A DNA stretch of 64,000 bases from the NCBI GenBank assembly GCA_035539175.1, contig DATLIY010000007.1, positions 992,001 to 1,056,000 of the forward strand. The letters run 5' to 3'. This stretch comes from Acidisarcina sp. (GTDB lineage Bacteria > Acidobacteriota > Terriglobia > Terriglobales > Acidobacteriaceae). This document shows positions 1-64,000 of this stretch, piece by piece. The notes below the pieces were generated by a model, which did not search any database, had not been told where the DNA came from, and was given only the letters and a program-made list of their open reading frames with translations. Position 1 is the first letter of the stretch. Each line of letters starts with the position of its first letter. Made by a program: the position numbers and the translations under genes.

Positions 1-1056
1 GGCGATGGCATCTATGGCATGGACATGGATGGCCGGTTGAGCTTCCTGAATCCCAGCGCGGCAAACATGCTGGGCTACGGCGTAGAAGAAATCCTGGGCA
101 GAAACATGCACCAGCTCGTGCATCACACCCGCGCGGATGGCACCCCTTACGCGGCGGAAGATTGCCCCATCAACACCAGCCTGCACCGCGATACGCCGAT
201 CCGGGTGCGCGACGAGGTGTACTGGCGTCAGGACGGCACCAGCTTCCCGGTCGAATACGTAGCCTGTCCACTGGTCGACAATGGACGCACCACCGGCATC
301 GTCGTCGCGTTCCAGGATGTGACCGAACGCCGCCGCCTGGAGCGCATGAAGGACGAATTCATCTCCACCGTCAGCCACGAACTGCGCACCCCGCTGACCT
401 CCCTGCGGGCCGCTCTGGGACTGCTCGCCGGCGGATTGCTGAACGAACGCCCGGAGAAGACGGCGCAGATGCTGAACCTCGCCGTGGGCAACTGCGACCG
501 GCTTGCCCGTCTGGTAAACGACATTCTGGACTTCGAGCGTATCGGCAGCGGCAAGTCGAACCTGAGCTGCGCGGTGCATCCCGCAGGCGACCTGCTGCAC
601 CGGGCCGCGGAGGTTATGCAGCCCAGTGCGACCAAGGCTGAGGTGCGATTCCGCATCGAGTCCGACTCCGTGGATGTGTGGGCCGACGGCGACCGCATCC
701 TGCAGACGTTGACCAACCTGATCGGCAACTCCATCAAATTCTCCGCGCCGGGCGGCGAGATTCGCCTGTGCGCACGCCTGAACGCCAAGGGGATGGTGCA
801 GATCGAGGTGCATGATGAGGGCCGCGGAATCCCGGCCGACAAGCTCGGCATCATCTTCGAGCGGTTCCAGCAGGTGGATGCCTCCGACTCGCGTGCCATG
901 GGTGGAACCGGCCTGGGACTGGCCATCTGCCGCAGCATCGTGAAAGAGCATGGCGGAGATATCTGGGCAGAGAGCGTTCCCGACAAGGGAAGCTCGTTTT
1001 ATCTCACGCTGCCGATGCCCGTCGTCGCACTCCGCCGCAGCGCCGCGTCAAGATAG
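1..1056 (+). CDS. PAS-domain sensor histidine kinase (5' partial)
   Basis: The reading frame is open from base 1, and the first visible residues (GDGIYGMDMDGRLSFLNP) already lie inside a PAS fold, so the true start is upstream of the window. After the PAS domain comes a dimerisation/phosphoacceptor helix with the H-box SHELRTPL; the His codon is at 376-378. A HATPase_c domain follows, with an N-box (LTNLIGNSIKF), G1 (DEGRGIP), an F-box and G2 (GGTGLGLAI). This is a typical orthodox kinase that autophosphorylates on His and passes phosphate to a response regulator. No membrane segment or receiver domain is visible in this part. No partner regulator follows; the next gene is a dehydrogenase. 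The signal sensed is unknown. Confidence 0.9.
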   Translation, partial: GDGIYGMDMDGRLSFLNPSAANMLGYGVEEILGRNMHQLVHHTRADGTPYAAEDCPINTSLHRDTPIRVRDEVYWRQDGTSFPVEYVACPLVDNGRTTGIVVAFQDVTERRRLERMKDEFISTVSHELRTPLTSLRAALGLLAGGLLNERPEKTAQMLNLAVGNCDRLARLVNDILDFERIGSGKSNLSCAVHPAGDLLHRAAEVMQPSATKAEVRFRIESDSVDVWADGDRILQTLTNLIGNSIKFSAPGGEIRLCARLNAKGMVQIEVHDEGRGIPADKLGIIFERFQQVDASDSRAMGGTGLGLAICRSIVKEHGGDIWAESVPDKGSSFYLTLPMPVVALRRSAASR

Positions 1057-1255
1057 CCCTCTCCTAAAACTCTTCGATCGAACATTTCCTTCTAAAAGAC
1101 AGTTCGCTGTTATTTAACAGGACATTCTGCTGTTTTTCTGGAGCATAACGGCGTTGGATTGAATCTCAAGAAGTACATGGGCCTCGATCCGCGCCCAGAT
1201 CTTCGGCGACCAGACTCGGCTCGCTATACATTCCACAATGCAATCAGGAGAATTC

Positions 1256-2287
1256 ATGTCGAAGAAAACATATCGTGCTGTCCAGGTAGCTCGGCCAAAC
1301 GGCCCACTGGAGATAGTGGAGCGGGAGATAGTCGATCCCGGCCCGGGACAGGTGCGTGTGCGTGTGCACGCCTGCGGACTGTGCCATGGCGACGTTCTCA
1401 CTGTGATGGGTGCCTATCCGGGAATCCAGCTTCCGCGCGTACCGGGACACGAGATTGCCGGAGTCATCGATGCTATTGGCGATGGAGTGGCGGAGTGGAA
1501 GCCGGGCCAGCGCGTGGGCGTCGGCTGGTTCGGCGGAAGCTGCGGACACTGCCAATCCTGCCGTCGCGGAGACTTCCTCACCTGCCCGAATGGCGCTATA
1601 TCGGGAATCCACTTCGATGGCGGCTATGCGGAGTTCGTGATCGTTCCGGCTGCCGCGCTGGCGCTGATCCCGGAGGATCTCTCCGACGTGGAAGCAGGGC
1701 CGCTGATGTGCGCAGGCATGACGACCTTTAACGCGCTGCGCAATAGTGGAGCGCGCGCTGGAGATCTGGTGGCTATCCACGGAATCGGCGGCCTGGGGCA
1801 CCTCGGCGTGCAGTTCGCAGCCAGGATGGGCTTCCGGACGGTAGCGATTGCTCGCGGCCAGGATAAGGCAGCTCTTGCCAAAAAGCTGGGGGCACACCTC
1901 TACATCGATTCGACAACGCAGGACCCGGCTGCGGAGCTAACCAGGCTGGGAGGTGCCAGGGTGATTCTGGCTACAGTGACGAACGGGAAAGCCATGTCCT
2001 CGGTGATTCCGGGACTCGGCATCAACGGCAAGCTCGTCATTGTCGGTGTTTCCATGGACCCGGTCGAGATCAGTCCGATGCTCATGGTTGGTGGCCGTAG
2101 ATCCGTCAGCGGATGGCCATCCGGCACCTCCATCGACAGTGAAGACGCGATGAACTTCAGCGTGCTTGCCGGGGTTCGTCCAATGATCGAAGAGTATCCC
2201 CTGGAAAAAGCCGCCGAGGCCTATGAACGCATGATGAGCGGACAGGCTCGCTTCCGCGTGGTCTTGCGGATGGAGGCAGCAAAGTAG
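1256..2287 (+). CDS. Zinc-dependent alcohol dehydrogenase (MDR family)
   Basis: A medium-chain dehydrogenase/reductase that would oxidise an alcohol or reduce an aldehyde with NAD(P). Catalytic zinc ligands appear as CGLCHGD and PGHEIAG. The structural zinc lobe is the four-Cys cluster CGHCQSC...C. The Rossmann motif is GIGGLGHLG, followed by the C-terminal catalytic lobe. Length, 343 aa, is normal for the AdhP/YahK/CAD-like branch. I prefer the ATG at 1256 because CAGGAG ends 5 nt before it; an in-frame ATG at 1238 lacks such a site. It is monocistronic, convergent with acs, with a repeat cluster and a bidirectional terminator between them. Substrate cannot be told from sequence. Confidence 0.9.
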   Translation: MSKKTYRAVQVARPNGPLEIVEREIVDPGPGQVRVRVHACGLCHGDVLTVMGAYPGIQLPRVPGHEIAGVIDAIGDGVAEWKPGQRVGVGWFGGSCGHCQSCRRGDFLTCPNGAISGIHFDGGYAEFVIVPAAALALIPEDLSDVEAGPLMCAGMTTFNALRNSGARAGDLVAIHGIGGLGHLGVQFAARMGFRTVAIARGQDKAALAKKLGAHLYIDSTTQDPAAELTRLGGARVILATVTNGKAMSSVIPGLGINGKLVIVGVSMDPVEISPMLMVGGRRSVSGWPSGTSIDSEDAMNFSVLAGVRPMIEEYPLEKAAEAYERMMSGQARFRVVLRMEAAK

Positions 2288-2312
2288 CGTAGCCGGGAAG
2301 CACTCCGCTAAC

Positions 2313-2510
2313 GTTGCCATCCTGAGCGTCTGCTAAGGTTGCCATCCCGAGCACTCCACCGAGATTGTCATCCAGAACGGATGATGCTTCGTCTTAAAAA
2401 ACACGATGTTGTCATCCTGAGCGGATGATGCTTCGTCCCAAAACACTGAGATTGTCATCCTGAGCACTCCACTGAGATTGTCATCCTGAGCGAAGGGAAG
2501 GACCTGCTTT
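2313..2510. repeat. Intergenic repeat cluster A (TCATCCTGAGC family)
   Basis: Six degenerate copies of a unit beginning GTTGTCATCCTGAGC lie head to tail between the convergent adh and acs genes. Two middle copies continue as GGATGATGCTTCGTC, two as ACTCCACYGAGA, and the last has the fuller form TGAGCGAAGGGAAGGACCTG. The same core recurs in four other gaps of this window, near 6.6, 25.4, 43.3 and 57.0 kb. No open reading frame of substance lies here. Confidence 0.85.
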
Positions 2511-2524
2511 TCAGCATCAACCAG

Positions 2525-2568
2525 AAAAACGGCCAGCGAGTATCTCTCGCTGACCGTTTGCTTTTTTT
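2525..2568. terminator. Bidirectional rho-independent terminator between adh and acs
   Basis: Arms at 2527-2540 and 2546-2559 (AAACGGCCAGCGAG / CTCGCTGACCGTTT) pair over 14 bp with one mismatch around a 5-nt loop. On the plus strand they are followed by a run of seven T, and on the minus strand by TTTTTCT. The position between two converging genes fits a shared terminator. Confidence 0.85.
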
Positions 2569-2584
2569 CGCCAACTTGCTGCGC

Positions 2585-4549
<1,965 letters not shown>

Positions 4550-4628
4550 CCGCTTTCCTTACCTTTCACCCTGGGTTATTGCCTTGAGTTCCGGCGCATG
4601 GCTTACCCACCCGCCTCGGTTACACGAC

Positions 4629-4645
4629 CATGTGCACAGCACATG
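4629..4645. promoter_or_regulatory. Short perfect palindrome upstream of acs
   Basis: CATGTGC-ACA-GCACATG is a 7-bp inverted repeat around 3 nt, about 80 bp before the acs start. It could bind a dimeric regulator. It is followed by TTTTC on the plus strand, but no plus-strand gene ends here. A second inverted repeat (TGGCGGAC at 4660-4667, GTCCGCCA at 4684-4691) lies next to it and may help end the GH43 transcript. Both are inferences. Confidence 0.3.
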
Positions 4646-4776
4646 TTTTCAGCTGAAATTGGCGGACACCCATCGAGAGGGACGTCCGCCATTCGTGTGA
4701 CTCACAGTAATTCGTCGGCTTATAGATCGGCAAGTCCTGCCGTGATTCCGCCCGATTTCAAGTGCCAGGGTGGGCG

Positions 4777-6348
4777 CTACTCCACGTAGGGCCAGCCGTC
4801 GGCATCCAATCCGAGGCGATTGATGCCCAATGCGGGCCAGCCGTTGTTGTTGCCGTCGTAATAGTGGTAAACGAGCGTCGGCTGGCTGCCGTCGGTGAAA
4901 ACGCTCTGGCCACCGGGACCGTTGACGTTGCCGTGGGCGCTGAGCAGAATCGTCCCTCCACCCTGCATCAGGTCCAGCCCGCCACGATCCAGATACGGCC
5001 CGGTGGGACTCTTCGATCGGCCGACGATGATCCTGTAAGTCGAACTGTTTCCACTGCAGCAGACGTTAATCGACGCGAAGTAGTAGTACCAGCCATTGAA
5101 AGGGTAAATGAAGGGGCCCTCTTCTCCCGCCGAAGGAAGACCACGCTGCGCAATGTTGTAAATGGTCGGGTTCGAGCTGAGTCGCAGGCCTGTGGCCGGG
5201 TCCAGTTGAATCACGTGGATGCCGTCCTCCCATGATCCGAAGACCAGCCACCGGTTGCCTGAGGCATCCACAAAAGGAGCCGGATCGATAGCATTGAACC
5301 TGGTCGTCGATCCGGTCGTGGAGCCGTAAGACTCGATAATCTGGCCGGCATCCGTCCACGGCCCGTTGGGATTCGCGCTCGTCGTCAGGCCGATGATTGC
5401 CTGCGCGCCGCTATGTGGTTCGATCGGGATCGAGTAGTACTGGAAATACGTGCCATTCGCATAGAGCACGTCAGGCGCCCAAATGTCTGTGTTCTGGCCA
5501 TTGTTCCACGAAGGCGGAGTTTGTAGACCGCTCCACAAAGCAAGGTCCGGACCGATGTCCGGGCAATTCGCATAGCCTCCGCGCTGGGCCGCGGTGCAAG
5601 TTTGGCTGAAGGTGAAATTCACCATGTCTGCGGAGCTTGCCAGTGTGCTGTGTGTTCCATAGAGCCAATAAGTACCGCCCGTGTCCTTCAGCATGTAGGG
5701 GTCGTGGACAGAGACGCCTGCGCCGGCAACCGGGAGCGGCGCAGGGTAAGGCGAATTGCCGGTGGAGGTCAGTGCCCACTCCTGGCAGGTGCAGCCGGTT
5801 CCGGTCGTAGCTCGCGCGCCTTGATCGATCACCGCCGCCGAGGTGGCATTCGAACCGCCGTCCTCCAGATACAGGCCGCTATTTGCGTTCTTGATCAGGT
5901 AATTGCCATCCGCGAGCAAATAGAACTGCCACAGGTGATCGCTGGTTCCGTTATCGGCCCATTGAACCGCCGCCGCCCCACTGGCCTTCGAAGCATTCGT
6001 AATACCCATGACCTGATGTGTCGCCAGATTTTCCACGTTGAATTGCTGATTGCCCATGGGGACGAAGTGCCAAAGCTGATCCGGAGTTCCGGCGTCACCT
6101 GCCTGCACCACGCTCGCTCCGGCGACCTGGCTTTGCCCGGAGATGCTCAGCTCCAGACCGCTGCTTGCGTTCCTGATCCTGTATTGCAGATTGTCGCTGA
6201 CGCTGGTGAGCGTTCCACTGTCCGGGGTGGAACTGGAGCCAGCACCCGGACTCGAAGTGGTGGTGGAGGAGGTGCCTGATCCCCCGCAACCGATTGAGAG
6301 GGTGGTGATTATGGAGAGAATGGTCATCGCATAGACAGGAAACTTCAA
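4777..6348 (-). CDS. GH43 family arabinanase-like lipoprotein with ricin-type lectin domain
   Basis: A secreted, lipid-anchored glycoside hydrolase, probably an endo-1,5-alpha-L-arabinanase or related arabinan enzyme. I set the start at the TTG at 6348, because AGGAGG lies 6 nt before it; an upstream in-frame TTG at 6417 has no site. The product is then 522 aa, with signal peptide and lipobox LSIGC (Cys21). Residues about 50-190 form a ricin B-type trefoil (repeated QxW-like segments DQLWHF, DHLWQF, CQEWAL). A five-bladed GH43 domain follows, with the acid/base residues expected at HDPYM, IDPAPF and GEEGPFIY. Exact substrate is inferred from family. The gene stands alone downstream of an MHS transporter, separated from it by repeats. 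Confidence 0.88.
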   Translation of the reverse strand: MKFPVYAMTILSIITTLSIGCGGSGTSSTTTSSPGAGSSSTPDSGTLTSVSDNLQYRIRNASSGLELSISGQSQVAGASVVQAGDAGTPDQLWHFVPMGNQQFNVENLATHQVMGITNASKASGAAAVQWADNGTSDHLWQFYLLADGNYLIKNANSGLYLEDGGSNATSAAVIDQGARATTGTGCTCQEWALTSTGNSPYPAPLPVAGAGVSVHDPYMLKDTGGTYWLYGTHSTLASSADMVNFTFSQTCTAAQRGGYANCPDIGPDLALWSGLQTPPSWNNGQNTDIWAPDVLYANGTYFQYYSIPIEPHSGAQAIIGLTTSANPNGPWTDAGQIIESYGSTTGSTTRFNAIDPAPFVDASGNRWLVFGSWEDGIHVIQLDPATGLRLSSNPTIYNIAQRGLPSAGEEGPFIYPFNGWYYYFASINVCCSGNSSTYRIIVGRSKSPTGPYLDRGGLDLMQGGGTILLSAHGNVNGPGGQSVFTDGSQPTLVYHYYDGNNNGWPALGINRLGLDADGWPYVE

Positions 6349-6559
6349 AGGAATCCTCCTGGGAATCGGGCGACTCAGCAAACGTTTTCTCGCCTCAGCA
6401 TTTTCTCGTGACCCCAAAAATTATGTATAGATTCCAGGGGAATTAGCCCCTGATTTCAGTGGAGAAAAATGCAGATGCGAGCGGCGGGCAAAGTATAGCC
6501 TTCGGGTCGCGGGAGCTGTCAATAGAAAACGATTTCTGGAGAACGCCGAAAGTCCAAGA

Positions 6560-6688
6560 ACAGGTCCTTCACTTCGTTCAGGATGACAATATTGCGCTCC
6601 ACAACGGTCTTGTCATCCTGAACGAAGTGAAGGACCTGTCGCCTCGAACCAATGCTGTTGTCATCCTGTACAGAAGATGCTTTCGTCC
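6560..6688. repeat. Intergenic repeat cluster B with perfect 30-bp inverted repeat
   Basis: Arms at 6560-6589 and 6610-6639 are exact reverse complements over 30 bp around a 20-nt loop; each arm is a full copy of the TCATCCTGAACGAAGTGAAGG unit, in opposite orientation. A third, diverged copy follows at 6658-6688 (TTGTCATCCTGTACAG). The cluster lies downstream of the MHS transporter and upstream of the GH43 gene, both on the minus strand. The rest of the gap from 6349 to 6733 holds nothing else I can name. Confidence 0.9.
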
Positions 6689-6733
6689 TACGGCAATGGA
6701 CGATAGCCGGAGCAGGCTCTGGAGAAACATGCG

Positions 6734-8113
6734 CTAGTCGTTGAACTCATCCCATATTCTGCGATCCTTGGTTTCGGGAAGCCAGATCAGGCCAACGAAG
6801 AATGTCAGCGTGGCAACCGCAATCGGCCAGACCAGCCCCATGTACTTCGCGTTGACGTCGCCCGGGTGATTCGTCAGCCACCACGCAGCCAGCCAGGTAG
6901 CCACCAGCGGAGTGAGCCCGCCGAACTCACCATTCCCCAGGTGATAGGGGATGGACATCGAGGTATAGCGAATCCGCGCGGGGAAAAGCTCGACCAGCAG
7001 GGCCGCGATAGGTCCATAGACCATGGTGACGTAAAGGACCTGGATAAAGATGAGCAGGACCATGATCGGCCGGTTCACCAGGACTGCGCCATTGACTTTG
7101 GTGACCGCCGCTGCCATGGCATGATAGATCGGCCAGTACGTCAACGCGGCCAGCGCGCAACCGGAAAGGATGAGCGGCTTGCGGCCCAACTTATCCGACA
7201 GCCAACCGAAGAGCACGAAGAATGGAGTCGCCGCGACAAGTGCGATGGCGATGATCACGTACGCGTCTTTGTAGTTCACGCCCAGGGTTTTGGTCAGGAA
7301 GATGAGCGCGTAGAACTGCCCCGTGTACCAGACGACTGCCTGGCCCGCGGTGGCTCCGAAGAGAGCCAGCAGGATCAACCCCCAGTTTTTGCGGCCAATA
7401 TCGGTGATTGGTGAAGCCGATGTCTTCCCCTCGCGCTTGAGGCGGGCAAAGAGCGGGGATTCCTTCAGACGAAGGCGGATCCACAGCGAAAAGATCACCA
7501 GCACCAGGGACAGCAGAAACGGGATGCGCCATCCCCATGCTTGAAAAGCGGCATCGCCCAGTTGGATGCGTGCGATCAACACTATGAGCAGCGCCGCAAA
7601 CAGCCCCAATGTAGCCGTTGTCTGGATATAGCTGGTGTAGAGTCCGCGTTGATGATCCGGCGCATGTTCGGCGACGTAAGTGGCGGCGCCGCCATACTCG
7701 CCGCCCAGCGCGAGGCCCTGCAGGCAGCGCAGAAGCACAAGCAGTACCGGCGCCGCCATGCCAATCTGCTTATACGTCGGCAGCAGACCCACAGCAAAGG
7801 TAGAGAGGCCCATCACGGAAAGAGTCACAAGGAATGTGTTCTTGCGGCCTACCAGGTCGCCAACGTGCCCGAAAAATGCCGCTCCAAAGGGACGGACTGC
7901 GAAGCCAGCCCATAAAGCTCCCAGACTGAAGAGAAAACCTGTTGCGAGGCTCCCGGGAAAGAATTGGCCGGAGAGAACGACGGTGAGAATGGCGTACAGG
8001 TAGAAGTCGTACCACTCGATCAATGTGCCCGCCGAGGAGGCGAGAATCACGTGACCAAGCCCGGAAGAAGACGCGTCATCTACAAAACCAGTTGCGCTGG
8101 CTACTGAGTTCAT
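6734..8113 (-). CDS. MFS transporter, metabolite:H+ symporter (MHS) type
   Basis: A 459-aa inner-membrane carrier with about twelve hydrophobic segments. The opening motif GTLIEWYDFYLY is the hallmark of the MHS branch (ProP, KgtP, ShiA relatives). It is followed by the loop 2-3 motif GHVGDLVGRKNTF, the LRCLQGLALGGEYGGA helix and the second-half loop GWLSDKLGRKP. Members import osmolytes, dicarboxylates, shikimate or citrate with protons; the substrate here cannot be assigned. The ATG at 8113 follows a G-rich stretch (CCGGGGGCATTC). Upstream on the same strand is galE, but the 278-bp gap argues against one operon. Confidence 0.9.
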   Translation of the reverse strand: MNSVASATGFVDDASSSGLGHVILASSAGTLIEWYDFYLYAILTVVLSGQFFPGSLATGFLFSLGALWAGFAVRPFGAAFFGHVGDLVGRKNTFLVTLSVMGLSTFAVGLLPTYKQIGMAAPVLLVLLRCLQGLALGGEYGGAATYVAEHAPDHQRGLYTSYIQTTATLGLFAALLIVLIARIQLGDAAFQAWGWRIPFLLSLVLVIFSLWIRLRLKESPLFARLKREGKTSASPITDIGRKNWGLILLALFGATAGQAVVWYTGQFYALIFLTKTLGVNYKDAYVIIAIALVAATPFFVLFGWLSDKLGRKPLILSGCALAALTYWPIYHAMAAAVTKVNGAVLVNRPIMVLLIFIQVLYVTMVYGPIAALLVELFPARIRYTSMSIPYHLGNGEFGGLTPLVATWLAAWWLTNHPGDVNAKYMGLVWPIAVATLTFFVGLIWLPETKDRRIWDEFND

Positions 8114-8313
8114 GAATGCCCCCGGCAGACCCTAAGGGGAGGGTCGCTCAATGCATAGAATGCTCCGCAACCATAGCTGGCTTGCAGCAATCCGTGTCAA
8201 GAAGAAACAGCGTTTGGATTGTTAATTCTGCATCTGCGGTGGGAGGATAAGACGCGAGTTGGAGGCGAGAAATGGCGGGAAGACGAATGGATAGCGTGCA
8301 TGCCCTCGGGAAG

Positions 8314-8380
8314 GGATTGCCGCCCGCCTGACCACCCACTTGGCCGCATACGGCCCGGGTATGGTTTCAGGCGGCAATCC
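8314..8380. repeat. Inverted repeat between galE and the MHS transporter
   Basis: GGATTGCCGCC at 8314-8324 is repeated inverted as GGCGGCAATCC at 8370-8380, an 11-bp perfect stem with a 45-nt G/C-rich loop that can itself fold. It lies just after the galE stop on the minus strand. There is no T-run, so a classical terminator is not supported; it could slow transcription or protect the 3' end. Confidence 0.45.
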
Positions 8381-8391
8381 ACGGATTCTTC

Positions 8392-9369
8392 CTACTTGCT
8401 ATTGGCGTAACGCAGCTTGTGCCACTCCCAGGCGCTGGAAATGATGTCATCGAGTTGCGTGAACTGAGGCTTCCAGCCTAGCTCGTTGCCGATCTTCTCC
8501 GAGCTGGCGATCAGCACCGCCGGGTCTCCGGCCCTTCTTGGCTGTTCCTCTACCGGGATGGCGTGCCCTGTCACACGGCGTGCCGACTCGACAACTTCGC
8601 GCACCGTGAAGCCCACTCCATTGCCCAGGTTGTAGATCAGCTTGTCGCGCTGGGACAGGGCCTCGAAAGCCAGCAGATGCGCCTGCGCGAGGTCGGAGAC
8701 GTGGATGTAGTCGCGAATGCAGGTACCGTCGTGAGTGGGATAATCCGTGCCAAAAATCTTGATATTTTTCCTGCGCCCGAGCGCCACATCCAGGATCAGC
8801 GGAATGATGTGCGACTCAGGCTCATGCGCCTCGCCACGCCCCGGGATGGCTCCGGCAACATTGAAGTAGCGCAGGCTTGCGTAATGCAGGCCGTGGATCT
8901 GGTGCATCCAGCGAAGCATATGCTCCACCAGCAGCTTGGACTCGCCATAGGCATTGGTCGGCTGCAAGGCGGCGTCTTCTCGAATCGGAGTGCTGGCTGG
9001 CTCGCCATACACCGCGGCAGTGGAGGAAAAGACCAGGCGCTTGACATTGGTGGCGATCATCGCCTCCAGCAGCGCCAGCGTGGAGGCAGTGTTAGTGCGA
9101 AAGTAGAGCTCGGGTTTCTGCATGCTCTCGCCAGCCTCAATCAAAGCGGCGAAATGCATGGCGCCATCAAATTTCGTCGCGGTGAAAAGTTTTTCAAGTT
9201 GCGCGCGATCCGCGACGTCGCCTTCGATAAAAGTGACGCCGGCCGGGACCATCTCCCGCCTGCTGTGGCAGAGATTGTCGTAAACCGTGACGGTATGACC
9301 TTGTTGCATCAGCAAATTAGCGACTGTACCGCCGATATATCCCGCTCCGCCTGTTACAAGAATTTTCAA
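8392..9369 (-). CDS. galE: UDP-glucose 4-epimerase
   Basis: Interconverts UDP-glucose and UDP-galactose with tightly bound NAD, feeding the Leloir pathway and cell-surface polysaccharides. An extended SDR fold starts with the nucleotide motif TGGAGYIGG and carries the catalytic YGESK (YxxxK). Later blocks typical of GalE are visible: RYFNVAGA, DGTCIRDYIHVSDLA and the C-terminal GWKPQ. I choose the TTG at 9369, because GAGGAG sits 5-7 nt before it and it places the Rossmann strand (KILVTGGAG) at the N-terminus; the ATG at 9390 adds seven basic residues and lacks a site. Length is 325 aa, normal for the family. It stands alone on the minus strand. Confidence 0.94.
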   Translation of the reverse strand: MKILVTGGAGYIGGTVANLLMQQGHTVTVYDNLCHSRREMVPAGVTFIEGDVADRAQLEKLFTATKFDGAMHFAALIEAGESMQKPELYFRTNTASTLALLEAMIATNVKRLVFSSTAAVYGEPASTPIREDAALQPTNAYGESKLLVEHMLRWMHQIHGLHYASLRYFNVAGAIPGRGEAHEPESHIIPLILDVALGRRKNIKIFGTDYPTHDGTCIRDYIHVSDLAQAHLLAFEALSQRDKLIYNLGNGVGFTVREVVESARRVTGHAIPVEEQPRRAGDPAVLIASSEKIGNELGWKPQFTQLDDIISSAWEWHKLRYANSK

Positions 9370-9390
9370 TGAAGCTCTCCTCTTGCGCAT

Positions 9391-9810
9391 TAATGTCCGC
9401 GACTGATCTCCTTGATTGTAAAGGCAACGAATTCAGAGACTACGCAAACCAAAAGCGCCAGATGCGCTTCTAATCACATGGCGGTCTTAGGAGACCGGGG
9501 AACGAGTGAGCAGGATCACGCTACAATAAAGGTGGTAAGTCGTCCTCAGCTTGCACAACTTTCGGGTGACTGCAATCGCCAGCAATGTGCGCTATCGTAC
9601 GTTCAACCCTGAGAAAAAAGGCTCACTCAGGGCAACGGGTTCTGTAGCACTTGGAAGAATTCTGCTGAAAAATATCGCTTGAATTCTCGATCTTTGGACA
9701 AGACTCGCTCTCATTCCCCTGACGGTCCGGTTCGACAGAATCAGCGAAAGTTGAAAGACCGGATTCAATTAGCATCACGACGACTTAAGCGAAATGAATA
9801 GGTTCTATCT
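9391..9810. other. 420-bp gap between divergent galE and TonB-family genes
   Basis: No convincing gene lies here. It should hold the promoters of both flanking genes, but I cannot point to clear -35/-10 pairs. A 7-bp hairpin (CCCTGAG 9607-9613, CTCAGGG 9626-9632) with an A-rich loop is the only clear structure. Confidence 0.5.
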
Positions 9811-10902
9811 ATGCCGGAAGACGTTCTGAATCGCGCAAATTTCGGACTCCTCCCCGAACCGGAAGCCCGGTGGGGATCGTTTGGTGTAAGCACCGTCACG
9901 AACCTCGTCATCGCGGGGCTTCTGGTTCTATTCACCATGGCTTCGATACATCATCAGGCTCAGTTGAAGACACTCCAGACGACCGAGCTGGTCTTCCCGA
10001 GCGAGCCACCCAAGATTTCGCGTCCGCCGGTACCGAAGGTGAAGTACACGCCGCCGCCAAAGCCGGAACTGCTGCCGCAGCCCAAGATCGCACTGCCCAA
10101 GCAACTGCAGAAGATCGAGCCGCCCAAGGTACAGGAGGTCAAGCTGAACTCGCCGGTCCTGCCGGCTGTTCCGCCAGCTCCGCCGAAGGCAGTAGCTCCT
10201 CCTCCGCAGCCGAAGGTTGGCCTGTTCGCAAGCGCAGCGCCGACGCCGGTGGCCAATAACCGGAGCGCACCCAGTACCAAGGTGGGTGGTTTTGGAGATC
10301 CGGTGGGAGTCAAGCCGAACCCCAACGCAAAAGGTCCCAGCCAGCTTGCCGCAGTAGGCAGCTTTGCCAACGCGCCTGGAGTGGGTGCTCCGGGTGCCGG
10401 CGCCGCCCGCCGGGGATCGGTGCAGGGGGTTAACTTCGGTTCAGGGGTAGCTCATGGCGTTCCCGGAGGCACGGATCGCGGAACAGTAGCATCTTCCGGC
10501 TTCAAGAACGGTATGATTGGTGGGACACCCGGGGGAACAGGCACTGGCAGAGGCTCGGTCGCCACGGGTGGTCTGGGTACGACAGGAATTGGTGGCACGG
10601 GTGTGGCTCCGGCAGCAATACCTGCAAAGCCAAGCTTCACTCTGCCAGAGGTACTCTCCGAACCGGCCCCGCAATATACGGCGGAGGCAAAGAAAGCCCG
10701 GATTCAAGGAGAGGTAACGCTTCAGGTACGTTTTTTGGCTACTGGACAAGTGCAGGTTCTGCGTGTGGTAAATGGTTTGGGACACGGGCTGGATGAACAG
10801 GCGATGCGGGTTGCAGAACAGATCCGCTTCAAGCCGGCTATGAGAGATGGCCAGGCTGTCGACCACACGACGCTGATTCACGTCACGTTCCAGCTTGCAT
10901 AG
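9811..10902 (+). CDS. TonB-family protein with Gly/Pro-rich linker
   Basis: A 363-aa envelope protein. One membrane segment (about residues 31-47, NLVIAGLLVLF) anchors it in the inner membrane. A proline-rich stretch (about 65-140, repeats such as PKPELLPQPK) and then a glycine/threonine-rich stretch (about 150-275) would span the periplasm. The last 90 residues form a TonB C-terminal domain: Pro and Tyr in EPAPQYTAEAKKARIQGEV, then FKPAMRDGQAV. TonB domains carry proton-motive energy to outer-membrane receptors. No ExbB/ExbD lies next to it. The pseudo-M48 gene starts 74 bp downstream and may be co-transcribed. A TonB-like periplasmic adaptor without energising role is the alternative. Confidence 0.82.
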   Translation: MPEDVLNRANFGLLPEPEARWGSFGVSTVTNLVIAGLLVLFTMASIHHQAQLKTLQTTELVFPSEPPKISRPPVPKVKYTPPPKPELLPQPKIALPKQLQKIEPPKVQEVKLNSPVLPAVPPAPPKAVAPPPQPKVGLFASAAPTPVANNRSAPSTKVGGFGDPVGVKPNPNAKGPSQLAAVGSFANAPGVGAPGAGAARRGSVQGVNFGSGVAHGVPGGTDRGTVASSGFKNGMIGGTPGGTGTGRGSVATGGLGTTGIGGTGVAPAAIPAKPSFTLPEVLSEPAPQYTAEAKKARIQGEVTLQVRFLATGQVQVLRVVNGLGHGLDEQAMRVAEQIRFKPAMRDGQAVDHTTLIHVTFQLA

Positions 10903-10976
10903 TGTTGGGGAGTCAGCTCTGGAAGGTATATAGGGAACGCGTAGTACACAAGTAAAAGAAATTCAGGAGCCAGGAA

Positions 10977-12710
10977 ATGACCTTGCGGAAGTTATGGATG
11001 ACAAGTCTGCTGCTCTGCCTGACCGTTGTGGCGGCAGAGGCGAAGAAAGCTGCCAAATTTGAGCCGGCGACGCCACTCACTGCGGATCAGAGCGCGTTGA
11101 TTCAGAAGGCTGTCGCCCGGGAAAAGATCACCATTAAAGCAATCCAGAAGCGGACCCCGCTGGTAGAGACGTATATCCAGAATATGCGTCCCGACCCGAA
11201 GCTGTATGCGGTGCCGCTCTCGGATCAATACCTGTTGAGCCGGGTCGATTTTGGCCGTACGTTCACCGATAAATCCTACGACTCCGAGCGCTCGGAGAAT
11301 AAGGGCTTCCTGAAGGGCTCCCTGAAGGCAATTACGGGGCTTTCCAAGGCGTTCAAGCTGGAATATGTTTCGACTGGCTTCATGCAGATGATGTTTGTCG
11401 ATCCGGTCAGCTTCGACCAGCAACACTATGATTTTGCGTACGTCCGCCGCGACTTTCTCGGCAGCGTCCGCACGATGGTCTTCGATGTCCATCCGAAGCC
11501 GGGCCTGGGCTCGGGCCGCTTCTCCGGCCGTATCTGGATTGAGGATCAGGATGGCAACATCGTCCGCTTCAATGGTACGTACACGGGAAACAGCGAAGAC
11601 GAGTCGCCGCGCTACTTCCACTTTGACAGCTGGCGCATGAACCTGCAGCCGGACGTCTGGCTACCGGTGGCGGTTTACGCCGAAGAGACGCAGCGTGGCG
11701 ATACCGAGAAGGCCGTAGGCTTTCGCGCGCAGACCCACTTCTGGGGCTACTCGCTCAAGCTGCCGACGCACGACTCGGACAATGCCTCCATCAAGATCGA
11801 CGACGTGACCGATAAGAGCGACCAGTCTTCCGATGTAAGCCCGCTTCAGGCGCAACGCGCTTGGATCTCGCAGGCGGAAGAGAACGTTCTGGACCGTCTC
11901 GTCCAGGCCGGCTTGATCGCTCCTCCCAGCGACTTCGATAAGGTTCTGGAGACGATCACGAACAACATCGTGATCGGCAACAACCTCGCGCTGACGGAGA
12001 ACATCAAGTGCCGCGTCATGCTGACGGCGCCGCTGGAATCGCTGGCCGTCGGTAACACCATTCTTTTGAGCAAGGGCCTGATCGACGTGCTCCCCTCGGA
12101 AGAAGGAGTGGCCGCCGTGCTGAGCTTTGAGCTTGCGCACATCGTTCTTGGCCATCACATCGACACCCGCTATGCCTTTAACGATCGTCTCTTGTTCCCG
12201 GACGAGGCGACGTTCTCGCGCATCAACATGCAGCACTCCGACACCGACGACACCGACGCTGCCAAGACAGCCCTCAAGCTGCTCAACAACTCGGTGTACA
12301 AGGACAAGCTTCCCAACGCCGGCCTGTTCTTCGCACAGCTCCAGGCTCGCGGCAAGGAATTGTCGGCACTCAATTCGCCACGGCTCGGTGATGGCCTTCT
12401 GCGCGCCGATGGAACGCCCTGGCTCTCCGACCTGATGAAGGGATCGCCCAAGCTGGACCAGGATAAGCTGGACCAGATTGCAGCTCTTCCCCTCGGCAGC
12501 CGTCTGAAGACCGATCCCTGGGACGATAAGGTCGTCTACATGAACGTCAAGCCGGTGCCGCTACTCAACGCACGCGACAAGATGCCTCTGGAGTTGACCC
12601 CGATTATCCTGAAGCTCTCCCGCTACGCACCGCCAACCGTTGCTCCGGCGCCAGCGGCTCCAGCCACCGGAACCGCCTCCGCGGAACAGGCTCCTGCGGC
12701 AGCACAATAA
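10977..12710 (+). CDS. Secreted M48-like protein with degenerate zinc motif
   Basis: A 577-aa protein with a signal peptide (LWMTSLLLCLTVVAAEA). Residues about 40-265 look beta-rich and LolA/LolB-like (YDFAYVRRDFLG, GRIWIEDQDGNIVRFNG). Residues about 300-420 align by eye with M48 peptidases (NTILLSKGLIDVLPSEEGVAAVLSFE is their inner helix region, given here only as a pointer). The zinc motif HExxH reads FELAH: the first His is Phe384, while Glu385, His388 and the following GHH remain. The usual downstream ExEAD reads TDDTDAA. It is therefore probably not an active protease. The tail is Ala/Pro-rich. SD AGGAGCCAGGA precedes the ATG; a terminator follows at 12756. Confidence 0.72.
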   Translation: MTLRKLWMTSLLLCLTVVAAEAKKAAKFEPATPLTADQSALIQKAVAREKITIKAIQKRTPLVETYIQNMRPDPKLYAVPLSDQYLLSRVDFGRTFTDKSYDSERSENKGFLKGSLKAITGLSKAFKLEYVSTGFMQMMFVDPVSFDQQHYDFAYVRRDFLGSVRTMVFDVHPKPGLGSGRFSGRIWIEDQDGNIVRFNGTYTGNSEDESPRYFHFDSWRMNLQPDVWLPVAVYAEETQRGDTEKAVGFRAQTHFWGYSLKLPTHDSDNASIKIDDVTDKSDQSSDVSPLQAQRAWISQAEENVLDRLVQAGLIAPPSDFDKVLETITNNIVIGNNLALTENIKCRVMLTAPLESLAVGNTILLSKGLIDVLPSEEGVAAVLSFELAHIVLGHHIDTRYAFNDRLLFPDEATFSRINMQHSDTDDTDAAKTALKLLNNSVYKDKLPNAGLFFAQLQARGKELSALNSPRLGDGLLRADGTPWLSDLMKGSPKLDQDKLDQIAALPLGSRLKTDPWDDKVVYMNVKPVPLLNARDKMPLELTPIILKLSRYAPPTVAPAPAAPATGTASAEQAPAAAQ

Positions 12711-12755
12711 AACGGAACCAAACGCCCCATTTCGGTGTGGGCGGTACGGAAATTC

Positions 12756-12794
12756 AAGAGCGGACTGGACTTAATGTTCAGCCCGCTCTTTTTT
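12756..12794 (+). terminator. Rho-independent terminator after the pseudo-M48 gene
   Basis: AAGAGCGG at 12756-12763 pairs with CCGCTCTT at 12783-12790, with an extra CTG/CAG pairing inside, followed by TTTTTT counting the stem end. It closes the TonB-family/pseudo-M48 unit and separates it from the beta-barrel gene starting at 12821. Confidence 0.82.
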
Positions 12795-12820
12795 GCATCT
12801 ATATTGAAAGCGAGGAGATT

Positions 12821-13363
12821 ATGCTAGCGCTCAAAAAGAAGCTGCTTTTACTAGCCCCTTTTCTAGTTATCCCCATCGCCCTCAATGCACAGGCCGTCCC
12901 GGCCGCCAGGGGTGGGACAGGTTCCATCTTTGCTGGCGGCACTTATAGCGCCTTTAAACCCGATTTTGGCAGCAATTGGCTCATGGGTATTGGGGGATTT
13001 TTTGACGTGAACCTGACCGACAGATATGGCGCCGAGGGAGAAGCCCGCCTGCTGCGCTTCAATCAGCGTCAGGATGTGCATGAAGATACGTACATGATCG
13101 GACCGAAAATCAACTTCCGGCACAACCGATTTGATCCTTACGGCAAGGTGCTTTTCGGCGTGGGCGAGATCAACCTCACCAACAGCTACGCACATGGCGG
13201 ATTCTTCGCAATGGCCTTCGGTGGGGGCCTCGACTATCGGCTGACGCCTCGCCTCAAAGTGCGCGTAGTCGATTATGAATACCAGATGTGGCCTGGCTTC
13301 CTGAACAAGGGCCTGTCGCCCTCCGGGTTTAGCTTCGGCGCTTCCTATCGGGTCTTTAAGTAG
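12821..13363 (+). CDS. Outer-membrane beta-barrel protein
   Basis: A 180-aa exported protein. The start is set at ATG 12821, 4-5 nt after GAGGAG, which gives a clean signal peptide (MLALKKKLLLLAPFLVIPIA, cleavage after ALNAQA). The mature part has alternating polar/hydrophobic strands, ending in an aromatic-rich pair of strands and a terminal Phe-Lys (FSFGASYRVFK), as in small eight-stranded barrels of the OmpA/OmpW-like porin class. No periplasmic peptidoglycan-binding domain follows. Function is unknown. It faces a second small barrel gene on the opposite strand across a shared terminator. Confidence 0.75.
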   Translation: MLALKKKLLLLAPFLVIPIALNAQAVPAARGGTGSIFAGGTYSAFKPDFGSNWLMGIGGFFDVNLTDRYGAEGEARLLRFNQRQDVHEDTYMIGPKINFRHNRFDPYGKVLFGVGEINLTNSYAHGGFFAMAFGGGLDYRLTPRLKVRVVDYEYQMWPGFLNKGLSPSGFSFGASYRVFK

Positions 13364-13483
13364 TCCTTACCCGGTTAGCAGCATGCCGGCAGAGTAGCCA
13401 CTCCGTGAAGAAGCAAGGCTCCCGGGAGACTTGGGTGCTGTCCTCGCTTCCGGAGTAACCTAGGCAGCTTCGTTTCCTGGCGC

Positions 13484-13526
13484 AAAAAAGAGCGGTCAGC
13501 AGAGAGTAACTCGCTGACCGCTCTTT
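13484..13526. terminator. Bidirectional terminator between two beta-barrel genes
   Basis: AAAGAGCGGTCAGC (13487-13500) and GCTGACCGCTCTTT (13513-13526) are perfectly complementary over 14 bp around a 12-nt loop. The minus strand reads into CTTTTTTG, giving a strong T-run there; the plus strand has TTTCCTTT. It serves the converging genes ending at 13363 and 13554. Confidence 0.88.
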
Positions 13527-13553
13527 CCTTTGTGCTCTTCCTGCAGGCAAGAC

Positions 13554-14153
13554 CTAGAAGTGGTAGGCGATGCCAACCACGGGGTTGGAGATGTTGTAAT
13601 ACCGATTCGTCCGGAACTGTTCCAGTCCGAAGCTTGGAGCCTTCAGGATGATGCCGCGATACTCTGCGCGGATATCGAAGCTCGGGCTGATCTCGTAGGC
13701 AATGCCGCCGCCATACAATCCGCCCACGCTGGTGCTTTTCTTCGCATCCAGAGTCGAGGTGCTGGAGTCTTTGAGTGGGCTGAAGATATAGCCGCCCACG
13801 CCTGCCTCAAGAAATGGGTTCAGGTGCTTGAAATTGAAATTGAAGACGTATGCGGCCGAGATCTCCTGCATCCGTGTATGGATGCGGATGTTGGGCAGGA
13901 AGGAGGTGACATACTTGTTCGCGTTCTGCGTGTACTGGTAGTTCAGCTCCACTGCACTCCGTGGAGTCAGCATGTAGCGGTAGCTCGCCAATCCGCCGAG
14001 CCCGTTGGTGCCTGTCTGCCGCACCGCATTGCCGCTAATGTATGGAGGGATAATCCCCGACACGCTCAGGCTGACATCCTGCCTGCTTTCCTGCGCAAAA
14101 CCCGCTACTGCCAAAACCGGCAGTAGAATCAACAATAGAGCACTCTTCTTCAT
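13554..14153 (-). CDS. Outer-membrane beta-barrel protein
   Basis: A 199-aa exported protein beginning at ATG 14153 with signal peptide MKKSALLLILLPVLAVAGFA. GAGAGG lies about 11 nt upstream. The mature chain is built of amphipathic strands: SYRYMLTPRSAVELNYQY, AAYVFNFNFKHLNPFLEAG, and a last strand NPVVGIAYHF ending in Phe, the classic outer-membrane C-terminal signature. This matches the OmpA-like/OprF-N or PorV-like small barrel class. It has no extra domain, so role in transport or adhesion is unknown. The codons upstream to 14246 stay open but precede the signal peptide and are unlikely to be translated. Confidence 0.75.
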   Translation of the reverse strand: MKKSALLLILLPVLAVAGFAQESRQDVSLSVSGIIPPYISGNAVRQTGTNGLGGLASYRYMLTPRSAVELNYQYTQNANKYVTSFLPNIRIHTRMQEISAAYVFNFNFKHLNPFLEAGVGGYIFSPLKDSSTSTLDAKKSTSVGGLYGGGIAYEISPSFDIRAEYRGIILKAPSFGLEQFRTNRYYNISNPVVGIAYHF

Positions 14154-14433
14154 GCTTAAGTGAACCTCTCGCCTGCTCAACCAGCCGGCAGGCGCTATGC
14201 CTCTCGGGCTTGTCGAATTCTCAAAAATACGGGTCCACGGACCCACTCAGGCAATTGTACCTGCCACGGCGTCTGCATGCGACGACTTCGGGCCGGAAGA
14301 TGCTATTCTCGATAGCTTTCCGGGGATTTCGCGGCATTTCCTCACCCAGAATCGCGTCTACCGGATTGCGGGTGCCTCCGTGCTTCCCTCCCCTGCCCCA
14401 GCCGGAACGTTCCCGCCGCCATTTCGCTCGAAT

Positions 14434-15372
14434 CTACGTGGAGGGCGCTTCAGCGGAGCGCTCCAGATGATATTGGAAGGGAGCACCCCGGCGCGCGGCC
14501 ACAGAGCGCACCACCTTGAGGAAGGCGACAGCGGCATGCGAGAGGCTGGAGTTTCTGCGATGGAGGATACGAAGCTGCCGTTCCAGTTGCAGCTCCGTCA
14601 CCGGAACACGAACCAGCTCCCCCTGTTCCAGCTCTCTCTGCACCGTCAGCCCCGGCACCAGCGCGACGCCGTTCCCCATGGCCACAAAGCGCTTGATGGC
14701 CTCAAGGCTGGGTAACTCCACCCCCATATTCAGAGGCGTCTTGTGCTGAGCGAAGGTCTCGATCACCTGTTTGCGCAGAGTGGAAGAGACGTTGTGGGCC
14801 ACGAAATTTTCCGCGCCGAGGTCGCGGATGGAGACACGCTTCTCACGAGCCAGGGGATGATTCGGATTGACCACAAACGTCAGCTCGTCGGTATAGACGG
14901 AGATGGAACGGAGCTCCTCCTCGCGGGGGCGGAAGGAGACGATTCCCATCTCGACCGTCCGCTGCATCAGTTCATCGGGAATGCGGCTGGCAAGCGAGCG
15001 GTGGACCGTCACTCCGACCTGGGGACACAGGCGGCGGAACTCATCGAGAATCGGCAGCAGGTAGAGGCAAGTGTACTCATTCGCGGCCAGGTGGAGGCGG
15101 CCCCTCTCGAGAGATCGCAGCTCCTCGAGCGCGCTGGATGCCTCCCTGCGCAGGCTCAAGAGCTTTTTCGCGTAGTCGCGCAACAACTCGCCGGCGGCGG
15201 TCAGCGAACCGTCCCGCGAGGCGCGCTCAAAGAGCACCTCTCCCACATCTTCCTCCAGTTTGCGAATCACCTGGCTGACGGCAGGCTGGCTGCGGTGGAG
15301 GCGAACCGCTGCGCGGGAGAATCCGCGCTCCTCGACGACGGCGAGAAAGGTTTCAAGCTGCGAGAGTTCCAT
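14434..15372 (-). CDS. LysR-family transcriptional regulator
   Basis: A 312-aa LysR-type regulator. The N-terminal winged helix-turn-helix is plain (QLETFLAVVEERGFSRAA, then SQPAVSQVIRKLEE, residues about 3-62), followed by a linker helix and a periplasmic-binding-protein-like effector domain (about 92-300) with GMGIVSFRP-like and FVVNPNHPLA segments. It is divergent from leuA across 148 bp, the classical arrangement for a LysR regulator of its neighbour. I infer control of the leu/ilv cluster; the co-inducer could be a pathway intermediate such as acetolactate or 2-isopropylmalate. Resemblance to CysB/CbbR-type proteins is family-level only. Confidence 0.93.
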   Translation of the reverse strand: MELSQLETFLAVVEERGFSRAAVRLHRSQPAVSQVIRKLEEDVGEVLFERASRDGSLTAAGELLRDYAKKLLSLRREASSALEELRSLERGRLHLAANEYTCLYLLPILDEFRRLCPQVGVTVHRSLASRIPDELMQRTVEMGIVSFRPREEELRSISVYTDELTFVVNPNHPLAREKRVSIRDLGAENFVAHNVSSTLRKQVIETFAQHKTPLNMGVELPSLEAIKRFVAMGNGVALVPGLTVQRELEQGELVRVPVTELQLERQLRILHRRNSSLSHAAVAFLKVVRSVAARRGAPFQYHLERSAEAPST

Positions 15373-15520
15373 AATGTTTCCCTGGATCGGCTGAAAGTTC
15401 CGTAATAACTATAAGCAAAACGAATGAAATCTAAAAGAAGAATAAGCTTGCGTTATACATGTCAAATTTAAGATACTGAGACACCAAGCAAAGCTTGAAG
15501 AACTTCCCCGGCAGGACTCG
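15373..15520. promoter_or_regulatory. Divergent control region lysR / leuA
   Basis: This A/T-rich gap should carry both promoters. ATAACTATAAGC (15405-15416) and GCTTGCGTTAT (15446-15456) form an imperfect inverted pair, and the hexamer ATAAGC recurs 31 bp apart (15411 and 15442), about three helical turns, as expected for a LysR tetramer. A possible leuA promoter is TTGCGT at 15448 with GATACT at 15472 (18-bp spacer). No leader peptide, T-box or attenuator hairpin is seen. Confidence 0.45.
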
Positions 15521-16741
15521 ATGACAGAGAAACGGCTCTTCTTTTTCGATACAACGCTGCGCGACGGCGAGCAATCGCCCGGATGCAGCATGACCATCGA
15601 GGAAAAACTCACGATGGCCCATGCCCTGGAGGCGTTGGGCGTAGATGTTCTGGAAGCTGGTTTCGCGATTGCCTCCGACGGAGACTTTGCCGCGATCGAG
15701 GCGGTCTCCAGGGCAGTTCGCGGGCCGCGCATCACGTCGCTGGCGCGGGCGCGCCAGCAGGATATCGAAGTTGCCGCGCGTGCCCTGGAGCATGCCGATC
15801 GATCCCGGATCCACGTCTTTCTGGCCGCCTCCGACATTCATCTGGAGTACAAGCTCAAGATCACTCGCGAACAGGCGCTGGAGCAGACCGACAAGTGTGT
15901 GCGGCTGGCCCGGAGCTACTGCGACGATATTGAATTCTCCCCGGAAGACGCCACGCGCAGCGACCCCGAATTTCTTCGCGCCATGGTTGCCACGGCAGTC
16001 GCGGCGGGCGCAACGGTCATCAACCTGCCAGACACAGTCGGCTACGCCACTCCCGCCGAATACGGCGCCATGTTCCGCCGCTTGCGGGAGCAGATTCCGG
16101 CGCTCGAAAACGTAATCCTGTCCTCGCACTGCCATGACGATCTCGGACTGGCGGTAGCCAACAGTATGGCGGCTGTGGAAGCCGGAGCACGGCAGGTCGA
16201 ATGTACGATCAACGGCATCGGAGAGCGTGCCGGAAACGCCGCGCTGGAAGAAATTGCGGCTATTCTGCATGTTCGCCGGGACAAATACCCACTGGAACAT
16301 GGCCTGCACATTGATCGCCTGTATCCAACCAGCAAGACGCTGGACCAGTGCATCAGTTTTTCGCCCGCGCCCAACAAGGCGATTGTCGGCAACAATGCAT
16401 TTGCTCACGAGGCCGGAATCCACCAGCACGGGGTCCTCGCCAATCCTCTGACGTACGAGATCATGACGCCGGATTCGGTAGGTGTTCCGCATAACCGTAT
16501 GGTTCTGGGGAAACACTCCGGACGCCATGCGCTGGCGCATCGGCTCTCCGAGCTCGGCTACAAGTTGAGCATGCACGATCTGGAAGCGGCCTATCACCGC
16601 TTCATCGAGTTGGCCGATCGCAAAAAGGCGGTATATGACCAGGACCTGATCGCCCTGGTGCCCGCACATCTTCGGCACGAGCAGGAGCGCGGTGATGGCG
16701 TTCGCAGCATCGCGGAGCCCCTTGAAGGCTCGGTAGCTTAA
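15521..16741 (+). CDS. leuA: 2-isopropylmalate synthase, catalytic part only
   Basis: Condenses acetyl-CoA with 2-oxoisovalerate, the first committed leucine step. The DRE-TIM barrel is complete: TTLRDGEQSPG near the N-terminus, the metal motif SSHCHDDLG, NGIGERAGN and GIHQHGVLANPLTYEIM, the last being LeuA-like rather than homocitrate- or citramalate-synthase-like. At 406 aa it stops right after KKAVYDQDLIALV, so the C-terminal LeuA dimer/allosteric domain (about 110-130 aa, leucine binding) is absent. leuB begins only 50 bp later, so the domain has not been split off by a frameshift. It heads the leu/ilv cluster. Homocitrate synthase is the weaker alternative. Confidence 0.88.
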   Translation: MTEKRLFFFDTTLRDGEQSPGCSMTIEEKLTMAHALEALGVDVLEAGFAIASDGDFAAIEAVSRAVRGPRITSLARARQQDIEVAARALEHADRSRIHVFLAASDIHLEYKLKITREQALEQTDKCVRLARSYCDDIEFSPEDATRSDPEFLRAMVATAVAAGATVINLPDTVGYATPAEYGAMFRRLREQIPALENVILSSHCHDDLGLAVANSMAAVEAGARQVECTINGIGERAGNAALEEIAAILHVRRDKYPLEHGLHIDRLYPTSKTLDQCISFSPAPNKAIVGNNAFAHEAGIHQHGVLANPLTYEIMTPDSVGVPHNRMVLGKHSGRHALAHRLSELGYKLSMHDLEAAYHRFIELADRKKAVYDQDLIALVPAHLRHEQERGDGVRSIAEPLEGSVA

Positions 16742-16791
16742 GCCGGCCGAACCACCACAGAGAAGTTCTTTACGACGACAGGGAGAGGTCC

Positions 16792-17898
16792 ATGAAGTTA
16801 AACGTTCTAGTTGTCCCCGGAGATGGCATTGGACCGGAGGTTACCGGGCAGGCAACACAGGTTCTGCGGGCTGTTGCGGAACTGAACGGATATGATTTTC
16901 GCTTTCGCGAGATGCCCATTGGCGGCACCGCGATCAAGCAACTGGGCACTCCACTGCCCGAGGAAACGCTGGAGGCTGCTCTCGAGAGCGATGCGGTTCT
17001 GCTGGGCGCGGTTGGCGGCAACGAGTTCAATTCCCTGCCCCCGGACCGGCGGCCCGAAGCTGGACTGCTTCAGTTGCGGCATGCGTTAGGCGGATTTGCA
17101 AATCTGCGGCCCTCGTTTGCCTATCCTGCGCTGGCCGGCAACTCGCCCCTGCGTCCCGAGGTGGTGGAAGGCGCGGATATCCTCTTTGTTCGCGAGCTTC
17201 TGGGTGGACTCTACTTCGGCGAGCCGCGCTCCTGGGATCGTGAAGGCCAGGAGGCATGGAACACGATGCGCTACACCCGCGCGGAGATTGCGCGTGTGGC
17301 CCGGGTTGCATTTGAGGTCGCGGGCAAGCGCCGCAAGAAGGTCACCTCCGTCGACAAGGCTAACGTGCTTGAGGTGTCCCAGCTATGGCGCGCGACCGTG
17401 ACGGAGATCGCGCAGCAGTACCCCGAGATCACACTGGAACACCAGTATGTCGATGCCTGCGCGATGCACCTGATGAATACGCCGCGCAACTTCGACGTGG
17501 TGCTCACGGAGAATCTCTTCGGCGACATCCTGAGCGATGAAGCGGCAGTGATCACCGGTTCGCTGGGCATGCTCCCTTCCGGTACGGTTGGCGGCGCGGT
17601 GAACCTCTATGAACCGGTGCACGGTTCGGCGCCCGACATTGCGGGCAAAGGCATTGCGAACCCGCTCGGGGCAATCCTCACCGCGGCCATGCTGCTGCGG
17701 CACTCCGCGAACCTGGAGCAGGATGCACAGGCGATAGAGACAGCCGTTCGTACTGTGCTGGAACAGGGATACCGCACCGCAGATCTGGCGCGCGGCGACG
17801 AGAAGACACATGTCTCCTCGACCAGCGAAATGGGCAACCAGGTGTATAGCGTGCTCAACGAAATTATTGACCGCCGCCAGTCGCGGCATGCGGTCTAG
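16792..17898 (+). CDS. leuB: 3-isopropylmalate dehydrogenase
   Basis: Oxidises and decarboxylates 3-isopropylmalate to 2-oxoisocaproate with NAD. At 368 aa it has the usual length. Family motifs are in order: PGDGIGPEV, LLGAVGG, the substrate loop LRPEVVEGADILFVRELLGG and GEPRSW typical of LeuB, the catalytic YDACAMHLM-type segment (VDACAMHLM) and the metal/NAD region NLFGDILSDEAAVITGSLGMLPS...GSAPDIAGKGIANP. GGGAGAGG-type SD (GGGAGAGG at 16781-16788) lies just before the ATG. It is second in the cluster, between leuA and leuC. Confidence 0.97.
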   Translation: MKLNVLVVPGDGIGPEVTGQATQVLRAVAELNGYDFRFREMPIGGTAIKQLGTPLPEETLEAALESDAVLLGAVGGNEFNSLPPDRRPEAGLLQLRHALGGFANLRPSFAYPALAGNSPLRPEVVEGADILFVRELLGGLYFGEPRSWDREGQEAWNTMRYTRAEIARVARVAFEVAGKRRKKVTSVDKANVLEVSQLWRATVTEIAQQYPEITLEHQYVDACAMHLMNTPRNFDVVLTENLFGDILSDEAAVITGSLGMLPSGTVGGAVNLYEPVHGSAPDIAGKGIANPLGAILTAAMLLRHSANLEQDAQAIETAVRTVLEQGYRTADLARGDEKTHVSSTSEMGNQVYSVLNEIIDRRQSRHAV

Positions 17899-17937
17899 CG
17901 CAGTCAAACGGAATCAAGAGGCAGGACAAAAACAGAG

Positions 17938-19371
17938 ATGTCGATGCAACCCAAAACGCTGTTTGAAAAGGTCTGGGAGACTCACCTGGTGACGGAGCCC
18001 GCCGGCGAACCGTCTCTGCTGTATATCGATCTGCATCTGCTGCACGAGGTGACTTCTCCGCAGGCATTTGAGGGTCTACGCCTGGCTGGCCGCACGGTCC
18101 GGCGTCCGGATCGCTGCGTGGCCACGGTGGATCACAATGTTCCCACATCGCCGGATCGCCTGGTGATCAAAGACGCCATCGCGCGGAAGCAGATCGAAAC
18201 GCTGCGCGCCAATTGCGAAGAATTCGGCATCGAGCTCTACGACATTCAGTCGCCTGAGCAAGGCATCGTCCACGTAATCGGCCCGGAACTGGGGCTGACC
18301 AAGCCCGGCATGACCATCGTTTGCGGAGACAGCCACACCAGCACCCATGGCGCCTTCGGAGCACTCGCCTTTGGCATCGGAACCTCCGAGGTCGAGCACG
18401 TGCTCGCGACCGAGTGTCTTCCGCAATCGCGGCCCAATACCTTCCGCATCTCTGTCGAGGGCACGTTGCCTCCCGCGGTTGGCGCGAAGGACATCGCGCT
18501 GGCGATTATCGGCCGCATCGGCACCGACGGCGCAACCGGCTGCGTGATTGAGTATGCCGGCTCCGCCATTCGCTCGCTCTCGATGGAAGGCCGCATGACG
18601 CTGTGCAACATGAGCATCGAGGCAGGTGCACGCGCCGGCATGATCGCTCCCGATGAAACTACCTTCCGCTACCTGGAAGGCCGCCGCTATTCGCCGCAGG
18701 GCGCCATGTGGGAGAAGGCCGTTGCGGAGTGGAAGAAGCTGCCGAGTGACCCCGGCGCGAAGTTTGATCGCGAACTGGTGCTGCGCGCAGAAGATCTGGC
18801 ACCCTTCGTCAGTTGGGGAACTAGTCCGGGGATGGTTGCGCCTATCACGGCCAGCGTACCCGATCCTGCGGCAGCCACAAACGATGCGGATCGCCGTGCT
18901 TTCGAACGCGCGCTGGAGTACATGGACCTGAAGCCGGGCGCGGCGCTGGAATCGGTGGCGATCGATCGCGTCTTCATCGGCTCCTGCACCAACTCGCGCA
19001 TCGAGGATCTGCGTGCCGCCGCGAAGGTTATCACCGGATACCATGTGCACCCGCAGGTTAGCGCGATGGTGGTTCCCGGCTCGCAGCAGGTAAAGGCGCA
19101 GGCCGAGCGCGAGGGGCTGGATGCCATCTTCCGCGAGGCTGGTTTTGACTGGCGTGAGCCTGGATGCTCGATGTGCCTGGGCATGAATCCAGACATTCTG
19201 CAGCCCGGCGAACGATGCGCCTCCACCAGCAATCGAAATTTTGAAGGACGGCAGGGCCGCGGAGGCAGAACGCATCTCGTCAGCCCCATGATGGCCGCAG
19301 CAGCCGCGATTGAAGGCCACTTTACCGATGTTCGCCAATGGAAATTCAAGGGCGGAAAGGCAGGAAACTAA
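17938..19371 (+). CDS. leuC: 3-isopropylmalate dehydratase large subunit
   Basis: With LeuD forms isopropylmalate isomerase, which moves the hydroxyl from 2- to 3-isopropylmalate. At 477 aa it is a standard bacterial-type LeuC. An aconitase-type fold is shown by [30 protein letters not shown], cited here in parts: GDSHT, the first cluster Cys in GSCTNSR and the paired Cys in [10 protein letters not shown] that hold the [4Fe-4S] cluster. A second ATG sits two codons downstream of the chosen one; GGCAGGAC is the nearest SD-like sequence. LeuD starts 2 nt after the stop, so the two subunits are translated together. Confidence 0.97.
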
Positions 19372-19373
19372 CG

Positions 19374-20012
19374 ATGAAGCCTTTTCGGAAACTTACTTCG
19401 CAGGCCACACCGCTGGATCGCGTGAATGTCGATACGGACCAGATCATTCCCAAGCAGTTTTTGAAACGCATTGAGCGCACCGGGTATGGAGATTTTCTCT
19501 TCTTCGACTGGCGCAAGGGTGCCGATGGTCAGCCTGACCCAGCCTTCCCGCTGAACGATTCGCGATTCAAGGGATCGGAGATTCTGATCACGGGAAAGAA
19601 CTTCGGCTGCGGATCGTCTCGCGAGCACGCCGCCTGGGCACTTTCGGACTTCGGCTTCCGCTGCGTTATTGGGCCGTCCTTCGCGGACATCTTCTTTTCG
19701 AACGCCGGCAAGAACGGAATCCTGCTGGTGACTCTGCCTGAGGATCAGGTAGCCACACTGATGGAGCGGGCGCAGTCCATCGCGAACTATAAGCTGACCG
19801 TTTCGCTCGAAGACCAGACGATCCATGACGAACATGGATTCGCCGCAAGCTTTTCCATTGATCCCTTCCGTCGCGAGTGCCTGCTGGAAGGCCTTGACGA
19901 TATCGGGCTGACGCTGCGTCACGCGGCTGCCCTGGACACCTTTGAACACAGGCACGACGGCGCATTCTGGCTTGCGCCCCGTCCACAGGAGAAAGCAGAG
20001 ACCGCACGATGA
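19374..20012 (+). CDS. leuD: 3-isopropylmalate dehydratase small subunit
   Basis: The swivelling subunit that completes the LeuCD isomerase. Start at ATG 19374, two bases after the leuC stop, with AGGAAAC upstream. The product is 212 aa with the expected motifs [14 protein letters not shown] near the N-terminus and the substrate-binding loop [13 protein letters not shown], then [18 protein letters not shown]. Its stop codon overlaps the ilvD start as ATGA (20009-20012), which indicates translational coupling. Length and motif order match the bacterial LeuD1 type. Confidence 0.97.
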
Positions 20013-21697
20013 CCCAAGACGATAAGAAGCACGGCGCCAAATTCTACAGCATCCCTCTCACCGAAGGTCCTAGCCGCGCGGCAGCGCGCTCCTACCTTCG
20101 CGGCGTTGGCTTCTCCAAAGAAGATCTGCACAAGCCAATCATCGGCATTGCGAATACATGGACGGAGATCGGCCCTTGCAACTTCCATCTGCGCGACATT
20201 GCGGAGGCAGTGAAGGAAGGCATTCGTGCGGCAGGCGGGACACCGATGGAGTTCAATACCATCACCATCTCCGACGGCATCACCATGGGCACGGAAGGCA
20301 TGAAGGCCTCGCTGATCAGCCGCGAGGTGATTGCGGATTCCATTGAGCTGGTAGCACGGGGCAATCTCTTTGACGGCATCGTATGCATCGCCGGTTGCGA
20401 CAAGAACCTTCCCGGCACCGTGATGGCCATGGCGCGCCTGGATATTCCCGGGCTTATGCTCTACGGCGGATCGATCGCGCCCGGACACGTGAACGGCAAG
20501 GACATCACGATTCAGGATGTGTTCGAAGGCATCGGCGCGCGGGCCGAAGGAAAGATCGACGACGCCCAGCTCGAAGTGCTGGAAGCGGCTGCCTGTCCTG
20601 GCGCCGGAGCCTGCGGCGGTCAGTTCACCGCAAACACCATGGCAATGGCGTGCGAGTTCATGGGCATCTCGCCGATGGGGCTCTCCGGAGTACCGGCGCT
20701 CTCTCCTGACAAGCATGCAGCATCGCGGCAGGCCGGTGTCCTCATCATGGAGGCGGCCCGCAATGACCTGCGCCCCAGCAAGCTGATTACGCTGAAGTCA
20801 ATTGAGAATGCGATCGCCAGCGTGGCGGCCTCGGGCGGTTCTACCAACGCTGTACTGCACTTCCTGGCGATTGCTCATGAGATGGGCATTCCGCTCTCCA
20901 TCGACGACTTTGACCGCATTTCGGCCCGCACTCCCCTGCTCTGCGACCTGAAGCCCGGCGGCAACTACATGGCTGCGGACTACCAGGCCGCGGGTGGCAG
21001 CCGCCTGCTGGCGCAGCGCCTGATCTCTGCGGGACTGCTGAACAGCGAATGCCTGAACATCTCAGGAAAGACACTCGCCGAGGAAGCGGCTCAGGCGAAA
21101 GAGACACCCGGACAGCCCGTGATCCACACGGTGGACCAGGCGATCAAGCCGACCGGCGGACTGGTCATCCTGAAGGGCAACCTCGCACCGGATGGCTGCG
21201 TGATCAAGGTCGCGGGACACAAGCGGCTTACGCATCGCGGACCGGCCCGCGTCTTTGACACGGAGGAGAAGGCCTTCGCGGCAGTGCAATCCGGCAGCCT
21301 GAAGCCGGACGACGTAGTGGTGATCCGCTACGAAGGCCCGCGCGGAGGCCCTGGAATGCGGGAGATGCTCGCGGTTACGGCGGCCATTGCGGGAACCGAT
21401 CTGGGCGAGAGTGTTGCCCTGCTGACGGACGGACGCTTTTCCGGCGCCACACGCGGGTTGATGGCAGGACACGTTGCGCCGGAAGCAGCGGTCGGCGGCC
21501 CGATTGCCGCGGTGCGCGATGGGGACATCATCGAGTTCGATATTCCCAACCGCAAATTGACGGTGGAGATTTCGGCGGAGGAGATCGCCAACCGCATGAA
21601 GCAGTGGACCGCACCTGCACCGCATTACGCACGGGGCGTATTCCGCAAGTACACCGATCGCGTTTCTTCCGCTGCAACAGGAGCGGTTACAAATTAG
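20009..21697 (+). CDS. ilvD: Dihydroxy-acid dehydratase
   Basis: Dehydrates 2,3-dihydroxy-isovalerate and -methylvalerate to the keto acids of valine and isoleucine. The 562-aa product has the iron-sulphur Cys residues in context: [15 protein letters not shown] and [12 protein letters not shown]. The C-terminal swivel domain carries GRFSGATRG and [14 protein letters not shown]. It overlaps leuD by 4 bases and is followed 44 bp later by ilvB. Placing ilvD between the leu and ilv parts makes sense because its product, 2-oxoisovalerate, is both the valine precursor and the LeuA substrate. Confidence 0.97.
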
Positions 21698-21741
21698 GAC
21701 TATTTCGTACCTGTAGTAGTTACGAATCAAGGAGACGGGGC

Positions 21742-23505
21742 ATGAGCGACACCAGAAAAAGCGGAGATCCTGCAAATCCAACTCAAGCTGCACGCCTGAC
21801 CGGTGCGGAGATTGTCTGGGCAACGCTGGCGGGAGAGGGCGTACGCGAAGTTTTCGGCTATCCCGGCGGAGCAATTCTGCCGGTATACGATGCCATGCGC
21901 AAGTTCCCGGTTCAACATATTCTGGTACGTCACGAGCAGGGCGCGGCCCACATGGCTGACGGCTATGCACGGGCCTCGGGCCGGGTTGGCGTGTGCATTG
22001 CCACCTCCGGACCGGGCGCCACGAACCTGGTGACGGGCATAGCCACCGCGATGCTCGATTCCGTTCCCATCGTCTGCATCACCGGTCAGGTCTCCAGCAA
22101 GCTCCTCGGCTCCGATGCCTTTCAGGAAGTCGACATCACCGGCATCACGCTGCCCGTCACCAAGCACAACTACCTGGTGACCAAGGTGGAGGACATCGCG
22201 CCGGTGTTGCGGGAGGCGTTCCAGATTGCTGCTTCCGGCAGGCCGGGCCCGGTGCTCGTCGACATCACCAAAGATGCGCAGCAGGCGGTAGCGGACTTCG
22301 ATTTTGCCGCCGCAGCGCCTGGACGGTATCGTCCGCATCCCATGCTCTCGGTGAACGCGGATGCGCTCGCGGAAGCCGGCCGCATGATTCTCGAAGCCAA
22401 GCGTCCTGTGATCCTTGCTGGACAGGGTATTCTGCGCTCCGGCGCGATGGAGCAGGTTCGCACTCTTGCCGAGCGCGCACAGATTCCCGTCGGCTGCACG
22501 CTGCTGGGGCTGGGCGCATTTCCGGCCTCTCACCCGCTCAACCTGGGCATGATGGGCATGCATGGCGAGACGTGGGTCAACCATGCGATCCAGGAGGCCG
22601 ATCTGCTGATCGCCTGCGGCATGCGCTTCGATGACCGCGTCACCGGGCTTCCCTCGACGTATGCGCCGAATGCGAAGAAGATTCACATTGAAATCGATCC
22701 TTCGGAGATCAACAAGAACGTTGCTGTCGACATCGCGCTGATTGGAGATCTGCGAGCGGTTCTCGAAGAGCTTCTGCCTCTGTTGCCCAAGCGCGACGGC
22801 GCCGCATGGCTGCACACGATCCAGACCATGAAGGGGAACGCCTCCGTCCGCGACATTCAGAACCTTCCGGACAATGGCCACCTGTATGCCGCGCACGTAA
22901 TCAACGACCTGTGGCGCGCCACCAATGGCAAGGCCGTGGTGGTGACGGATGTAGGGCAGCATCAGATGTGGGAGGCACAGTACTACAAGCACGACGAGCC
23001 GCGCACGCTGATCACCTCGGGCGGTCTGGGAACGATGGGCTTTGCCCTGCCGGCCGGCATTGGCGCCAAGGTGGCCTGTCCGGAAAAAGAGGTTTGGGTC
23101 ATCGCCGGCGATGGCGGCTTCCAGATGACAATGGCGGAGCTGGCGACCATTGCCCAGGAAAATCTCAACGTGAATATCGCCATCATCAACAATGGCTACC
23201 TGGGCATGGTGCGTCAGTGGCAGGAGTTCTTCTACGAGAAGAATTACCAGTCCACGCCGCTCCTCAGCCCGGATTTCGTCAAGCTTGCCGCTGCCTTTGG
23301 CATCCCTGGACAGGCAGTAACCAAGCGTGCCGATGTGATGACCGCGGTGAAGACCGCTCGCGAGACGGCCGGTCCCTACCTGATCAATTTCCTGGTAGAA
23401 CAGGAAGACTCGGTCTACCCGATGATTCCCGCGGGCAAGGCTCTGCATGAGATGATCCGCCGTCCGGCCCGCACGCCCATTGTCGAAGACGCCACGGATA
23501 ACTAG
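21742..23505 (+). CDS. ilvB: Acetolactate synthase large subunit
   Basis: Thiamine-diphosphate enzyme that makes acetolactate or acetohydroxybutyrate from pyruvate. Start is ATG 21742 with AAGGAG 7-8 nt upstream, giving 587 aa; the frame is open further upstream but without a site. Seen in order: N-terminal ThDP Pyr domain with catalytic Glu in RHEQGAAHMADGYA, the FAD-binding middle domain (GCTLLGLGAFP, MRFDDRVTG) and the PP domain with GDGGFQMTMAELAT and NNGYLGMVRQWQ, the latter typical of biosynthetic AHAS. The regulatory subunit gene follows after 25 bp. Confidence 0.97.
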   Translation: MSDTRKSGDPANPTQAARLTGAEIVWATLAGEGVREVFGYPGGAILPVYDAMRKFPVQHILVRHEQGAAHMADGYARASGRVGVCIATSGPGATNLVTGIATAMLDSVPIVCITGQVSSKLLGSDAFQEVDITGITLPVTKHNYLVTKVEDIAPVLREAFQIAASGRPGPVLVDITKDAQQAVADFDFAAAAPGRYRPHPMLSVNADALAEAGRMILEAKRPVILAGQGILRSGAMEQVRTLAERAQIPVGCTLLGLGAFPASHPLNLGMMGMHGETWVNHAIQEADLLIACGMRFDDRVTGLPSTYAPNAKKIHIEIDPSEINKNVAVDIALIGDLRAVLEELLPLLPKRDGAAWLHTIQTMKGNASVRDIQNLPDNGHLYAAHVINDLWRATNGKAVVVTDVGQHQMWEAQYYKHDEPRTLITSGGLGTMGFALPAGIGAKVACPEKEVWVIAGDGGFQMTMAELATIAQENLNVNIAIINNGYLGMVRQWQEFFYEKNYQSTPLLSPDFVKLAAAFGIPGQAVTKRADVMTAVKTARETAGPYLINFLVEQEDSVYPMIPAGKALHEMIRRPARTPIVEDATDN

Positions 23506-23530
23506 GTGTTGCTAGAGGAAGAGAGAAGGA

Positions 23531-24118
23531 ATGCTGCATACATTTGTTGCACTGGTCGAAGATAAACCCGGCGTTCTGACGCGCGTGGCATCGCTCTTTC
23601 GCCGATTGAACATCAACATCGTCTCGGTTACCGTAGGTCGTTCCGAGCAGGCCGGGGTCTCGCGCATGACGCTGGTCGCAGAAGCGGAGGCAGGAGCAGC
23701 CCATCGCATGAGAGCCAGCCTGTATAAGCTCGAAAATGTATTGGATGTGGATGATGTCGGGCAATCGCCGTGTGTGGTGCGGGAGTTGGCGCTGATCAAG
23801 GTTGCCGCCACACCTGCGACACGGTCCCGCATCTTCGAACTGGTGGAGGTCTTCCGCGCTCGCGTCGTCGATCTCACATCGGAGTCACTGATGATCGAGA
23901 TCACCGGTGTCCAGAGCAAGATTGAGGGCCTGATCCAGATTCTCAACGAGAGCTCCGACCGCATCCTGGAGATTTCGCGTACGGGACGCATGGTGATGCG
24001 CCGTGGCCAGCACACGAGCCGCGTGCTGGAAGCGATGACGACGCCCAGCGAAGGCCTGCTGTCCGCAACCAAACCCTTACCGGATTTTATGCCGGATCAG
24101 AGCGACCTGCTCTCCTGA
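23531..24118 (+). CDS. ilvN: Acetolactate synthase small (regulatory) subunit
   Basis: Binds and activates the large subunit and gives feedback inhibition, usually by valine. An N-terminal ACT domain (HTFVALVEDKPGVLTRVASLFRRLNINI) is cited here as residues 2-30, followed by the C-terminal AHAS-small domain (VRELALIKV, then EITGVQSKIEGLIQIL). At 195 aa it is some 25-30 residues longer than the common 160-170 aa form, because of a C-terminal tail after GRMVMRRG. With LeuA lacking its allosteric part, this ACT protein is the only visible feedback point in the cluster. Also called ilvH in many genomes. Confidence 0.95.
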   Translation: MLHTFVALVEDKPGVLTRVASLFRRLNINIVSVTVGRSEQAGVSRMTLVAEAEAGAAHRMRASLYKLENVLDVDDVGQSPCVVRELALIKVAATPATRSRIFELVEVFRARVVDLTSESLMIEITGVQSKIEGLIQILNESSDRILEISRTGRMVMRRGQHTSRVLEAMTTPSEGLLSATKPLPDFMPDQSDLLS

Positions 24119-24136
24119 GCGCGGACCGCAATCTGA

Positions 24137-25225
<1,089 letters not shown>

Positions 25226-25250
25226 CTCGCAACCCTGGACTTTTGGATTC

Positions 25251-25294
25251 CACGAACCGGGCGGCTGCCAAGCCGTCCGGTTCGTGCATTTTGG
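25251..25294 (+). terminator. Terminator after ilvC
   Basis: CACGAACCGGGCGGC (25251-25265) pairs with GCCGTCCGGTTCGTG (25272-25286) around a 6-nt loop, followed by CATTTTG. The T-run is short but the stem is long and G/C-rich. It closes the eight-gene leu/ilv cluster. Confidence 0.8.
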
Positions 25295-25422
25295 GGGCAG
25301 AAATTAGAGCCTGTTAACCCTACTTGAGCGGGTGGCGTTCCGAGGGGAAATTGCGCCAGACGAAGCGGAGGACGACGGCGGTGGCGGGTCCTTTGCCTGG
25401 GATGCGCGATTCGCGTTATGAA

Positions 25423-25550
25423 GCAGATCCTTCGCTTCGCTCAGGATGACAAGGCTAGATAAGGCTCAGAATAATAAGGCTAGATAAGACTCAGGATGAT
25501 AAGGCTAGATAAGGCTCAGAATCACAAGGCTAAATGAGGCTCAGGATGAC
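25423..25550. repeat. Intergenic repeat C: core unit plus four 25-bp tandem copies
   Basis: A full core copy (GCAGATCCTTCGCTTCGCTC, ending AGGATGAC at 25450) is followed by four adjacent 25-bp units at 25451-25475, 25476-25500, 25501-25525 and 25526-25550. Each has the form AAGGCTAGATAAGGCTCAGA plus five bases, ending like the core's own 3' end. The remaining gap from 25551 to 25758 has no identifiable element. Confidence 0.9.
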
Positions 25551-25758
25551 AAAACTTAGCCGATTCTCCCGATTTCGTTGTCCTTTTTCTCTAGCAGACA
25601 CCCGGTATGCGGCGATCCTCACTCCTGGAACTCTAAACCGCTGGAACTCGAAAAAACGCCCCCTCCGCCGCCGCTCGATTAGGGTTAACGGGCCCTGGCT
25701 TTCTACCCAGTTCATGGGCGCCGATGAGCGTGATATGCTTTGGCGGCGGAGGCCGAGG

Positions 25759-26031
25759 ATGCCCAGATTTGTGATCGAGCGCGATATTCCCGGTGTTGGG
25801 AAACTCACCCGTGAGGAGCTGGCAGGAGTGAGCCGAACTTCCTGTGACGTCCTCAAAAATCTTGGCCCTCAAATCCAGTGGATTGAGTCGTATGTCACCG
25901 ACGACAAGATTTACTGCATCTATATTGCACCGGATGAGGCGACGATCCGCGAGCACGCCCGGCTGGGCGGATTTCCGGCAAACTCGATTCTCCAGGTGCG
26001 GAATAGAATCGACCCCACCTCGGCTGACTAA
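25759..26031 (+). CDS. DUF4242 (nickel-binding-like) small protein
   Basis: A 90-aa soluble protein, MPRFVIERDIPGVGKLT onwards, with the family's features: a ferredoxin-like beta-alpha-beta half, the central WIESYVTDDKIYCIY strand pair and EATIREHARLGGFPAN at the C-terminus. The DUF4242 family includes the nickel-binding SCO4226; its physiological role is unclear. I take ATG 25759 because it begins at the conserved domain and follows GGAGGCCGAGG; in-frame starts at 25714 and 25735 would add a basic tail. It stands between the leu/ilv terminator and a histidine kinase 78 bp downstream, so the pair might be co-transcribed. Confidence 0.75.
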   Translation: MPRFVIERDIPGVGKLTREELAGVSRTSCDVLKNLGPQIQWIESYVTDDKIYCIYIAPDEATIREHARLGGFPANSILQVRNRIDPTSAD

Positions 26032-26109
26032 AGCGCGGCCGGCAGCGTCAACGGCCGTGGGTTCCTCTGTAATCCACAGCCTTCATTTACCATTAGTACA
26101 GGTGAATCG

Positions 26110-27588
26110 ATGACTTCGCTCCCCTCCGAATCCGTCGCTCCCGAAGTGGCTTCAGGCACCAGCGCGTTTGCCGGGAATCATCCGCCGACACCGCTGCCCG
26201 ATATCGCGGCTGCGCTGAAGCGCGTCGCTCCCCTGCACGATCTCTCCCAGGGCGAACTGGAGTGGCTGGCTGCCCACGGAACCGAGAGGTTCGCTCCGGC
26301 AGGCAGCACTCTCTTCCACGAGGGCGACCCCGCCACAAAGATGATGATCATTCTCAAGGGCGAGGTTCATGTAAGGCGGGAACGTGGTCCATCGACCGCC
26401 ATCTTTGTTGGCCGCGCCGGCCAGATCACAGCCCTGCTTCCCTTCTCCCGGATGAAGAGCTATGGCGGCCTGGGCTTTACCACATCCGACACATGGGCGC
26501 TGGAGTTCGACCGCTCTCTGTTTCCCGAGATTCTGCAGACCATCCCCTCGTTCGGACAGCGGATCGTCTCCGTGCTGCTGGATCGCGTACGCGAAGTGAC
26601 GCGCATCGAGCAGCAGACGGAGAAGCTGACCGCCCTGGGCAAACTGGCTGGCAATCTGGCGCATGAGCTGAACAACCCCGCCTCAGCGGCGCAGCGGGCC
26701 GCCTCGGGCCTGTTGGAGGAGTTGCGCGTCTACGGCCATGAAAAATTTCGCATGGGCAGACTTTGCCTCAACGAGCAGCAGTCCGCAAAGATCGAAGCGT
26801 GGGAGAGAGCGGTCCACGCATCCGGCAAGGCGAACGCCGCGCTCGATGAGGCTCACCAGCCGCAGCGCGAAGATGACATCATCGGCTGGCTCGAGAGCAG
26901 GCGGGTCCCCGAAACCTGGCTGATCGCGCCGGACCTGGCGGAGCTTGGCACCACGACCGCGCAACTGGACGAGCTCGCGGAATTCCTGAATCTGGAGCAG
27001 GTGGCGGTGGTGCTGACGCAGTTTGCGTCCGTGCTGCGGGCCGAGAAGATCGCAGACGCGATGCTCCACTCCACCGACCGCATCTTCGAGTTGATCGGAG
27101 CCATCAAGGACTACTCCTACATGGACCAGGCGCCCATCCAGGAGATCGACATTCCGAAGGGCATCGAGGCCACTCTCTCCATGCTGCAATCGCGCCTGAC
27201 GAATGTGGAGATTGAGCGCAACTACCAGCCCGACCTGCCCATGATCAGCGCCTATGCGAGTGAATTGAATCAGGTCTGGACCGCGCTGATTGAAAACTCC
27301 CTCGACGCCATGCGGGACAAGGGACACCTGAAACTAAGCTGCCGTCAGGCCGGAGAGAACATCCTGATCGAGGTATGGGATGATGGTCCCGGAATCCCGC
27401 CGGATCTGCAGGACCGGATCTTCGAACCCTTTTTCACGACCAAGCCGCCAGGCAAAGGACTGGGGCTCGGCCTGGACACTGTGACCCGCATCATCCACAA
27501 ACACAGGGGTTACGTCACGGTGAAGTCAAAGCCGGGAGCTACCTGCTTCCAGATTCAGCTGCCGATCGCGCAGTTGCAGGCCTACTAA
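26110..27588 (+). CDS. Histidine kinase with N-terminal cyclic-nucleotide-binding-like domain
   Basis: A 492-aa cytoplasmic kinase with no membrane segment. Residues about 38-155 form a CRP-type cNMP-binding barrel ([21 protein letters not shown]), but the conserved phosphate-binding GE...RSA cassette is not evident, so ligand binding is uncertain. The H-box is [10 protein letters not shown] with His185, the NtrB/HWE-like 'HELNNP' form rather than HELRTP. Then come a long helical insert (about 215-320), the N-box LIENSLDAM and G boxes DDGPGIP and [11 protein letters not shown]. No response regulator gene is adjacent. The combination suggests a soluble sensor of an internal metabolite or redox state. 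Ends before a short gap and a convergent DUF427 gene. Confidence 0.88.
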
Positions 27589-27667
27589 CAAACAAGCGTG
27601 CCATCGCGCGGCGGAAGCTGGGCTGTAGCCCACTCAAATCAATGGCCTTGGGCTGCCTAGGGTCGGC

Positions 27668-27952
27668 CTACTTCTCGATTTCGACGCCACGCCAGAAGGC
27701 GACATGATTTTTGATGTTACGGGCGGCGGGTTTAGGATCGGGATAATACCAGGCCGCATCCGGATTCTCCTGCCCATCGATCAGCAGGCTGTAATAGCGG
27801 GCCTGCCCCTTCCACGGACAGGTAGAAACCGTGGAGCTGGGGCGCAGATATTCGCGGTTAATCGACGCTTCGGGGAAATAAAGATTGCCTTCGACCGTTT
27901 CACAGGCGTCGCTCTCGGCGACTACCTTTCCATTCCAAATTGCTTTTGCCAT
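27668..27952 (-). CDS. DUF427 domain protein
   Basis: A 94-aa protein starting at ATG 27952 (MAKAIWNGKVVAESD). The family signature is clear: a small beta-roll with NLYFPEASINREYLRPSS, CPWKGQARYYSLLIDG, then WYYPDPKPAA and the closing FWRGVEIE. DUF427 proteins are widespread, small and soluble; no reaction is established that I would assign. It is convergent with the histidine kinase at 27588 and separated by about 240 bp from a hypothetical gene upstream on the same strand. Confidence 0.85.
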   Translation of the reverse strand: MAKAIWNGKVVAESDACETVEGNLYFPEASINREYLRPSSTVSTCPWKGQARYYSLLIDGQENPDAAWYYPDPKPAARNIKNHVAFWRGVEIEK

Positions 27953-28195
27953 CTCGCTGACTTTCTGACCCTCTTGCCTTTGCTGCGACAAGATCGCGGG
28001 GAAACGCTTCTTCTAAACATTAGCAGAATGGGATTTCTTTTGCCGCCGGAGCAGGGTTCCTGCCAGCTTCCGGCCCCGTGAAAACGGGAACCGGGAGCCG
28101 GCGCGCAGGGAGCCTGGTGCCTCTGTCGGTCGAGCGTTCTTTGATATCTGCCCTGGGAGCCGCTCTGGTCAGGGAGCATCGGCAGTCAGAAGAGA

Positions 28196-28630
28196 TTACT
28201 GCCGGACGGGACGCAATTTGGCGACGTTTTGCCGGATGCGATCATATCTCGCTGTAGCCTCGGGGTATTTGCGTACAATCTCCTGCGTCTTGGCCATGAA
28301 CGTTGGCGTCTGCTCGCGAATCTGGTCGAGAAACGGATCGAACTTTGCCAGCAGGAAGATGCTCTCACCATTGCAGTCGAGGAAGAGCTCCGGCGAAAGA
28401 CAGCCGTGCAGGACAAAGGCCGAGGCCATCTCCCAATAACTCGTGACCTGCCTCAGGAAGGCGTTTTCGCGCGTTCCGGCAGCTCTTTGCACGGCAAAGA
28501 ACTCTTCTGCATTAGCGGGCCAGAACTCGTTCGTCATCCAGGCACGCGCCTCCCGCAGAAGGGCTTCGGTACGGAGTTCGTAGAGCTTGAGAATCAACAT
28601 CGCGTCGTCGTTGGTTGCGAGCTTTTCCAT
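28196..28630 (-). CDS. Hypothetical protein, mostly helical
   Basis: A 144-aa soluble protein that I do not recognise as a named family. It is mostly alpha-helical, with an aromatic patch (MTNEFWPANAEEFFAVQ) and a hydrophobic centre (YWEMASAFVLHGCLSPELFLD). A Cys is in HGCLS and another in DCNGES, but there is no metal-binding pattern. The C-terminus is basic (KLRPVRQ). Codon usage looks like that of its neighbours and the ATG at 28630 is credible although the SD is weak (CACTCTCC on the plus strand gives GGAGAGTG). No functional link with topA upstream is evident. Confidence 0.65.
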   Translation of the reverse strand: MEKLATNDDAMLILKLYELRTEALLREARAWMTNEFWPANAEEFFAVQRAAGTRENAFLRQVTSYWEMASAFVLHGCLSPELFLDCNGESIFLLAKFDPFLDQIREQTPTFMAKTQEIVRKYPEATARYDRIRQNVAKLRPVRQ

Positions 28631-28693
28631 GGAGAGTGCGTTCCTATGATGATCGTGATCGCGTAATTGCGGCTTAACGTTGGAGGAAGATTC

Positions 28694-28731
28694 GGTAGTG
28701 CCTAGTATGTCCGGTAGTTCCTAGTATAGCG
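28694..28731. repeat. Two-copy 19-bp tandem repeat
   Basis: GGTAGTGCCTAGTATGTCC (28694-28712) is followed directly by GGTAGTTCCTAGTATAGCG (28713-28731), the same unit with a few changes. It lies between topA and the 144-aa gene. Purpose unknown; chance duplication is possible. Confidence 0.5.
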
Positions 28732-28796
28732 GGTCGCGCTTCGAGCCGGGATCACTCGTCACACAGTTCTCAGCGCAGTTCCGCCGAAGCAATGGA

Positions 28797-28833
28797 AAAG
28801 CCCAGGTTCGCGCCGCGAGCCTGGGCTTTCTTA
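28797..28833 (-). terminator. Terminator after topA
   Basis: Arms AAAGCCCAGGTTCGC (28797-28811) and GCGAGCCTGGGCTTT (28815-28829) pair with one mismatch around a 3-nt loop. Read on the minus strand the stem ends in CTTTTCC. It lies 34 bp beyond the topA stop. Confidence 0.8.
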
Positions 28834-28866
28834 TGAACCACTTCAGCTTCCCTGCACCGCATCCCT

Positions 28867-31500
28867 TCAACTGACAGGGACAGGAGGATCCGGTTCCAGC
28901 ACCGGGCCATGTGTCTCGGGCGTTGGCGTCGGAGGCGGGACAGGAGCATCTCCAATGCGCTTGCTGTAACTGCAGGAGACAGTCTCGGCAGCCGGCTCTT
29001 CCCCCTTCTTCTTCCGCTTGGGAGCCTCGTCCTCGGCGGCGGTCTTCTTGTTGTTGGGGCACACGAGATAAACGCCGGATTTCAGCGTCTTCTCCACCAG
29101 GTACGGGCTGCCGCACTCCGGGCACTTCTGATCGACCGGCTTGTTGTTGGAGGTGAAGTTGCACTTGGGATAGTTCGTGCAGCCGTAGAAAAGGTTGCCG
29201 CGACGCGCCTTTTTCTCGGCGATCTCCCCATCCTTGCACAGGGGGCAGTGGACGCCGATGGTGTTCTGCTTAATGTATTTGCACTTGGGATAGCCGGAGC
29301 AGGAGACGAACTCGCCATACTGCCCATTGCGCAGCACCAACTGCTCGCCGCATTTGGGGCAGTGCTCCTCGAGCGGAACCGGCGGCTTCTGCTGCACCTT
29401 CTGATCCAGCTTGCGGGTGGTCTTGCAAGGCGGATCCTCGTTGTATCCCGGGCAGGCCATGAACATGCCGAATCGTCCACGCTTGAGCACCATGACGCGG
29501 CCACAGGCTTCGCAATACTCCTCCGCCTGCTCGGCCTCCTGCGCCTCCGCGGTGTTGAGGTCGGGTTTGGTTTCGAAGTTTTCCTTGGTAAAGGTACAGC
29601 TATTCTTGTCTTTCTTGTTGTAGGCGCTGCAGGCGTAGAACGAGCCAAACTTGCCCCACTTCATCACCAGGGGAGATCCACACAGGTCGCACTTCTGATC
29701 GGTGGGATGCTCCATGCGCTTGATGTTTTCCATGTGCTTCTCGGCGCTTTGGAGCTCCTCTTCAAAGTGTCCGTAGAAGCCGCGCAGCAGGTCGGTCCAC
29801 TTCTCCTTGCCCTCTTCGATTTCGTCCAGTTCCTCTTCGAGGCGTGCGGTGTATTGCGTATCGAAGATGTAGGGGAAGTTGGCGACCAGCAGGTCGGTGA
29901 CAACGATGCCAATCTCGGTTGGATAGAAGCGTCCCGCACGACCCGTCGGAGGAACCTTGGTCACGTACTTCCGGTCCTGGATGGTGGTGATGATGGACGA
30001 GTAGGTGGACGGACGTCCGATGCCGCGCTCCTCCAGCACCTTGACCAGCGAAGCTTCGTTGTATCGCGGCAGCGGCTCGGTAAAGTGCTGCTCCGGCAAG
30101 GTCTGGTTCAGCTTGAGCTTCTGCCCATCGCTGAGCGCGGGCAGCGAGTTCTTCAACGACTCGTCGTCTTCGTCCTTGGAGTCCTTCGCCTCTTCATACA
30201 CCCGCAGGAATCCGTCAAACTTGAGCACCGAGCCGGTCACTCGGAAGTCATACGAGCGATCCGCCTTGGCTTCGATATCGACGATGGTCTGGTCGTAGAC
30301 AGCGGGCACGATCTGCGATGCGACAAAGCGCTGCCAGATGAGGCGGTAGAGCTTGTACTGCTCCTCGCTGAGGTAGCGGTGAATCTCGTCCGGGTGCAAC
30401 TCGACGTTGGTGGGCCGGATCGCTTCATGCGCATCCTGCGCGTCCTTCTTCGACTTGAAGGCGTTGGGCTGGGCAGGCAGGTACTCCTTGCCAAGCTTCT
30501 TACCGATGTAGCCGCGCACGGACGCAATGGCATCCGGTGAAACACGGGTCGAATCGGTACGCATATACGTGATGAGGCCGACCGTGCCTTCCGGGCCGAT
30601 ATCGACGCCCTCATAGAGGCGCTGGGCAATGCCCATGGTGCGCTTGACGTTGAATCCCAACTGCCGCGAAGCATCCTGCTGCAGCTTGCTGGTGGTAAAG
30701 GGAGGAGCGGCACTCTTGCGGCGCTCTTTCTTCTCCACGGTACGCACGCGCCATGCCGCATTCGGCAGCGCTGCGAGCACAGCATCGGTGGCTGACTGAT
30801 CGGGCAGGCTGGCGGTGCTGACGGTCGGCACCTCGGCCTTGCGTCCGTCGATGCCGACGAAGCGGGCAACAAACTCCGGTCCCGAGGGGAGTGGAGTGAG
30901 CACGGCATCGATCGTCCAGTACTCGACAGGATTGAATGCCTTGATCTCCCGCTCGCGCTCGACGATGAGGCGCACGGCGACCGTCTGCACACGGCCGGCA
31001 GAGAGGCCGCGGCGAACCTTGTCCCAGAGCAGGGGTGAAATCTGGTAGCCGACGATGCGGTCCAGGACGCGGCGCGTCTGCTGCGCATCCACGAGGTGCT
31101 TATCCACATCGCGGGCATGCTTGAAGGCCTCGACGACTGCCTTCTTCGTAATCTCATTAAAGGTAACGCGGCGGATCTTGCCCTTGCCCTTCAGCGATGG
31201 GGTGAGTTGGATGGCGAGGTGAGCGGCAATCGCTTCGCCTTCGCGGTCAGGATCGGGCGCCAGGTAGACGGTATCCGCCTTCTCGGCAAGCTTCTTGAGC
31301 TTGGCTACCAGCTTCTCCTTGTCTGGTGTGACGATGAGGGTCGGCTTGAACGTCCTGTGCTCAAGCTCGACGCCGATATCTTTTTTCGGCAGATCCATGA
31401 TGTGGCCAAAGGAGGCCTCCACCACGTAGTCGTTGCCGAGATATTTATTGATCGTCTTTGCTTTCGCGGGAGATTCGACGATCACGAGAGATTTACTCAT
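28867..31500 (-). CDS. topA: DNA topoisomerase I with five zinc ribbons
   Basis: Relaxes negative supercoils by single-strand passage. The 877-aa protein starts with a TOPRIM domain (VIVESPAKAKTINKYLG, DPDREGEAIA) and the type IA core; the catalytic Tyr is in GLITYMRTDSTRVS. The C-terminus holds five zinc-ribbon repeats from about residue 595: CDLCG, CEACG, CPKCG, CPLCK and CPECG starts; the fifth has lost its last Cys pair (VCPNNKKT). A lysine-rich stretch and a Pro-rich tail (VPPPTPTPETHGPVLEP) end the protein. AAGGAAAACA precedes the ATG. dprA lies upstream on the same strand, the common dprA-topA order. Confidence 0.97.
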   Translation of the reverse strand: MSKSLVIVESPAKAKTINKYLGNDYVVEASFGHIMDLPKKDIGVELEHRTFKPTLIVTPDKEKLVAKLKKLAEKADTVYLAPDPDREGEAIAAHLAIQLTPSLKGKGKIRRVTFNEITKKAVVEAFKHARDVDKHLVDAQQTRRVLDRIVGYQISPLLWDKVRRGLSAGRVQTVAVRLIVEREREIKAFNPVEYWTIDAVLTPLPSGPEFVARFVGIDGRKAEVPTVSTASLPDQSATDAVLAALPNAAWRVRTVEKKERRKSAAPPFTTSKLQQDASRQLGFNVKRTMGIAQRLYEGVDIGPEGTVGLITYMRTDSTRVSPDAIASVRGYIGKKLGKEYLPAQPNAFKSKKDAQDAHEAIRPTNVELHPDEIHRYLSEEQYKLYRLIWQRFVASQIVPAVYDQTIVDIEAKADRSYDFRVTGSVLKFDGFLRVYEEAKDSKDEDDESLKNSLPALSDGQKLKLNQTLPEQHFTEPLPRYNEASLVKVLEERGIGRPSTYSSIITTIQDRKYVTKVPPTGRAGRFYPTEIGIVVTDLLVANFPYIFDTQYTARLEEELDEIEEGKEKWTDLLRGFYGHFEEELQSAEKHMENIKRMEHPTDQKCDLCGSPLVMKWGKFGSFYACSAYNKKDKNSCTFTKENFETKPDLNTAEAQEAEQAEEYCEACGRVMVLKRGRFGMFMACPGYNEDPPCKTTRKLDQKVQQKPPVPLEEHCPKCGEQLVLRNGQYGEFVSCSGYPKCKYIKQNTIGVHCPLCKDGEIAEKKARRGNLFYGCTNYPKCNFTSNNKPVDQKCPECGSPYLVEKTLKSGVYLVCPNNKKTAAEDEAPKRKKKGEEPAAETVSCSYSKRIGDAPVPPPTPTPETHGPVLEPDPPVPVS

Positions 31501-31652
31501 TGTTTTCCTTTACAGGGGATGCAGCTAATGTGCATCGCGACTCATCCTCTGATTTTCTGGAAGCTACCACGTCCTGCGTTTTGAATCCACCTGCGAAGAG
31601 GCAAAATTTCCGCGGCATGCATCGCCAACCGGCCTGAATTCGCAGCGACTCA

Positions 31653-32891
31653 TTAAAAACTGCGAACATAATTTTTTCCCGGTAGCTGCCGGATGCGCCC
31701 CGTGAGCTCCAACTCAAACAGCGCGGTAAACACTTCAGAAGAAGTCAGTTCCGGCTCAAGTTTTTCCATGATCTCGTCCAGTTGCAGCGCTTCATCCTGA
31801 TGCAGGGCCTGCAGCACGAGATTCTCATTCGGCACCAGCGGCAAATCCTGAACAAGGGATGCAGAAGCCGGTGGATTGGATGCAGACCCGCCCGCCCCAG
31901 CCGACCCGGATTCCGCCGCAAGTTGTTCTTCCAATTGGATTCGCACCTGCGATGGCAGGTCTTCCCAGACATCCTCCCAGGTGGCTACAAGCCTTGCGCC
32001 CTGCTTGATGAGGGTGTTCGGGCCCCATGCCGTCTTGCTGGTCACATTTCCCGGTACAGCGAACACATCCCGGTTCTGCTCGAGGGCGCAGCGGGCCGTG
32101 ACGCGGGTTCCGCTGGTTTCGCCTGCCTCCACCACCAGCACGCCCACGCTGATGCCACTGAGAATGCGGTTGCGGCGAGGGAAATTCGCCGGTGCGGGAT
32201 ACGTGCCAAGGCGGTATTCGGAGACGATGGCTCCGCCGCCCAGCAGGATCTGCTCGGCAAGAGACTTGTTTTCCTTGGGATAGATCACATCGATCCCCGT
32301 GCCCCAGACAGCGATGGTGGGAGCCTTGGCAGCCAGCGCTCCCTTGTGCGCGGCGCTATCGATGCCGCGGGCCATGCCGCTGAGAATGACCAGGCCGCGA
32401 TGGGAGAGATCCCGCGAAAGCATCTCCGCCATCCCTGCTCCGTATGGCGTGGGATGACGCGTGCCGATGACGGCGAGCGATGGCCGCGCCAGGAGCGAGC
32501 GATCGCCGCGAATCCACAGAACTGGCGGGGCATCGTAGATTTCCTTGAGCCGCTCCGGGTAATCGTCATCCGAGTATGTGAGCAGCGATCCCCCTTCGGC
32601 GTAGACACGCTTCCACTCTTCCTCCGCCTCGGCACGTGCTTTGCCTTCCGCCACGAAGCGCACCGCGGCGGCGGGAAAATTGAGCGACTCCAACTCAGTT
32701 AGAGCAAGCTGGAAGATACGGGCGGGCGAGTCAAGCTTCTCGACTGCCTGCAGGATTCGACGCGGGCCGAGGCCGGAGGTAAGCGAGAGGGCAAGCCACG
32801 CGAGGCGGTCCTCTGTCCATGGAGCGGGCAAGGGAGCGGCTGCGGCGGGCGCGGTGGGACTGCCGGATTTTACTAGAGAAGGAAGCTTCAT
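31653..32891 (-). CDS. dprA: DNA-processing protein DprA (Smf)
   Basis: Loads RecA on incoming single-stranded DNA during natural transformation. The chosen start is ATG 32891 (MKLPSLVKSG); in-frame ATGs at 32906 and upstream to 32933 are possible, since no strong SD marks any of them. The 412-aa product has an N-terminal SAM-like helical part, the Rossmann-like core (IGTRHPTPYGAG, SGMARGIDSAAHKGAL, GTGIDVIYPKENKSL, NFPRRNRILSGIS, GSGTRVTARCALEQNRDVFAVPG-like block) and a C-terminal DprA winged-helix (VLQALHQDEALQLDEIM). cinA, another gene often tied to competence, lies at 40.1 kb. It precedes topA by about 150 bp. Confidence 0.95.
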   Translation of the reverse strand: MKLPSLVKSGSPTAPAAAAPLPAPWTEDRLAWLALSLTSGLGPRRILQAVEKLDSPARIFQLALTELESLNFPAAAVRFVAEGKARAEAEEEWKRVYAEGGSLLTYSDDDYPERLKEIYDAPPVLWIRGDRSLLARPSLAVIGTRHPTPYGAGMAEMLSRDLSHRGLVILSGMARGIDSAAHKGALAAKAPTIAVWGTGIDVIYPKENKSLAEQILLGGGAIVSEYRLGTYPAPANFPRRNRILSGISVGVLVVEAGETSGTRVTARCALEQNRDVFAVPGNVTSKTAWGPNTLIKQGARLVATWEDVWEDLPSQVRIQLEEQLAAESGSAGAGGSASNPPASASLVQDLPLVPNENLVLQALHQDEALQLDEIMEKLEPELTSSEVFTALFELELTGRIRQLPGKNYVRSF

Positions 32892-33080
32892 CTCAGCGCA
32901 AAACATCCATCTGCAGGAGCGATTCGAGATCACCCTGCATGGGAGATTTATTTTTTGCTAGTTGCGCTCACACTAGCTGCGTGGCTGTTTGGTGTCAAGC
33001 GGAGCAGGACGCGCGCAGCCCGCGGACGTGCGGAGAAGAGGCCGCAAAGCCTTGGCAAAGTGTGGGGGTAGACTGGAAAA

Positions 33081-33977
33081 GTGAGTCACTCAAAAAAACT
33101 TCCCCTACTAAGAATTGCAGCGATTGACTTTTTGAATCCGGCCCCGCTGATGTGGGACTTCGAGCACGATCCCGAACAAGCCAAACTCGCAAGACGCTAC
33201 AGCATCCACCGCACCATGCCTTCGCAGTGCGCCGCACAGTTGAAAGACGGCACGGCGGATATCGGACTGGTGCCGATTGCCACGTATCCAACCACCCCGA
33301 ATCTTTCCATTATTCCCGGCTGCGCAATCGCCTCAATTGATTTCGTGCGCTCGATCCTGCTGGTGGTGCCGCAGGCAAAAGCCATGGATGGAGTGAGGAC
33401 CGTGGCGGCGGATACTTCGTCGCGTGCTTCGCTGGCCTACACACAGATCCTCTTCCAGCGCGTTTGGCGCAGACAGCCGGAGTTTGTGCAGCACGCACCC
33501 TCTCTGGACGCGATGCTGGAGCACTGCGATGCGGCTCTGCTGATTGGCGACCGGGCGCTGATGGCGCTTGAGGATGCGCCAGCCCGCGAACTGCGCACCG
33601 GAGAAAAGCTGGCATATATCGACCTGGCACACGAGTGGAGACTGCATACGGGCACGCCCTGGGTTTCCGCTTTCTGGGCCGTGCGCAGCGAGGCTCCACA
33701 AGCAGCAGGCGTGAGCGAGGAAGTTATCGTCGAGGATTTTGTGCAGTCGCGGGATCACGGGATGCAGCGTATCGACGATCTGGCGGAGGAATGGACGTCG
33801 AGGATTTCGCTCTCGCGCGAGGCGATCCGCTCGTATCTCACGAACAATATCCACTACGTAATGGACGAAAGCTGCATGGAAGCGATGAGGTTGTTCTTCC
33901 GCTATGCGGAGGAGTGCGGCGTGCTACCGAAGGCTCCGGCGCTGCGCGAGCTAACGACAGCCGCCAAAACTAGCTAG
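33081..33977 (+). CDS. mqnA: Chorismate dehydratase (futalosine menaquinone pathway)
   Basis: Converts chorismate to 3-enolpyruvyl-benzoate, the first step of the futalosine route to menaquinone. The 298-aa product begins at GTG 33081 and has the solute-binding-protein-like fold of MqnA: IAAIDFLNPAPLMWDFEHD near the N-terminus, MPSQCAAQLKDGTADIGLVPIA, then ADTSSRASLAYTQIL and ALLIGDRALM. The segment DLAHEWRLHTGTPWVSAFWAVR matches the second lobe. No other mqn gene lies in this window. It is divergent from dprA and convergent with fabH; a terminator separates the latter. Confidence 0.93.
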   Translation: MSHSKKLPLLRIAAIDFLNPAPLMWDFEHDPEQAKLARRYSIHRTMPSQCAAQLKDGTADIGLVPIATYPTTPNLSIIPGCAIASIDFVRSILLVVPQAKAMDGVRTVAADTSSRASLAYTQILFQRVWRRQPEFVQHAPSLDAMLEHCDAALLIGDRALMALEDAPARELRTGEKLAYIDLAHEWRLHTGTPWVSAFWAVRSEAPQAAGVSEEVIVEDFVQSRDHGMQRIDDLAEEWTSRISLSREAIRSYLTNNIHYVMDESCMEAMRLFFRYAEECGVLPKAPALRELTTAAKTS

Positions 33978-34022
33978 ATAGCGGCTCGGCGAAGCACCCC
34001 TCGGCTGAAAAAACGAGCCTCT

Positions 34023-34067
34023 AAAAAACGCGGCCGGCAGGGATGAATCCCCTTGCCGGCCGTTTTT
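34023..34067. terminator. Bidirectional terminator between mqnA and fabH
   Basis: CGGCCGGCAGGG (34031-34042) pairs with CCTTGCCGGCCG (34051-34062) with one mismatch and an 8-nt loop. It is flanked by AAAAAA on the left and TTTTT on the right, so it can end transcripts from both sides of the converging genes. Confidence 0.87.
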
Positions 34068-34101
34068 CTGCGGACTCTGTGACCACTTCTTCGCTGACCC
34101 G

Positions 34102-35118
34102 CTAAATCTCCCAGCGCAGCAGCGAAGCTCCGGTAGTGAACCCTGCGCCAACCGAGGCAATCAGTACCAGGTCGCCGCGATGCAGATGGTTTTCCTGCCG
34201 CGCGGTATCCATGGCCAGCGGGATGGTTGCGGCGGTGGTATTCCCGTAGCGATCGATGTTGATGATGACCTGCTCAGGCGTCAGCCCGAGGCGCTCCGCG
34301 GTGGAGAGAATGATGCGCTTATTCGCCTGGTGAGGGATGAAGCAGCCGAGGTCCTTGCCGGTGATGCCGTTTCTCGTGAGTACCTTCTCCGCGACTTCAG
34401 CCATCTTGCGGACGGCGTATTTGTAGACCGCCTGGCCGTCCTGGCGGACATAGTGCATCTTCTTTTCAATAGTCTCGGCACTGGGGCGATGCAGGCTTCC
34501 CCCAGCGGGCATATAGAGAGAGCAGGCACCGGAGCCATCGATCTCGTGTACGAAGTCGAGCATGCCCAGTTCGCCCTCCTCCGCTGGCTCAAGGAGCACA
34601 GCGCCGGCGCCATCGCCGAAGAGGATGCAGGTGGAGCGGTCCGTGTAGTCGAGGATCGACGACATCGTGTCCGCGCCGATCACCATGACCTTGGAGTGCG
34701 CTCCGGACTCAACCAGCTTGCTGCCAACCTGCAGAGCATAGACAAAGCCAGAGCAGGCCGCGGAGAGATCGAATCCCCATGCGCCCTTGGCGCCAATCTT
34801 GTCCTGCACCAGGCAGGCGGTCGCCGGAAAGAGCATGTCCGGCGTTACGGTGGCGACAATGATGGCCTCGACATCGGTTGCGGCAATGCCGCGTTCGGCG
34901 AGGCAGCGGCGCGCAGCTTCCGCAGCCATATCACTGGTTGCCACTCCGGGATCGACGATGTGCCGCTCGCGGATGCCGGTGCGGTCCACGATCCACTGGT
35001 CGTTGGTGTCTACCATCTTTTCCAGGTCGGCATTGGTGAGGATACGAGGCGGGACGTAAGTACCGAGGGCTGTAATCTTGGCGCGTCTTGCCACACGCGG
35101 ACGCACTTCTAAGCTCAA
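34102..35118 (-). CDS. fabH: 3-oxoacyl-[ACP] synthase III
   Basis: Starts type II fatty-acid synthesis by joining acetyl-CoA to malonyl-ACP. The Cys-His-Asn triad is present: [18 protein letters not shown] and [14 protein letters not shown]. The C-terminal [15 protein letters not shown] is typical. I set the start at TTG 35118 because AGGAG lies 7 nt before it and gives 338 aa, close to the family norm; the ATG at 35151 would add 11 residues and has no site. The SRP RNA gene lies 90 bp upstream on the same strand. No other fab gene is near. Confidence 0.95.
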
Positions 35119-35208
35119 TGGATATCTCCTGAAGGCCGTGTTCCAGCCCATATTCTCTACTGAAGGGGATGCGTCTGTCCATGAGCCGGGAAGGTGGGCT
35201 AAGTGTAT

Positions 35209-35301
35209 GCCGGGCGACCTACTGCGCACACAACGACCCGTTACCGTTGCTTCCTTCCGGACCTGGCGGGGTTGGCGGGATTGAGTCGCGTAGGACCCGG
35301 C
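35209..35301 (-). ncRNA. ffs: Signal recognition particle RNA, small bacterial type (4.5S-like)
   Basis: The minus strand contains the universal helix-8 signature: CCAGGTCCGGAAGGAAGCA, with the GGAA tetraloop and asymmetric loop that bind Ffh and FtsY. The ends pair as GCCGGGTCCTAC (from 35301) with GTAGGTCGCCCGGC (to 35209), closing a single hairpin of about 93 nt, the size of the short bacterial form without Alu domain. It acts in co-translational targeting of membrane proteins; the receptor gene ftsY is at 46.6 kb. End positions are set from the terminal pairing and may be off by a few bases. Confidence 0.95.
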
Positions 35302-35309
35302 ACTCTTGA

Positions 35310-35338
35310 ATCATACCATCGCCGAGGGCCAATCGAAG
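35310..35338 (-). promoter_or_regulatory. ffs: Putative ffs promoter
   Basis: On the minus strand TATGAT (35315-35310) lies 8 bp before the inferred first base of the SRP RNA at 35301, the correct spacing for a -10 box. CTTCGA (35338-35333) is a weak -35 at 17 bp. The -10 match and spacing support the RNA's 5' end. Confidence 0.55.
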
Positions 35339-35497
35339 TAGGTCGTGGCGAAGTACAGCCTTGAAGTGCGTCTTTGTGGATCCGGGAATTTGAGCGGCGG
35401 CTTTTAGCTTTTCCTGCGGGCTGCCGATAGAGGTAGGGAGAGAAAGTTTTCTCTTCAATCTTCATTCATTTTCATAGAGGGCGGAACCCGCTACAGA

Positions 35498-36394
35498 ATG
35501 AAATCAAGAATCCTCGGTACAGCTATCCTGACCATGCTTCTCTTCGACAATAGCGGACTGTCGCAAAGCCTGTCCGGACGACGAGCCGCTTATTCAGCTT
35601 CAACCTCAGATGCCTCATTTCAGTCGCTGCACGCTTTCAGCTCGAGTCGTGACCGCGCTGCCGACGCAGACTCCGCCGCGGCAACTTCTGCAATTCTTCC
35701 TGCTCCCAGCACTGGTATACCCCAAGCCATTCGTCCCTTTTCGAGGATTGGCATTGACTCGCACGTAGGACTTGGCGGAGTTGGATTCGATGTAGCAACG
35801 CCTCTCTCCAGGAAGTTCAATCTTCGCGCCGGCTCAGACTTCTTCAGCTACTCCACCTCCTTCCAGGAGCAGGGAGCGAATGTCGCCATCGACTTCCGTC
35901 TGCGATCCGGGCACGCATCTCTGGATTGGTTTCCATTCGGCGGGCGGTTTCGCTTGAGCCCGCAGGTCGTCTTCGCAAACAACAACCGGATGCAGGCGAC
36001 CGCAGTGATTCCCCCAGGCAGCACAGTGACCTTGAACGGCCAGGATTACGTCAGCAGTGCAACCGACCCGCTGCACGGAAGCGGATCGGTCGATTTTCGC
36101 AGGACTTCGCCTGGCTTTACCCTTGGGTTCGGCAATATCGTCCCGCGCAAACGGAGTCACATAAGCATCCCTACAGAACTTGGGTTCTACTATGTGGGCC
36201 AGCCCGGATTGAAGGTTAACTTCAGCGGCAGCGCGTGCGATCCTACGCTGCCACCGGCCATCGGATGTCAGCCTGTTATGCAGGACGCGGGCTTCCAGAA
36301 GAATCTCGCAGCATTTATAGCGCGCAACAACAACAATCTGAGCTACGCATCGTTCTTTCCGGTTCTCTCGGTAGGCTTCGGCTATATGTTCTAG
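35498..36394 (+). CDS. Predicted outer-membrane protein
   Basis: A 298-aa exported protein with a signal peptide (MKSRILGTAILTMLLFDNSG, cleavage near GLSQS). After a Ser/Ala-rich linker (to about residue 80) it shows repeated amphipathic strands: IDSHVGLGGVGFDVATP, NLRAGSDFFSYSTSF, ANVAIDFRLRSGHASLDWFP, and it ends in FFPVLSVGFGYMF, an aromatic terminal strand typical of barrels. Two Cys (SACDPTLPPAIGCQP) may form a disulphide in an outer loop. Related domain searches would be needed to name it. It is divergent from ffs and followed 200 bp later by rimO. Confidence 0.68.
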   Translation: MKSRILGTAILTMLLFDNSGLSQSLSGRRAAYSASTSDASFQSLHAFSSSRDRAADADSAAATSAILPAPSTGIPQAIRPFSRIGIDSHVGLGGVGFDVATPLSRKFNLRAGSDFFSYSTSFQEQGANVAIDFRLRSGHASLDWFPFGGRFRLSPQVVFANNNRMQATAVIPPGSTVTLNGQDYVSSATDPLHGSGSVDFRRTSPGFTLGFGNIVPRKRSHISIPTELGFYYVGQPGLKVNFSGSACDPTLPPAIGCQPVMQDAGFQKNLAAFIARNNNNLSYASFFPVLSVGFGYMF

Positions 36395-36595
36395 CGCATC
36401 TCCATCGCGCATCGTCATTGCAGGTTCCCGAGCGACCAGCCATCCGCGAGGGAACCTGACGAATGCTTACGGGCAGCAATTGCGCCAGGCTGGGCCCGAC
36501 TCTACTCCCTGACCCGACCTCGGCCGACCTCTGACCAAGCCCCTGACTCAGCCGCTGACCAAGCCGAAGACCGGCGGCTCCGTTAGAATAGTAGG

Positions 36596-38125
36596 GTGAA
36601 GCATCTTCCCCAGAAACCTGCAATCGACGCGACAGACGCTCTGCCGAGTCCCTCCATCGACCTCGCCCAACCTGGCTCCGCAGCGCCGGTGAAGGTGGGC
36701 TTCGTCAGCCTTGGCTGTCCTAAGAACCTGGTGGACAGCGAAGTGATGATGGGTCTGCTGAACCAGGCCGGGGCACAGATGACCTCGTCTCCCGAGAACG
36801 CCGATGTGCTGGTGGTGAACACCTGCTCGTTCATCGACTCGGCCAAGCAGGAGTCGGTGGACGCGATTCTGGAGATGGCGCAGCACAAGGCGACCGGTGC
36901 GGGCAAGAAGCTGATTGTGGCTGGCTGCCTGGTGGAGCGCTATCGCGATGAGATTCGCAGGAACATCCCCGAAGTGGACGCCGTGGTGGGCACAGGCGAG
37001 TTGGAGCAGATCCTGGCAGCCGCGGGGTTGCAGCGGCCCATGCTCAACCAGGCGCCATCGCCCTTCAACATCCTGACCGCTGCCGAGTCTTCGCGGGCAG
37101 AGGGAGATCTGCGCGAGCAGCAAGGCCGCTTTGCGCGCACGGAGTGGGACGGCGCAGCGCCTGCGCTTCCGAAGTACCTCTACGACGAAACGACGCCGCG
37201 GCTGCTGGCAACGCCGCGCTCCTCCGCCTACATCAAGATCGCCGAGGGCTGCGATCATCCCTGCAGCTTCTGCGTTATTCCCAATCTGCGCGGCAAGTTT
37301 CGCTCGCGCCGCTTTGAGTCGGTGGTGACAGAGGCGCAGCGGCTGGTGGCGCAGGGCGTGCAGGAGATTACGCTGGTGGGTCAGGACACCACCTGCTACG
37401 GCGAGGATCTTGGCATGAAGGACGGCCTGGCGCTGCTGCTCGACAGGCTGGCACGCATCGAAGGGCTGCGGTGGCTGCGCTTCCTCTACGCCTATCCCAA
37501 TAAGATCACCGGGAAGCTGCTGGAGACCATCGCGCTGCACCCGAACATCTGCAAATACCTGGATGTGCCGTTGCAGCACGCCTCGCCGGCAGTGCTGAAA
37601 AACATGAAGCGCGGCGCAGGGGCGGAGATCTTCCTGAAGACGCTGGAGAAGGTTCGCGCCACCGTGCCGGGAATCGCGCTGCGGACCTCATTTATCGTCG
37701 GCTTCCCCGGCGAGACGGATGCCGACTTCGCCGTATTGAGCGACTTTGTGCGGGAGGCGCGGTTTGACTGGCTCGGAGTCTTCAGCTACTCGGATGAAGA
37801 CGGGTCAAAGGCCTTCCACCATGAAGACAAGGTGGTGAAGCGCACGATTGAGGCCCGGCGGCGGGCTCTGATGCGCCTGCAAAAAGGCATCAGCAAAAAG
37901 GCGAAGAAGCAATGGGTAGGCCGCACGCTGGACGTATTGGTTGAAGGCGAATCCGAGGAGACCTCGATGCTGTGGGAGGCTCGTTCGCAGTTCCACGCAC
38001 CGGAGATTGACGGCAAGATCTATATCAACGACTTCGGGGAGCAGGAAGAGCTGACGCCGGGAAACTTCTACCGCTGCGAGATCACCGAGGCGCATGAATA
38101 CGATGTGGTAGGAAGGATCGTGTAA
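36596..38125 (+). CDS. rimO: Ribosomal protein uS12 methylthiotransferase
   Basis: Radical SAM enzyme that adds a methylthio group to Asp of ribosomal protein S12. The 509-aa product starts at GTG 36596 with a short extra N-terminal stretch before the UPF0004 domain (KVGFVSLGCPKNLVDSE, NTCSFIDSAKQES), which uses three Cys for one cluster. The radical SAM motif CxxxCxxC is at Cys219-Cys223-Cys226 (GCDHPCSFC). A C-terminal TRAM domain follows (GRTLDVLVEG to DVVGRIV). 'SLGCPKNLVDSE' and 'GQDTTCYGED' separate RimO from MiaB. yacG and pgpA follow closely and may be co-transcribed. Confidence 0.95.
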   Translation: MKHLPQKPAIDATDALPSPSIDLAQPGSAAPVKVGFVSLGCPKNLVDSEVMMGLLNQAGAQMTSSPENADVLVVNTCSFIDSAKQESVDAILEMAQHKATGAGKKLIVAGCLVERYRDEIRRNIPEVDAVVGTGELEQILAAAGLQRPMLNQAPSPFNILTAAESSRAEGDLREQQGRFARTEWDGAAPALPKYLYDETTPRLLATPRSSAYIKIAEGCDHPCSFCVIPNLRGKFRSRRFESVVTEAQRLVAQGVQEITLVGQDTTCYGEDLGMKDGLALLLDRLARIEGLRWLRFLYAYPNKITGKLLETIALHPNICKYLDVPLQHASPAVLKNMKRGAGAEIFLKTLEKVRATVPGIALRTSFIVGFPGETDADFAVLSDFVREARFDWLGVFSYSDEDGSKAFHHEDKVVKRTIEARRRALMRLQKGISKKAKKQWVGRTLDVLVEGESEETSMLWEARSQFHAPEIDGKIYINDFGEQEELTPGNFYRCEITEAHEYDVVGRIV

Positions 38126-38157
38126 CGCAGCAGGATACAGTTGGGTTGCCAGTCATC

Positions 38158-38391
38158 ATGAACACAGCGAAAAAGAAAGCCGCAAAGAAAACTATTCTCC
38201 GTTGTCCTACGTGCCGAACGATCGTCACCATGAAGGACGAGGATTATCCGTTCTGCAGTGATCGTTGCCGGCAGATCGACCTGGGCAAATGGGCGAGCGG
38301 GGTGTACCGGATTTCATCGCCCATCCTTGACCCTGACGTGCTGGAAGATCTGCCTCCTTCAGCGGAGAAGAGTTCGAGCAACGATGAGTAG
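38158..38391 (+). CDS. yacG: DNA gyrase inhibitor YacG (zinc-binding)
   Basis: A 77-aa protein with four zinc-binding Cys in the YacG spacing: Cys16, Cys19, Cys33 and Cys37 (RCPTCR, PFCSDRCRQIDLGKW). The family binds GyrB and inhibits gyrase. The domain is followed by an acidic, Ser-rich tail. I use the ATG at 38158; an in-frame TTG at 38146 is possible, with a weak AGGA further upstream. It overlaps the start of pgpA by 8 bases, indicating coupled translation. A lysine-rich N-terminus (TAKKKAAKKT) is a slight oddity. Confidence 0.9.
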   Translation: MNTAKKKAAKKTILRCPTCRTIVTMKDEDYPFCSDRCRQIDLGKWASGVYRISSPILDPDVLEDLPPSAEKSSSNDE

Positions 38392-38872
38392 GTTCCCGGG
38401 ACTGAAGACGCGTTGGGCATGGGTCGTGGGAACCTTCTTTGGCGCGGGGCTGGGTAAACCGGGGCCCGGGACATGGGGCTCCATAGCAGCGCTGTTGCTG
38501 TGGTGGCTGCTGGCGCATTTTGCCGCTCCGTCGACGCTGCACCTTGCCCTGATTACCGCCGCGGCTGCGTTGCTGGCGACCGTGATTGGGATTCCGGCGG
38601 GAACCATCGTGGCCCGGGAGACGGGCCGCGAAGATCCGGGCCACGTGGTAGTGGATGAAGCAGTGGGCCAGTGGATCGCACTGATCGCCTGCCCGGTGGA
38701 CTGGCGACACCCCTTGCTGGCGCTGCTGCTGTTTCGCGCTTTTGACATTGTGAAACCGTGGCCTGCGCGGCAACTGGAAAATCTGCCGGGCGGATGGGGC
38801 ATCATGCTCGATGATGTAGCCGCCGGGCTGTATGCTTTGCTTATCTTGCAGTTTGCCCGCCATTGGTTTTAG
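38384..38872 (+). CDS. pgpA: Phosphatidylglycerophosphatase A
   Basis: Membrane enzyme that removes phosphate from phosphatidylglycerophosphate to give phosphatidylglycerol. Start at ATG 38384, overlapping the end of yacG; the product is 162 aa. Conserved family blocks are GLGKPGPGTWGS near residue 20, the acidic motif HVVVDEAVGQWIAL and the FRAFDIVKPWPARQLENLPGGWGIMLDDV region, which holds the metal-binding Asp residues. Three to four membrane helices are predicted by eye (SIAALLLWWLLAHF, LALITAAAALLATVIG, the region after DE, and the C-terminus). It fits with plsY and gpsA further along. Confidence 0.93.
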   Translation: MSRFPGLKTRWAWVVGTFFGAGLGKPGPGTWGSIAALLLWWLLAHFAAPSTLHLALITAAAALLATVIGIPAGTIVARETGREDPGHVVVDEAVGQWIALIACPVDWRHPLLALLLFRAFDIVKPWPARQLENLPGGWGIMLDDVAAGLYALLILQFARHWF

Positions 38873-38930
38873 CGCAATGATTTTTTGAGCGCACCGGGCC
38901 AACGGCACGGATGGGAATGACGGGACCGAG

Positions 38931-39974
38931 ATGACCTTTCTGAATCGCGAACGGAACACAACGCTGCGGCCGGTGCTTGACGCAGTCGTGCCCGGAGCAG
39001 CCTTGCCGGGTGGAGAAGTAGAGCTTCGGGGAGCAAACCTGGGGCCGATCGACTCCCGAATCCCAACCGCCCTGGTGGACGGGTCGGCGGCGGCAGTGCT
39101 GCTGAGCCGCTCGCAACGCATGATCGTCCGCGTGCCGGAGACCCACGGCGCAGGAGAGGTGCGGATTCAACAGGGCGAGGTGCACAGCAACCCGCTGGAG
39201 TTGAAGGTTGCACAGTTGCTGGCCGAGGGTGTGCATGCCGTCGGCAATCCGGTGATCGATGTTGCGGGAAATGTCTACGTCACCTTCTCCGGGCCTCGCG
39301 GGCAGCAGACGCCCGTCTCGGTCTTCAAGGTGACGCCGGATGGCGAACCGGAGAGCTTTCTGACGGGCGTGATGAACGCTACCGGACTGGCATTGGATCC
39401 AGCGGGTTATCTCTATGTTTCGTCGCGGCACGAAGGCACGGTGTATCGCGTGTCGCCAGAGGGCGCTGCTTCGCTGTACTCCGAAGGAATGGGCGTGGCT
39501 ACCGGGCTGGCCTTCGACGAAAAGGGTGATCTGTATGTTGGGGACCGCTCCGGCACTATCTTCAAGATTTCGCGGGACCGGCAGATCTTCGTCTTTGCCA
39601 CGCTGGAGCCGAGCGTAGCGGCCTACCACCTTGCCTTTGGACTGGATGGCACGCTCTTTGTAACCGGGCCAACCACTTCGAGCCACGACAACGTATATGC
39701 GATCGACCGCGACGGGGCCACGCATGTCTATTACAGCGGCCTGGGACGCCCGCAGGGACTGGCGGTCGACACCCACGGCAACCTGTATGTAACAGCCTCG
39801 CTGGGGGGCAAGCGCGGAGTCATCCGCATCACTCGTTCCGGAGAGGCATCGCTGGTGCTGGCAGGTTCCAATTTGGTAGGGCTGGCCCTGGGCCGCGATG
39901 GAATGATGGTCCTGGCTACCGGCACCGCCGTTTATCATGTTTTCCTGGGGATTGAGGGCCTGCGCTTCTTCTAG
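38931..39974 (+). CDS. IPT/TIG-like plus NHL-type beta-propeller protein
   Basis: A 347-aa protein without an obvious signal peptide. Residues about 18-95 look like an IPT/TIG immunoglobulin-like domain (LPGGEVELRGANLGP, VRVPETHGAGEVRIQQG). The rest is a propeller of NHL/SMP-30-type repeats with recurring NVYVTFS, LYVSSRHEGTVYRVSPEG, GDLYVGDRSGTIFKIS and GNLYVTASLGG. Such propellers bind proteins or sugars, or act as lactonases; no catalytic residues stand out. The start is ATG 38931. It lies between pgpA and cinA, each gap under 180 bp, but no functional tie is apparent. Confidence 0.75.
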   Translation: MTFLNRERNTTLRPVLDAVVPGAALPGGEVELRGANLGPIDSRIPTALVDGSAAAVLLSRSQRMIVRVPETHGAGEVRIQQGEVHSNPLELKVAQLLAEGVHAVGNPVIDVAGNVYVTFSGPRGQQTPVSVFKVTPDGEPESFLTGVMNATGLALDPAGYLYVSSRHEGTVYRVSPEGAASLYSEGMGVATGLAFDEKGDLYVGDRSGTIFKISRDRQIFVFATLEPSVAAYHLAFGLDGTLFVTGPTTSSHDNVYAIDRDGATHVYYSGLGRPQGLAVDTHGNLYVTASLGGKRGVIRITRSGEASLVLAGSNLVGLALGRDGMMVLATGTAVYHVFLGIEGLRFF

Positions 39975-40149
39975 TCTCAGCCTGGCAGGAGCATGGTGCG
40001 TTTCAGGGAAAAGGGGCTGGCCTGCAAGACATTGCTGTTTTTTGTCCAGAAATCCCTGGCTCCAGTGGTAGCATCCTGCGTTGGTTGTGAATTGGGTCGA
40101 GCGTAAGAAAACGGATCGGCCCAAATTTATCAGGTACAGATCGGCCCAG

Positions 40150-41394
40150 ATGAACTGTGAAATCATCGCCGTCGGATCAGAACTTCTGACGCCGTACCGG
40201 CAGGACACCAACTCCCTCTTTGTCACCGACCGCTTGTACGGGCTGGGCGTGCGCGTCATCTTCAAGACGATTGTGGGAGACCGGAAGGATCACCTGGTTG
40301 ACGCCATCCAGACAGCGCTGCGCCGGGTTGACATCCTGATCCTGACCGGAGGCCTGGGGCCTACGGAAGACGACCTGACACGGCCAGCGGTAGCCACCGC
40401 GCTGAAGATTCCGCTGAAGCGCGACCCTGAGATTGTGGCCAAGCTGTATGCCCGCTTTGCGGCGAGGCGCACGCAGATGACGCCGAATAATACGCGGCAG
40501 GGCGACAGGCTGGAGAACGCAACCATCCTCGACAATCCGAACGGAACGGCTCCAGGGCAGTGGCTGGATACGGTGTATGGCGGTCATCGCAAGCTGGTGA
40601 TTTTGTTGCCGGGTCCACCGTCGGAGTTGCAGCCCATGTTCGACAATGAGTGCATGCCGCTGCTGCAGTCCACGCTGCCGCCGCGCTTTATTGCCCGCCG
40701 GACGCTGAAAGCGGCGATGATCGGCGAATCCGCGGCAGATGCGCGGATCGCTCCCATCTACCAGAAATACGGAGACGTGGAGACGACGATCCTGGCGGGT
40801 ACCGGAGATATCCAGATCAATCTGCTATGCGCGAAGAAAGCGATGGACCTGGCGCAGCATCGCGTGGACGAGCTGGCGGAGAAGATCGAAGAGGAGTTGG
40901 ACGACTCGATCTACTCCTCGCAGGCGGAGACGCTGGAGCAGATCGTCCTCTACTACCTGGAAATGCGCGGAGCGACTCTGGCCGTGGCGGAAAGCTGCAC
41001 CGGTGGGCTTATGTCCGAGCGGCTGACAAGGATCAGTGGCAGTTCCAGATCGTTCCTCGGTGGAGCAGTCGTCTACAGCAACGACCTGAAGACAGAGTTT
41101 GCCGACGTTCCGCGGACGCTGATTGACGACTACGGCGTGGTCAGCGGTGAAGTAGCGGAAGCCATGGCCGACGGCATCCGCGAGCGCGTGGGAGCAACCT
41201 TCGGCTGCGGCATCACCGGCATCGCAGGCCCCGGCGGAGGCACGGAAGAGAAGCCCGTGGGGCTGGTATATATTGCCGTCTCCGATGGGAAACACACCGA
41301 TGTGCTGGAGAAGCAATTCAGCGGAGACCGCGAACGCGTTCGCCAGTGGGCAACGCAGCAGGCACTGGACATGGTGCGCCGCCGCCTGATGTAG
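40150..41394 (+). CDS. cinA: CinA: competence/damage-inducible protein, NMN deamidase family
   Basis: Start at ATG 40150 (MNCEIIAVGSELL), giving 414 aa. The N-terminal half is a molybdopterin-binding-like domain with ADP-ribose pyrophosphatase activity in studied members (ILTGGLGPTEDDLTR). The C-terminal half is the PncC-type NMN deamidase domain with AVAESCTGGLMSERLTRISGSS and ITGIAGPGGGTEEKPVGLVYIA. Family roles are recycling of NMN to NaMN and, in some species, competence. With dprA 7 kb away, natural transformation is possible but not shown. A G/C hairpin (GGCCGCC/GGCGGCC near 41418) follows without a T-run. Confidence 0.95.
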   Translation: MNCEIIAVGSELLTPYRQDTNSLFVTDRLYGLGVRVIFKTIVGDRKDHLVDAIQTALRRVDILILTGGLGPTEDDLTRPAVATALKIPLKRDPEIVAKLYARFAARRTQMTPNNTRQGDRLENATILDNPNGTAPGQWLDTVYGGHRKLVILLPGPPSELQPMFDNECMPLLQSTLPPRFIARRTLKAAMIGESAADARIAPIYQKYGDVETTILAGTGDIQINLLCAKKAMDLAQHRVDELAEKIEEELDDSIYSSQAETLEQIVLYYLEMRGATLAVAESCTGGLMSERLTRISGSSRSFLGGAVVYSNDLKTEFADVPRTLIDDYGVVSGEVAEAMADGIRERVGATFGCGITGIAGPGGGTEEKPVGLVYIAVSDGKHTDVLEKQFSGDRERVRQWATQQALDMVRRRLM

Positions 41395-41453
41395 CGGCCG
41401 TCTGATGTAACGAAGGAGGCCGCCAGCTTCCCGGCGGCCCCCGGAAATGCAGC

Positions 41454-43274
41454 CTACTTTATCTGCAAACGCGAGATGCGCGTGTCCCAATTCCCCAGCT
41501 TGGCGCGGGTAGCACCGCAGGTAGAGTCGGCCATCCATTGGGCCAGCGTGCAACTCTGCCCAATGTATTCACTGGCGAGCCAGATATCATTGCCGGTCGC
41601 CACCGCCGCTCCGTAGTCGCCCCAGCGCGGACGATTCGAGTACTGCGGATAACCGGTAAATCCGTCCGATGGCCCCACCCCGGCGGCCGCAAGTTGTACA
41701 GTGCCCGCGCCGGCAATCGCATCGACCGAGGCGTATCCCGCAGAGGGGTAGAAGTCCGGTCCGGTAAGTGTAAACGCCATTGCGCCCCTCCCGTTCGCTG
41801 TCGCGGCAATCGCCGGGTACGTCACGTTGTTATTGGGCACGGCGAGGTAGCCCTGCGTCATAACATGACCACTGTTTGGGTTGAGAACGAAGTATGCAGC
41901 CCCAGCCAGCGCGTGAATCCCGTCAAAGGTCACGCCGGTGTCCAGCGCCGCCCACAGCCTGCCATTGGCGTAGTACACCTGCTGCATGCGCGAGTCGTTG
42001 CTGTCGAGCCTCGATTCAGGGTCGCCCAGCGACTGACCCAGCGGATAATCGCCAGCCTTCTGCGTGGAGGACGGCGGCACAGCGTAACCGTTGACGGCAA
42101 CGAAGCGATTGCCAAGGATGAGTTGCGGATTGCCGCTGTCAAGCGAGGAGGTGTTCGTCAGGCTCCACTGGCGAAGCCGGTTATCAAACTGACTGTCAAA
42201 GAAGACTGCATCCGAACTCAGCAGAAATTCTGTTCCGCCGGAGTTGGTGTCATATTGCATGGCAGCCGAGACGGCAGGCCATACCGTAAAGCCCGGCAGC
42301 CCATTGGAATCGAGAGAATCCGCAGTGTTGAAGAGCACCGTCGAGACCGGCCCGCCAGCAGCAAGCGCGCGCTTTGACATGGCATAAATCTGCGCCCCGT
42401 TAAATCCTGACCCGAACAGCGAAAACTCGTTCGTGGTGATGTAGAAGCCGTAGGCGTCGGCACCGATGTGGGGATAATCTCCGAAGCAAAAGCCCTGGTC
42501 GCAGTGGTGGTCCGGCGTGCCGTTGTTCCCATCGTTGGTGGTGTCGATCTTGTAGATCGTCCAGGAGCCGAGCGGATTCGATGAGTTGCTCACGGCGAGA
42601 TCGAGATGGTTCCGGCCGGAGAGCGCGGAGGTGGTTCCCACGCGATCGAGCGTGACTACCACATGATAGAAGCGCTGTGTCTGTGCGTCGAAGTAACAGG
42701 AGGGGTCCGTGATTTCCGGGCCATATTGCCCCGTGTTTGGACCGGAACGGGTGATCGCCGGCGCGTACCCGTAAAAGGTATTCAGATCCACCGCGCCCAT
42801 GAGCGGAGCGCCAGCGGTATCAAACACCCGGAGGACCTGGTTCACCGACTCCACCACGTAGCCGTTGCCGACACAGAGCCCCTGATCCGGCGGCTCCGTC
42901 GTGAACTGGTTGCCGCCATTGGCAAAGCGCTGCTGGTACAGATTCAGCCCGTCGAAACTGCCGGCCAGCACCGGATTGGACTTAAACTTCGGACCGCCGG
43001 GAATGCCGATAGGCACGCCTGCATGCTTCGCGATGGAACGGTTGATTGCGACCGCACCGGTGGCGTTGTTCGCACTGTCTGAGGTGAAGGCGGGATCGAT
43101 CTCCGGGCCACCGACTGCGGTGCCCGTCTGCAAAGCGTCGACCGAAGTTGCTGCGGCTGGCCGGGTTGTTCCGGAGGGCTGGATGCGGGTTATGGTCTGC
43201 GCGAATCCGATCCCTGGCAAGGCGAGGACCAGGCCGGCCGTGATAACAAACCTGGAGAGGATTTGCTTCTTCAT
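41454..43274 (-). CDS. Large secreted protein of unknown function
   Basis: A 606-aa exported protein with a clear signal peptide (KKQILSRFVITAGLVLALPG, cleavage after GFAQ). SD AGGAG lies 9 nt before the ATG. The mature chain is rich in Gly, Asn, Ser and aromatic residues with many beta-type segments such as GFYITTNEFSLFGSGF and NGYVVESVNQVLRVFDT, and two Cys pairs (DHHCDQGFCFG; QSCTLAQWMADSTCG). The repeated pattern suggests a beta-propeller or sialidase-like fold, but I see no catalytic motif. It is a stand-alone gene, divergent from plsY across a repeat cluster. The name is withheld because I do not recognise the family. Confidence 0.7.
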   Translation of the reverse strand: MKKQILSRFVITAGLVLALPGIGFAQTITRIQPSGTTRPAAATSVDALQTGTAVGGPEIDPAFTSDSANNATGAVAINRSIAKHAGVPIGIPGGPKFKSNPVLAGSFDGLNLYQQRFANGGNQFTTEPPDQGLCVGNGYVVESVNQVLRVFDTAGAPLMGAVDLNTFYGYAPAITRSGPNTGQYGPEITDPSCYFDAQTQRFYHVVVTLDRVGTTSALSGRNHLDLAVSNSSNPLGSWTIYKIDTTNDGNNGTPDHHCDQGFCFGDYPHIGADAYGFYITTNEFSLFGSGFNGAQIYAMSKRALAAGGPVSTVLFNTADSLDSNGLPGFTVWPAVSAAMQYDTNSGGTEFLLSSDAVFFDSQFDNRLRQWSLTNTSSLDSGNPQLILGNRFVAVNGYAVPPSSTQKAGDYPLGQSLGDPESRLDSNDSRMQQVYYANGRLWAALDTGVTFDGIHALAGAAYFVLNPNSGHVMTQGYLAVPNNNVTYPAIAATANGRGAMAFTLTGPDFYPSAGYASVDAIAGAGTVQLAAAGVGPSDGFTGYPQYSNRPRWGDYGAAVATGNDIWLASEYIGQSCTLAQWMADSTCGATRAKLGNWDTRISRLQIK

Positions 43275-43312
43275 CTCTGATTGCTCCTGACATGGATTGT
43301 TGGATCGGAACT

Positions 43313-43370
43313 CTTGTCATCCTGCGCGCAGTTGTCGCTTGTCATCCCGAGCGCAGCGAAGGATCTAAGA
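43313..43370. repeat. Intergenic repeat cluster D (two copies)
   Basis: TTGTCATCCTGCGCGCAG and, 21 bp on, TTGTCATCCCGAGCGCAGCG followed by AAGGATC are two copies of the window's TCATCCTGAGCG family, both in plus orientation. They lie between the divergent secreted-protein and plsY genes, unlike clusters A, C and E, which sit at gene 3' ends. Confidence 0.8.
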
Positions 43371-43537
43371 CCGGGAAACATGATTTGCCTCAGAGGACCT
43401 GAAGTCAATACGCAAGAGTTTGCAGCATTGACACCACGGATTCCTCTCTACAGTCAGGTCTTCAGCACTGACCTTCCGGCCTTCGACGCCCCCGGACAAC
43501 GGGCGATTGCCTCCCTGCTGATAGACTTACCAACGGA

Positions 43538-44182
43538 ATGTTGGCAATACACTACTTCGTCCTTATTCTTACCGGGTATCTCCTGGGGTCGATCCCTTTT
43601 GGGTATCTTCTGGTGCGCTATGTGCGCCATGAGGATATCCGCGCCGTGGGCAGTGGCAATATCGGCGCCACCAACGTATTGCGCTCCGGCTCAAAGGGCC
43701 TGGGAGCATTGACGCTGCTGCTGGATGCAGCAAAGGGAGCGGCGGCGGTATTTGCCGGGGCATGGCTGGCGCGCAGCTACTTTGCGGGCAGCATCAACCC
43801 ACGAGATGCGGCGGCGGTCGCCGGTCTCTTTGCCCTGCTGGGTCACGTCTTCCCGGTGTGGCTGCGCTTCAAGGGCGGGAAGGGAGTGGCTACGGGCTTA
43901 GGAGTCTTTCTCTTCCTGCTACCGCTGGCCTCGCTCGGCTCGTTCGTCGTCTTCGCAGTGGTCTTCGCCCTGTCTCGGTACGTCTCGCTGGCCTCGATCC
44001 TGGCGGCGATCGCGTTGCCTCCGCTTGGCCTGTGGCTGTACCCGGAATGGCATACTCCCTTGTTTCTATTGGCGCTGTTTCTGATGCCGGCGGTGATCAT
44101 CGTCAAGCATCACCAGAACATTCGCCGTCTATTGACGGGCAGCGAGTTTCGCTTTGGCAAACCGAAAGGAAGTGCGGCATGA
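43538..44182 (+). CDS. plsY: Glycerol-3-phosphate acyltransferase PlsY
   Basis: Membrane acyltransferase that moves the acyl group from acyl-phosphate to glycerol-3-phosphate, the first phospholipid step. At 214 aa it shows the family motifs: LLGSIPFGYLLVR, the signature GSGNIGATNVLRSGSKGLG, and FPVWLRFKGGKGVATGLGV. Five membrane segments fit the hydrophobic blocks. ATG 43538 is used; a TTG follows at once and no strong SD is seen. The stop overlaps the gpsA start as ATGA, so PlsY and the enzyme supplying its substrate are translationally coupled. Confidence 0.96.
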   Translation: MLAIHYFVLILTGYLLGSIPFGYLLVRYVRHEDIRAVGSGNIGATNVLRSGSKGLGALTLLLDAAKGAAAVFAGAWLARSYFAGSINPRDAAAVAGLFALLGHVFPVWLRFKGGKGVATGLGVFLFLLPLASLGSFVVFAVVFALSRYVSLASILAAIALPPLGLWLYPEWHTPLFLLALFLMPAVIIVKHHQNIRRLLTGSEFRFGKPKGSAA

Positions 44183-45186
44183 GCCGGATTGCAGTTCTAG
44201 GCAGCGGGGCGTGGGGAACCGCAATTGCGTTGAGCCTTACCCGGCGCGGTGGCCACGAAGTGACACTGTGGACGCATGCGCAGGAGATCTGCGACGACAT
44301 AGTGGCGCGTGGCGAGAATGTCGACTTTCTGCCGGGCTTCCCTCTGCCGGAGGAGATTCGCATCACCGCCGACACCCGCGAGGCGGTAAGCGAAGCAGAG
44401 ATTGTAGTCAGTGTGGTGCCGTCGGAGTTTCTGCGGCAGACCTACCGGCGCATTGCCCCATCCCTGCATGCGGGGCAGTTGCTCGTCAGCGCCACCAAAG
44501 GCGTGGAGGATGTGACCTTTCTGCGCATGACGGAGGTGATCCGCGCAACCCTGGCGGAGCAGGGCCTGAAGCTGGCCTGCGGAGTGCTGAGCGGGCCAAC
44601 ATTTGCCGCCGAAGTTGCCGCCGGATTCCCTACCGCGATCACGATTGCCTTTGACAACATGGCGCATGCGATACGCATCCAGAACGAGTTCAGCAGCCCG
44701 ACGCTGAGGCTCTACACCAACGACGACGTGATTGGAGTGGAACTTGGCGGAGCGATCAAGAACGTGATCGCCATTGCCTGCGGCACGGTAGCCGGACTGG
44801 GCCTGGGCTACAACAGCGCCGCCGCGCTCATTACCCGCGGCATGGCGGAGATTACCCGGCTCGCCGTAGCCTGCGGCGCGCGCCGCGAGACGCTGGCAGG
44901 ACTGTCGGGCATCGGCGACCTGGTGCTGACCTGCACCGGATCGCTCTCGCGCAACCGCACCGTGGGGTTTGAGCTGGGCAAAGGGCACAAGCTGCCAGAG
45001 ATTCTTGCGCGACTGGAGGGCAAGGTGGCCGAGGGGGTGCACACCACCACTGCCGCCCTGGGCCTGGCGCAACGGCATGGCGTGGAGATGCCGATCACCG
45101 AGCAGATGGATTTGATTCTGCACCAGGGCAAGTCTCCGCTGGAGGCAATGCACGAGCTGATGAGCCGCCCCGGACGCGACGAATAG
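44179..45186 (+). CDS. gpsA: Glycerol-3-phosphate dehydrogenase [NAD(P)+]
   Basis: Reduces dihydroxyacetone phosphate to glycerol-3-phosphate for phospholipid synthesis. Start at ATG 44179 with AAAGGAAG upstream; the stop of plsY overlaps. The product is 335 aa, standard for GpsA. Motifs: AVLGSGAWGTAIALSL (Rossmann), LVSATKGVE, GVLSGPTFAAEVAAG, the catalytic Lys in ELGGAIKNVIAIACG and the C-terminal GLSGIGDLVLTCTGSLSRNR. The frame upstream to 43762 overlaps plsY and is not part of the gene. Confidence 0.97.
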   Translation: MSRIAVLGSGAWGTAIALSLTRRGGHEVTLWTHAQEICDDIVARGENVDFLPGFPLPEEIRITADTREAVSEAEIVVSVVPSEFLRQTYRRIAPSLHAGQLLVSATKGVEDVTFLRMTEVIRATLAEQGLKLACGVLSGPTFAAEVAAGFPTAITIAFDNMAHAIRIQNEFSSPTLRLYTNDDVIGVELGGAIKNVIAIACGTVAGLGLGYNSAAALITRGMAEITRLAVACGARRETLAGLSGIGDLVLTCTGSLSRNRTVGFELGKGHKLPEILARLEGKVAEGVHTTTAALGLAQRHGVEMPITEQMDLILHQGKSPLEAMHELMSRPGRDE

Positions 45187-45375
45187 CCAGAATACGAGCG
45201 GGTATTCGCGGACGCACTAACTCCCGAGTAACTTACCGTTTCGTAACTTACTAGCGGGTTATCCGTTGGCGTGGCTACCCTCTTTGATCCCCCGTTTACG
45301 ACTTTCGTGCGACTGGAAGGACAGGCAGTTCCCCTTAAACTTTTCTCATCCCGCAACTGGATGCGGCATGACTCC

Positions 45376-46389
45376 ATGAAAAGCGTTTCGGCCTTCCGAT
45401 TTCGGATTTTTCTGCCTTTGTTCCTCCTGCTGATCGCGACAAGCGCAATCAGCTCAGCGGCTGCTACGGCAGCCATTACCTCGGGGCACTCCGCCGTACT
45501 CTCCACCATGGTGGCGATCCTGACCAGTCTCGCAGTCTGCGCGCTGGCAAGCCAGATCGTCTCCAACGCTATCGCGCAGGAGAGCAGCAGAGTAGCAGCA
45601 TCGATCAGCGAGCCTCCCGATCCGCCGCGGGGAGGACGCCGCGCGCCGCAAACGCTCTTTTTTGAAGAGGTAGCGGAGGCCTGGGAGAAGGCCGCTCTGC
45701 GCCTGGAGCGCACCATCAACCAGGAGCGCTCGAAGGCGATCCAATCGCGCGCGGATCTAAACGAGTTTCTCTGTACCGTGGCCAAGGCCACCGAGGAGCG
45801 CTCCCCGTTCCTGCGCGGGCACGCCGAGCGGGTTGCCGCCTACGCGGCGGGCATCTCCGAAGAATTTGAACTGGGCGAAGAACTGACCGAGCGCATCCGG
45901 CTGGCGGCGATGGTTCACGACATCGGCATGATCGGCATCGGAGAGGCGGCGCAGAAGAAAGGCCGTCTGCTGGCGGTTCAGGAATTCGAGATTCTGCGGG
46001 CACACCCCTCTCGAGGAGCGGCCATTCTGCGCTCCGTCGAGTCCTTGAGCGACCTGGTTCCCGCGGTGGAGCTGCACCATGAAGCACCGGACGGAAGCGG
46101 CTATCCCTACGGATTGACGGAAGACGACATCCCGCTGGCAGCGCGCATCCTGGCCGTGGCGGATACCTTCGACACGCTGATCAGCGCCGATCCTCACCAG
46201 CCGGGGATGAGCGTTAGCGAAGCGCTCGACGTGATGGATGATCTTGCAGGAGCACGTCTGGATCGCAGAGTTGTAGACGCCTTGCTTCGCTATCTGGAGC
46301 GCGAGGCCCTCCAGCCCCACGGCGATGCCGGCAGAACCCCGGTGGATTTTCTGGAACAGAAGATGGCGGCAGAGGCAGGCAGAAGCTAA
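45376..46389 (+). CDS. HD-GYP domain protein, putative c-di-GMP phosphodiesterase
   Basis: A membrane-anchored HD-GYP protein. Residues before about 75 hold two hydrophobic helices (RIFLPLFLLLIATSAISS and MVAILTSLAVCALASQIV). A coiled, charged linker leads to the HD domain: HAERVAAYAAG, MVHDIGMIGIGEAAQKKG, then HHEAPDGSGYPYGL, the full GYP signature, and RILAVADTFDTL. The family cleaves c-di-GMP to pGpG/GMP. The start is uncertain: ATG 45376, ATG 45361 and GTG 45271 are all in frame and none has a good SD. Two 9-bp direct repeats (GTAACTTAC at 45228 and 45243) lie upstream. Confidence 0.88.
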   Translation: MKSVSAFRFRIFLPLFLLLIATSAISSAAATAAITSGHSAVLSTMVAILTSLAVCALASQIVSNAIAQESSRVAASISEPPDPPRGGRRAPQTLFFEEVAEAWEKAALRLERTINQERSKAIQSRADLNEFLCTVAKATEERSPFLRGHAERVAAYAAGISEEFELGEELTERIRLAAMVHDIGMIGIGEAAQKKGRLLAVQEFEILRAHPSRGAAILRSVESLSDLVPAVELHHEAPDGSGYPYGLTEDDIPLAARILAVADTFDTLISADPHQPGMSVSEALDVMDDLAGARLDRRVVDALLRYLEREALQPHGDAGRTPVDFLEQKMAAEAGRS

Positions 46390-46573
46390 GAACGATCCGC
46401 GGAGAGGCGCGCCGGCCCCGGTCCCTTTTCACCTGGCGGCCTCTTTACTCATGGAATACCCTGTTTCCGCATGAAGGCTCCTGCGCTGGGAGCTGCCCTG
46501 TGCCTGGTCGACTGCAGGCCAGCTTCTGTGTCTTGATACACTCAAGGCGGACGAGCAAAGGGATTCCGTCGGA

Positions 46574-47533
46574 ATGATTCAAACGCTGTTTGGCAGTCTT
46601 AGCGAGGAGCCGGAAAAGAAATCCATCTTCGAACGCATGAAACAGGCCGTCTCCCGCACGCGGGAGAACCTGGAGGAGCGGATCGAAGGCGTTATCGCTC
46701 TGACCCGCGAGGTCGACGAGGCCACGCTGGATGAGCTGGAGCTGAGCCTGATCGCCTCCGATCTCGGCGTCGGCACGACCGAAGAGATCCTGAAGACTCT
46801 GCGGGACCATGCCAAGCGCCAGCAGATACGCGACGGCGCGGAGCTCCGGCAACTGCTCAAAACAGAGATCAAAGCTATCCTCGACGAGCAGGCGCGGCCA
46901 GTCGCCACCGTCAGCGGGCCAGAGATCATCCTGATGGTAGGGGTGAACGGCACCGGCAAAACCACCACTTCGGGCAAGCTGGCCGCACTCTATCGCAGCC
47001 AGGGGAAAAGCGTGCTGCTGTGCGCCGCCGACACCTTCCGCGCTGCTGCGATTGAGCAGTTGGAGGTATGGAGCGAACGCAGCGGAGTGGAGCTGATCAA
47101 GAGCAAGCAGGGCGGAGATCCGACGGCAGTGCTCTTCGACGCGCTGCAGGTTGCCAAGGCTCGCAATTTCGACATCGTGATTGTGGATACCGCCGGACGG
47201 CTGCATACCAAGGGCGGCCTGATGGCCGAACTGGACAAGATGCGCCGCACCACGCAGCGGTTTATCGCCGACGCTCCCCATGAGGTGCTGCTGGTGATGG
47301 ACGCCACCACGGGACAGAACGGACTGCAGCAGGCGCGACTGTTCACCGAGTCGGCGGGAGTGACAGGCATTGTGCTGACCAAGCTCGACGGCACTGCCAA
47401 GGGTGGCATCGCAGTGGCCATCGCACGCGAGCTGAAGCTGCCTGTCCGCTATGTAGGAGTGGGGGAGAAGATTGAGGATCTGCTGCCCTTTGACAGCGAG
47501 GCCTTCGCAGAGTCTCTGCTGGGCAACCGATGA
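46574..47533 (+). CDS. ftsY: Signal recognition particle receptor FtsY
   Basis: SRP GTPase that docks ribosome-SRP complexes at the membrane. The 319-aa protein is only the NG core: the N domain helices ([21 protein letters not shown]), then the G domain with G1 [42 protein letters not shown], and [10 protein letters not shown], and [12 protein letters not shown]. There is no long acidic A domain as in E. coli; membrane binding would depend on the amphipathic N-terminal helix. It pairs with the SRP RNA at 35.2 kb. The next gene, ribD, is 328 bp away. Confidence 0.97.
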
Positions 47534-47648
47534 GAAGCGCGGAAGAATGGGCATTTCCGCTGGCCCGCTCTTTTCAGGTTGGCGTGTTCAACCCATCAAC
47601 AGAAAATTCTTTTCCGGATATCTGTCACGTCACTGAGACGAATCATCC

Positions 47649-47684
47649 TATCTAAGAATCGTTATTTATCTAGGAACCGTTATT
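47649..47684. repeat. Two-copy 18-bp tandem repeat upstream of ribD
   Basis: TATCTAAGAATCGTTATT (47649-47666) is followed at once by TATCTAGGAACCGTTATT (47667-47684), two differences in 18 bases. It is A/T-rich against a G/C-rich background, between ftsY and ribD. It could bind a regulator. Nothing else in the 47534-47861 gap resembles an FMN riboswitch. Confidence 0.6.
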
Positions 47685-47710
47685 CCATTGAAAGATGAAC
47701 GGGATGAATC

Positions 47711-47760
47711 TCCAGCCGGATCACAACCAAATATTTGAGGGTCTGGCTGGATTTCCTTTT
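47711..47760. terminator. Possible terminator or leader hairpin before ribD
   Basis: TCCAGCCGGA (47711-47720) pairs with TCTGGCTGGA (47742-47751; one G-T pair), followed by TTTCCTTTT. The 21-nt loop is large. It may end the ftsY transcript, though 178 bp after the stop, or lie in the ribD leader. Confidence 0.4.
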
Positions 47761-47861
47761 AGGGTCCGGCCGGATTCCTGGTTTGCTTTCTGCACGGTTG
47801 CGCCCTATGCGGCCGCCTGAGAAGAAACGATATCCCTCGAACGGAATGGAAGGGGCCATGC

Positions 47862-48998
47862 GTGTTCTCGATTGCCATAGATGATGAAGCGGATAAGGCC
47901 TGGATGGCGCGGGCTCTGTTGCAGGCGGAGATGGGCAACGGTCTGGCCTCGCCCAATCCGACGGTGGGTTGCGTGATCGTCAAGAACGGCCGGGCCATTG
48001 GAGAAGGGTTCCATGCCTATGCGGAGAAAGACCACGCAGAGATTGTGGCCCTGCGAAATGCCGGAGCCGAGGCGCGGGGCGCTACCGCGTATGTGACGCT
48101 GGAACCGTGCAGCACGCAGGGGCGAACTGGACCCTGCGCCGACGCGTTGATCGCTGCCGGAGTCGCGCGGGTGGTCGTGGCAACCAGAGACCCCAATCCT
48201 GAGGTGAATGGCGGCGGCATTGTGAACCTGGTTGCGGCCGGGATCCGCGTGACAGTTGGGGTCCGCGAAGCTGAGGCGCGGCGGCTGAACGATGCCTTTG
48301 CCCAATCCATCCGCACGGGCCTGCCGCTGCTGTCGCTCAAGGCAGGCTTGAGCCTGGATGGACGCATTGCTCCGGCAAGCGGCATCCACTCCGGCGGAGA
48401 GCCGTACTGGATTACCGGGGAAGAATCGCGCGCCGAGGTACACCGCATGCGGCACGCGTCGGATGCAATTCTGCTGGGTATCAACTCGGCGCTGGCGGAC
48501 GATCCGCTGTTGACAGACCGCAGCGAGCTTCCCCGCCGCCGCCCCCTGCTGCGAGCCATCGTGGATTCCCAGCTCCGGTTGCCGGTCGATTCCCGCCTGG
48601 TATGCTCCGCGGCAGGAGATCTGGTCGTCTTCTGCACCGCAAGTTCGACGCTTGAAAAGCAGGCACGCATCCAGGCGCTCCAGGACCGTGGCGTGCAGGT
48701 GGAGGAGATGGGCGACGGCGACCGCGTGCCCCTCAAGCAGGTTTTGACGTGGCTTGCCGGACTGCGCATGACCAGCGTGCTGCTCGAGGGCGGTTCTGTG
48801 CTGAATACACAGGCCCTGCGCGAGGATCTGGTGGACAAAGTCAGCCTGTTCTATGCGCCGAGGTTTCTGGGCGGGGATGCGGTTCCCTTGATCGGCGGTC
48901 TGGAAGGAAAGCGGATCACGCTGAAGCACACGGAGATGGTGCGCTTCGACGAAGACGTGCTCATACGGGGTTTGATTCACGATCCCTGGGCAGACTGA
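47862..48998 (+). CDS. ribD: Bifunctional riboflavin deaminase/reductase
   Basis: Two steps of riboflavin synthesis. The N-terminal cytidine-deaminase-like domain has the zinc motif HAEIVAL and PCSTQGRTGPC, and the C-terminal RibD_C reductase domain has LSLDGRIAPASG, RHASDAILLGINSALADDP and VLLEGGSVLNTQALRE. At 378 aa it has the usual length. Start is GTG 47862 with AAGGGG about 7 nt before. No FMN riboswitch is seen upstream. ribE follows after an MFS gene inserted on the other strand. ribAB and ribH are not in this window. Confidence 0.95.
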   Translation: MFSIAIDDEADKAWMARALLQAEMGNGLASPNPTVGCVIVKNGRAIGEGFHAYAEKDHAEIVALRNAGAEARGATAYVTLEPCSTQGRTGPCADALIAAGVARVVVATRDPNPEVNGGGIVNLVAAGIRVTVGVREAEARRLNDAFAQSIRTGLPLLSLKAGLSLDGRIAPASGIHSGGEPYWITGEESRAEVHRMRHASDAILLGINSALADDPLLTDRSELPRRRPLLRAIVDSQLRLPVDSRLVCSAAGDLVVFCTASSTLEKQARIQALQDRGVQVEEMGDGDRVPLKQVLTWLAGLRMTSVLLEGGSVLNTQALREDLVDKVSLFYAPRFLGGDAVPLIGGLEGKRITLKHTEMVRFDEDVLIRGLIHDPWAD

Positions 48999-49009
48999 GC
49001 TTCGCCTGA

Positions 49010-50218
49010 CTAAGCTTCGTCTATCTGGCGGGATTGGGTTGCCCGCCGATAGATCGCCACCGTGAGCAGGATGCCGCCGACACACATGACTGCGGCAAAG
49101 AGAAATATCCCCGAATACCCATAGCCGCTGATGATCAGCCCGGCAATTGGGCCGGTAATCCCCATCGCGAGATCCATGAAGGCGTTATAGAGACCAAGCG
49201 CGGACCCGCTATTCGCTGGTGACACGGTCCTGACCGCCTCCACCCCAAGCGCGGGAAAGACCAGGGCAAAGCCGGTGCCGGTAAGCCCCGCGCCGAGCAG
49301 AGCCACCGACGAGGTCGAGGCAAGCCACAGCAGTACCAGGCCCACCGTTTCCACCGCCAGCGAAACCAGTGCGACCGGGAAGCCTCCCCGGCGTTCGATG
49401 CTGCGAGCAAAAAGCAGCCGGGTGGCGATAAAGCACAGCCCGAAGACCGAGAGCGAGAAGGCGGCGTTGTTCCATTGGCGATTGGCGTAATAGAGCGTGA
49501 TGAAAGACGCGATGGCGCCGAAGCCGACTGTCCCCAGGGCGAGGCTCATGCCATGCGGAAAGACCTTGCCCAGAACATGTTGGAAGGTCAGGCTCTCCCC
49601 CTTGATGACGCGGACAGCTGCGATTTTCGCCGCCAGCACATAGCCCGCGAACGAGAGGATCAGAACCAGCACTGCCAGCGAGCCAAGACCAAACCGGCCG
49701 TTTACCCAGACACCGACGGGCGCTCCGATGGCGAGCGCGCCGTAGGTGGCAATGCCGCTCCAGGAGATCACCTCCGCCGTGTGCTCCTGCCCCACGCGCC
49801 CCATACCCCAGATCGTGACGCCCGTAGCAGTACAGCTTTCCCCTGCTCCCAGCAGAAGGCGGCTGGCCAGAAGCAGCAGCAGGGAGAGAAGCGGGCGATG
49901 GCGCAGCAACGCGGCAAGTAACAGAACGGCTCCGCTGCAGGTGGTGTACACCTGGCCTTTCATCACCGTACGCTTGGCTCCCAACGTGTCGCCCATATGG
50001 CCTGCCCATGGCCGGGTGACCAGCGTGGCAACGTACTGCATGCTGATGGCAAGGCCCGCCATCAACGGCATGTATCCCAGGTCCAGATGGACGAAGGAAG
50101 GCAGCACGGCAAGCTGGATCCCAATGCACAAATAGCAGAGAAAGCTGAGAAAGGCCGTCCTGACAATGCGCCGCGTGAGCGCGATATGCTCCTCGCTCTG
50201 TTGGTCCGCTAACGTCAT
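49010..50218 (-). CDS. MFS exporter, YfcJ/YhhS-like
   Basis: A 402-aa, twelve-helix major facilitator protein. The loop 2-3 motif is RPWAGHMGDTLGAKRTVMKG, cited in part (GHMGDTLGAKR), with helix 5 motif C-like WSGIATYGALAIGAPVG, which is typical of drug/sugar exporters such as YhhS and YfcJ. The second half has IERRGGFPVALVS. It lies on the minus strand between ribD and ribE, ending 12 bp after ribD and starting 48 bp before ribE, so it splits an otherwise continuous riboflavin pair. Substrate is unknown; a link with flavin export is only a guess from position. Confidence 0.88.
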   Translation of the reverse strand: MTLADQQSEEHIALTRRIVRTAFLSFLCYLCIGIQLAVLPSFVHLDLGYMPLMAGLAISMQYVATLVTRPWAGHMGDTLGAKRTVMKGQVYTTCSGAVLLLAALLRHRPLLSLLLLLASRLLLGAGESCTATGVTIWGMGRVGQEHTAEVISWSGIATYGALAIGAPVGVWVNGRFGLGSLAVLVLILSFAGYVLAAKIAAVRVIKGESLTFQHVLGKVFPHGMSLALGTVGFGAIASFITLYYANRQWNNAAFSLSVFGLCFIATRLLFARSIERRGGFPVALVSLAVETVGLVLLWLASTSSVALLGAGLTGTGFALVFPALGVEAVRTVSPANSGSALGLYNAFMDLAMGITGPIAGLIISGYGYSGIFLFAAVMCVGGILLTVAIYRRATQSRQIDEA

Positions 50219-50265
50219 ATACGTAAGGTCATATGCTGTAAGTCACCTGCGATAAGCTTAGAGAT

Positions 50266-50946
50266 ATGTTTACAGGATTGGTAGAGCAGACAGGGACCAT
50301 CGTCAGTGTGGAGGAGCGCTCCGGAGCAAGACGGATCACCGTAGCCGCCCCGGGACTCGCTTCGCGTCTCCGCGAGGGCGACAGCGTTGCGGTGAGCGGA
50401 GTCTGCCTGACGGCTCTCGACATCGAGCCGGAGGCCGATCCTCCCGTCTTCCATGCCGACCTGGCGCAGGAGACGGTAAACCGCACTTCGCTGGCGGTCC
50501 TGCAACCGGGATCGGAGGTCAACCTGGAGCTGCCCACCGCCGCAGGAAGTCCTCTCGGAGGGCATGTGGTTCAGGGCCACGTGGATGGTGTCGGCAGCCT
50601 GGTATCGCTCGAACAGGTTTCCGATGAGGCAGACCCCGCACTGGCCGACTGGTGGCTGAAGGTGACGGTTCCGGAAAACGTGACCCGCTTCATGATCGAG
50701 AAGGGATCGATCGCCATCGAGGGCATCAGCCTGACCATTGCCAGCTTTGAGCCGGGCCTGCCGGAAGGAGATGTGGTCACGGTCGCAATCATTCCCCACA
50801 CCTACCTGGCAACGAATCTGCACACCATGCGGCCGGGCCGGCCCGTAAACATTGAAGCCGATGTGCTGGTGAAGTTTGCCGCGCAGCAGAAACGCGTGCC
50901 TGAGTTCGATCTGACTGAAGACTTTCTGCTCGCACAGGGGTATTGA
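50266..50946 (+). CDS. ribE: Riboflavin synthase (alpha subunit)
   Basis: Dismutates two 6,7-dimethyl-8-ribityllumazine molecules to riboflavin. The 226-aa product opens with the family hallmark MFTGLVEQTG and has two lumazine-binding repeats: GDSVAVSGVCLTAL and then GHVVQGHVDGVG and IEKGSIAIEGISLTIA; the C-terminal helix follows. The length is slightly above the usual 200-215 aa. Two further residues blocks (HTYLATNLHTMRPGRPVNIE) match the second barrel. It is divergent from the MFS gene and starts the plus-strand run leading to the two 187-aa paralogues. Confidence 0.96.
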   Translation: MFTGLVEQTGTIVSVEERSGARRITVAAPGLASRLREGDSVAVSGVCLTALDIEPEADPPVFHADLAQETVNRTSLAVLQPGSEVNLELPTAAGSPLGGHVVQGHVDGVGSLVSLEQVSDEADPALADWWLKVTVPENVTRFMIEKGSIAIEGISLTIASFEPGLPEGDVVTVAIIPHTYLATNLHTMRPGRPVNIEADVLVKFAAQQKRVPEFDLTEDFLLAQGY

Positions 50947-51065
50947 TCCTCCTGTCGTGACGCAGCACACAGCAGCGTGTGACATCGCGGTTGCAAGCAA
51001 AGATCGCCGCATCCCATCCAATGCCGGCAGAACTTGCTCAGTTCTCCCGGCAAAGGAGGGCTCTT

Positions 51066-51629
51066 ATGAGATTTCCTCTAGTACTTCGCATCTCTGCCGG
51101 GTTCGCTCTATTCGCGTGCTTCCTTGCAATCGGCGCGCGGTGGATGTCAGCAGAGTCTCCTGATTCGACAGCCATTTCCAATCTGCTGGCACAAGCGAAG
51201 AGCCAGGCAGTGGTTGCCGAGAATGATGCCGCCATACTCGAGTCCTATACGCACCCCGGATCCGCTTGGGAGACACACGCTGCGCAGCTTCGAACCATCG
51301 CGGAACATGTGAACGCCCTGGCCGAAACCGTGAAGCAGTTAAACGGCCTGCGCGAGGAAGGATCTCCCTGGCAGCAGGAGGCAATTTTCCAGATTAATCC
51401 TCTGCTGCGGCATCAGGTCGATCAAATCAACGCAACAATCAAGCACCTGAACGATAACAAAGACCGCATCCATATGCCGGCGTATCGCAACTACACAGCG
51501 GCCGGGCATGAACTCGCAACCCGCACAGCAACCGCTGTCAGCGACTTCGTGGAATATGGCAAAGCAAGATCGAAGGCTGGATCTTTGGAACAGGAGTTGG
51601 AGTTACCCAGCTCTGGTACCGGCAAGTAA
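51066..51629 (+). CDS. Unknown membrane-anchored helical protein, paralogue 1
   Basis: A 187-aa protein starting at ATG 51066, with AGGAGGG 5 nt upstream. An N-terminal signal anchor (about residues 7-29, ending near SAES) is followed by about 150 residues predicted helical: LLAQAKSQAVVAENDAAILESY, AEHVNALAETVKQLN. A strongly conserved block reads EGSPWQQEAI..INPLLRH, and the end is ELPSSGTGK. The next gene is a same-length copy, about 59% identical by my count. I recognise no named family. It resembles a periplasmic helical-bundle protein, perhaps four-helix. Not linked to ribE functionally as far as I can tell. Confidence 0.72.
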   Translation: MRFPLVLRISAGFALFACFLAIGARWMSAESPDSTAISNLLAQAKSQAVVAENDAAILESYTHPGSAWETHAAQLRTIAEHVNALAETVKQLNGLREEGSPWQQEAIFQINPLLRHQVDQINATIKHLNDNKDRIHMPAYRNYTAAGHELATRTATAVSDFVEYGKARSKAGSLEQELELPSSGTGK

Positions 51630-51805
51630 GCGGAGATCTTCTGCCTGCTCGTTCACTATGGCCTGACCCGACCGGAAGCCTCTGCTCCATCTGCCCCCTG
51701 AAGGACGCAACACACTGATTCCTACAAGATCCAAGATGGCAGCAGAAGGGTCGGCATCCCGTTCAAGGAAGACGGACTAAGGGGGGCTTTTGCAAAGGAG
51801 GAATC

Positions 51806-52369
51806 ATGAAATCCCGATGGATAATTCGAATCTCTGCCGGTTTCGTTGCTGTCATGTTTCTGCTGTTCATGGGCTGGCGGTTCACGTCGGCGCAAACGAC
51901 GGATTCGGCGGCGGTTTCCCAACTGCTGGCCGACGCGAGAACCCAGGCAAGGCTCGCGGAAGACGATGCCGCTATGCTTGAATCCTTTACTACGTCCGGG
52001 GTCTCGTGGCAGACACATTCAAGCCAGTTGAACTCCATGAAGGAGCATGTGAACGACTTAGGCAAGACGGTGAAGCAGTTAAATGACATCCGCGGAGAAG
52101 GATCGCCCTGGCAGCAGGAAGCAATCGATCGCATCAATCCCTTGCTGCGCCATATGGCCGATCAGCTTACGACCACCATCAACCACCTGAACAACAACCA
52201 GTCTCGTGTCGGGTTGCCGCCGTATCGCGATTACACGACCGCCAACCACGAGCTCGCATCCAGAACGGCGGCTACCATCAACGACTTTGTGGAGTATGGC
52301 AAAGCCAAAGCAAAAGCTCAGTCCCTCGAGCAGAAGCTTGAACTACCCTCTTCGGGCACGGGTGAGTAG
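51806..52369 (+). CDS. Unknown membrane-anchored helical protein, paralogue 2
   Basis: Also exactly 187 aa and alignable without gaps to the preceding gene, with about 110 of 187 positions identical by hand count. A near-ideal SD, AAAGGAGG, lies 6 nt before the ATG. N-terminal anchor (residues 7-29, ending SAQTT), helical region with LAEDDAAMLESF and MKEHVNDLGKTVKQLND, the conserved block GSPWQQEAIDRINPLLRH, YRDYTTANHELASRTAA, DFVEYGKAKAKA and the ELPSSGTGE tail. Conservation is lowest in the anchor and linker, highest in the centre and end, so the fold and C-terminus seem to be under selection. Function unknown. Confidence 0.75.
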   Translation: MKSRWIIRISAGFVAVMFLLFMGWRFTSAQTTDSAAVSQLLADARTQARLAEDDAAMLESFTTSGVSWQTHSSQLNSMKEHVNDLGKTVKQLNDIRGEGSPWQQEAIDRINPLLRHMADQLTTTINHLNNNQSRVGLPPYRDYTTANHELASRTAATINDFVEYGKAKAKAQSLEQKLELPSSGTGE

Positions 52370-52453
52370 CAGTGACGCGCATGAAGGCGCGGTTATCAGT
52401 CTAGTTCTGCCCGATTGATCCAGACTTGGACGAGCCGCGCCTGGCATGCAAAT

Positions 52454-52654
52454 TCACACGGAACTGAACTGGGAAGCAAGAATCGTGACGCCGGCGCCTA
52501 TCGCTCGATTCATGCCGGATGCACCATCGACACTGGGCCCCTTGCGGTAGAAGCTGATGAGGAAGACCAGCAACAGCCCAGCGAATAGCACAACACCCGC
52601 CCAGAAAATAAGACTTCCTAATCTTGCGGGTGATGGTTCTGGCCTGACAGCCAT
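52454..52654 (-). CDS. Small membrane protein
   Basis: A 66-aa protein with one clear transmembrane helix (LIFWAGVVLFAGLLLVFLIS, residues about 14-33) and a hydrophobic C-terminus. AAGGAG precedes the ATG by 9 bases, which makes translation plausible. It lies downstream of thrC on the same strand (gap 126 bp) and could be a small stress or transporter-associated protein, but there is no motif to support a name. Short ORFs of this kind can be false; the SD and the hydrophobic pattern are the only evidence. Confidence 0.5.
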   Translation of the reverse strand: MAVRPEPSPARLGSLIFWAGVVLFAGLLLVFLISFYRKGPSVDGASGMNRAIGAGVTILASQFSSV

Positions 52655-52779
52655 GGGGGATTCTCCTTACCGTTTGAGATTGGCGGCAGCAGAGGAAGGT
52701 TGTTTATCGATTAGCAACGGGCCAGCGAGGACTCCGTATCGAAGTGCTGCACGGAGATGCCGCAAAACTCTCTCCGCAC

Positions 52780-54045
52780 CTATTGCGGAGTGATGATGCC
52801 ACCAACGCGGCTCTTTGCGGGTAGCTGAATGCCGCGATGATCCCGTTCGGCCAGAGGATTGGCTCCAGCCGCCGTGGGAGACTCCAGGTGCATCGCCTTG
52901 GCCAGCACATCGGTGTACTTCAGTCCGGAGCCGGTGTTGAAGAGGACGACGCGGTCCGTGGGCTGGAGTACTCCTGTCGCGATCAGATGATCGTAGGCTG
53001 CCGTGGCTGCAGCGCCCTCGGGCGAGAGCAGGATGCCTTCCTGCCGCGCCCAATCCAGCAGGGAGGCAAGAATCGCCTGGTCGGGTAGATCCAGCGCCAT
53101 TCCCCCGGATTCCCGCAGGATCTCGAGAATAATGGCATCGCCGTATGGCTTGGGCACACGCAGGCCGGAGGCGAAGGTGCTGGCCTCCGGGAAGAACTCC
53201 GAGACTGTAGCTCCCTGCCGGAAGGCACGCGCGATGGGCGCGCATCCTGACGACTGCAGGGCAAACATACGCGGTCTGCGCCCTGGCTTCACCCAGCCGA
53301 GCTCCTCCATCTCAGCAAACGCCTTCCACATGCCGATGAGGCCTACACCCCCACCCGTGGGATAAAAAACCGCATCCGGGTACTCCCATCCAAGCTGCTC
53401 CACCAGTTCGTAGCCCATGGTCTTCTTGCCTTCCACGCGGAAGGGCTCTTTGAGGGTGGAGACGTCAAACCAGCCCTCCTGCTCCCTGCGCTCGGCGACG
53501 ATGCGGGCGCAATCGGAGATAAGTCCATCGACAAGAGTGACTTTGGCTCCATAGGCCACCGCTTCCAGGTAGTTGGCAAAGGGCACGTCGCGCGGCATGA
53601 AGAGATTAGCCTCGATGCCGGCGGCGGCAGCATATGCGGCAAGCGCTCCCGCGGCATTGCCCGCGGAGGGGACAGCTAACTTTTTGATTCCATAGTGCCT
53701 GGCCATGGAGACGGCAAGCGAAAGGCCACGGGCTTTGAAGCTTCCCGTGGGGTTGTTCGCCTCCTCCTTGAGAAAAACGTGGGGATTGCGCCGGCTGCGG
53801 AGCATCGGGGTCCAGCCCTCGCCAAGGGTCACGGGCTCGACCTCAGGCAGGACGCTCGAATAGCGCCACATGCCACGGCTGGGCGCACGATCGACGTCGC
53901 TGGGTCGAGCGGCGGTGCGGCGCAGCGCGTCCATGTCATAGCGGACATAGAGTGCGCCAGCACACGCTGGGCAGACAGTTTGCGGGGTGGCGGGCGAAAG
54001 ATGCGTATGGCAGCGAGAGCACTCAAGAAAGGCAATTGCCGGCAT
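52780..54045 (-). CDS. thrC: Threonine synthase
   Basis: PLP enzyme converting O-phosphohomoserine to threonine. At 421 aa it is the threonine-synthase-like form with an N-terminal zinc ribbon (Cys9, Cys12, Cys25, Cys28). The PLP-binding lysine is in TGSFKARG, and the phosphate-binding Gly-rich loop is PTGGGVGLIG. The C-terminal FNTGSGLKYTDVL matches ThrC better than threonine dehydratase. The ATG at 54045 has no strong SD. It works downstream of asd and lysC at 61-64 kb; thrA/thrB (homoserine dehydrogenase and kinase) are not in this window. Divergent from the HAD gene. Confidence 0.92.
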   Translation of the reverse strand: MPAIAFLECSRCHTHLSPATPQTVCPACAGALYVRYDMDALRRTAARPSDVDRAPSRGMWRYSSVLPEVEPVTLGEGWTPMLRSRRNPHVFLKEEANNPTGSFKARGLSLAVSMARHYGIKKLAVPSAGNAAGALAAYAAAAGIEANLFMPRDVPFANYLEAVAYGAKVTLVDGLISDCARIVAERREQEGWFDVSTLKEPFRVEGKKTMGYELVEQLGWEYPDAVFYPTGGGVGLIGMWKAFAEMEELGWVKPGRRPRMFALQSSGCAPIARAFRQGATVSEFFPEASTFASGLRVPKPYGDAIILEILRESGGMALDLPDQAILASLLDWARQEGILLSPEGAAATAAYDHLIATGVLQPTDRVVLFNTGSGLKYTDVLAKAMHLESPTAAGANPLAERDHRGIQLPAKSRVGGIITPQ

Positions 54046-54083
54046 ACGTCAAAGATTAACGGATCGGCAGGTAAACTGGGAGC

Positions 54084-54992
54084 ATGACCTCTGCCTCCCT
54101 GGCCGCCCCGGTAAAGATGATCGCCATCGATATCGATGGCACGATATTGCCGTCACGAGGAACCGCGATCAGCGAACGCAATCAGCGGGCCCTGCGCGCA
54201 GCCGAGGCCGCGGGAATTGAGATCGTAATCGCTACCGGCCGCCGCCAGGCCTTTGCCCTGCCGATTGTGGAGCCGGTGGGCCTGAGCCAGGAGACGATCC
54301 TGATCTCCTCGAATGGCTCGATTACAAGGAATTTTGCAGGGGATCTGCTGGAGCGCTCGCTGGTGCCCTCGGCAACCGCACGGGAGCTTTGCCGGATGCT
54401 GCGCAACTATGGCTCGACGGTCATGACCTTCGACCGGGAGGGACCGGGATCGCTGGTGATTGAGTCCCTGCAAACGCTGCACGAGCGCATCGCGCTGTGG
54501 GTGGAAGCCAATCGCAGCTCGCTGGCCGAGGTGGTTCCGCTGGAGCGGGCGCTGGACGATGGGGAGTCTCCGGTGCAGGCGATGGTCTGCGGCACTGTGG
54601 AGGCGATGCGGGAGGCCTATGATGCGCTAGCATCGAGCGCGATGGCCCAGGAGATCGCCCTGCACCGAACGGAATATCCGCGGCGCAATCTGTGCATCGT
54701 GGACATTCTGCCGCAAGGCTGCTCGAAGGGTGCGGCGCTGGAGCGGCTGGCCCGGCAGCGAGGCATAGGCCGCGAGCAAGTAATGGCCATCGGCGACAAC
54801 TACAACGACGTGGAGATGATGGCCTTTGCCGGCCGCGGAGTGCTGATGGGCAACGCCACCCCTGAATTGCAGCAGATCGGACAGGAGCACGGTTGGCTGA
54901 TCACCGGCACCAACGACGAGGATGGTGTAGCCCAGGTGATTGAATCCGTATGCCTGGATTCTGAGACAGTCGGCCAGGCGGATCGGGCATGA
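54084..54992 (+). CDS. HAD-IIB (Cof-type) sugar-phosphatase-like protein
   Basis: A 302-aa haloacid-dehalogenase hydrolase. Motif I is AIDIDGTILPSRG (the nucleophile and acid/base Asp), motif II is LISSNGS, motif III contains KGAALERLARQRG, and motif IV is GDNYNDVEMMAFAG. The C2B cap between motifs II and III is typical of Cof/YidA members that dephosphorylate sugar or cofactor phosphates; the substrate is not predictable. Its stop overlaps an ATG (54989) that opens the frame leading to the lytic transglycosylase, so the two may be coupled. Confidence 0.92.
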   Translation: MTSASLAAPVKMIAIDIDGTILPSRGTAISERNQRALRAAEAAGIEIVIATGRRQAFALPIVEPVGLSQETILISSNGSITRNFAGDLLERSLVPSATARELCRMLRNYGSTVMTFDREGPGSLVIESLQTLHERIALWVEANRSSLAEVVPLERALDDGESPVQAMVCGTVEAMREAYDALASSAMAQEIALHRTEYPRRNLCIVDILPQGCSKGAALERLARQRGIGREQVMAIGDNYNDVEMMAFAGRGVLMGNATPELQQIGQEHGWLITGTNDEDGVAQVIESVCLDSETVGQADRA

Positions 54993-55063
54993 GCCTCCCC
55001 CGCCGGTGGCAGAGGAATTCCCCTGCCGAAGTGATAGAGTGCCTGAAGTATGGTGCGACGAGG

Positions 55064-55843
55064 ATGAAGGCAGGGCGTAAGGCCGGCTGGACGCGCACCG
55101 TCGCGATAGCGGCGGCGCTGCTGGGCGCTGCTGCGAGCGGCGCGGTGGCAGCGGACGCCTCTGCCCTGCACGTCACGCTGTCCAACGGATTTGACCTGAT
55201 CTGCGATCACCGGGAGTCGGTCGGAAACCGTGTCCGGCTTTATCTGCAGCCGGGCAGCCAGAGCTTTGTAGAAGTAGCCGGGGAAGAGATTGTGAGCGTG
55301 GAGCCTGCTCCGGCCGTGAAGTTCGCGGAACAGCAAACTTCTGCGACAGCAGCAGCGGAACGGCGTCTGCCCGACCCTACGCCGGAACAGCTGCACGAGA
55401 TGATGTCGCAGGCCGGAGCGCAGCATAATCTTGACGTGGATCTGCTGGCCAGCGTGGTTCGCGCCGAGAGCGGCGGCAACATCCGCGCGGTGAGCCGGAC
55501 CGGAGCCCGCGGCCTGATGCAGTTAATGCCAGGGACGGCGGCGCAACTGGGCGTGGCAGACAGCTTTCGTCCGGAGCAAAACATCAACGGCGGCACTACC
55601 TACCTGGATGCGCTGCTGACGCGCTACCACGACGATATTCCGCTGGCCCTGGCGGCATACAATGCCGGACCTGCCGCGGTGGACCGCTATCACGGCATTC
55701 CGCCGTACCATGAGACACGCGCCTACGTTGCCCGCGTGATTCATGAGTTCAACCGGCGCAAGACGCTGGCGGAGCGCGAGGCGAACTCACCTTCGCGCCG
55801 TGCAAGCCAGACGGCAAGCGCAACGCAGAAGCATATCCAGTAG
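55064..55843 (+). CDS. Soluble lytic transglycosylase (SLT family)
   Basis: Cleaves the glycan chain of peptidoglycan, in the periplasm. Start at ATG 55064 gives 259 aa with a signal peptide (TRTVAIAAALLGAAASGAVA); ATG 54989 overlapping the HAD stop would add 25 residues before it, so it is less likely. A short beta-rich N-domain (residues about 35-85) is followed by the SLT domain: catalytic Glu135 in VVRAESGGNIRAVS, ARGLMQLMPGTAAQLG, and LALAAYNAGPAAVDRY. The Gly-Leu-Met-Gln and Ala-Tyr-Asn-Ala-Gly motifs are diagnostic of family 1 enzymes. Confidence 0.92.
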   Translation: MKAGRKAGWTRTVAIAAALLGAAASGAVAADASALHVTLSNGFDLICDHRESVGNRVRLYLQPGSQSFVEVAGEEIVSVEPAPAVKFAEQQTSATAAAERRLPDPTPEQLHEMMSQAGAQHNLDVDLLASVVRAESGGNIRAVSRTGARGLMQLMPGTAAQLGVADSFRPEQNINGGTTYLDALLTRYHDDIPLALAAYNAGPAAVDRYHGIPPYHETRAYVARVIHEFNRRKTLAEREANSPSRRASQTASATQKHIQ

Positions 55844-55864
55844 CAGCATTGGAGAGCGTTTATT

Positions 55865-56929
55865 TTGAAGACAAAGCAGTGGGTAGTGTGGCTGATTGCC
55901 GCCGTGGCCCTGATCGCCCTGGGAATCTTTGCCCACAACCGCATCCATTTTGACTGGCGCGTCTTTCTCGAGCAGCTTCACGCTGCGGACTGGCGCCGGA
56001 TTGTGCTTGGCATCTGCCTGATCTATGTCGCCTACGTCTTCCGCGCGGCGCGCTGGGCTTTGTTTGTTCGCCCCACCAAGAAGGTCTCCACCTTTTCCGT
56101 GCTGGGGTCGCAGGTGATCGGCTTCACGGCAGTGGCAATCTTTGGGCGGCTGGCGGACCTGGTGCGTCCTTACCTGGTCGCACGCAGGGTAAACCTGCCG
56201 CTGGGCTCGCAGATCGCGGTGTATACGGTCGAGCGCATGTTCGACATGGGCTCGATGGCGCTCATCTTTTCGACCGTCCTCTTGTTTGCCCACGACAGCA
56301 TCGGGCTCCCCCACCACGAACTGATGGTGCGAGTGGCGAAGTTCGGGCTGCTGGGTACCTTTGCCCTGGCCGCCTTCGCCGTCGCGGTGCGAGCATCGGG
56401 CCACATTGTGGCAGCCGCCGCACGGAGGATGCTGCACCCGCTCTCGCCAGCGCTGGCGGAGAGCGTCGCCAGCAAAATTGGTGCCTTTCGCGACGGGCTG
56501 AACGCGATTGGCTCCTTCAAGGATTTCGCCATCGCAGTAGCGATCTCGCTGTCGATGTGGGGATTGATCACCAGCGCCTATCTTGAAACCACGCATGCCT
56601 TTGTGAACTCGCCGCAGTTGTCCAGCATGACGCTCTCCCGCTGCATGCTGCTGATGGCGGCCAGCATGGGCGGATCGATCGTGCAGTTGCCCATTATCGG
56701 CTGGTTTACCACCATCGGCGTAACCACGACTGCCATGCAGAAGCTCTTTGACGTGGCGTGGGAGCCGGCACTGGGATGCGGGGCCATGCTGCTGGTGGTC
56801 ACCTTTATGTGCATCATTCCGGTCGGGCTGATCTGGGCGCAGTTCGAACACGTCTCACTGAAGAAGGTCACCGAAGAGAGCGAGCATGCGGGTGAGGAAG
56901 CCGCACTCCACGCAGAGGTAGCGGAGTAG
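55865..56929 (+). CDS. YbhN/UPF0104 membrane protein (lysylphosphatidylglycerol-synthase TM-like)
   Basis: A 354-aa integral membrane protein starting at TTG 55865, with GGAG about 10 nt upstream. Seven to eight hydrophobic segments (for example WVVWLIAAVALIALGIF, ILGICLIYVAYVF-like, GFTAVAIFGRLADLVRPYLVARRV). The block RLADLVRPYLVARR is typical of the LPG_synthase_TM family (Pfam 03706), which includes the flippase part of MprF and YbhN. No catalytic GNAT domain is present, so lipid flipping or an unknown role is more likely than synthesis. It follows the SLT gene after 21 bp. Confidence 0.82.
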   Translation: MKTKQWVVWLIAAVALIALGIFAHNRIHFDWRVFLEQLHAADWRRIVLGICLIYVAYVFRAARWALFVRPTKKVSTFSVLGSQVIGFTAVAIFGRLADLVRPYLVARRVNLPLGSQIAVYTVERMFDMGSMALIFSTVLLFAHDSIGLPHHELMVRVAKFGLLGTFALAAFAVAVRASGHIVAAAARRMLHPLSPALAESVASKIGAFRDGLNAIGSFKDFAIAVAISLSMWGLITSAYLETTHAFVNSPQLSSMTLSRCMLLMAASMGGSIVQLPIIGWFTTIGVTTTAMQKLFDVAWEPALGCGAMLLVVTFMCIIPVGLIWAQFEHVSLKKVTEESEHAGEEAALHAEVAE

Positions 56930-56957
56930 GGACCCCACGTGGGCGCTGGGGGAAAAA

Positions 56958-57083
56958 GCAGATCCTTCGCTTCGCTCAGGATGACAAATCAAACGCTTTG
57001 TTCAGGATGACAAATCGGACACTTTGTTCAGAATGAAAAATCCGCTTTGCTCAGAATGACAAAGCCGCTTCGCGCAGAGTGAC
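56958..57083. repeat. Intergenic repeat E: core unit plus four degenerate tandem copies
   Basis: A full core (56958-56985, the same 28 bases as in repeat C) is followed by four units at 56986-57011, 57012-57037, 57038-57060 and 57061-57083, each ending in a form of TTCAGRATGAC. Unit length drops from 26 to 23 bp and similarity to the core falls. Like cluster C it follows the last gene of a plus-strand run. Confidence 0.9.
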
Positions 57084-57123
57084 AAATCGGAACTGCGCGG
57101 GCGCTCCACTCGCGAACACTCGA

Positions 57124-57175
57124 AAAAATTGGCGGCAGAATCTCTCGCAGAAATCTCTCCTGGGATTCTGCCGCC
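57124..57175 (-). terminator. Terminator after the cytochrome gene
   Basis: GGCGGCAGAATC (57131-57142) and GATTCTGCCGCC (57164-57175) are perfectly complementary over 12 bp. Read on the minus strand the stem is followed by AATTTTTTCG. It lies 25 bp after the stop of the cytochrome gene. Confidence 0.85.
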
Positions 57176-57199
57176 GTCGCATTTGTGTGCGGAGATCGT

Positions 57200-57757
57200 C
57201 TACGGTCCAGGGGTGGCCGGTGGAATGGCGCTGAGGTACTCGTAGATGGCGCGGAGTTCGTGGTCCGTCATGTTCTGGTAAGTGGGCCACGGCATCACCT
57301 GCAATAAGTCGCTTATCTGCGGGTGGAGATGGTCCATATCGATGCCGGTTCGCATAATTTGAACGAATTCCGCGAAGGTATGGCCCTCGGGCAGTCCGTT
57401 CTCCGGCGTCAGGTTGCGGGAGACGAAGGGGCCGAAGTGCTGGCCGCCCGCGAGGAAATGGGCTGCGTTCACAACCTTCTTCTGGTGCATGTAAGGGTCG
57501 CCGCCGGTAACGAACTCGGGATTCGTGTGGCATCCGCTGCAGTCTCCCACGGCGTTGACCAGGTAACTGCCAAGTCCCACTAGGGCGCGATTCTTACCTG
57601 CCATATTCAGCGGTACGGGTGAGATTGCAAAGCCTTGCTTGATACGGCTCTCGTCGTTGGGTGCCGCTTGATCCTGAGCTGCGGCCTTCGCTACGCCAAC
57701 GGCGGCAACCAAACCCGCCATCAGCGCCAGATTTAAGGCGATGCATCGTGTCTTCAT
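57200..57757 (-). CDS. Secreted single-heme c-type cytochrome
   Basis: A 185-aa protein with a signal peptide (TRCIALNLALMAGLVAAVGV, cleavage after AKAAAQ). One heme site, CSGCH (Cys73, Cys76, His77); a likely Met ligand is in LLQVMPWPTYQNMTD. LRAIYEYLSAIPP is the final helix of class I cytochrome c domains. Seems to carry electrons in the periplasm. Similar single-domain proteins accompany sugar or alcohol dehydrogenases, but none is adjacent here. The ATG lacks an obvious SD; a hairpin at 57780-57799 sits in the leader. Confidence 0.88.
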   Translation of the reverse strand: MKTRCIALNLALMAGLVAAVGVAKAAAQDQAAPNDESRIKQGFAISPVPLNMAGKNRALVGLGSYLVNAVGDCSGCHTNPEFVTGGDPYMHQKKVVNAAHFLAGGQHFGPFVSRNLTPENGLPEGHTFAEFVQIMRTGIDMDHLHPQISDLLQVMPWPTYQNMTDHELRAIYEYLSAIPPATPGP

Positions 57758-58166
57758 GGTCTATCCACAGAACTGGGCTCTTCCCGCTCACGCGGGAAGG
57801 AGAAAGCATTCATTGTCCCGGGGCTCCGCTGGAGCACGATCCTCGCGGATCTTGCTCTCCTGCGGCAGAAAAGGGGCCGGATAGAATCCCCGTGCGCCTA
57901 TCGCAGACGCCGGGCATAATCGATGCCAGATCCATTTCGCACGGCGCGGGAGTAACACCCTGCAGGCGCCATACGCGTGACTGGATCTCTCCGCCATCAG
58001 GAAGTCAGGGCAACTAACTTCTCGACTGCGGCGGGTTATCGTGTCCTGAGCCGGATGCGCCTGTCAAGCAAAATTGAATCGAATGCTCTCAATGGAAGTG
58101 CCGCGAAGCCTCGCCGGGCTGGCGCGCATCTATCTGTACATGAAGTAGCCGGGAGGCAAACCGTAC
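57758..58166. other. Structured 409-bp intergenic region
   Basis: No convincing gene. Three hairpins crowd 57780-57857: CTTCCCGC/GCGGGAAG (57780-57799), GCTCC/GGAGC near 57823-57835, and GAGCACGATCC/GGATCTTGCTC (57832-57857, one mismatch). The rest shows no named motif; it is not a riboswitch class I recognise. It is flanked by divergent genes, the cytochrome on the left and the 164-aa protein on the right, so both promoters should be here. Confidence 0.5.
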
Positions 58167-58661
58167 ATGAAGAAGCCGGAACGGTCGAGAAGACCAAACA
58201 GATCCATCTGGAAGGGCGCGCTGGCCGGGATCGCAGGGGGCCTGGCGGGGGTTGCGGCGAAATCGTATCTTGAAAGCATCTACGCTCCGCGGCTGGTGGA
58301 GGCGCGGGTTCCGCTGAAGCTCGAAGCCGATGGCCAGTTGCACGAGCCGGCAGGATCGCTCGTCACCCGAATTTTGCCTCAGGTGACTCCCGGCTTGACT
58401 CCATGGGTCTTTGGCGGGCTGGCGGGAGCGGTCTATGGCGCGGCGGTAGAGGCAGAGCCCACCACAGCAGCCTGGCAGGGAGCGGCCTTTGGCCTGGCGC
58501 TGGGCCGGATTGCGCGTGCGAATGCGGCAAGCGCGGGCCAGCAGAGCGCTGCCGATACGGCTGCGGTCGCGGAAGCCCACGTGAGCAGCCGCATGACCTA
58601 TGCGGTCTTCGGCGTCGTCACCGAGTTGGTTCGACGCGGCATCCGGCGCGGCCTGGCCTAG
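58167..58661 (+). CDS. Small predicted membrane protein, weakly DUF1440/YagU-like
   Basis: A 164-aa protein with a basic N-terminus (KKPERSRRPNRS) and three hydrophobic stretches: GALAGIAGGLAGVAAKSYLE, PWVFGGLAGAVYGAAVE and AAFGLALGRIARA. The GxxAGLxGxxxK pattern of the first helix recalls DUF1440 (YagU, acid resistance), but the match is loose and I do not name it so. It ends with TELVRRGIRRGLA. The gene lies 46 bp before nrdR and could be co-transcribed with it. The function cannot be told. Confidence 0.6.
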   Translation: MKKPERSRRPNRSIWKGALAGIAGGLAGVAAKSYLESIYAPRLVEARVPLKLEADGQLHEPAGSLVTRILPQVTPGLTPWVFGGLAGAVYGAAVEAEPTTAAWQGAAFGLALGRIARANAASAGQQSAADTAAVAEAHVSSRMTYAVFGVVTELVRRGIRRGLA

Positions 58662-58707
58662 GGCCGCTGCGTCCAAGCCCGTGCGCCTGTTAGAATCGCG
58701 GCACGAG

Positions 58708-59220
58708 ATGAAGTGCCCTTACTGCGGATTTGCGCAAGATCGTGTGGTGGACTCGCGAGAGAGCAAGGAGGCGGATTCCATTCGCCGCCGTCGTGAGTGT
58801 GAACGCTGCGAAAAGCGCTTCACCACCTATGAACGCATCGACGAAATCCCCTACATGGTAGTGAAGAAGGATGGGCGCCGCGAGCGCTTCGAGCGCCAGA
58901 AGGTACTGAGCGGCCTGCTGCGCGCGTGTGAAAAGCGGCCCGTCTCCGCAAGCAAGCTGGAGACCATCGTCGACGAAACCGAGGCGTACCTGGTGGACTC
59001 GCCCGAGCGCGAGCGATCCACTACCGCCATCGGAGAGCTGATTATGGACCGGCTGAAAGCGATCGACACGGTGGCCTATATCCGCTTCGCCAGCGTCTAC
59101 CGGGACTTCAAGGATGTGCGCGAATTTAAGGAAGAACTCGAACAGTTGCTGAATACGAAGGAGCAGCCCGGAGCTGCTGGTAGAAAGAAAACAGGGAGCA
59201 AGGCTGGGATCCGGGATTAG
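58708..59220 (+). CDS. nrdR: Transcriptional repressor NrdR
   Basis: Zinc and ATP/dATP-binding repressor of ribonucleotide reductase genes. Start at ATG 58708, giving 170 aa. The zinc finger is Cys3, Cys6, Cys31 and Cys34 (KCPYCGFAQDRVVDSR to RECERCEKRF), then the ATP-cone (VVKKDGRRERFERQKVLSGLLRACEKRPVS). The C-terminal tail is basic and long compared with the family (EQPGAAGRKKTGSKAG). The nrd genes it controls are not in this window. The frame remains open upstream to 58600 but this overlaps the previous gene and is not coding. Confidence 0.97.
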   Translation: MKCPYCGFAQDRVVDSRESKEADSIRRRRECERCEKRFTTYERIDEIPYMVVKKDGRRERFERQKVLSGLLRACEKRPVSASKLETIVDETEAYLVDSPERERSTTAIGELIMDRLKAIDTVAYIRFASVYRDFKDVREFKEELEQLLNTKEQPGAAGRKKTGSKAGIRD

Positions 59221-59311
59221 GGACAGGCAATAGGGGTGGGATCAGGAATCTATCACCTCCCTTTTTCCTCTGCCCGTGTCCCTCTCTCTTGGAGTTGAGT
59301 TAAGGAGCGAT

Positions 59312-60346
59312 ATGAACGAAGGCAATCCGCAGAAGGTACATGCAGTCACACTGATTCCAGGAGACGGAATCGGTCCTGAAGTTACAGCAGCCGTAGTTCG
59401 AATTCTGGAGGCGACGGGAGCAAAGTTCGCGTGGGAGAAATACGCGGCAGGCGCGGACGCGTTCGCGAAGCATGGCGAGTATGTGCCAAAGGAGCTCTTT
59501 GCCTCGATTGAGCGGACGAAGCTGGCGCTGAAGGGGCCCGTGACGACTCCGATCGGCGGAGGCTTCTCCTCGATCAACGTGACCTTGCGGAAGGCGTTTG
59601 AGCTGTATGTAAATTTCCGTCCGATCAAGAATCTGCCGGGGCTCGAAACACGTTATCCCGGCGTGGACCTGATCATCGTTCGCGAGAACACCGAGGGCGA
59701 GTACGTCGGCCTGGAGCACGAGGTGGTGCCGGGCGTAATGACCTCGCTGAAGGTGATCACCGAAAAGGGCTCGATGCGCATTGCGAAGTGGGCCTTTGAG
59801 TATGCGCGCAAGCATAACCGGCGGAAGATCCATGCGATCCACAAAGCAAACATCATGAAGATGTCGGATGGCCTCTTCCTGAAGTGCGCGCGGGAGGTGG
59901 CCAAAGGCTACCCCGACATCACCTACGGCGAGCACATCATCGACAATACCTGCATGCAGTTGGTGACCAATCCCTACCAGTACGACACTCTGCTGCTACC
60001 CAACCTGTACGGGGATATCGTGAGCGATCTGTGCGCAGCGTTCGTCGGCGGACTCGGGCTGGTGCCGGGAGCCAACATCGGCGAGAATGCAGCGATCTTC
60101 GAAGCAGTCCACGGCTCCGCCCCGGATATTGCAGGCAAGGACATCGCAAATCCGACAGCATTGTTGCAATCGGCGATCCTGATGCTGCATCACATCGACG
60201 AAACCGAGGCGGCCAACCGGGCGCAGGCCGCATTGGAGCTGGTTTACCGGGAGAAGCGCTCGCTGACCCGCGACGTAGGCGGCACCAGCGGAACCAGCGC
60301 CTTTGCCGATGCCATGGTGAAGGCCCTCGAAGAAGTCAAAGTCTAA
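59312..60346 (+). CDS. Isocitrate dehydrogenase, NAD+-type
   Basis: Isocitrate/isopropylmalate-family dehydrogenase of 344 aa, started at ATG 59312 with AAGGAG 7 nt upstream. It is different from the leuB at 16.8 kb: the substrate loop reads SSINVTLRKAFELYVNFRP and ENTEGEYVGLEHEVVPGV, as in NAD-dependent IDH of the tricarboxylic acid cycle, rather than the LeuB loop. Other blocks: IPGDGIGPEV, HKANIMKMSDGLF, NLYGDIVSDLCAAFVGGLGLVPGANIG and HGSAPDIAGKDIANPTA. Homoisocitrate or 3-isopropylmalate dehydrogenase is less likely. A lipoprotein gene follows 39 bp later. Confidence 0.9.
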   Translation: MNEGNPQKVHAVTLIPGDGIGPEVTAAVVRILEATGAKFAWEKYAAGADAFAKHGEYVPKELFASIERTKLALKGPVTTPIGGGFSSINVTLRKAFELYVNFRPIKNLPGLETRYPGVDLIIVRENTEGEYVGLEHEVVPGVMTSLKVITEKGSMRIAKWAFEYARKHNRRKIHAIHKANIMKMSDGLFLKCAREVAKGYPDITYGEHIIDNTCMQLVTNPYQYDTLLLPNLYGDIVSDLCAAFVGGLGLVPGANIGENAAIFEAVHGSAPDIAGKDIANPTALLQSAILMLHHIDETEAANRAQAALELVYREKRSLTRDVGGTSGTSAFADAMVKALEEVKV

Positions 60347-60385
60347 CGGCGGTATACAGAATATTTGCCACAGGGACGGTTACGA

Positions 60386-61183
60386 ATGATTCGGACTCTA
60401 CGCTCGACTGCCGGACGGGGTGCGCTGGTGCTGATGATGGGTGGCGCGCTCCTCTCCACGGGATGCAGGAAGAACGGCGGGAACGCCACAGGCCCAAAGC
60501 CTGGTCCAGCCACGGCCTATACCCAGATCGACTACGCGACCTCGGGCACCATCACGGGAACGATTCGTTTTCCTAAGACACCTCCGTCGCGGGTGCGGAT
60601 CGACATGGCACAGGATCCCGTCTGCGGGCTGGCTGCGGACAACCTCAGCGAGCAATACATGGTAAAGGATGGCGGCCTGCAGAACGTCTTTGTTTACGTC
60701 AAGGACGGCCTGAACGGAAAGGTGTATCTGCCCCCGACAACGGCGGTAACACTGGATCAAAAGGGCTGCCGCTATACACCGCACGTGATTGCCGTGATGG
60801 TAGGCCAGCCGGTGGACTTTACCAACAGCGATGCCACCATGCACAACGTGCACGTTATGCCTATGGTGAACGGCGACCAGAACATGGACGTCTCCCAGCC
60901 TCCGAGAGGCGGCGAAACCAAGCGCGTCTTTCTAAAACCGGAGACGATGATGCCGGTGCGCTGCAACAACCATCCCTGGATGCAGGCGTTTATCAACGTC
61001 GCGCCCAATCCCTTCTTTGCTGTGACGGACGAGTCTGGACACTTCGAGATCAAGGGCCTGCCGCCGGGAACCTATACGCTGGTGGCCGTGCATGAAGAGT
61101 TAGGCCAACAAACAGCGCAGGTTACGGTGACATCGAAGGCGACCACCCCCACCCAGATGAGCTTTATCGGCAGCGCGCAATAA
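60386..61183 (+). CDS. Cupredoxin-like lipoprotein with C-terminal carboxypeptidase-regulatory-like domain
   Basis: A 265-aa lipoprotein, start at ATG 60386; the lipobox is LSTGC with Cys27. Residues about 50-200 form a plastocyanin-like fold. Possible type-1 copper ligands are His in TMHNVHVM, and CNNHPWM (Cys, His and Met), which suggests copper binding or electron transfer. The last 50 residues (GHFEIKGLPPGTYTLVAVHEE) match a carboxypeptidase-regulatory-like (CarboxypepD_reg) beta-sandwich. Could carry electrons with the cytochrome at 57.2 kb, but that is only a position-based guess. Copper binding is not proven. Confidence 0.75.
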   Translation: MIRTLRSTAGRGALVLMMGGALLSTGCRKNGGNATGPKPGPATAYTQIDYATSGTITGTIRFPKTPPSRVRIDMAQDPVCGLAADNLSEQYMVKDGGLQNVFVYVKDGLNGKVYLPPTTAVTLDQKGCRYTPHVIAVMVGQPVDFTNSDATMHNVHVMPMVNGDQNMDVSQPPRGGETKRVFLKPETMMPVRCNNHPWMQAFINVAPNPFFAVTDESGHFEIKGLPPGTYTLVAVHEELGQQTAQVTVTSKATTPTQMSFIGSAQ

Positions 61184-61290
61184 GCTCGCAAAACCGCTGC
61201 AAAGATGAGGCCGTGCCGAAAAGTTGACACGGCCTTTTCGTTATGTTGGCTGAATTTGGTCTCTCCTACTGTAAAATTCCAACAACCCAT

Positions 61291-62376
61291 ATGCAAAAGC
61301 CATTACAGATCGGCATCCTTGGTGCGACGGGCATGGTCGGCCAACGTTTTATTCAACTTCTGGAGCATCATCCCTGGTTTGAGATAACCTGGCTGGCGGC
61401 AAGCGACCGCTCCAGCGGAAAGCGCTATGGAGACGCGGTGCGCTGGAAGCTGGACACGCAACTGCCACAGCGGATTGCGGATATGCCGGTATCTCCCGCG
61501 GATCCCGCAGGTGCTCCCAAGGTGATTTTTGCCGCACTGGATGCGGATATCGCGCGCGAGTTGGAGCCGAAGTTCGCCGCCGCCGGATGTGCCGTGGTGT
61601 CGAACTCCAGCGCCTTCCGCATGCACCCCAATGTGCCGCTGGTGATTCCCGAGGTGAATGCGGAGCACCTGCATTTGATTGATGAGCAGACCTGGCGCAA
61701 GGAGTCGGGCGGTTACATCGTGACCAACCCGAACTGTTCGGCCATTGGCCTGGTGATGGCGCTGCGCCCGCTGGAGGAGCGCTTCGGCATCGAGGCGATC
61801 TTTGTCACCACCATGCAGGCGGTGAGCGGCGCGGGCTACCCTGGCGTGCCTTCGCTGGACATTCTGGGCAACGTGGTTCCCTTTATCAAAAACGAAGAAG
61901 AGAAGATGGAGGAAGAGACGCTGAAGCTGCTGGGCCGCTTCGAGGGTCACGCCGTCAAGCCGCTGGCCGCGAAGATGAGCGCGCACTGCAACCGCGTCGC
62001 TGTCGAGGACGGACATACCGAGAGCGTCTCCATCAAGTTGCGCACCAAGGCTACGAAGGAAGAGATTCTGGCTGCGTGGAAGGAGTTTACGCCGCTTGCC
62101 GGCCAGCAGCTCCCCACCGCCCCGGCACAGCCGGTGGAGTGGGTCGATGCGGTGGATCGTCCGCAGCCGAGGCTGGACCGCATGCGCGGCAATGGCATGG
62201 CAGCAACCGTAGGCCGCCTGCGCCCCTGCGGGTTGCTGGATTGGAAGTTTACGGTAATCTCGCATAACACCATCCGCGGTGCAGCAGGTGCGGCAATTCT
62301 CAATGCGGAGTTACTCGTCTCCCTGAACAAACTGGAGCCCCGGCAGGACCGGGCGCTTGCGGGATCGCCGGCATGA
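61291..62376 (+). CDS. asd: Aspartate-semialdehyde dehydrogenase (archaeal/fungal-type)
   Basis: Reduces aspartyl-4-phosphate to aspartate semialdehyde, the branch point to lysine, methionine and threonine. Start at ATG 61291, giving 361 aa. The Rossmann motif is GILGATGMVGQRFIQLL; the catalytic Cys lies in TNPNCSAIGLVMAL, and the substrate segment is TMQAVSGAGYPGVPSLDI. These blocks and the fold order are those of the archaeal/fungal ASADH subgroup rather than the E. coli form. The stop overlaps the lysC ATG (ATGA, 62373-62376), so the pair is translationally coupled. Confidence 0.95.
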   Translation: MQKPLQIGILGATGMVGQRFIQLLEHHPWFEITWLAASDRSSGKRYGDAVRWKLDTQLPQRIADMPVSPADPAGAPKVIFAALDADIARELEPKFAAAGCAVVSNSSAFRMHPNVPLVIPEVNAEHLHLIDEQTWRKESGGYIVTNPNCSAIGLVMALRPLEERFGIEAIFVTTMQAVSGAGYPGVPSLDILGNVVPFIKNEEEKMEEETLKLLGRFEGHAVKPLAAKMSAHCNRVAVEDGHTESVSIKLRTKATKEEILAAWKEFTPLAGQQLPTAPAQPVEWVDAVDRPQPRLDRMRGNGMAATVGRLRPCGLLDWKFTVISHNTIRGAAGAAILNAELLVSLNKLEPRQDRALAGSPA

Positions 62377-63815
62377 AACTGGTCGTCATGAAATTCGGCG
62401 GTACCTCCGTAGAAGACCAAACCGCCATCGATCGCACTGCAAGGATTGTTGCCGGCAGAATTGCCCGGGGTCAGCAGCCCGTTGTCGTGGTCAGCGCCAT
62501 GGCCAAGGTAACCGACCAGTTGCTCTCGTCGGCAAACGCCGCGGCTCGCGGAGACCGCGCCGGAGCGCTGGCAATCAGCGCGCGGCTGCGATGCCGTCAT
62601 CGCGACACCGCATCGGCGCTGTTGCCGCCGGAAAAGGCCGCGCTCTACCACACCTGGATGGACGTGCGCTTCGACGCGCTGGATGAGGTACTGCGTGGAC
62701 TGGCCGCCGTTGGCGAGCTGACGATCCGCGTCACCGACCTGATCGCCAGCTACGGCGAACGGCTCTCCAGCAAGCTGGTGACTGCAGCCTTTGAGGAGCG
62801 CGGCATCCGCGCAGCCGCAGTCGATGCCCGCGACATCATCATCACGGATTCGCAATACGGCAAGGCTGTCCCGAACGACGAGGTGATCGAGCAGCGCAGC
62901 GAGCTGCATCTGTTGCCGCTGGTCGAGGAGGGACGCGTTCCGGTGATGGGCGGATTCATCGGCTCCAATGAGCAGGGCGTGACCACCACCCTGGGCCGGG
63001 GCGGCTCCGACTTTACCGCTGCGCTGATTGGCGGCGCCATGAACGCAGAGGCGATCGAGATCTGGACGGACGTCGATGGCGTAATGACCACCGATCCGCG
63101 CATCTGCCCGGATGCCCTGCGCGTCAAGGTGATCAGCTTTGAAGAGGCGGCGGAGCTGGCCTACTTCGGAGCCAAGGTGCTGCATCCGGCCACCATCCTG
63201 CCCGCGGTGCAGAAGAATATTCCGGTGCTGGTGCTCAATTCGCGGAACCCCTCGAACGAGGGCACACGCATCATCTCGCTGGCACCGCACTGCCGCAGCC
63301 CCTTCAAGTGCATCGCGGCGAAGCGGCGGCTCACCATCATCGACGTGGTGGCCAACCGCATGCTGATGTCGCACGGCTATCTGAAGGAGATCTTCGACGT
63401 ATTCGACAAACACAAGTGCGTGGTGGATATGGTTTCCACCTCGGAGGTCAGCGTCTCGCTGACAGTGGATTCGAACGAGAAGCTGCCTGCCATCGCCGCC
63501 GACCTGAGCAAGCTCGCCGATGTGAAGTATGAGGGCCGCAAGGCGCTGGTCTGCATGGTCGGCGAGAATATTCGCGGGCAGAACGGCATTGCCGCGCAGG
63601 TCTTTCAGGCCATTCGCCACATCAACGTCCGCATGATCTCGCAGGGCGCATCTGAGATCAACATGAGCTTCATGATCGACGAGGATGACGTAGAGGAAGC
63701 GGTGCGTTCGCTTCATGCCACGTTCTTTGAAAATCCTGACCCGGCAATCTTTGACGTGGAAGCGCGGGAGGCCGCCCGGGCCGCTGCACTCGCCGCCGAA
63801 AGTGTGAAGCAATAA
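62373..63815 (+). CDS. lysC: Aspartate kinase, monofunctional with ACT domains
   Basis: Phosphorylates aspartate, the first step of the aspartate family. The 480-aa protein has the kinase motif KFGGTSVED, the catalytic region (GSDFTAALIGGAMNAEAIEIWTDVDGVMTTDPR, cited in part: TDVDGVMTTDPR) and a C-terminal pair of ACT domains for feedback control (VVDMVSTSEVSVSLTVDS; ALVCMVGENIRGQNGIAAQVF; IRHINVRMISQGASEINMSF). It is monofunctional; no homoserine dehydrogenase domain is fused. It overlaps asd at the start and dapB by one base at the end. Confidence 0.96.
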   Translation: MKLVVMKFGGTSVEDQTAIDRTARIVAGRIARGQQPVVVVSAMAKVTDQLLSSANAAARGDRAGALAISARLRCRHRDTASALLPPEKAALYHTWMDVRFDALDEVLRGLAAVGELTIRVTDLIASYGERLSSKLVTAAFEERGIRAAAVDARDIIITDSQYGKAVPNDEVIEQRSELHLLPLVEEGRVPVMGGFIGSNEQGVTTTLGRGGSDFTAALIGGAMNAEAIEIWTDVDGVMTTDPRICPDALRVKVISFEEAAELAYFGAKVLHPATILPAVQKNIPVLVLNSRNPSNEGTRIISLAPHCRSPFKCIAAKRRLTIIDVVANRMLMSHGYLKEIFDVFDKHKCVVDMVSTSEVSVSLTVDSNEKLPAIAADLSKLADVKYEGRKALVCMVGENIRGQNGIAAQVFQAIRHINVRMISQGASEINMSFMIDEDDVEEAVRSLHATFFENPDPAIFDVEAREAARAAALAAESVKQ

Positions 63816-64000
63816 TGCTCTTTGTGATGCTTGGCCAGGGAAAGACCGGCAAGCTGGTGGGCGAGGTTGCCCGCGAGCGGGGCCATGCGGTGCGCGTGGT
63901 GTCGGAAGAAGACAATGCGAATGGCGCAGCGCTGACGGCGGAGTTCCTGAAGGGCGTAGATGCGGTGATCGACTTCACCACGCCGGAAGCGGTCCTGCAC
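63815..64000 (+). CDS. dapB: 4-hydroxy-tetrahydrodipicolinate reductase, N-terminal part
   Basis: Begins at ATG 63815, sharing one base with the lysC stop (TAATG), and runs off the end of the window; 62 residues are visible. The N-terminus MLFVMLGQGKTGKLVGEVA is the DapB nucleotide-binding strand-loop with a GxGxxG-like GQGKTGK, and AVIDFTTPEAVL is the DapB-typical FTxP segment. Reduces the dehydrated HTPA intermediate to tetrahydrodipicolinate in the lysine/meso-DAP branch. Third gene of the asd-lysC-dapB operon. Confidence 0.88.
   Translation, partial: MLFVMLGQGKTGKLVGEVARERGHAVRVVSEEDNANGAALTAEFLKGVDAVIDFTTPEAVLH

Follow-up and report, generated by a model that had tools for sequence, protein, structure and literature searches.

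A tandem pair of genes for putatively exported four-helix proteins in Acidisarcina, and the stress-gene neighbourhoods of their relatives

The gene pair and its surroundings

The window analysed here, a stretch of 64,000 nucleotides from Acidisarcina sp., contains two adjacent genes, A and B, placed between ribE and a threonine-synthase-like PLP gene (Table 1). The original prediction described two genes of 187 codons with about 110 identical residues and a gap of 176 bp, and the exact figures are 111 identities in a gapless alignment of 187 residues (371 of 564 bases) and a spacer of 176 bp. The strong Shine-Dalgarno sites claimed for both genes are likewise present, with AAAGGAGGG preceding A and AAAGGAGG preceding B. 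Given a dN of 0.30-0.31 against a dS of 1.47-1.58, A and B are constrained genes rather than chance ORFs, and a search of the host genome detects these two family copies only. That both have this length is nearly a family trait: of 55 called members, 15 have 187 residues, more than share any other length, although family starts were re-chosen on the basis of a Shine-Dalgarno site and a set distance to the domain, a rule that narrows the length spread. The ELPSSGTG end singled out earlier is indeed common to A and B, but it is complete in this pair only among 15 aligned members, and its end in B (residues 183-187) is predicted to be disordered, with pLDDT <50. No sigma70-type promoter or terminator exceeding chance was detected around the pair.

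Table 1. Coordinates of features in the window and in the loci of relatives
Feature	Location	Strand	Basis
Gene A, putatively exported four-helix protein, 187 aa; longer-branch paralogue	51066..51629	+	ORF, alignment, tree; fold predicted for B only
Gene B, putatively exported four-helix protein, 187 aa; slower-evolving paralogue	51806..52369	+	ORF, predicted fold, tree
A-B spacer, 176 bp	51630..51805		Sequence
Gene A putative N-terminal export signal, residues 1-29, weak cleavage site MSA/E	51066..51152	+	Inference from sequence
Gene B putative N-terminal export signal, residues 1-29, TSA/Q	51806..51892	+	Sequence; helix 4-25 at low pLDDT; inference
Gene A WQQEAI motif, start of helix 3	51369..51386	+	Sequence, alignment
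Gene B helix 1 of bundle, residues 35-64	51908..51997	+	Predicted structure
Gene B helix 2, residues 68-94; W68 (85% conserved), H71 (97%), N83 (95%)	52007..52087	+	Predicted structure, alignment
Gene B helix 3, residues 101-130, opening PWQQEAI; Q103 (96% conserved)	52106..52195	+	Predicted structure, alignment
Gene B helix 4, residues 138-177; Y140 (89%), N147 (79%), Y164 (94%)	52217..52336	+	Predicted structure, alignment
Borderline sigma54-like site, 86 nt 5' of A, TGACATCGCGGTTGCA; -24 GG not intact	50980..50995	+	Shuffle p 0.0475; weak
Fused member, family domain behind Fasciclin	L075 4090-5034		Pfam, family profile
Fused member, family domain before two BON domains	L074 2079-3161		Pfam, family profile
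Independent tandem or near-tandem sister pair	L101 8504-9758		Tree, locus maps
Independent tandem or near-tandem sister pair	L102 4703-10181		Tree, locus maps
Independent tandem or near-tandem sister pair	L040 4798-6456		Tree, locus maps
Independent tandem or near-tandem sister pair	L057 7382-9045		Tree, locus maps

By Pfam, the ten neighbours of the pair in the window comprise an HD-domain protein, an SRP54-type GTPase (FtsY-like), RibD, an MFS transporter, a lumazine-binding protein (RibE-like), a small unmatched ORF, the PLP enzyme, a HAD hydrolase, a transglycosylase and an LPG-synthase-like membrane protein. Pfam identifies no stress family among these ten, and none of the four families tested around relatives (vide infra) occurs, among the matches listed, within 5 kb of the pair. 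The small ORF (52454-52654, minus strand, 66 aa), located between B and the PLP-enzyme gene, appears by eye to include one membrane span.

A congeneric genome (G019) has these genes in collinear order but lacks both the MFS gene and the A/B pair, and the small ORF is unmatched there. The slot between ribE and the PLP-enzyme gene in that genome measures 852 bp and contains no family fragment detectable by tblastn; gain of the pair here and loss there are not distinguishable. The MFS transporter gene (49010-50218, minus strand), which occupies the ribD-ribE interval and is absent from that position in G019 (L116), is a second presence/absence gene.

A predicted four-helix family without a name

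Neither A nor B reaches any Pfam or NCBIfam cut-off. Their best expectation values are 0.014 in Pfam (SCIN) and 0.00052 in NCBIfam (TIGR04527, with 19.8 bits where 125 are required), and the best Pfam value across 15 members is 0.00049 (DUF948, four members). The CHASE3 profile gives weak scores in four of the 15 members, the best with E 0.0016, and B is unlisted at E<=0.1. A search of PDB sequences returned no confident match to the protein family, viral contigs, scanned once, yielded no relative, a plasmid search gave no match at E<=1e-5, and no earlier description of the family, including its WQQEAI motif, was found in the open-licence literature. The label of an unknown family therefore still applies, as the Pfam, NCBIfam, PDB sequence and structure searches returned no confident match with an established role; the protein family is real and so far unnamed in the libraries and literature searched.

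Homology to YfdX, prompted by gene adjacency in relatives, was rejected: profile-profile comparison with four acidobacterial YfdX proteins gave an hhalign probability of 0.5%, A and B have no match to YfdX (PF10938) at E<=10, and no YfdX match occurs anywhere in the host genome. A ferritin-like or rubrerythrin diiron bundle was also rejected, as there is no ExxH motif and no glutamate among the columns that are at least 60% conserved over 73 rows. A cyanobacterial match (L045), with 39% identity across only 38 residues, was attributed to chance.

AlphaFold2 was run on a single paralogue, B, with 15 aligned sequences. The resulting model (mean pLDDT 87.2, pTM 0.75) has a low-confidence N-terminal helix followed by a regular four-helix bundle and a disordered C-terminal tail. 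Ten-residue means of pLDDT are 92-98 over residues 31-170 and 81 for residues 171-180, with the helices mostly at 94-98. Foldseek detected no match to this model in the PDB at E<=0.001 (best E 0.016); designed bundles, sensor bundles and FAT domains head its list. A VIA structure comparison likewise has a designed bundle as its top row, with a Z of 15.3, a value of a kind common among helical bundles, and a viral structure library contained no match at E<=0.001. The four-helix fold predicted for B is too generic to point to any function.

The most conserved columns in an alignment of 73 rows are H71 (97%), I125 (96%), Q103 (96%), N83 (95%) and Y164 (94%). A conserved binding face had been proposed, but in the model the WQQEAI motif forms the start of helix 3, and a helical-wheel calculation places H71, Q103, N147 and Y140 within 20 degrees of the hydrophobic helix face. 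Because these conserved polar residues face the hydrophobic side, a buried network or pocket is suggested rather than an outer face, and by this calculation the four residues may form it. The N-termini, previously read as differing anchors, are better read from their sequences as export signals, ending MSA/E in A and TSA/Q in B. Among 53 members, a loose signal-peptidase-I-like pattern is present in 48, and a lipobox-like string in one. The envelope location suggested by the original prediction is supported by the signal sequence and by relatives fused to FAS1 and BON domains.

Relatives, their neighbours and sigma54-like sites

Whole-genome search detected relatives in 33 of 200 genomes from the host's taxonomic family, and in 54 of 298 genomes of its order when the best 11 candidates per genome were scored, six of them from a second taxonomic family (both counts include the host). 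A phylum-wide profile search, in which the best eight candidates per genome were scored, detected relatives in three of 396 genomes, all from the host's taxonomic family and including the host; the share of other taxonomic families within those 396 is unstated, so this count does not prove absence elsewhere. Of 14 named matches, 13 are labelled Acidobacteria, Acidobacteriaceae, Acidobacterium or Terriglobia, and one is the weak cyanobacterial match. The suggestion that the family is lineage-specific is thus borne out within the genomes sampled, where matches are confined to the host's taxonomic family and one other of the same order.

In a tree of 73 rows, A and B are sisters (support 99/89) with branches of 0.49 and 0.21 respectively, which supports the tandem duplication proposed for them. 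Sister pairs are also found in L057, L040, L101 and L102, the last with its genes 4 kb apart, and because the two genes of each such pair are each other's sisters, local duplication has occurred independently on several occasions. In L060, L066, L068 and L070, by contrast, the paired genes do not group as sisters. A start-less family copy beside a transposase-like ORF in L061 (8985-10390) may have been cut by an insertion. Genes were called with a purpose-built ORF caller, which truncated a number of starts and failed to call certain family genes (e.g. in L050, L063 and L064), and repeats of a named contig (L034, L036, L042, L043, L089 and L092-L094) were left out.

The neighbours of relatives are rich in stress-related genes, a linkage that the original prediction, which had recommended a check for partner genes, had not foreseen. 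Matches from the host's taxonomic family were used, the weak G040 and G168 were dropped, and 43 genes were merged into 37 loci from 31 genomes. Within 5 kb, a BON gene was found at 10 or more loci (0.91 expected) and a Usp gene at eight or more (0.94 expected), these two counts being lower bounds (BON matches were incompletely listed for 18 of the 31 genomes) set against expected values that come from all domain matches; rubrerythrin was found at seven loci (0.17 expected) and YfdX at four (0.03 expected). The four families were picked after the maps had been inspected. Shared ancestry among the rows makes every p value optimistic. At least 23 of the 37 loci have a gene of one of these families within 5 kb. 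Against a stress-module reading, 14 of the 37, including the window pair, have none of the four among the matches listed. At the level of genomes, YfdX is present in 10 of 33 family-positive genomes versus 6 of 167 others (p 1.6e-5, optimistic because of shared ancestry).

In representative loci, Pfam confirms as neighbours YfdX, DUF308 (HdeD-like), Hsp20, DsbA-like, DUF3300, DUF4136, Ysc84, BON, rubrerythrin, DUF2231 and Usp proteins, M48 and M50-CBS peptidases, an Na/H exchanger, a P-type ATPase and sigma54 activators. A YfdX gene directly adjoins the family gene in L065, L066, L068 and L070, and in L105 both YfdX and BON genes are close. The order in L068 and L070 is YfdX, family gene, DUF4136, DUF308, family gene. 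Some relatives are themselves fused to envelope-associated domains, as judged by Pfam for the FAS1 or BON part and by the family's own profile for the remainder. FAS1 (Fasciclin) precedes the family domain in one chain in L073, L075, L076 and L108, with a BON-like gene adjoining, and in L074 the family domain lies ahead of two BON domains.

Upstream regions of relatives are enriched in sigma54-like sites, which the original prediction had likewise not foreseen. An initial scan used 300-bp regions; scoring used 12 positions with a fixed GG-N10-GC core, from a consensus that we take to be the accepted one, over 70 distinct upstream regions (three near-identical ones of 73 were removed). Sites scoring at least 9/12 occur in 17 of the 70 regions versus 14 of 308 control regions taken from intergenic DNA at the same loci (p 2.0e-6), and the corresponding counts are 25 versus 48 at 8/12 or better (p 2.4e-4) and 10 versus 6 at 10/12 or better (p 8.3e-5), each of these p values being optimistic because of shared ancestry. 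Shuffling the same upstream regions 300 times gave a mean of 2.3 sites and a maximum of 7. Ten of the 17 family sites, versus three of the 14 control sites, lie 55-80 nt before the start. The rubrerythrin genes of the modules have a site of at least 9/12 in three of eight cases, and none was found at this threshold upstream of neighbouring genes for Usp (0 of 8, with 5 of 8 at 8/12), YfdX (0 of 4) or P-type ATPase (0 of 7). Five loci (L048, L060, L080, L099 and L101) have an NtrC-type activator with a sigma54 domain next to a family copy. Counting against a sigma54 reading, 53 of the 70 family upstream regions have no site of at least 9/12, and the G[AS]FTGA sigma54-contact motif is present in three of 13 clustered neighbour response regulators; by Pfam scan, the regulator in L066 is of the LuxR type.

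The host genome has a sigma54 gene. Within 160 bp of A or B, no GG-N10-GC site exceeds 5/12; this is also the best score in the A-B spacer, where a TGGCAG at 51737 has no -12 half. The borderline candidate upstream of A (Table 1) has no counterpart upstream of B in the same scan. Elsewhere in the host, about 1 Mb from the pair, a run of genes for an exported rubrerythrin, a DUF2231-like protein (named by BLAST only, with no Pfam match), a histidine kinase and an NtrC-type activator (L122 8995-13021; C7, ~42-46 kb) reproduces the set that adjoins a family gene in G143 (L048), and the stretch examined contains no family copy. A and B look like module-type genes now living apart from their module, and since the pair stands alone, about 1 Mb from what remains of it, the regulation of A and B is probably now different.

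Proposed role, alternatives and known systems

Because relatives are so often found among stress-survival genes, A and B probably help to protect the envelope under stress. The overall reading, which we regard as evenly balanced between right and wrong, is that the two are tandem duplicates from an unnamed exported four-helix family, known to date from a single acidobacterial order, whose members belong to envelope and oxidative-stress modules and give protection of the kind attributed to YfdX. In such a module, a stress signal would reach the kinase, and its NtrC-type partner together with sigma54 would switch on the family gene. The product would then be exported and lose its signal, and the mature, compact helical bundle could protect periplasmic or envelope components much as the chaperone-like YfdX may do.

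The predicted bundle might instead be a free-standing sensor or ligand-binding domain whose polar core binds a small molecule and which passes the signal to a membrane kinase. The position of H71, Q103, N147 and Y140 within 20 degrees of the hydrophobic face would suit such a core, chemoreceptor and kinase sensor bundles appear among many other bundles in the Foldseek rows, the weak CHASE3 scores (four of 15 members, best E 0.0016) point the same way, and histidine-kinase-like genes lie close to several relatives. However, no Foldseek match reaches E<=0.001, the designed bundles at the top indicate a generic fold, and many mapped relatives have no kinase gene nearby; a sensor is a rather unlikely account. 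The direct FAS1 and BON fusions, and the BON genes within 5 kb at 10 or more of the 37 loci, lend themselves to yet another view, of an envelope adaptor that joins envelope layers or surface adhesion proteins with BON and FAS1 and for which the stress linkage is secondary. The fusions are limited to few, divergent members (one four-row FAS1 clade and one BON fusion among 73 rows), though, and adhesion leaves the linkage to rubrerythrin, Usp and YfdX unexplained, so that this role, too, seems unlikely.

It could also be argued that A and B are ordinary small secreted proteins carried in fast-shuffled accessory islands, and that the stress linkage reflects island mobility rather than shared function. 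The patchy presence of the family (33 of 200 genomes), the presence/absence difference at the ribE site, the GC3 of A (0.61) and B (0.69), which lies below that of five measured flanking genes (0.72-0.78), and the 14 of 37 loci without a tested neighbour among the matches listed all fit this explanation. Yet hitch-hiking does not readily account for linkage to four stress families, for the fusions or for the positioned sigma54-like sites, and the viral-contig scan and plasmid search gave no relative, and the explanation is likewise unlikely.

Acidobacteria are abundant in soils, and to our knowledge little has been learned about their envelope stress resistance. Under the protective reading, this unnamed family offers a testable subject, with a motif (H71, WQQEAI, Y140 and Y164), a predicted fold, a candidate regulator and partner genes, and lineages that have single, tandem and fused versions allow comparison. 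The A/B pair itself is ordinary; it is the association of its relatives with stress modules and sigma54 that is worth testing. A more specific version of the reading, doubtful at this stage, is that the family is an acidobacterial counterpart of YfdX: a hitherto unrecognised class of periplasmic stress chaperone unrelated to it in sequence, governed in its home module by a kinase, an NtrC-type activator and sigma54, repeatedly duplicated in tandem, fused to BON or fasciclin domains and, as here, dispersed from its module.

Among known systems, the periplasmic four-helix sensors (the chemoreceptor ligand-binding domain and CHASE3) are four-helix bundles, a generic fold class that the B model would fit, but A and B are without a second membrane helix or a fused signalling domain, and the sequence scores are weak and scattered. 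YfdX (PF10938; acid response, tLST), a periplasmic and largely helical protein, is stress-linked like the putatively exported and predicted helical family, and family genes adjoin it in four loci. Unlike a YfdX homologue, the family shows no sequence relationship to that protein that profile comparison can detect (0.5%), and in the samples searched it comes from one bacterial order.

Published studies report chaperone (anti-aggregation) activity for the YfdX-family protein STY3178, calling YfdX chaperone-like (PMC4941729), and assign YfdX to the tLST cell envelope stress module, where the YfdX and HdeD genes occur together in the locus (PMC8290217). The loci of some relatives resemble that module in having YfdX, DUF308 (HdeD-like), Hsp20, a thioredoxin-fold protein or a cation/proton exchanger, although no single relative's locus was found with the whole tLST gene set, and the acidobacterial loci add rubrerythrin, Usp, BON, DUF4136, DUF3300 and two-component genes. 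While neither YfdX nor HdeD is among the ten neighbours of A and B in the window, the two are found together beside relatives in L068 and L070.
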